Below are positions 1 to 30,636 of a stretch of DNA of 30,636 bases, one piece after another. Source of the stretch: a virus; the IMG/VR virus record IMGVR_UViG_3300002488_000039, positions 1-30,636 of that record; one strand, given 5' to 3'. Position 1 is the stretch's first letter. Every line of letters starts with the position of its first letter. The position numbers and the translations under genes are program-made. The notes under the pieces are model-generated. The model was given only the letters and a program-made list of their open reading frames with translations, had not been told where the DNA came from and searched no databases.

Positions 1-1
1 G

Positions 2-1567
2 GTGGTACCCATATCAGTTAATTACCCCTTCTTTTTCAAGCCGACCCAGGACGGAATGGACCGTCCAAAGACCGAGCTTGCCTACCGTGTCCCAGCCTCC
101 AAGTTTACCAGACGTTCCATCACCGCCACCACCGCCGATGAAACCTTACAGGACGAACTACAGGGACTTGACACCACCATCGACTGGAAGAATACCGGTG
201 ACAACTCCTACGATGGGGAGAAACTCAAACTCCTCGTTCATGATGAATCGGGGAAGTGGGAGAAGCCCAACAACATCCTCAACAACTGGCGCGTCACCAA
301 GACGACATTAAGATTAGGTAGTAAAATTATTGGTAAATGTATGATGGGTTCAACATCTAACGCATTAGATAAAGGTGGTAGAAACTTTAAAAAATTATAT
401 GATGAATCAGATGTTACAAAAAGAAACCGCAACGGACAGACTAGTTCGGGATTATATTCTTTGTTCATACCTATGGAATGGAACTACGAAGGCTACATCG
501 ATTCTTATGGCTTACCTGTCTTCGACACTCCAAAAACAGAAGTACCTGGACCACAAGGAGAATTTATTGATCTTGGGGTCATTGAGTACTGGGAAAATGA
601 AGTTGATGGCTTAAAAGATAATCAAGATGCTTTAAATGAGTTTTATAGACAGTTTCCAAGAACTACAAAACATGCTTTTAGAGATGAGTCTAAATCTTCT
701 TTATTTAATCTAACAAAAATATATCAACAAATAGATTTTAATGAAGATCAAAATAATAAAACATTAGTTACACAAGGTAATTTTATATGGGAAAATGGAA
801 TTAAAGATACAAGAGTAGTATTTTTTCCTAGTAATCAAGGCAGATTTTATGTAACTTGGGTTCCTGATAAAAACTTACAAAATAGGTATATAGAACGAAA
901 TGGTATTAAATATCCTGGTAATGATCATATAGGTGCTTTTGGTTGTGATCCATATGATATATCAGGTACAGTAGATAAGCGAGGTTCTAATGGAGCATTA
1001 CATGGACTTACAAAGTTTAGTCTAGAAAACGCACCAGCTGATCACTTTTTTTTAGAATACATAGCAAGACCTCAAACTGCTGAAATATTTTTTGAAGATG
1101 TATTAATGGCTTGTGTATTTTACGGTATGCCAATACTTGCAGAAAATAATAAACCAAGACTTTTATATCACTTTAAACGTAGAGGTTATAGAGGTTTTGC
1201 AATGAATAGACCTGATAAACTTAGAAATAAATTATCAGTTACTGAAAGAGAAATAGGTGGTATACCTAATTCTAGTGAAGATATAAAACAAGCTCATGCT
1301 GCTGCTATTGAATCTTATATTGAAACAACTGTAGGATTTAATGGTGATACTTATGGTGACGTCTATTTTCAACGTACATTAGAAGATTGGGCTGCTTTTG
1401 ATATTAATAATAGAACAACGCATGATGCTTCTATTAGTTCTGGTCTTGCTTTAATGGCGTGTAATAAAAATAGATATGCTCCAGTAAGCAGAAGAAAGCG
1501 AGATCCAATTGATCTTGGAATTAAAAAATATGATAATCGAGGTTCGTTATCAAAAATAATTAAGTAA
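2..1567 (+). CDS. terL: Terminase large subunit, 5'-truncated by the window edge
   Basis: This is the motor ATPase and nuclease that packages phage DNA into the prohead through the portal. The frame is open from the first base and the GTG at position 2 is not a believable start, so the N-terminus with the Walker A motif lies outside the window. Numbering from position 2, a Walker B-type motif LLVHDE is at residues 77-82 and a motif III-like MGSTSN at 115-120. A nuclease-type acidic motif GCDPYD has its Asp at 316, and a late HDASISSGLA motif has its Asp at 475. This ATPase-then-RNase H-fold order is that of TerL proteins. The stop TAA is followed directly by the portal ATG. Bases 1-300 are far richer in GC than the rest of the gene. 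The family call is firm; the closest relative cannot be named. Confidence 0.9.
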   Translation: MVPISVNYPFFFKPTQDGMDRPKTELAYRVPASKFTRRSITATTADETLQDELQGLDTTIDWKNTGDNSYDGEKLKLLVHDESGKWEKPNNILNNWRVTKTTLRLGSKIIGKCMMGSTSNALDKGGRNFKKLYDESDVTKRNRNGQTSSGLYSLFIPMEWNYEGYIDSYGLPVFDTPKTEVPGPQGEFIDLGVIEYWENEVDGLKDNQDALNEFYRQFPRTTKHAFRDESKSSLFNLTKIYQQIDFNEDQNNKTLVTQGNFIWENGIKDTRVVFFPSNQGRFYVTWVPDKNLQNRYIERNGIKYPGNDHIGAFGCDPYDISGTVDKRGSNGALHGLTKFSLENAPADHFFLEYIARPQTAEIFFEDVLMACVFYGMPILAENNKPRLLYHFKRRGYRGFAMNRPDKLRNKLSVTEREIGGIPNSSEDIKQAHAAAIESYIETTVGFNGDTYGDVYFQRTLEDWAAFDINNRTTHDASISSGLALMACNKNRYAPVSRRKRDPIDLGIKKYDNRGSLSKIIK

Positions 1568-3928
1568 ATGAATATATATACAAATGCCTATAGCGCTTTT
1601 CCTAGCCAAGTTGTGCCGGATGCAGAAAAATCTTCGTTAGAATATGGAAGACAAGTGGCACAAGCTATTGAAGGCGAGTGGTGGAGACAAGGTGGTAATG
1701 GCACTAGGTTTGCTACATCATTTAATAGGTTTCATAGTTTAAGATTATACGCAAGAGGTGAGCAACCAGTTCAAAAATATAAAGATGAATTAGCTATTAA
1801 TGGTGATATGTCTTATTTAAATTTAGACTGGAAACCAGTTCCTGTAATATCTAAATTTGTAGATATAGTAGTAAATGGTTTATCTAATAAATCTTTTGAA
1901 GTAAAAGCATTTGCGCAAGATCCAGTATCTTTAAAAAAGCGAACTGATTATGCTAACGCTATTATGCATGATATGTTAGCTCAACCTTATTTACAAAATT
2001 TAGAAGCTAATCTAGGCGTAAATAATTATAAAAGTACAACACCTGCTGCTTTACCAGAAAACCAAGAAGAATTAGATCTTCACATGCAGTTAAGTTATAA
2101 GCAGTCTATAGAAATAGCTGAAGAAGAGGTAATAGATAATACTCTTGCTAAAAATAGATTTGAAAATATAAAGAAAAGATTCAACTATGATTTAGTTACA
2201 TTAGGTATTGGTGCTGTTAAAACAGACTGGAATTTAGCTAATGGTGTAACAGTTGATTATGTAGATCCAGCAAGATTAATATATTCTTACACAGAAGATC
2301 CAAATTTTGAAGATATATATTATGTAGGTGAGGTAAAACAATTAACTATAGGTGAAATTGCTAAAAAGTTTCCACATTTAACTGAGGAGCAATTAGATAA
2401 AATACAAAAGACAAAAGGTATTAGAAACCAACTATACGGTTGGCAAACGTACGATGAAAATACTATACAGGTTTTATTTTTTGAATATAAAACTTATAAT
2501 ACTCAAGTGTTTAAAATTAAACAAGGTCAAAATGGTTTAGAGAAAGCTATTGAAAAACCAGATACTTTTAATCCTGAACCTAGTGATAATTTTGAAAGAG
2601 TTGGTAGAAAAATAGAAGTATTATATGAAGGTGTAAAAGTAATAGGTAATAACGAGCTTATTGAGTGGAGATTATCTGAAAACATGACTAGACCTTTTGC
2701 TGATACTACAAAGGTAGAAATGAGTTATGCCATATGTGCACCTCGTATGTATAAAGGTAGGATAGATTCTATAGTAAATAGAATAACTGGATTTGCTGAT
2801 ATGATACAGTTAACTCATTTAAAACTACAACAAGTTATGTCGCGTATGGTACCAGATGGTGTTTACTTAGATATGGACGGTCTTGCTGAGGTTGATTTAG
2901 GTAATGGTACTAATTATAATCCAGCAGAAGCATTAAATATGTATTTTCAAACTGGTAGTATTGTAGGTAGATCACTAACTCAAGAAGGTGATATGAATCC
3001 AGGTAAAGTTCCTATTCAAGAACTACAAACATCTAGTGGTCAAGGTAAAATACAAAGTTTGATTAGTACTTATCAATACTATTTACAGTTAATAAGAGAT
3101 GTGACCGGATTAAATGAAGCGAGAGATGGTAGTATGCCAGATAAAGATTCTTTAGTAGGTTTACAAAAAATGGCTGCTAATGCATCTAATACAGCTACAA
3201 AACATATATTACAAGCTAGTTTATGGCTCACGCTTAGAACATGTGAAAATATATCTTTAAAAGTAGCTGATTCATTAAGTTATCCTTTAACTTTAAATTC
3301 TCTTAAAAGTTCTATATCTACTTATAATGTAGGTACTTTACAAGAAATAGCAAACTTAAACTTACATGACTTTGGTTTATATCTACAGTTAGAACCAGAA
3401 GAAGAAGAAAAAGCACAGCTTGAACAAAATATTCAAATGGCTCTTCAACAAGGTGGTATAGATTTAGAAGATGCTATAGATATAAGACAAATTCATAATT
3501 TAAAACTTGCTAATGATTTATTAAAGCAGAAACGTAAAAAGCGTCAAGCTATGGAGCAACAGCAAGCTCAAATGAATATTCAAGCACAAGCAGACGCTAA
3601 TGCGCAAACTGCTGAAAGAGCTGCTATGGCTGAGGTACAAAAACAAGAAGCTTTATCTGCTCAAAATTTAAATTACGAAAAAGCTAAAAGTCAATTCGAT
3701 ATACAACGCATGCAAGTTGCTTCTCAAATTAAACAACAAGAAATGCAGATTCAATTTGATTTTGATAAACAACTAAAAGAAATGGAAGTTGATCAAATGA
3801 TACAGCGTGAAAAGTATATTGAAGATCGTAAGGATAATAGAACCAAATTAGAAGGAACTCAACAGAGTAAAATGATAGATCAGAGAAAATTTGATTTATT
3901 ACCTACTAATTTCCAACAAAACCAATAA
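1568..3928 (+). CDS. Portal protein with long Gln-rich coiled-coil tail
   Basis: This is probably the dodecameric portal at the capsid vertex, through which terminase pumps DNA. I base the call on position directly after terL, length (786 aa, in the range of portals in T7-, P22- and crAss-like phages), and composition. The protein is mixed alpha/beta with a central hinge-like stretch (KPVPVISKFVDIVVNGL) common in such portals, followed by a helical C-terminus. Residues about 608-770 form a long charged, Gln-rich coiled coil ending in an Arg/Lys/Asp-rich segment. That suits the barrel or crown helices that extend into the capsid in podoviruses. The start ATG abuts the terminase stop. A large phage-specific structural protein of another kind is the alternative, but the gene order makes portal much more likely. 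Confidence 0.82.
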   Translation: MNIYTNAYSAFPSQVVPDAEKSSLEYGRQVAQAIEGEWWRQGGNGTRFATSFNRFHSLRLYARGEQPVQKYKDELAINGDMSYLNLDWKPVPVISKFVDIVVNGLSNKSFEVKAFAQDPVSLKKRTDYANAIMHDMLAQPYLQNLEANLGVNNYKSTTPAALPENQEELDLHMQLSYKQSIEIAEEEVIDNTLAKNRFENIKKRFNYDLVTLGIGAVKTDWNLANGVTVDYVDPARLIYSYTEDPNFEDIYYVGEVKQLTIGEIAKKFPHLTEEQLDKIQKTKGIRNQLYGWQTYDENTIQVLFFEYKTYNTQVFKIKQGQNGLEKAIEKPDTFNPEPSDNFERVGRKIEVLYEGVKVIGNNELIEWRLSENMTRPFADTTKVEMSYAICAPRMYKGRIDSIVNRITGFADMIQLTHLKLQQVMSRMVPDGVYLDMDGLAEVDLGNGTNYNPAEALNMYFQTGSIVGRSLTQEGDMNPGKVPIQELQTSSGQGKIQSLISTYQYYLQLIRDVTGLNEARDGSMPDKDSLVGLQKMAANASNTATKHILQASLWLTLRTCENISLKVADSLSYPLTLNSLKSSISTYNVGTLQEIANLNLHDFGLYLQLEPEEEEKAQLEQNIQMALQQGGIDLEDAIDIRQIHNLKLANDLLKQKRKKRQAMEQQQAQMNIQAQADANAQTAERAAMAEVQKQEALSAQNLNYEKAKSQFDIQRMQVASQIKQQEMQIQFDFDKQLKEMEVDQMIQREKYIEDRKDNRTKLEGTQQSKMIDQRKFDLLPTNFQQNQ

Positions 3929-3949
3929 CTAATTTTATAATATTTTATT

Positions 3950-5191
3950 ATGTCAGAAAAAGAAACAAAGAAGCCTGAGGTGACTAAAGAAGTCAAATCA
4001 GAAGGTGGAGATATGAAAATTAAATCAAAACCAAAAGTAAAAAAGTTTAGCGAAAAGAAAAACGAACCTGTAAAGGTAGATCTAAGTAAAGATCCTAATG
4101 TTAAACTTGAAGAAGATATTAAAGTAGATTTAACTAAAAAACAAGAAGACGATGCCATTCAAATCGGAGAAACAAAGGAGGTACCTGTGGGCGACAAACC
4201 CGAAACTGGCAAAAAAGTGGACGAAGAAGTACGGGTCAGCAATACAGATGAAGTACAAAAGTCCAACTCGCCTCTTGTCGAAGTTACTGAAGAATCCAAA
4301 CCGGAAGTAAAAAAACTAGAGCAAGAAATAAAAGAAGCTAAAAGAGATGAACAAGTATTGGGTAAAAAATTACCTGAAAATGTTGAAAAGCTAGTTACTT
4401 TTATGGAAGAAACTGGTGGTACAGTTGAAGACTATGTAAGATTAAATGCTGATTATTCAAAAGTAAACGATGATGTTTTATTAAAAGAATACTACAAGCA
4501 AACAAAACCTCATTTAAATGACGAAGAAGTTTCATTCATTATGGAAGAAAATTTTAGTTATGATGATGATGTTGATGAACAGCGAGACATCAAGAAAAAA
4601 CAACTCGCTAAAAAAGAGGCTATAGCAGAAGCTAAAGACTTTTTAGAGGAATTGAAAGAACAATACTATGACGAAATTAAACTTCGTCCAGGTATTAATC
4701 AAGAACAACAAAAAGCTTTAGATTTTTTTAACCGTTATAGCAAAGAACAAGAAATAGCTACGCAAAGACATGAAACTTTTGTAAATGATACTAAGCAACT
4801 ATTTACTGATGAATTCAAAGGTTTTGATTTCGAAGTTGGTGAAAAGAAGTTTAGATACGGTATAAAAGATCCTGACTCAATTGCAGAAAATCAATCAAAC
4901 ATTAACAACTTCGTCGAGAGGTTCTTAGACAATGAAGGTAATGTTAAAGATACGAAAGGTTATCATAAAGCTATGTACGCTGCTCAAAATATAGACAAAA
5001 TCGTAAATCATTTTTACGAGCAAGGCAAAACTGATGGAATTAAAACTGTAATGGATAATTCAAAAAATCCTACAACAGCTACTCGTGAGACAGCTGGCGG
5101 TGATATTTTTATTGGTGGTCTTAAAGTTAAAGCTATTGACGGAGTAGACAGTTCAAAACTTAGAATAAAACGAAGTAAATTTAACAATTAA
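3950..5191 (+). CDS. Scaffold-like prohead assembly protein
   Basis: This is a likely internal scaffold that guides capsid assembly. The 413-aa product is strongly charged. Residues 1-125 are a Lys/Glu-rich, low-complexity and probably disordered region. Residues about 120-260 are helical with coiled-coil character, with acidic runs such as SYDDDVDEQ. A more structured C-terminal third ends in a basic tail (LRIKRSKF), as expected of a scaffold that binds coat protein. It sits between portal and major capsid genes, the usual place for T7 gp9-type scaffolds. No protease catalytic motif was found, so any maturation protease must lie elsewhere or be absent. Bases about 4150-4320 are unusually GC-rich and hold a consensus Shine-Dalgarno before an in-frame GTG, so a shorter nested product is possible. 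The role rests on position and composition. Confidence 0.7.
   Translation: MSEKETKKPEVTKEVKSEGGDMKIKSKPKVKKFSEKKNEPVKVDLSKDPNVKLEEDIKVDLTKKQEDDAIQIGETKEVPVGDKPETGKKVDEEVRVSNTDEVQKSNSPLVEVTEESKPEVKKLEQEIKEAKRDEQVLGKKLPENVEKLVTFMEETGGTVEDYVRLNADYSKVNDDVLLKEYYKQTKPHLNDEEVSFIMEENFSYDDDVDEQRDIKKKQLAKKEAIAEAKDFLEELKEQYYDEIKLRPGINQEQQKALDFFNRYSKEQEIATQRHETFVNDTKQLFTDEFKGFDFEVGEKKFRYGIKDPDSIAENQSNINNFVERFLDNEGNVKDTKGYHKAMYAAQNIDKIVNHFYEQGKTDGIKTVMDNSKNPTTATRETAGGDIFIGGLKVKAIDGVDSSKLRIKRSKFNN
4174..4189 (+). promoter_or_regulatory. Possible internal ribosome binding site and in-frame GTG start
   Basis: AAAGGAGGT at 4174-4182 is a full Shine-Dalgarno match. It is followed five bases after GGAGG by a GTG (4187-4189) in the same frame as the scaffold gene, at its codon 80. 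The other genes in the window start behind A/T-rich leaders with no such sequence, so this one stands out. Initiation here would give a protein of about 334 aa lacking the disordered N-terminus. It lies in a GC-rich patch and may be chance. Confidence 0.3.
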
Positions 5192-5202
5192 AACTATTTA
5201 AA

Positions 5203-6681
5203 ATGGGTGTATTAAGTCCTCAGTTCGGGAGTCTTATACCATCGCCTAAAAAACAAACTTTAGTAGACAACTACTTAAATTTTGCTGACGGTGGAGGTAA
5301 TGATTTCGCGCAACAATATCTACCTGAAATATATGAAGCCGAGGTAGAACGTTATGGAAACAGAACGATTGGAGGCTTCTTAAGAATGGTTGGTGCTGAA
5401 ATGCCAATGATGTCTGACCAAGTTGTATGGTCTGAACAAAACAGATTACATATCTCTTATGATAATGTATCAGTTACTGGTTCAGGTGTAAACAACGGTA
5501 GTAGATTAACTATCGTAGGTGCAGATAACGCGGTATTTATTAACCAAACAATCGTAATTATGGATCCAAATGATCCTTCATTTACTGTAAAATGTATCGT
5601 TTCTGATTCAGGTGCAAACACTGGTTCAGCATTAGGTGCTTTAGTTATCGACGCTGTTCCTTATACTAGAGCTAAAATTAATGCTAATGTAGCCGCTGGT
5701 ATGACTGGATTAAAAATGTTTGTTTATGGTTCTGAATTTGGAAAAGGATCTACATTAGATAACTCTACAGGTCAATCTGTTGAGCCACAATTATCTGTAT
5801 TTAGCAACAAACCAATTATTATTAGAGATAGATACGCGGTATCTGGATCTGATACAGCACAAATCGGCTGGGTTGAAGTAGCTGCTGAAGATGGAACTTC
5901 TGGATACTTATGGTATCTAAAAGCTGAAGGTGAAACTAGATTAAGATTTGAAGATTATTTAGAAATGGCAATGATCGAAGGTGAATTAGCTAATGGTGCA
6001 CAAGCAACCGCTATACGTGGTGTTGCAGCTTTAGGTTTCCCTGGAACTGCTGGTGCTGGACAAATCGGTACTGAAGGTTTATTTGCTGCTATCAACAATG
6101 GCGGTAATGTACTTTCTGGATTTGCTGGTTCATTACAGGATTTTGATTCTGTATTACAATTACTAGATAGCCAAGGAGCTATTGAAGAGAATATGTTATT
6201 CTTAGACAGAAAAACTGAGTTATTATTTGATAACATGTTAGCACAACAAAACTCTTACGGAGCTGGTGGTACATCTTATGGTGTATTTGAAAACTCTGAA
6301 GACATGGCGCTTAACTTAGGTTTCTCTGGATTTAGAAGAGGTTCATATGACTTCTATAAGACTTCTTGGAAATACTTAAACGACGCTTCATTAAGAGGTG
6401 GATCTGCTAACTTTGTTAACGGTGACAATATCGATGGTGTATTAGTACCTGCTGGAACTTCTACAGTATACGATCAATTACTTGGAACAAACATTAGAAG
6501 ACCTTTCTTACATGTAAGATATAGAGCTTCTCAAGCTGATGATAGAAGAATGAAATCTTGGCTAACAGGTTCTGTTGGTGGAGCATTTAGTTCTACATTA
6601 GACGCAATGGAAGTAAACTTCTTATCTGAAAGATGTTTATGTGTTCAAGCTAGAAATAATTTTGTATTATTTACAGCTTAA
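5203..6681 (+). CDS. Major capsid protein
   Basis: This is the main shell protein of the head, presumably HK97-fold. It is 492 aa, near the size of coat proteins of crAss-like and related podoviruses, and follows terminase, portal and scaffold in canonical order. The N-terminal segment contains GGFLRMVGAEMPMMSDQVVW followed by EQNRLHISY. I recognise this as like the N-arm and early alpha/beta part of marine phage coat proteins, but that is from memory. The middle is rich in beta strands and Gly/Ala. Residues about 365-395 carry a basic, aromatic GFSGFRRGSYDFYKTSW stretch. Codons are more C-ended and the base composition more even than in flanking genes, fitting a very highly expressed gene. 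A GC hairpin just after the stop suggests separate control of its mRNA end. Confidence 0.88.
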   Translation: MGVLSPQFGSLIPSPKKQTLVDNYLNFADGGGNDFAQQYLPEIYEAEVERYGNRTIGGFLRMVGAEMPMMSDQVVWSEQNRLHISYDNVSVTGSGVNNGSRLTIVGADNAVFINQTIVIMDPNDPSFTVKCIVSDSGANTGSALGALVIDAVPYTRAKINANVAAGMTGLKMFVYGSEFGKGSTLDNSTGQSVEPQLSVFSNKPIIIRDRYAVSGSDTAQIGWVEVAAEDGTSGYLWYLKAEGETRLRFEDYLEMAMIEGELANGAQATAIRGVAALGFPGTAGAGQIGTEGLFAAINNGGNVLSGFAGSLQDFDSVLQLLDSQGAIEENMLFLDRKTELLFDNMLAQQNSYGAGGTSYGVFENSEDMALNLGFSGFRRGSYDFYKTSWKYLNDASLRGGSANFVNGDNIDGVLVPAGTSTVYDQLLGTNIRRPFLHVRYRASQADDRRMKSWLTGSVGGAFSSTLDAMEVNFLSERCLCVQARNNFVLFTA

Positions 6682-6690
6682 TTTTTATAT

Positions 6691-6722
6691 AGGTAAGGGC
6701 GCTTCGGCGCCCAATACCTTTA
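6691..6722 (+). terminator. UUCG tetraloop hairpin after the capsid gene
   Basis: GGGCGC-TTCG-GCGCCC (6697-6712) is a perfect 6-bp GC stem closed by the very stable C(UUCG)G tetraloop. An outer AGGTA/TACCT pairing (6691-6695 with 6715-6719) lengthens the stem. Only a short T run (TTT) follows, before further A/T sequence. It is the only obvious hairpin of this kind in the window and lies ten bases past the capsid stop. I read it as a leaky intrinsic terminator or an mRNA 3'-end stabiliser that gives more capsid transcript than downstream transcript. Confidence 0.75.
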
Positions 6723-6744
6723 ACTTATTTAATTATATTATATC

Positions 6745-7515
6745 ATGACAAAAAAAGTAAAAGTAAACCCAGCTGAAGAAGGTTGGGAAATAAAAGATAG
6801 AACATATGTTTTAAGAGGTGACAAAAACCCTTTAACATATACAATAAAATCAAGACATACAGAAAAATATCCTCTGTTATATTTTGATACAAATAAAAAC
6901 TCACAAAGAGCATTAAGATATGCTACAAATCAATCTTCTTGTTTTACAGATGAACAAAAAGGTGAAGTAACTTTAAAACATATTATGTTTACAGATGGTT
7001 CACTAACAGTTCCAAAACAAGAACAATCTTTACAAAAACTGCTTTCATTATATCACCCTGATAGAGAAAAAAGATATAGAGAGCTTAAACCTTTGCAACA
7101 AGCAGAACATGAGGTTGATGAAATAGAATATCAAATTGAAGCATTAAATATAGCTAAAACGCTAGACGTAGATCAAGCAGAAGCAATATTAAGAACTGAA
7201 ATTGGTTCTGAGGTAAACAAAATGGCTTCAAAAGAAGTAAAAAGAGACTTGTTAAAATTCGCTAGAGATAACTCAAGATTATTTATTGACTTAGCTAACG
7301 ATGAAAATGTACAGTTAAGAAACTTTGGTATCAAAGCTGTAGAACAAGGTTTAATAGAATTAGCTAACGATCAAAGAAGTTTTACTATTGGTAAAAACAA
7401 AAGAAAACTATTTAGTGTTCCTTTTGATGAAAATCCATACGCAGCATTAGCAGCTTGGTTTAAAACTGATGAAGGTGTAGAAGTTTATAAGAACGTAGCT
7501 AAAAAGCTTATTTAA
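6745..7515 (+). CDS. Conserved virion-associated protein of unknown role
   Basis: I do not recognise this 256-aa protein with certainty. The first ~100 residues are mixed alpha/beta (LTYTIKSRHTEKYPLLYFD), followed by a short Lys-rich helical link. Residues about 115-210 are charged helices (HEVDEIEYQIEALNIAKTL and further Glu/Lys-rich helices). The C-terminus FDENPYAALAAWFKTDEG is compact and aromatic. There is no signal peptide, membrane segment or enzyme motif. Its place between the capsid gene and connector genes suggests a head-completion, decoration or internal head protein. It is first after the capsid-gene hairpin, so it may be expressed below the capsid level. Confidence 0.55.
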   Translation: MTKKVKVNPAEEGWEIKDRTYVLRGDKNPLTYTIKSRHTEKYPLLYFDTNKNSQRALRYATNQSSCFTDEQKGEVTLKHIMFTDGSLTVPKQEQSLQKLLSLYHPDREKRYRELKPLQQAEHEVDEIEYQIEALNIAKTLDVDQAEAILRTEIGSEVNKMASKEVKRDLLKFARDNSRLFIDLANDENVQLRNFGIKAVEQGLIELANDQRSFTIGKNKRKLFSVPFDENPYAALAAWFKTDEGVEVYKNVAKKLI

Positions 7516-7533
7516 CAATAAAAATAGATTATA

Positions 7534-8259
7534 ATGGCAATAAATGTTGATACTGTATACAAAACAGTTTTATTAATACTTAACCAACAACAAAGAGGAT
7601 ATATGACACCTGACGAGTTCAACAGAGTTGGTACTCAGGTGCAGTTAAATATATTTCAAGGTTATTTTGATGCACTTAATCAACAATATAGATTGCCTCA
7701 AAACGATACTGAATATGCTAACCGTGTTGAAAACATAGAAAAGCAATTACAGTATTTTCAAAGAACTGGAACCGTTGCTTATGTTGCAGGACCACCTGCT
7801 CATTACACTTTAACAGCTGACGGTACAGATGTAATATACAGATTAGGCTCTGTTTTTTATAAAGAAGCAGAGCTTACTCAGTATGCTCAAAGAAACGAAA
7901 TAACTCAGTTATTATTATCTCCACTAACTCAACCCACAAGTAATTTTCCAATATATTTATATGAGAAAGATAAAATATTTGTATATCCTTCAACACTTAT
8001 TAATGTAAAGGAACAACCAAATATAACTATTTCTTATATTGCTAAGCCATTAGATATAGAGTGGAACTACACAATTGGTGGTGTTGGTCAATATTTATAC
8101 AATTCTGTTACATCAGTTGATTTTGATTTAAGTGTATCAGAGCAAACAAATGTTATAATACAAATACTAGCATATGCAGGAGTAATAATAAATGATCCTA
8201 CCATTATACAGGTAGCGCAAATGGAACAACAACAAGAACAACAAACGCAAAATTCATAA
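7534..8259 (+). CDS. Head-tail connector / ring-type adaptor protein
   Basis: This is a probable ring protein docking beneath the portal. The 241-aa product has a helical N-terminus with MAINVDTVYKTVLLILNQQQ and GYMTPDEFNRVGTQVQ. Beta-rich segments follow that include a YEKDKIFVYPS turn and ITISYIAKPLDIEW. The motif giving a short strand and then Y-x-A-K-P is common in phage adaptor and tail-terminator-type proteins. The C-terminus is a helix ending in a Gln-rich tail (QMEQQQEQQTQ). It lies three bases before the next adaptor-like gene, between capsid and nozzle genes, where crAss-like and other podoviruses keep their ring proteins. The assignment is from context and general resemblance. Confidence 0.6.
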   Translation: MAINVDTVYKTVLLILNQQQRGYMTPDEFNRVGTQVQLNIFQGYFDALNQQYRLPQNDTEYANRVENIEKQLQYFQRTGTVAYVAGPPAHYTLTADGTDVIYRLGSVFYKEAELTQYAQRNEITQLLLSPLTQPTSNFPIYLYEKDKIFVYPSTLINVKEQPNITISYIAKPLDIEWNYTIGGVGQYLYNSVTSVDFDLSVSEQTNVIIQILAYAGVIINDPTIIQVAQMEQQQEQQTQNS

Positions 8260-8262
8260 CTT

Positions 8263-9486
8263 ATGCCTAAACCAGATGGCGGATTAATCCGTGAAAATAA
8301 TTTTCAGTATTACGCCGGAGCGCAGATATTATATACTTCAGCGGGACCAACTACTGTATATGATTTTACATTCAATACTAAATTAGTATTAGGTAGTTCT
8401 ACGAGTTATGCGACTACAGATCCTGATTACACGCTTAATAACTTTCAAATATATACTAGTCCAAACGGTATAAGTAATTGGACTGAGTTTATAACAGCAT
8501 ATACAATAACTTATATAGAGCAAGGTTATAAAACAACTAGTAGGATAACATTAGCAGCTGGACAATCAGCAGGTACTTATATAAAAGTACAATTAAAAGA
8601 AGGTGCTGTTGAAAATAATTATGGTGGTTATGAATATATAAAACTAAGAGAAATAATAAACAACTTTATAGTTGGATATGTAGGTCAAGATAAATTAATA
8701 CCTAGAGTTAATAGAACAGATGTTATTTTTCATGCTAAAAGAGGTTTGCAAGAGTTTAGTTATGATACTTTAAAAAGCATAAAATCTCAAGAATTAACAA
8801 TACCAGATAGCCTTTCATTAACAATACCGCAAGATTATGTTAATTATGTTAAATTATCTTGGGTGGATGGTAATGGTGTAAAACATACTATATATCCTAC
8901 ACAGCTAACAAGTAGTCCATGGGAAGCACCGGTTCAAGCAGCTGATGGTGAAATAGTACAAGATAATTTTGGAGACAACATTGAAGGTACTCCACAGATA
9001 AATGAAAAATGGCAAAAATCAAACCCAAGTAATATAACAGGTTTATATCCTAATGATTATACAAATCCAGATTTATTTATGTATGATTGGTGGGGTGAGC
9101 CCGGCGGACCTTTTGCTTGGTATGGTCAAAGATATGGCGGTGATCCAGTAAACATGCAAATGAACGGTTGGTTTAATATTGATTATAAAAGAGGTACTTT
9201 TAATTTTTCAAGTGATTTAAGTCAAAAACTTATTATATTAGAATATATTTCTGATGGACTCGCATATGATTTAGATACTAAAGTTCCTAAGCTAGCTGAA
9301 GAAGCTATGTACCAACATTTACTATATAGTATAATGTCAACTAGAACAGCTACCGCAGCTATTGCGCCACAATATAAAAAACAAAGATATGCAGCTTTGC
9401 GTAATGCTAAAATTAGATTATCTAATATTAAGTTAGATGAAATCGTACAAGTTATGCGTAACAAATCTAAATGGATAAAACATTAA
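8263..9486 (+). CDS. Tail tubular / head-tail adaptor protein (T7 gp11-like role)
   Basis: This is probably the adaptor linking the portal assembly to the tail nozzle. It is 407 aa. Residues about 1-125 are beta-rich and resemble a domain added in front. Residues about 128-200 carry LREIINNFIVGYVGQDKLIP and FHAKRGLQEFSYDTLKSIKS, then LTIPQDYVNYVKLSWVDGNG, a helix-then-strand pattern typical of gp11/gp4-type adaptors. The C-terminal region has ILEYISDGLAYDLDTKVPKL followed by EEAMYQHLLYSIMSTR and a basic helical end. Tryptophan- and Gly-rich loops (DWWGEPGGPFAWYG) sit in the middle. Spacing to both neighbours is three bases, so the three connector and nozzle genes are probably translated together. 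Confidence 0.62.
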   Translation: MPKPDGGLIRENNFQYYAGAQILYTSAGPTTVYDFTFNTKLVLGSSTSYATTDPDYTLNNFQIYTSPNGISNWTEFITAYTITYIEQGYKTTSRITLAAGQSAGTYIKVQLKEGAVENNYGGYEYIKLREIINNFIVGYVGQDKLIPRVNRTDVIFHAKRGLQEFSYDTLKSIKSQELTIPDSLSLTIPQDYVNYVKLSWVDGNGVKHTIYPTQLTSSPWEAPVQAADGEIVQDNFGDNIEGTPQINEKWQKSNPSNITGLYPNDYTNPDLFMYDWWGEPGGPFAWYGQRYGGDPVNMQMNGWFNIDYKRGTFNFSSDLSQKLIILEYISDGLAYDLDTKVPKLAEEAMYQHLLYSIMSTRTATAAIAPQYKKQRYAALRNAKIRLSNIKLDEIVQVMRNKSKWIKH

Positions 9487-9489
9487 TAC

Positions 9490-12400
9490 ATGGCACAGAT
9501 TAAAAATGCTTTTTTAAAAGGCAAAATGAATCAAGATCTTGACTCTCGTATTATACCTAACGGTGAATACAGAGAAGCCATAAACTTACAAATTAGTAGA
9601 TCTGAAAGTGACACTGTAGGTGAGTTTGAAAATGTATTAGGTAATACAGAATTGTTTGACACTGGTGGTAGTAAAAAAATAATAGGTTATGTTACTAATG
9701 AAAGTGAAAATATAATATATGTTTTTGCAACAGATTATAACAATGCGGCAGGTGTTAGAGCTACTAATTCTGCTAATATGGGAATATATAGGTATGATGT
9801 TGATGCTGACAACTTAACAACACTAGTATCTGGTTATTTTTTAAATTTTAATCAATCGTTTCCCATACATGGAGCTAATTTAGTTCAAGAGCTTTTATTT
9901 TTTACAGATAATCTAAATCAACCTAGAAAAATAAATGTAAACAAAGCTTATGCTGATAGTAGTCATTATAGTAATGAAGATCAAATATCTGTAGCTAAAT
10001 TTTATCCATGGGATAAAATAAAAATATATCAAGAGTTTGCTACTAGAGCTAACGGAGCAGTAAACAATAGTCCAACACTAGTGATAGATGATAATACTAG
10101 TAACGTTTTACCAGGAGATGTTTTAGTTAATCAAGAAAGAGGAACTACTTTTAATGCTGTCTCAGATATAACAGATTTAATAACAATATTAGGTATAGTT
10201 GATGCAAATACGGTGATATTATCAAAAGCTATAACAGTTAGTAGTGGAGAGAAATTAAAATTTATGAGAGTAACAGCTCAAAATAAATCTAATCCATACC
10301 TAGCTAATCACACTACGCCTAGTGTTTTAGCCAACAAAATAGACAACGCTGCTAAAACAATAACATACACACAGGCTCGTAGTGAAGCAATACCTAGAGT
10401 TGGTGATTCAGTTGTTTGTACTACTGTAGGTCAGGAGACAAAAATACCAGCTGGCACAACAATAGTTGGCGTAGCTGCTAATTATGCTACACTTACTACT
10501 TGGGAATATGTTATAACTGTTTCAAAAACAATGACTTTTGCTCAACCTAATACACCAGTGGCTTTACGTATAGGAGACAATCCTTTTTACGATGCTAATT
10601 GGAAGGGCGATGCAGCTTTATTAAACGATAAATTTGTAAGATTTAGTTATAGGTATCAATTTGAAGATAATGAGTATTCATTAATGGCTCCGTTTTCACA
10701 ACCTATATTTATTCCTAAGCACCACAGTGAATTTGGTGCTGGACCACAAACTGACAACACAAAAGGACCTTTAATAGGAGACATGGATAATACTTATAAA
10801 TCTACTATAATAAATTGGTTTGAAAACAATGTAGATAATATAAACTTAAGAGTTCCTACTTATTATAGAACACCTGCAGATATACAAACAGGATTAAAAG
10901 TTACAGCAATAGATGTTTTATATAAAGAATCAGACGCTTTAGCTGTTAAAGTTTTAGACACAATAGAGTTGAGTTCTTTACCTCAACAAGGTGCTTTTCC
11001 AAATTTAGTATCTAATGATTTAGTTTATGGAGCTAACGTATCTTGGTATTATTATCAATATCAATATAAGTCTTCTAAGCCATATAAAACATTACCAGAA
11101 GGTCAAACAACAAGAGTATATGATAAAGTTCCTATAAAAGCTTTAGGTCAAGAATTAATAAGTAATAGAGTTGTTTATGGAAACTATGTTGATAAGCATA
11201 CTGGTCCTGATTCTATAGATTATAGCGTTAGTGTTCAAGAAAAGTCTGCAAAATTTAATAATCTAGTAGAATATCCCTACCACACGTTAAAACATAATAG
11301 AACTTATCAAGTAGGTTTTATATTAGCAGATAAATTTGGTAGACAATCAGATGTAATTTTATCATCTTATGATAATGATCCTACAACAGAAGGTTCTACT
11401 GTTTTTGCTTCTTACAAAACTAGAGCTGAAGCAGCTGCTGGCGGTGCTGAACCTGTATTTGATTGGATAGGTGATGCTTTGAATATTAGGTTAAACACTC
11501 AAATAGGCGTGGTAGCAAACCCACCTTCAGCATCTGGAGAACCTGGAATATATAGCACAACTAATCCGCTAGGTTGGTATTCATATAAAATAGTTGTAAA
11601 ACAACAAGAGCAAGAATATTACAACGTTTATTTACCTGGTTTTGTAGCAGGTAATCCTATAAAAACTGGTAACACAGAATCAGAAAAATATTCGTATTCT
11701 ATATTATTAAGTGATAATATAAATAAAGTACCTAGAGATTTACAAGAAGTAGGTCCTAATGATACAGACTTTGCTAGTAGTGAAATATTAACTATTAGAG
11801 TAAATAATCCTAATATAAACAACGCTGCTGGTAGACCAGCTGGTTTTCCACAAACAGAAGATCCTTGGAATAATCAATATTATCCTAACTTTTTATCACA
11901 AGAAGTTTTAGCTATTGGAACAGTTAGAGATTTAGAAGTTGCTGCGATACCTTTTGTAGCGAATGCTCCTCAAGGACCTTATGGTGCTACTGGAACTATT
12001 GAAGCTCCAGCAGGAACTATAACACCTACAGCTATAGGTTCGATACCATGGGGAGCTTCTCCAGGTATACAACCTTTTTACAACTCTGATTTAAATCCAT
12101 TTGTAATGAAAATTGATACTACTGAAAACGGTGGTACTCCAATAAACGCTGGAACTACAATACCTGGTCAAATTGGTGCGGAATGTTCTTCTAATATTCC
12201 TGGTAGCGGGCAAAAACTAATTACTATGCAACCGTTTTTAAGTGTTGCGGAAACTAAACCTGTTTTTTCTAGACTTGGTTTATTTTATGAAACAAATCAA
12301 GTAGGATTAATATCTAGACTTAATGAGGTTATAAATGCTCAGTTTGGTGGAGCAGTTACAACAGAGGTTACTAATTTAGACTTTGGTGAAAACTCTGCTC

Positions 12401-13701
12401 CAAACACACAATTAGGTTCTTGGAACGATGGTACTCAACAAACAACTGGTACTAATTGGAATTTTGTAGATGGTGCGGGTGCTCAAATAACCACAGGTAC
12501 TATTACAGCTAGTATATTAAAAGTAGAAGATCAAACAGGCGCAGACAGAACTAATGAAAATTTATTTAGATTAGCGGGTCCAGTTGGTGGTAATAAAGAA
12601 TTTCAAATATTTACTAATTCAGCTGCTCAAGGTAGTGCTGATAAATATTTTTGGTATAGTACTAATTCAGCAGATCCTGGTAATTCAACAGATATTTACA
12701 CGTTTACGTTTACTGTAGATTATAACGATGGCGCTAGTGATTATAATTCTACTGTATCAGGTTTAACAGCTACACTTCAAAATTGTGTTCCAACATTTGG
12801 TAACTGTAGTAACCCAAGCGCTGGTTCAATAACTACAGGTAGCACAACTATAAAAACATTTACAGGTGGAACTAATGGTAGTGTTGACACTACGGGTACT
12901 CCTGCGAATAATACTAGAGAACTAGTATATAGTTTAGATCCTTCAAACTCAACAGCTATACAGAATATCTTTAGTGTTAGTAGCGCTGGGGTATTAACCG
13001 CTGGTGTAGGTCAATTAGTTCAAAACACAACATATACAGTAGTAACTAGACTAACAGACGTTGCTGGTAATGGTGAGCATAGCACTTGTAGTATTACTTT
13101 TACAGCTGGTACTCAGCACGTGCCAAGAGCAATATGTAATGGACAAACTAGTAGTTTCCAAGCCGACTGTACTCAATCTATACAGTATTTATTTTTAGCT
13201 ACCGCATCAAATCCAGTTGGAACAGAAGTTCTTTCAAGTTCTCTTACACTTAATGGTACTGGTTTAAACCATGCTACTAGTAGATTATATGTTGGAACTG
13301 GTACAAGAAAAGTTTATAATGTTAGAGCTAACGCCGCTGCTGGTTCAACAACAGGTGCGTTAACACAAGGTGTTATGAGATTAACACCAACATTAACTGT
13401 TACGTCTGGAACTGGTTCAGCTACTACTTATGTTAGTTTACAATATAGACCAAACGCGTCATCATCTTGGACTAATGCTACGGATACAGCTGGTAATACT
13501 ATTTCATACAATAGACAATTAGCTGCTAGTAATGGATTTCCTGGTACGGTTACATACGATGTTAGTGCTGTTGGTGAATATAGAATATTCAATGATTTCA
13601 CAACAGGTGAAATATGTCAAGGAGGAGGAGCAGCTAATTTTAAGGTTATATTTGGTGATGCAACTTACGGTACTAGTAATTGTAACGCTGGACCATTGTA
13701 A
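9490..13701 (+). CDS. Tail nozzle/stabilisation protein, N-terminal part with Ig/cadherin-like tail domain
   Basis: This is the large tail hub or nozzle component (T7 gp12-like role, called stabilisation protein in crAss-like phages). The N-terminus FLKGKMNQDLDSRIIPNGEY followed by REAINLQ and VGEFENVLGNTE is a motif I know from large marine phage tail structural proteins. The body is beta-rich with little coiled coil. Residues about 920-950 include KPVFSRLGLFYETNQVGLIS, another conserved piece of that family. Residues about 1098-1403 look like an added host-contact region. They are Thr/Ser/Gly-rich with seven cysteines and a cadherin/Ig-type strand pattern (VSSAGVLTAG then TYTVVTRLTDVAGNGEHS). 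The gene ends with TAA TAA TGA in frame, and the next gene resumes in the same frame with what seems the missing C-terminal half. Confidence 0.68.
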   Translation: MAQIKNAFLKGKMNQDLDSRIIPNGEYREAINLQISRSESDTVGEFENVLGNTELFDTGGSKKIIGYVTNESENIIYVFATDYNNAAGVRATNSANMGIYRYDVDADNLTTLVSGYFLNFNQSFPIHGANLVQELLFFTDNLNQPRKINVNKAYADSSHYSNEDQISVAKFYPWDKIKIYQEFATRANGAVNNSPTLVIDDNTSNVLPGDVLVNQERGTTFNAVSDITDLITILGIVDANTVILSKAITVSSGEKLKFMRVTAQNKSNPYLANHTTPSVLANKIDNAAKTITYTQARSEAIPRVGDSVVCTTVGQETKIPAGTTIVGVAANYATLTTWEYVITVSKTMTFAQPNTPVALRIGDNPFYDANWKGDAALLNDKFVRFSYRYQFEDNEYSLMAPFSQPIFIPKHHSEFGAGPQTDNTKGPLIGDMDNTYKSTIINWFENNVDNINLRVPTYYRTPADIQTGLKVTAIDVLYKESDALAVKVLDTIELSSLPQQGAFPNLVSNDLVYGANVSWYYYQYQYKSSKPYKTLPEGQTTRVYDKVPIKALGQELISNRVVYGNYVDKHTGPDSIDYSVSVQEKSAKFNNLVEYPYHTLKHNRTYQVGFILADKFGRQSDVILSSYDNDPTTEGSTVFASYKTRAEAAAGGAEPVFDWIGDALNIRLNTQIGVVANPPSASGEPGIYSTTNPLGWYSYKIVVKQQEQEYYNVYLPGFVAGNPIKTGNTESEKYSYSILLSDNINKVPRDLQEVGPNDTDFASSEILTIRVNNPNINNAAGRPAGFPQTEDPWNNQYYPNFLSQEVLAIGTVRDLEVAAIPFVANAPQGPYGATGTIEAPAGTITPTAIGSIPWGASPGIQPFYNSDLNPFVMKIDTTENGGTPINAGTTIPGQIGAECSSNIPGSGQKLITMQPFLSVAETKPVFSRLGLFYETNQVGLISRLNEVINAQFGGAVTTEVTNLDFGENSAPNTQLGSWNDGTQQTTGTNWNFVDGAGAQITTGTITASILKVEDQTGADRTNENLFRLAGPVGGNKEFQIFTNSAAQGSADKYFWYSTNSADPGNSTDIYTFTFTVDYNDGASDYNSTVSGLTATLQNCVPTFGNCSNPSAGSITTGSTTIKTFTGGTNGSVDTTGTPANNTRELVYSLDPSNSTAIQNIFSVSSAGVLTAGVGQLVQNTTYTVVTRLTDVAGNGEHSTCSITFTAGTQHVPRAICNGQTSSFQADCTQSIQYLFLATASNPVGTEVLSSSLTLNGTGLNHATSRLYVGTGTRKVYNVRANAAAGSTTGALTQGVMRLTPTLTVTSGTGSATTYVSLQYRPNASSSWTNATDTAGNTISYNRQLAASNGFPGTVTYDVSAVGEYRIFNDFTTGEICQGGGAANFKVIFGDATYGTSNCNAGPL

Positions 13702-13731
13702 TAATGAATAAAAACAAGTAATACTAATAAT

Positions 13732-15129
13732 ATGCCTGTAACTATAGAAATATCATATTTTAACTCATTTTATGTGAAGAAGTTGCAAAACTCAGATCCA
13801 GGAAGCGTGATAGTTGCAGTTGGTAATCCAAATACTAATCCACAGTGGCCAGGTCCTACAGCCGATCAAGATCAAGACTGGTATATAGAAGAGTCTAGAA
13901 TTAGAGGCGGTTACAATAACACTAGTTTAGATTTTGGTGTAAAAGCATATATAGTTGAAGAACAAGATAAACAAACTAGAAGACAAAATTCTTTAATATA
14001 TTCAGGTATATTTAATTCTAGAACAGGTATAAATCAAACAAATCAATTTAGTGTTGCAGAAGAAATAACTAGATCTGTAGACCCAGTAGGTGGATCAATA
14101 CAAAAGTTGTTTGCTGAAGATACTAATTTAACTATATTTCAAGAACGCAAAGTTAATATAGCATTGATAGATAAAGACGCTGTATTTACAGCTGAAGGTC
14201 AACCAATAACGGCGAGTAGTAACTTAGTTATAGGTCAAATTACACCTATATTAGGTAACTGGGGTATTAGTAAAAACCCAGAATCTTTTGCTTATTATGG
14301 TTTTGATAAATATTTTACAGACAGATCAAGAAACGCTGTATTAAAACTAGCGGGTAATCAAATAGAAGAAATATCTAACACAGGTATGACAGATTTCTTT
14401 AGAGATCAATTAGCTGCTATAGGTTTATCATCTACAGGTAAAGCGGTAGGTGGATATGATATTTATAATAACAACTATGTATTATCTTTACATGGTTCAA
14501 CTTATAAGTTTAATGATTCTGATAACTCTGCTTACAAAACACTAGCATACGATGCTAAAATACAAGGTTGGACTGGTTTCTTTAAATACAAACCAGATCA
14601 AATATTTAGTTTACAAGGTCAGTATTATACATCTTTTGGTCCTAAAGTATACAAACATTATACTAATACTGATAGAAACAACTTCTATGGAACTAAAGAA
14701 CCTTCTCAGATTAAATTTATATTTAACCCTGAGCCACAAACAATGAAAACATTTAAGACTGTTAGCTATGAAGGTAGCAATGGTTGGGAAGCGATTTCTA
14801 TTATATCTGAAAACACAGGCGCAACGCCAAGCGGTACTAATCACGCTGATACTGGTGCTCGTATATATAGTTATGATGAAGGCGCTTACGTAGAAAATAA
14901 CATACAATATAGAGCTGGTTTTTATAGAAAACAAAATAATTACCAAGCTTCAATAATAAACAATACTTCAACTCCTATGGCAGGTGAAGTAGTATTTGGT
15001 AACTCAATGACGGGTATAAAAGCTTATTATGCTACCGTTACATTAAGTACTGATGCTACTACAGATAATGGTGGTTTAAAACAATTATTTGCTGTGGGTT
15101 CTGAATATATAACAACTAATACTCAATAA
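13732..15129 (+). CDS. Tail nozzle/stabilisation protein, C-terminal part
   Basis: This 465-aa protein carries the features I associate with the C-terminal half of the large tail stabilisation/nozzle family. They include TRRQNSLIYSGIFNSRTG, GGSIQKLFAEDTNLTIF, and a propeller-like GNWGISKNPESFAYYGFDKY followed by FTDRSRNAVLKL. The region near 207-225 has EISNTGMTDFFRDQL, and the end is GIKAYYATVTLSTDATTDNG followed by GLKQLFAVGSEY. It lacks the FENVLGN-type N-terminal half, which is in the gene before it. The ATG is 30 bases after the upstream stop, in the same reading frame, behind three stop codons. The two products most likely assemble together in the short tail. An alternative is an independent paralogous tail protein. 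Confidence 0.65.
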   Translation: MPVTIEISYFNSFYVKKLQNSDPGSVIVAVGNPNTNPQWPGPTADQDQDWYIEESRIRGGYNNTSLDFGVKAYIVEEQDKQTRRQNSLIYSGIFNSRTGINQTNQFSVAEEITRSVDPVGGSIQKLFAEDTNLTIFQERKVNIALIDKDAVFTAEGQPITASSNLVIGQITPILGNWGISKNPESFAYYGFDKYFTDRSRNAVLKLAGNQIEEISNTGMTDFFRDQLAAIGLSSTGKAVGGYDIYNNNYVLSLHGSTYKFNDSDNSAYKTLAYDAKIQGWTGFFKYKPDQIFSLQGQYYTSFGPKVYKHYTNTDRNNFYGTKEPSQIKFIFNPEPQTMKTFKTVSYEGSNGWEAISIISENTGATPSGTNHADTGARIYSYDEGAYVENNIQYRAGFYRKQNNYQASIINNTSTPMAGEVVFGNSMTGIKAYYATVTLSTDATTDNGGLKQLFAVGSEYITTNTQ

Positions 15130-15130
15130 T

Positions 15131-15844
15131 ATGCCAGGTCCAGCTTTAATATCAGCAGGCGTTAGTGTCATTGGAGGGCTAATAGGTGGTGGTGCAGCTA
15201 GACGTAGAGCTAGAGCAGCTGCTAGAAAAGCTAGAGCTCTACAAAGAAAACTAACAGATTTAGAAAACAATAGGCAAGCTATAATAAATCCTTTTGATCA
15301 GTCAACTAATTTAGCTAGTATGGCTCAAGATCTATCTGGACAATTAAGTAATCCCTATGCTAACTTAGGAGTAGCTACACAAGCTGCTGAAATGAAAGCA
15401 GAAGAAGCTGATATATCATTAGCAAATACATTGGATACATTAAGAGCAACAGGCGCAGGTGCTGGTGGTGCAACTGCTTTAGCACAAGCCGCTTTAAAAT
15501 CTAAAAAAGAAGTAGCATCATCTATTGAAACTCAAGAAGCTGATAATGAAAAATTAAGAGCTCAAGGCGAACAACAATTGCAGCAGGCTAAAATGCAAGA
15601 GCAACAAAGAGTACAGCAACTTGCTATTAGTGAAACCGGTAGATTTCAAGATAATCAAGCTAGAGGTAAAGAGTTTGCATTTAATGCTAGAGAGTCTAGA
15701 GAACAAGGTAAAATTAATAGAACAGCTGCTCAATTACAAAATGCTCAAAATCAAATGGCACAAGCTAAAGCTGATAGATCTAGCGCTTTAACAGGTATGT
15801 TTAGTAGTTTAGCAAATATAGGTATAGCTGAAATAGGTAAATAG
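15131..15844 (+). CDS. Internal virion (ejection) protein, T7 gp14-like
   Basis: This is probably an internal core protein released through the tail into the outer membrane at infection. The 237-aa product starts with a Gly/Ala-rich hydrophobic helix (ALISAGVSVIGGLIGGGAA), then an Arg/Ala run (RRRARAAARKARALQRKL), then long Gln/Ala/Glu-rich helices without prolines. A second short hydrophobic segment (MFSSLANIGIAEIG) ends the chain. This hydrophobic-basic-coiled layout is that of T7 gp14 and P22 gp7-type ejection proteins, and the gene stands right before two larger ejection candidates. It is the only gene here ending in TAG, followed in frame by TAA TAA as back-up stops. Confidence 0.7.
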   Translation: MPGPALISAGVSVIGGLIGGGAARRRARAAARKARALQRKLTDLENNRQAIINPFDQSTNLASMAQDLSGQLSNPYANLGVATQAAEMKAEEADISLANTLDTLRATGAGAGGATALAQAALKSKKEVASSIETQEADNEKLRAQGEQQLQQAKMQEQQRVQQLAISETGRFQDNQARGKEFAFNARESREQGKINRTAAQLQNAQNQMAQAKADRSSALTGMFSSLANIGIAEIGK

Positions 15845-15851
15845 TAATAAT

Positions 15852-17033
15852 ATGAGACTAGATAATAAATACGTAAATAAAACAATAAAAGAATATTCTC
15901 AAAGCGACGCTATTGGTTTTAAAATAGATGCATTCAAAGAGTCTGTTAATGGTGGTAGTTTACAAGATACTCCAGCGGTCGACGCTATGTATCAAGGTAC
16001 TAGTCAGGAATATGCTGATTTAACACAAGCTTTAAAATCTGGTAAAATATCAGGAGATGAAGGTCAAATAGCTCAAAATAGATTAAGAGCTTTAGATCAA
16101 GCACCTGGTGTTACTAAAAACTTTTTAGAAAATTTATATTCTGTATTTGATGGTACAGAAGAAAAATATTATGATCCTAACAACAACTATGAATGGGCTT
16201 TAGCAAATAAAATATTTAAAGGTGCTCCAGGTTTTGGAGAAAATCAAGGTTATAGTGTTGAAATGAAAATGAAAGAAGATGGATCACAAGATTTAATTGC
16301 TTATGGTAAACCTTTTGATGGTGGTGAGTTTGTAGTTAATAGTGCATCGCTAAATGATATGCTTGAAGCAGGTATAGAACCTGTTTCTGTAACACCGGAT
16401 ATACCTACAGACATGCAAGCTGTTGCTGCTGGTTCAGGTATATTTGAAGACAGTATGATTGAAGGAGATAAATTAAAACCTAGTGCTTTGTTAGATATAG
16501 ATACATATGCGTTAAGAGGACCAGGAGGTGAATTTGAGTTTGAAGAAGTTCAAATAAATGATAAACAAAAAAGAAAGTTTCATAAATTTGATAAAGATAA
16601 AATACTACAAAAAGTTGATCCATTTTTAAGAGCTGAAATAGCTGGTATAATGGAAAACGAAAGTAGCGCTGTCGCAGCATGGAATATGTTTATTGGTTCT
16701 AAAATAACAGGTGAAGAAGATGCTCAAAGAGAAATAGACGCTACAGCAGGTGACAACAGTTGGTCTTACGATATATTGCCATTAGACGCTAAACATAAAA
16801 GAGATTTTTATGAAGGATATAAAGAATATTTCTTTGATAATTATTTAAAAGCATTTACACAAAATATAATACCAGAAGGCGCCGCAGGTGCAATACAAAA
16901 TATAGGTACTCAAGAAGTTAAAGATCAACCTAAGACAACAACAGATCAGTTGAAAGATATTAGTTCTCAACAAAAACAACAACCACAATCTGAAGCATTT
17001 AAAAGATTCATGCAAGATTTAAACGCATTATAA
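15852..17033 (+). CDS. Probable internal virion protein
   Basis: This 393-aa acidic, soluble protein has no signal peptide, membrane span or recognised enzyme motif. The N-terminal ~110 residues look helical (YVNKTIKEYSQSDAIGFKID). The middle has alternating strands and turns (SVEMKMKEDGSQDLIAYGKP), and the end is a helical, Gln-rich tail (ISSQQKQQPQSEAFKRFMQD). A segment near 270-310 (NESSAVAAWNMFIGSKITGE) could be a helical, muramidase-like fold, but no catalytic Glu context is clear. It sits between the gp14-like gene and the giant gene, the slot of T7 gp15-type core proteins, so I infer an ejection-complex subunit. It is one base from the next ATG. Confidence 0.55.
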   Translation: MRLDNKYVNKTIKEYSQSDAIGFKIDAFKESVNGGSLQDTPAVDAMYQGTSQEYADLTQALKSGKISGDEGQIAQNRLRALDQAPGVTKNFLENLYSVFDGTEEKYYDPNNNYEWALANKIFKGAPGFGENQGYSVEMKMKEDGSQDLIAYGKPFDGGEFVVNSASLNDMLEAGIEPVSVTPDIPTDMQAVAAGSGIFEDSMIEGDKLKPSALLDIDTYALRGPGGEFEFEEVQINDKQKRKFHKFDKDKILQKVDPFLRAEIAGIMENESSAVAAWNMFIGSKITGEEDAQREIDATAGDNSWSYDILPLDAKHKRDFYEGYKEYFFDNYLKAFTQNIIPEGAAGAIQNIGTQEVKDQPKTTTDQLKDISSQQKQQPQSEAFKRFMQDLNAL

Positions 17034-17034
17034 C

Positions 17035-20000
17035 ATGACAGATTATAAATCAGCGCTTCAATCTGCACTTGACTTATATCAAAATTTTGAAATAGATCAA
17101 GCTCAATATATAGAAGCTCTTGAAGCAATAAAATTAAAATTCCCAGATGAATTTGAAGAAGGTTATCTTCAAGCAGCTAAAGGAGATGAAAGCGCGGTTT
17201 TAGGTGAACGTAATCCTGATGCTAAAACAAAGGTTGAAGTAGGTGAATTAGAAATGATAGACACAGATTCAGGTCAAGAGACGGTAGTAATGTCTACTGA
17301 ATATGATCCTATGCTAGATGAAGATCCTAACGAGTTTACAAACTATGTTGATTTCAGTAAGTATTATGATAAATATGGTCCACAAGCAAAAAAATATAGA
17401 AACTGGTTAACAGCTCCTTCTTATAATTATCCTATTACTGAAAACGATGCTATTTATAACTCAATAGCAGAAGAAGGAATTTATAGAAAAGGTGAATTAC
17501 CTAGTCAAAAAGAAATAATGGATGCTATAAAAAACAATGATAAAGAGTTTTTTATAAAATATAATTTAGATAGAAAAAAATTATTAGAAAGAGCAAGAGA
17601 AATACAAGCCGATTACAATAGTTACATAGAATATGCTCCTGATAAACAAGGTGATTATGATGGCGCGGTTTTAAAATTGTATGAATTTACTGATGCAGAA
17701 AGAAAGTTATTAAACAAAGCTGATATTGATCCTGATTTGTTTGTAGAAGAACAAGGTGTTGACTTAATGGATAAGACAGAGGATTTTAAACTTAAAATAA
17801 GAGCATTAAGAATAGCAGCTGAAGACGAATCATTAAGTGATGAAGAAAGAAGGCAATTAGAAGACAGAGCTGATTATTTAGAAAACACAATATTAAAAGA
17901 AGGTAATGAAAATGTTGGTTATGATTTTTTAAGAAAAGCAATACATGATGCTACTTATGCTCCTGATCTTTTCAGTCAAGAAGGATTGGCAAACGCTGGT
18001 AATAAATTTGTAAAAACAGTTTTAGATATTGGAGGTGGAGTACTTAGGTTTGATAATTTTATGAATAAATTATACATGCAAAGTTTCTATGAAAATGAAT
18101 TAAATGATATAGAAAAGAAATATGCAGGAGATGCTAGTGCTGAAGCTAAAGCTATTAATGATTTTGTAAGAAATACACCAGCTGGTCAATTAGAACAATT
18201 TATGACGCTTCCATTAACTGCAATTGAAGAAGTTATAGATAAAGTTTATAATGATGGTACACAACCTAAAATGACTCTTGCTAATTTCTTTGTAGATATT
18301 GCTGATAACATGGATGATGCTGCGGATGCTTTAGATGAAAAAATATTTAAATATGAATTAGGTGTTTCTCAAACATTTAAAAACGCAAAAAGTTTAGGCG
18401 GTGCATTTGATGCTTTAGCTAATATGACGTATGAAATAATAGGTTCTTTACCTTATATGGCTACATCAGCTACAGGAGCTGGTGGTTTATTTGTTATTGG
18501 AGCTTCTACAGCTGCAGGTGGTGAATTTTCAGAAAATGAAGAAGGTGCTGAAGCATATAGAAAACTAATTGAACTTACTAATGCTTATAAAAAAGGCGAA
18601 ATATCAGAAGAAGATTATAATACACAAAAAGCTGCATTAGAAACACTTATGAAAAATGCAGATATAAACTTTACTAATCTTGGTCACCATGCTCTTATAG
18701 GTGTAGCGAACAGTGTGCTAGAAAGATTTTCTGGTAGATTAGGTAAACAATTATTTAATTCATTAGGTGGAGCTTCAAAAAGAGAAGTTAGAAAAGGTTT
18801 AACTAGTTATTTTACTAAAATTATAAAAGACAGCGGTGGTGAAGGTATAACAGAGGGTATACAAACTGGTATTGAAATATTATCAGATCATTATTTAAGA
18901 GGTAATGCAGCTGATTTTGAAAAAGCGTTCACACAAGTACTTGATGCGACTATTATAGGTATGGGATCAGGTCTTGGTGCTTCAGGTTCAGGTAGCAGTA
19001 TTGATGTTGTTAGAAACGCTGTTACATATAGAACAGAAAGTAACGTTATAAAAAACTCTGGTAAAAATGATAGTGCTGAATTATTTGATCCTACAGCTAG
19101 ACAAAGTGATCCTGATTTAAATACAACTCAAGAAATAAATATACAACCAGTTAGTACATCACAAATACAATTTGTAACAATACCTAATAGTGATTTAAGA
19201 TTAAATGCTGATTTAGATGTTAAAATAAAAAATGAAGAAATAACTGTAGCAGAAGCTAATGTTATAAAAAATGAATATAGGCAGGTACAAGGCGCGGTAA
19301 ATATATTAAAGAATACCACAGGTGGAGCCGTAGCAGCGACAAATACAGAAGCTGTTGGTTTAATGGTAGAAAAGAAAAATTTAATTGATGAAATAGCTAA
19401 GTTAAAAGAGGTTAGTCCTGAAGCAGCGGTCGACGCTCAAAATAGATTAGATGAAGTAAATGCTAGATTAGGTGAAATAGTAAAAGAGTCTACTAAACAA
19501 AACAAGAAAAAAAAGAAAAGTAGTGTCGCAATGATGTCATTAGTTCCTGGACTAGAAAATTTAGTTGGACAAGACACACCTGCTCTTTTTGATTTAGATG
19601 ATGTTACAAATAAAGAAAGAAGAAAACGAGAAGAAGAAGATGGTATAAATGAAACTTTATTAAGTACTATTAAAAACCCAGACTCTAAACCAGCTGATGT
19701 TAATCAAGCAACTGACGCATTGATAGAGAATAATCTACCTTTATATTATAAAGCTGTAGGTTTTGATACTAAAAGAGGTGATATATCTGGTAAAGCTGTA
19801 ATGGATGCTATACGGCCTAGATTAGGACCAATAATTAAAAACTTTGATCCTTCAAAAGGTGTTACATGGAGTACATACGTAACTGATTCACTTAATAAGA
19901 AAAGACAAGAAATATATAGTGAAGCTGGTATTGGTCAACAAAATATTAGTTTAGATGCTGAAGGTGCTATGCAAGTAGCTGATACGCAAAGCGAACAAGA

Positions 20001-23000
20001 CACACAACAAGATATACCGCAAAGACCTAAAGTATATCCTTCACAACTAGAAGCTGTAGCAAAAGTTCTTACACCTGAAGTAAGAGAAACACAAAATGTT
20101 AAAGTAAAAGACGAAATAATAAGATCAATTAACGATAAAGGTGTTGATCCTAAAGCTGTAGCTACAGATCTTATAGGTAAGACTAGAGAAAAAGAAATTA
20201 GAAACGTTATTAAAAGTGCTGTAGGTAGATTTGGTTCACCAAAATACAACCAGTTTGTAGATGACGTTGTAAATCAAGACTTTATAAATTCACTACCAGT
20301 GTCTACTATAAAAGGTAGATTTGGTAAGTTATTTGGTATTGAAGAAATTAGTAAAACACCTACTAAAAACGTAAGAGAAGGTAAAAAGGATTCTAACTTT
20401 AAAAAGCAAGTATTTAGAATACCTCAAACAACACCTGAAAAACTACAAGAAATAAAAGATTATTTTAAAGCTAATGAAAAAAGATCACAGTCTTTATTTA
20501 GCATACTTGCTGAAGGTGCAATTGTAGAAGAAGTACAAACCATGCGAGGTGATACTGAGTTTATGAATAAACTAAACGATGTATTAGAGTTAAAAGGTTC
20601 TGAATTAAATGCTGAACAGTTTATGGATCAGTTACAAAAAGATGCTGATCAACGAACTAAAGAAGATACTTCATTAGATATAGTTGAAGATGTTATAGCT
20701 AGTATTGATAAGATAATAGAAAAACTTGAAGCCTCAGGTCCTGAAACTGGTACACTTAAGTTAGATCTTTCGTTTGGCACAATAGAATTAGCTAGAAAAG
20801 CAGCTATTAAATTCTTTAAAACTTTAAAATCTTTATTAAACAAAGGTATTAGTTTTGTTAAAGCTAGAAACCAAGCGCTAACAGAAGTTGAAAATAATTT
20901 AGAACTTACTGCTCAAGAGAAAAAAGTATTTAGAGAACCTACTGATACAATTACAGAATCTGATATTAGATCAGGTGAAGCTGATACTAAAATTGAAGAT
21001 GGTGTTAAAAGAGTTGTAAAAGTTAAATATGAAAACTCTGCTAAGAGCCAAGTAAAATATGTTAAAGATAAATTAAAAGATAAAAATTTAACTAGAGAAG
21101 AAAAGCGAAAAGTTTTAGAAGATTTCTTTAAATACGTAAGTCCTACGTTTCAAAAAAATACAAAAGATCACGGCTTGTGGGAAGGTGATGCTGCTAGAGA
21201 AAGCTATAAATATTGGAGCAAAGAGTTTGGCAATATAAAAAAGTATGGGTTTACAACAAATGGTTCTATAAAACTAGATGGTAAAAAAATATTTACTCCA
21301 GGACCAGCCAGACCATTAACTATTAAGAATAAAATTAGAGATGTTTTTGCTAAAGGAGGCACTAAAGGTGTTATAGAATATTTAGAAGACAATATTGCTG
21401 ATAAAGATCTTAGTGCTAGAGAAAATAAAAGAGCTGTTGTAGATCAAATAGGTAATTTATTAGAAGCAGGAGATACACAAGCTGCTTTAGATTTAATAGA
21501 TATAATGGGTAATGCAAGTGAGTCTGCATTAAGATTAGCTGGAACCGTAAGATCAGTACAAAAAAACAGCGGTGAATTAACTTATGAGCATACGCCACCT
21601 ATACTTACATTAAGAAATAAAATTAAAAAAGCTATTGAAAGCGGTGGTGATGTAACTGATATAAAAAATAAAATAAGTAAAATATTAGACACTAGTAGAG
21701 TAGATTTTATTGATACTAAGTCTGCTGATAAACTTGCTGAAATAGGTAGAAAAACAGAAGGTGAAGATTTAACTAGATATGAAGGTGTAATACCTGCTAA
21801 AGATTTAGTAGAAATAAAAAGATTACAACCAGAAGCATTAACAGAATCTGAAACAAAAGCTAAAGGTAAAATAGCCAATACAGCTTCTGATATAGTTAGT
21901 GATAAACAAACAACAGTTGAAGTTAAACAAACATTAGTTAACTCACAAGATGCTAGAAACAAAGCTCAAGAGGTAAAAAAAGAAACTAAAGGTTTAAGTG
22001 CTTTTGACTTTGATGATACACTAGCATTGACAAAAGAAAAAGTAATATATACGCTTGATGGTAAAACAGGTGAATTAACCGCAGGTGAATTTGCTGTTCA
22101 AGCAGAAGACTTAGCTGCTCAAGGAGCTGAGTTTGATTTTAGTAATTTTGAAAATGTAGATTTATCTACATTAGAGGGTCCAATGGTAGATGAAGCAAGG
22201 AAAAAACAAAAGAAGTTTGGACCAAAAGATATATTTGTTGTAACAGCTAGACCTAACGCGTCTGTAGATGCTATACACAGGTTCTTAAAAGGTATTGGTT
22301 TAAATATACCTAAAGCAAATATTACAGGTTTAGGTAACGGTGAGCCACAAGCCAAAGCTGATTGGTTTTTAAATAAAGCAGCTGAAGGTTATAATGATTT
22401 TTATTTTTCTGATGACTCATTGTTAAATGTTCAACAAGTTAAAAACGTATTAGATCAAATAGATGTTAAATCTGAAGTACAACAAGCTATTGCTTCTAAA
22501 GAACAAACCTTAGATGAAGAGTGGAATAAACAAATAGAAGAAGTATACAGTGTAAAAGCAGGTGAAACAATAAGTGATGTAAGAGCTAGGTTAGAAGGTA
22601 AGAAAAAAGACGGTGGTTTAATTAAAAGAATAGGTAAACAATTTACAATTACTGCGTCTGCAGCAGACTTTTTAGGTTTATTATATAGCGTTGCAGGTAC
22701 AGGTAGGCAAGGTGATAGACATTTAAAATTTATTGATGACCACTTAATTAAACCTTATAACAAAGCTGAGCAAGAATTATTATCAGCTAAAGTTACAATA
22801 GCCGCAGATTTCGCTGCTCTTAAAGATGCTTTTCCAAACATAAGATCTAGAAAAAATAAACTAGGTATACCAAGAAATCCATTAACTGATCCAATAGGAG
22901 TTGGTCCTTATACTAAGTCTCATGCTGTAAGAGTTTATTTATGGAGTAAACAAGGAACTGAAATACCTGGTATTGATCAAAAAGATATAGATGCTTTAGT

Positions 23001-24777
23001 TGCAGCTGTTGAAAATGATTTAGAATTATTACCTTTCGCAGAGAATATTTTATTAATTCAAAAAGGTGATGGTTATCCAGCACCAAAAAATTCATATTGG
23101 GTAGGTGGAAATATAGCTTCTGATATAATGAATGGTTTAGATACTACGTATAGAGCTGAGTTATTAACAGAGTGGAAGCAAAATGTAGATATAATATTGT
23201 CTGATAAAAACCTAAATAAGTTACAGTCTATTTTAGGTAGCAAATGGGTTGAAGCTATAAAAGATTCTATAAGTAGACAAACACGTGGTAGTAATAGACC
23301 TATATTTGAAGGAAGTGGTTCTCGTCAAGTCAACGATATGCTTGATTGGCTTAACGCTTCTGTAGGTGCTGTGATGTTCTTAAACATGCGTTCTGGTTTA
23401 TTACAATTAATATCTAATGTAAACTTTATAAATTGGGGTGATAATAATATATATAACGCCTCTAAAGCTTTTGCTAGTAAAGAATACGTACCTACTGTAT
23501 TAAAGCTTATGAACTCTGATTATCTTGTAAATAGACGTGATGGTTTAAAGATAAATGTAAATGAAGCTGAATTAACAGAAGCTGCTAATAAAGGTGGTAT
23601 ACAAGGTATGATCAGTTATCTACTTGATAAAGGTTTTGTTATAACTAGAATTATGGATAGTTTAGCTATTGCTACTGGTGGTGCTACTTTCTTTATTAAC
23701 AGACAAAAATCTTTATTAAATAGAGTAAATGAAAAGACTGGTGAACTATATACACCAGCAGAAGCAGAAACTAAAGCATTTGATGATTTTTATGCAATAG
23801 CAGAAGAAACACAACAGTCAAGTAATCCTAGTAAAATATCATCTCAACAAGCTAGTTATGGTGGTCGTTTACTATTGTCTTTCCAAAATGTTACTATGCA
23901 GTACAATAGAAAGACTAAAAAGTTTATACAAGATCTTTACAACAGACGTAGAAGACCAGGTATGACTCAGCGTGAAAGTGATTTAAGTAATATATCAGGT
24001 GTTATATACTATGTAGGTGTACAGAACTTAATATTCAATGGGTTACAACAAGCTTTATTTGCTACACTATTTGATGATGATGATGAATATAAAAAAGAAC
24101 AAGGCAAAACAGCTAGAATAGCTAACGGCATGTTAGATTCATTATTAAATGGATTAGGTTTTGGTGGAGCTATTGTATCTACAGTTAAAAACTTAGGTAT
24201 GAGATTACTTAGTGAAAGTGAAAAAGAAAGTCCTAAATATATCGATGCTGTAGATACTGTGTTTGATGTATCACCTGTTTTAGATGCTAAAATTAGAAAA
24301 TTAAAATCAGCTGCTAAAACTTTTGAATGGAATATGGAAGATATTAAAAAGAGAGGTTGGAATTTAGAAAACCCAGCTTATTTAGCTGTATCACAAATAG
24401 TATCAGCTTTTACAAATGTGCCTGTTGATAGAGTATTAAGAAAAGGTATGAATATAGCTCAAGCATTTGATGAAGAAACTAAAGCTTGGCAAACAATTGC
24501 GCTATTAATGGGTTGGTCAGGTTGGAACGTAGATTTACCATATTGGGGACTGGAAAGTACTATTAAAAGAGAAGCTGAAGAAAAAGAAAAATTTATGGAA
24601 AAATATAAAAATGATGTCCGTAAATTTAAAAGCCAAGGATTTACTAAAAGAATACCTTTTACTGGTGCAAAAGCTTTACCAAAAGGAGGCAAACCAGAAG
24701 GTAAACTTGGTGTTGATTACATAGCCATAGAAAGATATGATGGCAAAATACAGTATTATATAAAACCTAAAAAATGA
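17035..24777 (+). CDS. Giant multidomain internal virion/ejection protein with sigma-70-like and HAD domains
   Basis: At 2580 aa this is the largest product here and probably takes the T7 gp16-like place in the ejection apparatus. Visible parts in order are as follows. Residues 1-330 are charged and helical. Residues about 465-500 are hydrophobic and Gly-rich (YMATSATGAGGLFVIGAS). A GEGITEGIQT motif near 603 resembles stretches in other giant phage proteins. Residues about 872-975 match sigma-70 region 2 (FDPSKGVTWSTYVTDSLNKK at about 937). Residues about 1656-1800 are a HAD phosphatase with FDFDDTLAL, VVTARP and FYFSDDS. Residues about 2107-2350 have hydrophobic helices around a basic LLSFQNVTMQYNRKTKKF segment, like polyvalent-protein-associated regions. 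The TGA stop overlaps the next ATG. Virion location is inferred from neighbours; entry into the host with the DNA is a hypothesis. Confidence 0.72.
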   Translation: MTDYKSALQSALDLYQNFEIDQAQYIEALEAIKLKFPDEFEEGYLQAAKGDESAVLGERNPDAKTKVEVGELEMIDTDSGQETVVMSTEYDPMLDEDPNEFTNYVDFSKYYDKYGPQAKKYRNWLTAPSYNYPITENDAIYNSIAEEGIYRKGELPSQKEIMDAIKNNDKEFFIKYNLDRKKLLERAREIQADYNSYIEYAPDKQGDYDGAVLKLYEFTDAERKLLNKADIDPDLFVEEQGVDLMDKTEDFKLKIRALRIAAEDESLSDEERRQLEDRADYLENTILKEGNENVGYDFLRKAIHDATYAPDLFSQEGLANAGNKFVKTVLDIGGGVLRFDNFMNKLYMQSFYENELNDIEKKYAGDASAEAKAINDFVRNTPAGQLEQFMTLPLTAIEEVIDKVYNDGTQPKMTLANFFVDIADNMDDAADALDEKIFKYELGVSQTFKNAKSLGGAFDALANMTYEIIGSLPYMATSATGAGGLFVIGASTAAGGEFSENEEGAEAYRKLIELTNAYKKGEISEEDYNTQKAALETLMKNADINFTNLGHHALIGVANSVLERFSGRLGKQLFNSLGGASKREVRKGLTSYFTKIIKDSGGEGITEGIQTGIEILSDHYLRGNAADFEKAFTQVLDATIIGMGSGLGASGSGSSIDVVRNAVTYRTESNVIKNSGKNDSAELFDPTARQSDPDLNTTQEINIQPVSTSQIQFVTIPNSDLRLNADLDVKIKNEEITVAEANVIKNEYRQVQGAVNILKNTTGGAVAATNTEAVGLMVEKKNLIDEIAKLKEVSPEAAVDAQNRLDEVNARLGEIVKESTKQNKKKKKSSVAMMSLVPGLENLVGQDTPALFDLDDVTNKERRKREEEDGINETLLSTIKNPDSKPADVNQATDALIENNLPLYYKAVGFDTKRGDISGKAVMDAIRPRLGPIIKNFDPSKGVTWSTYVTDSLNKKRQEIYSEAGIGQQNISLDAEGAMQVADTQSEQDTQQDIPQRPKVYPSQLEAVAKVLTPEVRETQNVKVKDEIIRSINDKGVDPKAVATDLIGKTREKEIRNVIKSAVGRFGSPKYNQFVDDVVNQDFINSLPVSTIKGRFGKLFGIEEISKTPTKNVREGKKDSNFKKQVFRIPQTTPEKLQEIKDYFKANEKRSQSLFSILAEGAIVEEVQTMRGDTEFMNKLNDVLELKGSELNAEQFMDQLQKDADQRTKEDTSLDIVEDVIASIDKIIEKLEASGPETGTLKLDLSFGTIELARKAAIKFFKTLKSLLNKGISFVKARNQALTEVENNLELTAQEKKVFREPTDTITESDIRSGEADTKIEDGVKRVVKVKYENSAKSQVKYVKDKLKDKNLTREEKRKVLEDFFKYVSPTFQKNTKDHGLWEGDAARESYKYWSKEFGNIKKYGFTTNGSIKLDGKKIFTPGPARPLTIKNKIRDVFAKGGTKGVIEYLEDNIADKDLSARENKRAVVDQIGNLLEAGDTQAALDLIDIMGNASESALRLAGTVRSVQKNSGELTYEHTPPILTLRNKIKKAIESGGDVTDIKNKISKILDTSRVDFIDTKSADKLAEIGRKTEGEDLTRYEGVIPAKDLVEIKRLQPEALTESETKAKGKIANTASDIVSDKQTTVEVKQTLVNSQDARNKAQEVKKETKGLSAFDFDDTLALTKEKVIYTLDGKTGELTAGEFAVQAEDLAAQGAEFDFSNFENVDLSTLEGPMVDEARKKQKKFGPKDIFVVTARPNASVDAIHRFLKGIGLNIPKANITGLGNGEPQAKADWFLNKAAEGYNDFYFSDDSLLNVQQVKNVLDQIDVKSEVQQAIASKEQTLDEEWNKQIEEVYSVKAGETISDVRARLEGKKKDGGLIKRIGKQFTITASAADFLGLLYSVAGTGRQGDRHLKFIDDHLIKPYNKAEQELLSAKVTIAADFAALKDAFPNIRSRKNKLGIPRNPLTDPIGVGPYTKSHAVRVYLWSKQGTEIPGIDQKDIDALVAAVENDLELLPFAENILLIQKGDGYPAPKNSYWVGGNIASDIMNGLDTTYRAELLTEWKQNVDIILSDKNLNKLQSILGSKWVEAIKDSISRQTRGSNRPIFEGSGSRQVNDMLDWLNASVGAVMFLNMRSGLLQLISNVNFINWGDNNIYNASKAFASKEYVPTVLKLMNSDYLVNRRDGLKINVNEAELTEAANKGGIQGMISYLLDKGFVITRIMDSLAIATGGATFFINRQKSLLNRVNEKTGELYTPAEAETKAFDDFYAIAEETQQSSNPSKISSQQASYGGRLLLSFQNVTMQYNRKTKKFIQDLYNRRRRPGMTQRESDLSNISGVIYYVGVQNLIFNGLQQALFATLFDDDDEYKKEQGKTARIANGMLDSLLNGLGFGGAIVSTVKNLGMRLLSESEKESPKYIDAVDTVFDVSPVLDAKIRKLKSAAKTFEWNMEDIKKRGWNLENPAYLAVSQIVSAFTNVPVDRVLRKGMNIAQAFDEETKAWQTIALLMGWSGWNVDLPYWGLESTIKREAEEKEKFMEKYKNDVRKFKSQGFTKRIPFTGAKALPKGGKPEGKLGVDYIAIERYDGKIQYYIKPKK

Positions 24778-24863
24778 AAGAAAAATTTAAAAAATTCGTA
24801 GACAAACTACAGAAGGCTTGGAACAAGCTTTTATATAAATTAATGTTTAAAAAATATAAATAA
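24774..24863 (+). CDS. 29-aa cationic amphipathic peptide
   Basis: This small gene overlaps the giant gene's TGA (ATGA) and ends with TAA directly before the next ATG, so it fits tightly into the operon. The 29-residue product begins MKEKFKKFVDKLQKAW and ends LMFKKYK. By my count it has 11 Lys against one Glu and one Asp (net about +9). Hydrophobic residues Phe, Val, Leu, Trp and Tyr fall every three to four positions, which would give a strongly amphipathic helix. No known family is recognised. The pattern is that of membrane-active peptides, so a role in inner-membrane disruption, as lysis helper or amurin-like effector, is possible. It could also be a basic leader peptide for translational coupling. 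Confidence 0.6.
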   Translation: MKEKFKKFVDKLQKAWNKLLYKLMFKKYK

Positions 24864-25088
24864 ATGAAAAATTTAATTACAATCTTGTTTTTATCACTAT
24901 GTTTAACAGCTAATTCACAGGAAAAATGTGTAACGGTTAAAGTAGAAAAAATCGAGGACTACCGAGTAAGAATTACTAAAACTGATACATGTAAGAATAT
25001 TGTTACAGTAACTACTATGTTAGAAAAAGACTGGAGATCTCGTAAAAATAAAAGAAAAAAACTTAAAAACAAAAACAATGATCAATGA
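24864..25088 (+). CDS. Small secreted two-cysteine protein
   Basis: This 74-aa protein has a clear signal peptide (MKNLITILFLSLCLTANS, then QEKC). The likely signal peptidase I site A-N-S leaves Gln at the new N-terminus. The mature part of about 56 residues has two cysteines (in EKCVTVK and DTCKNIV) flanking beta-prone VTVKVEKIEDYRVRITKTDT, suggesting a disulfide-tied hairpin, and a Lys/Arg/Asn tail. The Cys at residue 13 does not sit in a good lipobox (FLSLC), so a lipoprotein is less likely, although an outer spanin was considered. It starts directly after the 29-aa gene and its TGA overlaps the next ATG. The function is unknown; it would act in the periplasm or at the outer membrane. Confidence 0.65.
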   Translation: MKNLITILFLSLCLTANSQEKCVTVKVEKIEDYRVRITKTDTCKNIVTVTTMLEKDWRSRKNKRKKLKNKNNDQ

Positions 25089-26263
25089 AACAACTAATCC
25101 TTGTCCTCTTTGCGGCGGTTATTGCGGTATCTGCTAACGCGCAAGAAAAGAAAAAATTATTTAAAGACTTTTTAAAATACAGTACTATATATGTCTCTGG
25201 TGATATTAAAAATTCAAAAGAAAATGCGCCTAATTATTTTGTACGTACAAATCCTAATGGTAGCTTGTATGATGTGCCTGTCGTGGTTGACGGAACAGAC
25301 TACTACGAACATGATTATCGCTATGGATTCGGTATACGTAAAATTGCGAGGTTTGATTATGAAATAAAAGGTAAACAATACTATGATGGTACTGAATCTA
25401 ACGTGTCTATGACGGCTCCTAATTCAGCCATTAAAGGTTTTGAATATGTATTTCATACTGAAAAAGAAAGAGTCAGAGATGACGTTTTTAAAAATCATAG
25501 ATATTTTCTAAAACACAGTGGAAAATATCATATAGCAAAAATAGAAAGCAGAAAACAAGGTAAAATTAATTTTGATTATAAGTCAGCTGAGATCAGAGCT
25601 AAATTACCTATTGGAAAGAAATTTTCGTTGAGTGCAGGCGCCATTTATAGAACTCATGAGCGTCCTTATGGTTATAATCCAGTAGAGATTTGGTTAAATG
25701 AAACTAATGAGGACGGTTATGCTATGAATCCATGGTATACACTTGGTTTTTATTATGGATATGATGACATATACTATACATATGAAGATGATTACACAGG
25801 TGAAACAGTTTCTGATTGGTATTGGATAAATCCTCAAGGTGAAACTGTAGCTTATACGGATTTACAGTTTAGACAAACTGTATTCACTGATCTTATGAAT
25901 CGTTATAATGAAGAAGTATGGGAAGAAATTGATGCGTTTGGGGTTATATCACCTATCATCGGTTTTGACTATTACCATTATAAAAATAACTTTTGGCTTC
26001 ATGCTTATGGATCTTATTTACCGCCGCTTCATAACTATGTAAAAGGTGATGAGGCGTTTAGTTATCACAATAGAAACAATTGGGGTCTTGGTGGATTGCG
26101 TCAAGATGCAGAAAAAGAACAATGGGAAGATTATCAAACCGGTGTTCAATTTGGTTGGAAACTTAGCAAAAGCATAGGGTTGTTTGTGGAAGGCGAATAT
26201 ACTAAGTTTTGGGATAGTAAGATATATAATAGTTCAGTAGGATTAAATATAACACTAAAATAA
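25085..26263 (+). CDS. Phage-encoded outer-membrane beta-barrel protein
   Basis: The 392-aa product opens with a textbook signal peptide (MKQLILVLFAAVIAVSANA, then QEKKK). Alternating, Tyr/Phe/Trp-rich strands follow: GKINFDYKSAEIRAKLPIG, KFSLSAGAIYR, PWYTLGFYYGYDD, IIGFDYYHYKNNFWLHAYGS. It ends with amphipathic strands SIGLFVEGEYTKFWDSKIYN and SVGLNITLK. This is how Gram-negative outer-membrane barrels look, including exposed acidic and aromatic loops (YEDDYTGETVSDWYW). It has no TonB box or peptidoglycan-binding domain. I believe similar proteins occur in uncultured marine Bacteroidota phages, but no role is known to me. Expressed late in infection, it could alter the host surface, for example by blocking re-adsorption. 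Its first 250 bases are richer in GC than neighbouring genes. Confidence 0.72.
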   Translation: MKQLILVLFAAVIAVSANAQEKKKLFKDFLKYSTIYVSGDIKNSKENAPNYFVRTNPNGSLYDVPVVVDGTDYYEHDYRYGFGIRKIARFDYEIKGKQYYDGTESNVSMTAPNSAIKGFEYVFHTEKERVRDDVFKNHRYFLKHSGKYHIAKIESRKQGKINFDYKSAEIRAKLPIGKKFSLSAGAIYRTHERPYGYNPVEIWLNETNEDGYAMNPWYTLGFYYGYDDIYYTYEDDYTGETVSDWYWINPQGETVAYTDLQFRQTVFTDLMNRYNEEVWEEIDAFGVISPIIGFDYYHYKNNFWLHAYGSYLPPLHNYVKGDEAFSYHNRNNWGLGGLRQDAEKEQWEDYQTGVQFGWKLSKSIGLFVEGEYTKFWDSKIYNSSVGLNITLK

Positions 26264-26264
26264 A

Positions 26265-26549
26265 ATGGCAAAGCAAATAGGTGAAGAAACTAAAGTAACG
26301 TTAGATCTTAAAACAATAGGTATGATAGTGGGTTTTGTAATAATGATTGCTGGTATGTGGTATACATTACAAGCTGATATTGCAGAAGCTAAAGAACTAC
26401 CTGCTCCTGTTATTGATAGAATCGAATATGATTTAAAAGATGAATTAATTCGTCAAACAATTATGGATACGCAAGAAGATGTTGAAGAAATAAAAGAAAC
26501 AATTGATAAAATAGATCAACGATTGTACGAGATACAAAAACAAAGATAA
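26265..26549 (+). CDS. Single-pass membrane protein with periplasmic-type coiled coil
   Basis: This 94-aa protein has a short charged N-terminus and one hydrophobic span at about 17-37 (TIGMIVGFVIMIAGMWYTLQ). A Pro-containing linker (AKELPAPVIDRIEYDLKDEL) comes next, then a heptad-patterned coiled coil to the end (TQEDVEEIKETIDKIDQRLY). With the N-terminus inside, the coil would be periplasmic, like an inner-membrane spanin. Alternatively it could be a holin of the single-span type or a virion membrane component. It stands one base after the barrel gene and overlaps the next gene by one base (TAATG). No sequence signature decides between spanin and holin. Confidence 0.6.
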   Translation: MAKQIGEETKVTLDLKTIGMIVGFVIMIAGMWYTLQADIAEAKELPAPVIDRIEYDLKDELIRQTIMDTQEDVEEIKETIDKIDQRLYEIQKQR

Positions 26550-26947
26550 TGAAATACTTAAATATAATTTTATTATTATTGTCATTTAATTTATCTGCTC
26601 AAGAGTGGATAACAGATGATAACTTTGATAATAAAATAAATGAAAGACAAGCTTTTGGTGATGATCAAAACAAACCTGTTATTGTAGAGTTTTACGCTAA
26701 GTTTAACGATGCTAATAAGTTTGAGCAATGGTCAGAGTTAAAAGATGTTATATATTATAGAGCAGATATAGGTTTGTGTCCTGCTGCTAAGAAAAAATAC
26801 AGAGTGCGTATGGCACCAACCCTTATTATATTTAAAGACGGTATAAAAGAAACTGTTTTTAAAGCTGGCTTAGATTTAACTCTACCTGCTGATATAAGTG
26901 AAATACAAGAGGCAATAAACGAGGTCAACAAGGCTTCACAATTTTAA
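26549..26947 (+). CDS. Secreted thioredoxin-fold protein lacking the CxxC motif
   Basis: The 132-aa precursor has a signal peptide (MKYLNIILLLLSFNLSA, then QEW). The remainder follows the thioredoxin plan: beta strand KPVIVEFYAKF at 42-52, helix, strand VIYYRADIG at 67-75, then YRVRMAPTLIIFKDG at 84-98 with the expected cis-proline (Pro90). The WCGPC site that should follow FYA is replaced by KFNDAN, so there is no CxxC. The only cysteine in the mature chain is Cys77. It therefore cannot be a normal disulfide oxidoreductase and is more likely a binding or chaperone-type thioredoxin fold. The start overlaps the upstream stop by one base. Confidence 0.72.
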   Translation: MKYLNIILLLLSFNLSAQEWITDDNFDNKINERQAFGDDQNKPVIVEFYAKFNDANKFEQWSELKDVIYYRADIGLCPAAKKKYRVRMAPTLIIFKDGIKETVFKAGLDLTLPADISEIQEAINEVNKASQF

Positions 26948-26951
26948 TAAC

Positions 26952-27362
26952 ATGGCATATTCAGAAAAAAAAGAAAAAGGAAAATTAGTAAAAGTTAATA
27001 AAGCTGATTACAGAATGGGTGGAACCATAGGTGGTTTAGATTTATTAGGTGGCGGTGCAGTAAAAGGTTTTGTAAAAGGAGCAAAAGGTTTTATTGGTAA
27101 AGCAAGACAGTTTTTAGGTAAAAAACCTCCTAAGAAAGGATTTTTTAAACCCATGCATAGAGATGGTAAGGTGTATGATACACAATCTATTAATGATGCT
27201 TTTGCACAAAGATTTGGATCGGCTAAACCAAAAGCTAAGCCTGCTAGTCCTAAAAACGTAATAAGTAGTTCAACGGTTGATAGAGCTAGTAGAATGAGAA
27301 ATATAGAAAGAGGAAATATTGGTAAAACACCTAGATGGGCAAAACCACCTGTTAAAAAATGA
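26952..27362 (+). CDS. Small basic protein with Gly-rich amphipathic segment
   Basis: I do not recognise this 136-aa, strongly basic protein. After a charged N-terminus it has a Gly-rich hydrophobic patch (MGGTIGGLDLLGGGA at 22-36). A Lys-spaced amphipathic stretch follows (VKGFVKGAKGFIGKARQFLG at 37-56) that resembles cationic membrane-active peptides. The rest is Pro/Lys/Arg-rich and probably disordered (AKPKAKPASPKNVISS), ending RWAKPPVKK. There is no signal peptide or defined membrane span. It lies between the secreted thioredoxin-fold gene and the endolysin gene, so a lysis or virion-packaging role is conceivable. Its TGA overlaps the next ATG. Confidence 0.5.
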   Translation: MAYSEKKEKGKLVKVNKADYRMGGTIGGLDLLGGGAVKGFVKGAKGFIGKARQFLGKKPPKKGFFKPMHRDGKVYDTQSINDAFAQRFGSAKPKAKPASPKNVISSSTVDRASRMRNIERGNIGKTPRWAKPPVKK

Positions 27363-27502
27363 AGAAAAGAAAATTAAATAGTAATAATCCTAAATATTAT
27401 CCACAAGAAGAAGAGTCAAAAGATAGGAAAGAATTAATAGCCACAATACCTTTTGGCAAGAAACGTAAGGTTTATGCTTACGCAGTATTTAATGAAAACT
27501 AA
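27359..27502 (+). CDS. Small hypothetical protein, 47 aa
   Basis: This short reading frame starts at an ATGA overlap with the preceding gene and runs 47 codons to TAA, four bases before the probable endolysin start. The product begins MKKRKLNSNNPKYYPQEEES and ends FGKKRKVYAYAVFNEN. It is basic at both ends with an acidic middle, and has no signal or membrane segment. The ATGA coupling and snug fit between two well-supported genes are the main support for expression. An alternative, longer start of the endolysin frame would overlap it. The function is unknown. Confidence 0.5.
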   Translation: MKKRKLNSNNPKYYPQEEESKDRKELIATIPFGKKRKVYAYAVFNEN

Positions 27503-27506
27503 TAAT

Positions 27507-27971
27507 ATGGAAAATATAAGTAAACATATAACTTATGCTGAAGCTATACACTCAAATACAGCTAAGCGTAAAGGTATAGATAATACACCTAACCCTAATC
27601 AGTTAGAAAATATGAAAATTACTGCTGAAAAAGTTTTTGAACCACTACGTAGTTGGGTTGGTGGACCAATAAAAGTAAATTCATTTTTTAGATCACCTGA
27701 ACTTAATACCGCAATAGGTGGAGTTGCTTCTAGTCAACACTGTAAAGGACAAGCAATTGATATTGATGATGTTTATGGTAGAAGATCTAACGCTGAAATG
27801 TTTACTTACATAAGAGAAATGCTTGATTTTGATCAAGTAATATGGGAGTTTGGTACAGATATGAATCCTAATTGGATACACGTATCGTATGTTTCAAAAG
27901 AAGAAAATAGAAATCGTTGCTTAAAAGCTTATAAAGACGATAGAGGCAGAACAAAATATAAAACAATTTAA
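27507..27971 (+). CDS. M15-family peptidase, probable endolysin
   Basis: This is a likely zinc D-Ala-D-Ala carboxypeptidase or endopeptidase that cuts the peptide part of peptidoglycan at lysis. With the ATG at 27507 the product is 154 aa. It shows the M15 pattern: NSFFRSPELNTAIGGVASSQ leading to His78, GQAIDID with Asp85, and NWIHVSY with His125, which together give the His/Asp/His zinc ligands of M15A proteins. The frame is open further upstream, with ATGs at 27474 and 27492. I chose 27507 because it follows the stop of the 47-aa gene and fits the family's N-terminus. It has no signal peptide, so export would need a holin or similar; the membrane protein at 26265 and the basic peptides are candidates. 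Confidence 0.85.
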   Translation: MENISKHITYAEAIHSNTAKRKGIDNTPNPNQLENMKITAEKVFEPLRSWVGGPIKVNSFFRSPELNTAIGGVASSQHCKGQAIDIDDVYGRRSNAEMFTYIREMLDFDQVIWEFGTDMNPNWIHVSYVSKEENRNRCLKAYKDDRGRTKYKTI

Positions 27972-27973
27972 AC

Positions 27974-28402
27974 ATGGACACAAAAAAAGATAGCATAGCT
28001 GCATCAAATGCTTGGAAAAATTTTAAGAAAGGCTACATGGATAGAACAGAACATATGGGTAAACCTATTTCTGCTAAACAAAATAAAGCTGAGTATGATA
28101 GAGAGAAAAATGAATTTTACTATGATACTAGTAAAAAGAAAATGAGACTTATTCCTACAGATGATGGTGAGCAAAGAATAACGAAAGGCATACAAAATTG
28201 GCAATTAGCTCCTGATATGAAAGCCAAATCACCACTGCAAATGGTTGGTGTACAAAGCCCATTAAATAAAATTAGCGGTCCATGTAAAGCTGCAGCTAAA
28301 AAGAAATTTAAAGTGTGGCCAAGTGCTTATGCTTCTGGTTGGGGTGTAAGATGTACTAAAGCTGGTGGACCAAGTAAATACGGCGGCGGTAAGAAAAAAT
28401 AA
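27974..28402 (+). CDS. Basic protein with C-terminal PSAYAS motif (DUF5872-like)
   Basis: This 142-aa, Lys-rich protein ends in CKAAAKKKFKVWPSAYASGW followed by GVRCTKAGG. I recognise this as the short PSAYA-type domain seen in many phage and some bacterial proteins, which I believe is called DUF5872; the number is from memory. The N-terminal part (SNAWKNFKKGYMDRTEHMGK) is charged and helical, and the middle has FYYDTSKKKMRLIPTDDGEQ. Two SPL motifs (KSPLQ and QSPLNK) come just before the conserved domain and recur in later genes. The start is two bases after the endolysin stop. The role is unknown; DNA binding or virion packaging are guesses. Confidence 0.6.
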   Translation: MDTKKDSIAASNAWKNFKKGYMDRTEHMGKPISAKQNKAEYDREKNEFYYDTSKKKMRLIPTDDGEQRITKGIQNWQLAPDMKAKSPLQMVGVQSPLNKISGPCKAAAKKKFKVWPSAYASGWGVRCTKAGGPSKYGGGKKK

Positions 28403-28403
28403 C

Positions 28404-28961
28404 ATGAACTTATTTAATAACTTCAATATACAGACGTTTAAAAACAAGAAACCTCCTGCGGATAACTCTATGTCTACATTTAAGGAGATAAACGAAATAA
28501 ACAAAATACCTGTAAATGAAAAGTTTGTAAAATATAATGATGATCAAGAAAAAGTATTTAAAGATATATTTAAAAACAATAATTTAAAATTTCCTGATAA
28601 ATTATTTAAACAATTAAATAACGATAGTAATCCAATTATTAAAAAATTAAAAAACTATCATAATAGAACTAGACCAAATGGTTTAGCTAGTGGTTTTGGT
28701 TTAAACGTAGAAGTAGTTAACATGGATACAGCTAAAACTAAATCATATCCATCGGGTCACTCAGCACAATCTAGACTATTTGCTAAAGTATTTAGTGATA
28801 TATATCCTAAACACAAACAGGAGTTTATGAAAGCTGCAGATAATATTTCAAAAAGCAGATTAATAGGTAGAGTACATTACCCATCTGATTCACAAAACGG
28901 TGTAGAATTAGGTGACGCGCTTTATCAACACTATAAAAATCAAAACAATGAGAGTATTTAA
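28404..28961 (+). CDS. Soluble PAP2-family (class A acid phosphatase-like) phosphatase
   Basis: All three PAP2 signature motifs are intact in the 185-aa product: K-x6-RP at Lys83-Pro91 (KNYHNRTRP), PSGH at 116-119 (YPSGHSAQS), and SR-x5-H-x3-D at Ser151-Asp162 (SRLIGRVHYPSD). The His in PSGH and in the third motif act in phosphohistidine catalysis in this superfamily. There are no membrane spans and no signal peptide, unlike lipid phosphatases or periplasmic class A enzymes, so it would act in the cytoplasm unless carried in the virion. The start chosen is the ATG one base after the upstream stop; the 3' end overlaps the next gene by 14 bases. The substrate is unknown, with nucleotides or phospholipid head groups possible. 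Confidence 0.85.
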   Translation: MNLFNNFNIQTFKNKKPPADNSMSTFKEINEINKIPVNEKFVKYNDDQEKVFKDIFKNNNLKFPDKLFKQLNNDSNPIIKKLKNYHNRTRPNGLASGFGLNVEVVNMDTAKTKSYPSGHSAQSRLFAKVFSDIYPKHKQEFMKAADNISKSRLIGRVHYPSDSQNGVELGDALYQHYKNQNNESI

Positions 28962-29745
28962 CACACCATTTAACTCGCCTTTAAACAACACTGGTGATCC
29001 AAGAACAGAAACTAGAACCCGAACAGAACTAAGTAGTGGAAATGTTAGAGATGTTTATCGTGGTGGAGGTAGACCATTTGATTGTGCTAAAGATAAAGAC
29101 GCAGCGTCAAGATTACAAGGTTGGTTTAACAATATGAATCGAAATTTTTATAGAGGTGCTTTGAATAAGAATCCAAATGTAAAGTGGCAAGAAGTAATGA
29201 GGCAAGATGGAACTAAATTTTCAGATTATAGAAGAGGTGTAACAAAAAACTATCAGTTATCAGGTTTAGTACAACAAGACGGTTGGGCAGATGAAAAATA
29301 TAGAAAATCAGCAGATATGAATATTAAAAGATTTCAACAACAGATGCAGTTTGGAAATACTTGTAAAGCATATGAATTTTATAGAAAGATAAAAACGAAC
29401 TTTAAAAAAGGTAGACCAGAGGATTATTATTACTCTAAAATATACGAATATCAAGGTGATGAGGATACGTTAAAGAGATTTGAAAAAAGGAATCAAAACC
29501 TATTAACTACTATAACAGAACAAAGGCAAATAACAGATAGTGTGAAAGAAAATTTACCTGGATATTTAAAACAATGGGAGGATAATGTAGATGGTATTAG
29601 AAGCAAGTATAAAACATATGAAGATTATGTAGTTGCTTCTGAACAGTGGAAAAAAGATAATCCTGGGTGGAATAAAGAAAAAGGTGGTAGTACTACGCCT
29701 TGGGTAGAAACTGATAGAAAAACTGAAAAAGTAAACAGAACATAA
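28948..29745 (+). CDS. Late protein of unknown function with SPLN motif
   Basis: I do not recognise this 265-aa protein. I take the ATG at 28948 as start because it opens with FNTPFNSPLNNTGD, matching the SPLN motif of neighbouring proteins. An upstream in-frame start would only lengthen the overlap with the PAP2 gene. The body is Arg/Lys/Asp-rich and helical with many aromatic residues (ASRLQGWFNNMNRNFYRGAL and EDYYYSKIYEYQGDEDTLKR). The C-terminus is charged and low-complexity. Cysteines are few, and there is no signal, membrane segment or enzyme motif. It overlaps the next gene by one base (TAATG). A minor virion or DNA-associated protein is plausible, without proof. Confidence 0.5.
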   Translation: MRVFNTPFNSPLNNTGDPRTETRTRTELSSGNVRDVYRGGGRPFDCAKDKDAASRLQGWFNNMNRNFYRGALNKNPNVKWQEVMRQDGTKFSDYRRGVTKNYQLSGLVQQDGWADEKYRKSADMNIKRFQQQMQFGNTCKAYEFYRKIKTNFKKGRPEDYYYSKIYEYQGDEDTLKRFEKRNQNLLTTITEQRQITDSVKENLPGYLKQWEDNVDGIRSKYKTYEDYVVASEQWKKDNPGWNKEKGGSTTPWVETDRKTEKVNRT

Positions 29746-30098
29746 TGGCATACATACAATACAACTCTCCTTTTAAATGTTGGAAAGGATATGAAAGAGT
29801 ACCCGGCACACAAGCTGGAGCCAAAGGTAGTTGCAAAAAATCATCGCCTCTTAAAAAACAAAAAGGTGGTGGAACGTCAAAAACTTGTTTACCTGCAGCT
29901 AAGATCAGAAGTTTATCTAGTGAAAAGAAAAAAGAATTAGTTAGCTCAAAGAAGTCTGCAGCTTCAAGAGGTGCTTACAAAAGATCAAGTAAAACAAATG
30001 TAAAGGGTGCTCGTAAAAAAGGAGCTACACTCAGAGACTGGTTTGAAAAAGAAGACTGGAGAAGAGTTGATGACCCTAGTAAAAAATGTGGTGAGTAA
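29745..30098 (+). CDS. Small Lys-rich late protein with Cys-bracketed N-terminus
   Basis: This 117-aa, very basic protein begins with YNSPFKCWKGYERVPGTQAG, continuing AKGSC, so that two cysteines bracket a Gly-rich loop. It has an SSPLKKQKGG motif and then a conserved-looking CLPAAKIRSLSSEKKKELVS helix. The last third (NVKGARKKGATLRDWFEKED, then WRRVDDPSKKCGE) is compact and charged. I believe similar short proteins occur in marine phages, but I know no function. The four cysteines could form a small metal site or disulfides. The gene overlaps its neighbours by one base on each side (TAATG), so it is translationally coupled. Confidence 0.55.
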   Translation: MAYIQYNSPFKCWKGYERVPGTQAGAKGSCKKSSPLKKQKGGGTSKTCLPAAKIRSLSSEKKKELVSSKKSAASRGAYKRSSKTNVKGARKKGATLRDWFEKEDWRRVDDPSKKCGE

Positions 30099-30636
30099 TG
30101 TATAAACAAAAACGTAATCCGTTTCCCGTCACTTCATGTGGTAGAAGAAGAAATCATATGACATCTCCTTTAAATAAAAATGGAGAAAGTAGAGGCGAAG
30201 GACATGAATCAGGTAAAAGATTTAAATATGATCCTGCTGATAAAAAAGCATTTGAATCTTTAAACCAAAAAACTAAAGATAGTTTACAGGGTGAAGCTTG
30301 GAAATATAATAAACCTTTTTTTAGTCCTAAGTATGGAGTTAATGTAGATCCTGAAGATGGAGTTTTATCTGGTCGACCTGTATATTCAGATGGAACAAAA
30401 TTAACTTATGATAAAATTGATAAGCCATTTGATAGTCCTGCTAATAAGGCAGAACCAAGACGTACTATTGGTAAAGGTAAGAATTTTAATAAAGTATCTA
30501 AAGATAAAAGCGCTACAGGTGGTGCAGCTGGAGGAGGTATGACACAAAAAGGTGTTAATGAATATAAAAGAAAAAATCCTGGTAGTAAATTAAAAACTGC
30601 TGTAACTAAAAAGCCATCAGAGCTTAAACCAGGAAG
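30098..30636 (+). CDS. SPLN-motif late protein, 3'-truncated by the window edge
   Basis: The ATG overlaps the preceding stop by one base and the frame is open to the end of the window (179 codons visible). The product starts with MYKQKRNPFPVTSCGRRRNH and then MTSPLNKNGES. It has further SP motifs (FFSPKYGVNVD and FDSPANKAEPRR). Near the edge it reads KGVNEYKRKNPGSKLKTAVT followed by KKPSEL, a motif I recognise from a short basic domain in Bacteroidota and marine phage proteins (possibly DUF6321; the name is from memory). In those proteins the domain continues with a Lys/Arg and Cys-rich segment, which would lie beyond the window. The function is unknown. Confidence 0.6.
   Translation, partial: MYKQKRNPFPVTSCGRRRNHMTSPLNKNGESRGEGHESGKRFKYDPADKKAFESLNQKTKDSLQGEAWKYNKPFFSPKYGVNVDPEDGVLSGRPVYSDGTKLTYDKIDKPFDSPANKAEPRRTIGKGKNFNKVSKDKSATGGAAGGGMTQKGVNEYKRKNPGSKLKTAVTKKPSELKPG

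Follow-up and report, generated by a model that had tools for sequence, protein, structure and literature searches.

The window, by which we mean the whole stretch of DNA analyzed here, is an entire virus record of 30,636 bases. Its plus strand encodes a terminase, a portal, a capsid-region protein, further virion proteins, and a protein of 2580 aa. The capsid-region protein matches phrog_13704 ("virion structural protein") and is called MCP below, a name that rests on gene position and relatives. Among the matches listed, proteins from Flavobacterium phages, Maribacter phage Panino, and a Caudoviricetes phage share 42.8 to 47.5% identity with it, and Cellulophaga phage proteins match it as well; given this similarity to Flavobacterium, Maribacter, and Cellulophaga phage proteins, the host is probably a member of the Bacteroidota. 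The 2580-aa gene is followed by an envelope-type and lysis-type run (thioredoxin fold, M15 peptidase, PAP2) with short motif-bearing genes interspersed. The thioredoxin-fold protein in this late run (PF00085; 26549-26947) has a secretion-like N-terminus and no CxxC motif. An Rfam scan of the window returned no match.

The initial annotation had described a short Ser-Pro-hydrophobic-Asn/Lys pattern in successive late proteins and suggested a shared tag. The genes and peptides concerned are as follows.

27974..28402, + strand: late protein of 142 aa, with an N-terminal domain predicted to be folded (about residues 1 to 60), a linker with two motifs that is predicted to be flexible, and a C-terminal WPSAY two-Cys module
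28226..28240, + strand: KSPLQ motif in the 27974 gene, read from the sequence
28253..28270, + strand: QSPLNK motif, directly heading the WPSAY module
28404..28961, + strand: PAP2-superfamily protein, motif-free (PF01569 at 35.5 bits, cut-off 27.2; scanned as 28365-28961)
28948..29745, + strand: late protein of 265 aa with an N-terminal motif; no match in Pfam or PHROG
28972..28989, + strand: NSPLNN motif, read from the sequence; Ser is residue 10 of the 28948 protein
29745..30098, + strand: late protein of 117 aa, made up of an SPFK N-terminal leader, a CWxGY two-Cys module, an SPLKK joint, and an LRDWF two-Cys module
29763..29777, + strand: NSPFK motif, heading the CWxGY module; Ser is residue 8 of the 29745 protein
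29841..29858, + strand: SSPLKK motif, heading the LRDWF module
30098..30634, + strand: late protein with a DUF6321-like module (PF19846, 24.9 bits), truncated by the window end
30161..30178, + strand: TSPLNK motif, read from the sequence; Ser is residue 23 of the 30098 protein
30320..30334, + strand: FSPKY peptide, not an instance of the motif
30431..30448, + strand: DSPANK motif, heading the extended DUF6321 module

All eight peptides quoted in that annotation lie where it had placed them, and three are indeed close to an N-terminus (in the 28948, 29745, and 30098 proteins). "Successive" is inexact, as the PAP2 gene within the run lacks any SP. We also excluded FSPKY as a motif copy, since SPK falls short of expectation in these proteins (5 vs 10.0 among short basic representatives; see below), and kept DSPANK, whose inclusion is borne out by its position at the head of the DUF6321 module. 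The pattern SP[LF][NKQ] was observed six times in the five genes at 27974-30634 against 0.072 expected, a number reached in none of 1,000 shuffles, and it is absent from the other 18 genes of the window (0.43 expected); the motif having been picked from this very sequence, this enrichment test is post hoc. The Ser codons of the motif copies are TCA, AGC, TCG, TCT, TCG, TCT, and AGT; since they differ, the likeness is at the peptide level and is not a DNA repeat. For the 28948 protein, a search of viral_contigs yielded two relatives only; SPLNN is retained in locus L003, with its codons changed synonymously. The truncated 30098 protein stays below the PF19846 cut-off of 28.5 bits, and a complete relative (L005:11632-12264) reaches 43.5 bits.

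Distribution of the motif among relatives

Relatives were fetched by homology search with the 27974, 29745, 28948, and MCP proteins. The resulting sample comprises 241 loci (including L081, the window piece around the MCP), 3,623 mechanically called ORFs, and 974 loose, 4-mer-based cluster representatives; its loci were found through the window's own proteins, and many overlap on one contig. Among the 170 short (≤250 aa), basic (K+R ≥18%) representatives, SPF occurs 19 times (1.7 expected) and SPL 22 times (2.8 expected); of 8,000 tripeptides, MAF ranks 1st, SPF 2nd, and SPL 3rd in this set. Over all 974 representatives, SPL ranks 105th and SPF 964th; the signal therefore comes from the short basic proteins. 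In the 554 short representatives encoded on the late strand, SP-hydrophobic-[KNQ] reaches six times its expected number (80 vs 13.4); it is at chance level in 216 large late-strand representatives, head and tail proteins included (27 vs 33.1), and is not enriched in 200 short opposite-strand representatives (2 vs 3.1). The swapped PS form, used as a control in the short late-strand group, gave 10 vs 13.4. The initial annotation had named equal frequency in head and tail proteins, or no conservation among relatives, as evidence against a tag; neither was found, and enrichment over shuffled proteins extends from the late genes of the window to those of its relatives.

The motif is concentrated toward the N-terminus: basic representatives of 45 to 300 aa carry 12.6 times the expected number within their first 25 residues (44 vs 3.5), 3.7 times in mid-protein, and 2.4 times toward the C-terminus. 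Favored residues at position 3 are F, L, M, A, and V, with K (9 vs 23.7) and R (1 vs 7.4) depleted there; K is favored at position 4 (55 vs 23.6). The relatives' large late-strand proteins hold twice the expected number of the related TP-hydrophobic-[KNQ] (66 vs 33.1). In four long records (66 to 68 kb), the short basic carriers are found on the same strand as the MCP gene, in a module cluster; one of the genomes, G049, has a second cluster of carriers besides it, and two others (G015 and G047) have few carriers. When 2,253 ORFs were grouped by single linkage, 22 of 332 families held at least one SP[LF][NKQ], and the sharing of modules drew 511 of the ORFs into a single network. Within a locus, motif variants agree weakly with one another, in a comparison that relatedness and overlap of loci confound.

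Occurrence follows one capsid lineage. Of 50 records that bear the modules described below and were picked from 158 loci for comparison with the MCP, 47 encode this MCP; the three without an MCP match may be fragments. N-terminal leaders of motif-bearing proteins include MAFKMKSPFK, and when viral_contigs was scanned for stretches that code for MAFK[hydrophobic]KSPFK, seven were found, six of them in records with this MCP (52 to 56% identity) and the seventh in a 5.5-kb record without it. The same scan with Ser and Pro swapped found none, nor was the leader pattern found in genome_contigs; a second leader pattern gave no hit. At locus L267, adjacent genes start with MAFKMKSPFKKK and MAFKMNSPFKKK and continue into different modules, and the codon differences between this pair of leaders are mostly synonymous. 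Both Ser codon families (TCN and AGC/AGT) are in use, with synonymous changes between relatives; selection therefore appears to act on the peptide.

Among MCPs of relatives, the 13 distinct N-termini caught by a sequence pattern start MGVLSPQ... or MAN[IV]TPN... and contain no SP-hydrophobic-K. In segments of five isolate records (phi38:1, phi19:3, elemoC, Panino, and ctfjg026), we found no basic (K+R ≥18%) ORF below 700 aa with SP[LFMIV]; as these flavophage isolates lack the motif, their structural-protein labels cannot test it. The structural protein gp41 of Cellulophaga phage phi17:2, a label that itself rests on similarity to phi4:1, matches residues 18 to 82 of L030:5867-6448; this is a hint only, and SPIK and a DUF6321 module lie at the end away from the gp41 match.

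Basic mini-modules headed by the motif

Four sequence-unrelated basic modules are headed directly by the motif: WPSAY, LRDWF, CWxGY, and extended DUF6321. In the 12 residues that precede WPSAY, the form [ST]P-hydrophobic is present in 47 of 57 distinct contexts; the corresponding counts are 49 of 55 for LRDWF, 32 of 35 for CWxGY, and 12 of 22 for extended DUF6321. With S, T, N, G, D, or Q allowed before Pro, the counts rise to 49/57, 54/55, 35/35, and 18/22, respectively. Folded enzymes used as controls gave low counts (PAP2, 1/24 contexts; M15, 0/4), and two further modules are not directly headed (LASW, 0/6; RRVSFACRF, 0/5). A separate count over a longer upstream stretch gave 51/61 and 52/58, and 0/43 for DUF6321 anchored further inside. 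Nearly every stretch of the four modules has exactly two Cys (WPSAY, 50/50; LRDWF, 58/60; CWxGY, 27/27; DUF6321, 35/36), which would fit disulfides formed outside the cytoplasm. Where the WPSAY module (54 aligned sequences) stands alone, 21 of 24 proteins keep [ST]P-hydrophobic close behind Met, and three are without it. In an alignment of relatives of the 29745 protein, Pro35 of SSPLKK is invariant in 52 of 52 sequences. The motif is also found in N-terminal leaders without a recognized module and near C-termini.

The same element marks fusions. Five of 35 distinct PAP2 ORFs have a long C-terminal extension, which is CWxGY plus LRDWF in four and LASW in one, and SP-hydrophobic-K is present at all five joints; fusions of PAP2 to two-Cys modules occur at L013, L014, L084, L087, and L103, whereas the window has PAP2 and the modules in separate genes. 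The L013 fusion carries SPFKK at its joint, matching the SPFKK found in leaders of that module where it stands alone. DUF6321, of which the 30098 protein carries a module-like stretch, and DUF5872 (PF19197) are, judging from their Pfam names, families whose function is unknown; one WPSAY relative, L267:2887-3054, matches DUF5872 weakly (20.0 bits, below the cut-off of 27.5), and the 27974 protein of the window shows no such match at an E value of 0.01. Pelagibacter phage HTVC010P (L248; 24036-26773) encodes, among a series of small genes right after an M15 peptidase, a protein with a DUF6321-type module, as in the window; this module, unlike that of the window protein, is without an SP-hydrophobic head.

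An AlphaFold2 model of the 27974 protein has a mean pLDDT of 68.3, with blocks within residues 11 to 60 at 91 to 96 and residues 70 to 90 below 50; the model of the 29745 protein reaches 58.7, and overall confidence is low for both. The motifs sit in low-pLDDT segments of both, as expected if the motif segment were a flexible tail or hinge; such models prove little. Foldseek with the pLDDT-68.3 model and sequence searches of the PDB gave no significant match.

Candidate roles of the motif

The recurrence noted at the outset is real and larger than first described. The sequence comparisons indicate a tag or hinge, S-P-hydrophobic-[K/N]-x, that is specific to one marine phage clade and defined at the peptide level. 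What stands of the initial proposal is the common short tag; it is more than a free N-terminal tag, as it mainly heads mini-modules and domain joints. Our favored reading, which we hold tentatively and at somewhat less than even confidence, is that the motif, as part of a flexible tail or hinge, would serve for docking and be recognized by one shared, late-made partner, most likely a virion or assembly component. Docking of this kind would plug many small basic proteins, plus enzymes such as PAP2 via fusion, into one place, on the model of the shared N-terminal capsid-targeting sequences of T4 internal proteins. We favor it because the picture of numerous small basic proteins that share a short leader and go with one capsid lineage resembles T4 capsid targeting, and virion loading of the tagged proteins would be plausible. 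Also in its favor are the enrichment confined to short late-strand proteins, the four unrelated modules, the retained PAP2 joints, the motif's persistence in most stand-alone WPSAY proteins, its placement in low-pLDDT segments, and codon use that suggests selection on the peptide. Against it, no partner stands out, SP[LF][NKQ] being missing from the window's large proteins and the element from the MCP leaders seen in relatives; isolates with a related MCP are without the motif, two modules are not directly headed, some stand-alone WPSAY proteins are bare, and the agreement of variants within loci is weak. The cluster adjoins endolysin and envelope-type genes and the two-Cys modules would suit disulfides, so an envelope or lysis role for the motif-bearing proteins is possible.

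Another reading, which we consider possible but rather unlikely, is that the motif is the structural start (a cap or hinge) of each mini-module and a favored linker, which binds nothing and recurs since modules are shuffled together with their leaders. Its fixed place abutting the modules, the invariant Pro35, and the shared SPFKK of L013 joint and stand-alone leaders would all follow; however, the motif is common to four unrelated modules, occurs in module-free leaders and near C-termini, is modeled at low confidence, as if disordered, and stays nearly constant as a peptide while its codons change synonymously. The position at module boundaries would suit a processing site, with a late phage protease cutting at or beside SP-hydrophobic to trim leaders and separate modules, and relatives encode small proteins of a possible peptidase type (HExxH-like and PWE, 32 distinct). 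We nevertheless hold processing to be improbable: no such peptidase is seen in the window, and a separating cut would be pointless in the stand-alone modules, most of which carry the motif close behind Met. Repeats within proteins, this stand-alone retention, and near-C-terminal copies argue, indirectly, that docking or a hinge fits better than a one-off cleavable propeptide.

SPKK-type DNA-binding motifs come from histone work and need basic residues at positions 3 and 4. The high Lys content of the carriers and the excess of K at position 4 might suit small basic proteins that compact or cover phage DNA through such a turn, but K and R are depleted at position 3 and SPK is below expectation; we disfavor this reading and think it more improbable still. 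That the motif is an artefact of chance or of Lys/Ser-rich composition retains next to no probability: the window test by itself is post hoc, but composition-preserving shuffles, the swapped tetrapeptide, the opposite-strand and large-protein controls, and the specific leader scan with its empty swapped control all speak against it. We rejected it on the window count, the tripeptide ranks, the strand and size controls, and the module-head counts.

Few systems are known in which phage cargo proteins have a sorting tag in common, T4 being the foremost. A narrow literature search, covering few subscription journals, found no description of this tag, of DUF6321, or of an SPKK motif in phage. We class the tag with the known shared targeting or docking elements on late phage proteins, as a new variant. 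In T4, the internal head proteins IPI to IPIII and Alt carry capsid-targeting sequences, the element being a single cleaved N-terminal propeptide of which the first 10 residues suffice (PMC9026906). Like the T4 internal proteins as portrayed there, the carriers are small, basic, otherwise different late proteins with related short N-terminal sequences, as seen in the N-terminal excess (44 vs 3.5) and the L267 leader pair. Unlike that T4 element, the one described here has 4 to 6 residues, heads two-Cys modules, is known from sequence alone, and is not confined to the N-terminus, since copies are repeated within proteins, at joints, and near C-termini. Crassviruses are, like the phage of the window with its probable host, tailed phages of Bacteroidota; they carry proteins of 60 to 277 kDa inside the virion, cargo that is large, unlike the motif carriers, and described in the text drawn on here without a shared short tag (PMC10172136).

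A tag across unrelated small proteins of ocean viruses would give a sequence handle for predicting virion or assembly proteins among hypotheticals, and a ready system for testing phage cargo loading. Bolder, and in our view doubtful, is a combinatorial tagging code, in which interchangeable SP-hydrophobic-K-headed, two-Cys basic mini-modules, single or in series, would send enzymes and small proteins to one late assembly, e.g., the virion interior.

Some further sequence features of the relatives were observed. L253:15463-15771 and 32 distinct ORFs combine an HExxH-like sequence with a following PWE, most starting MAFK, and may form a mini-metallopeptidase family; of two scanned against Pfam, neither had a match above cut-off, and one had a sub-threshold match to DUF6782 (putative metallopeptidase). 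Cys-bearing C-terminal variants end in SPLAKYGCSKKYKKGK, SPLAKYGGTCK, or SALAKKGCKYKK (L037:8486-8821, L063:6247-6732, and L253:17949-18245). Other recurrent short motifs stand beside the SP motif, among them FMSKHC and TPLEKKSC-like sequences (L071:11647-11961 and L200:1932-2090).
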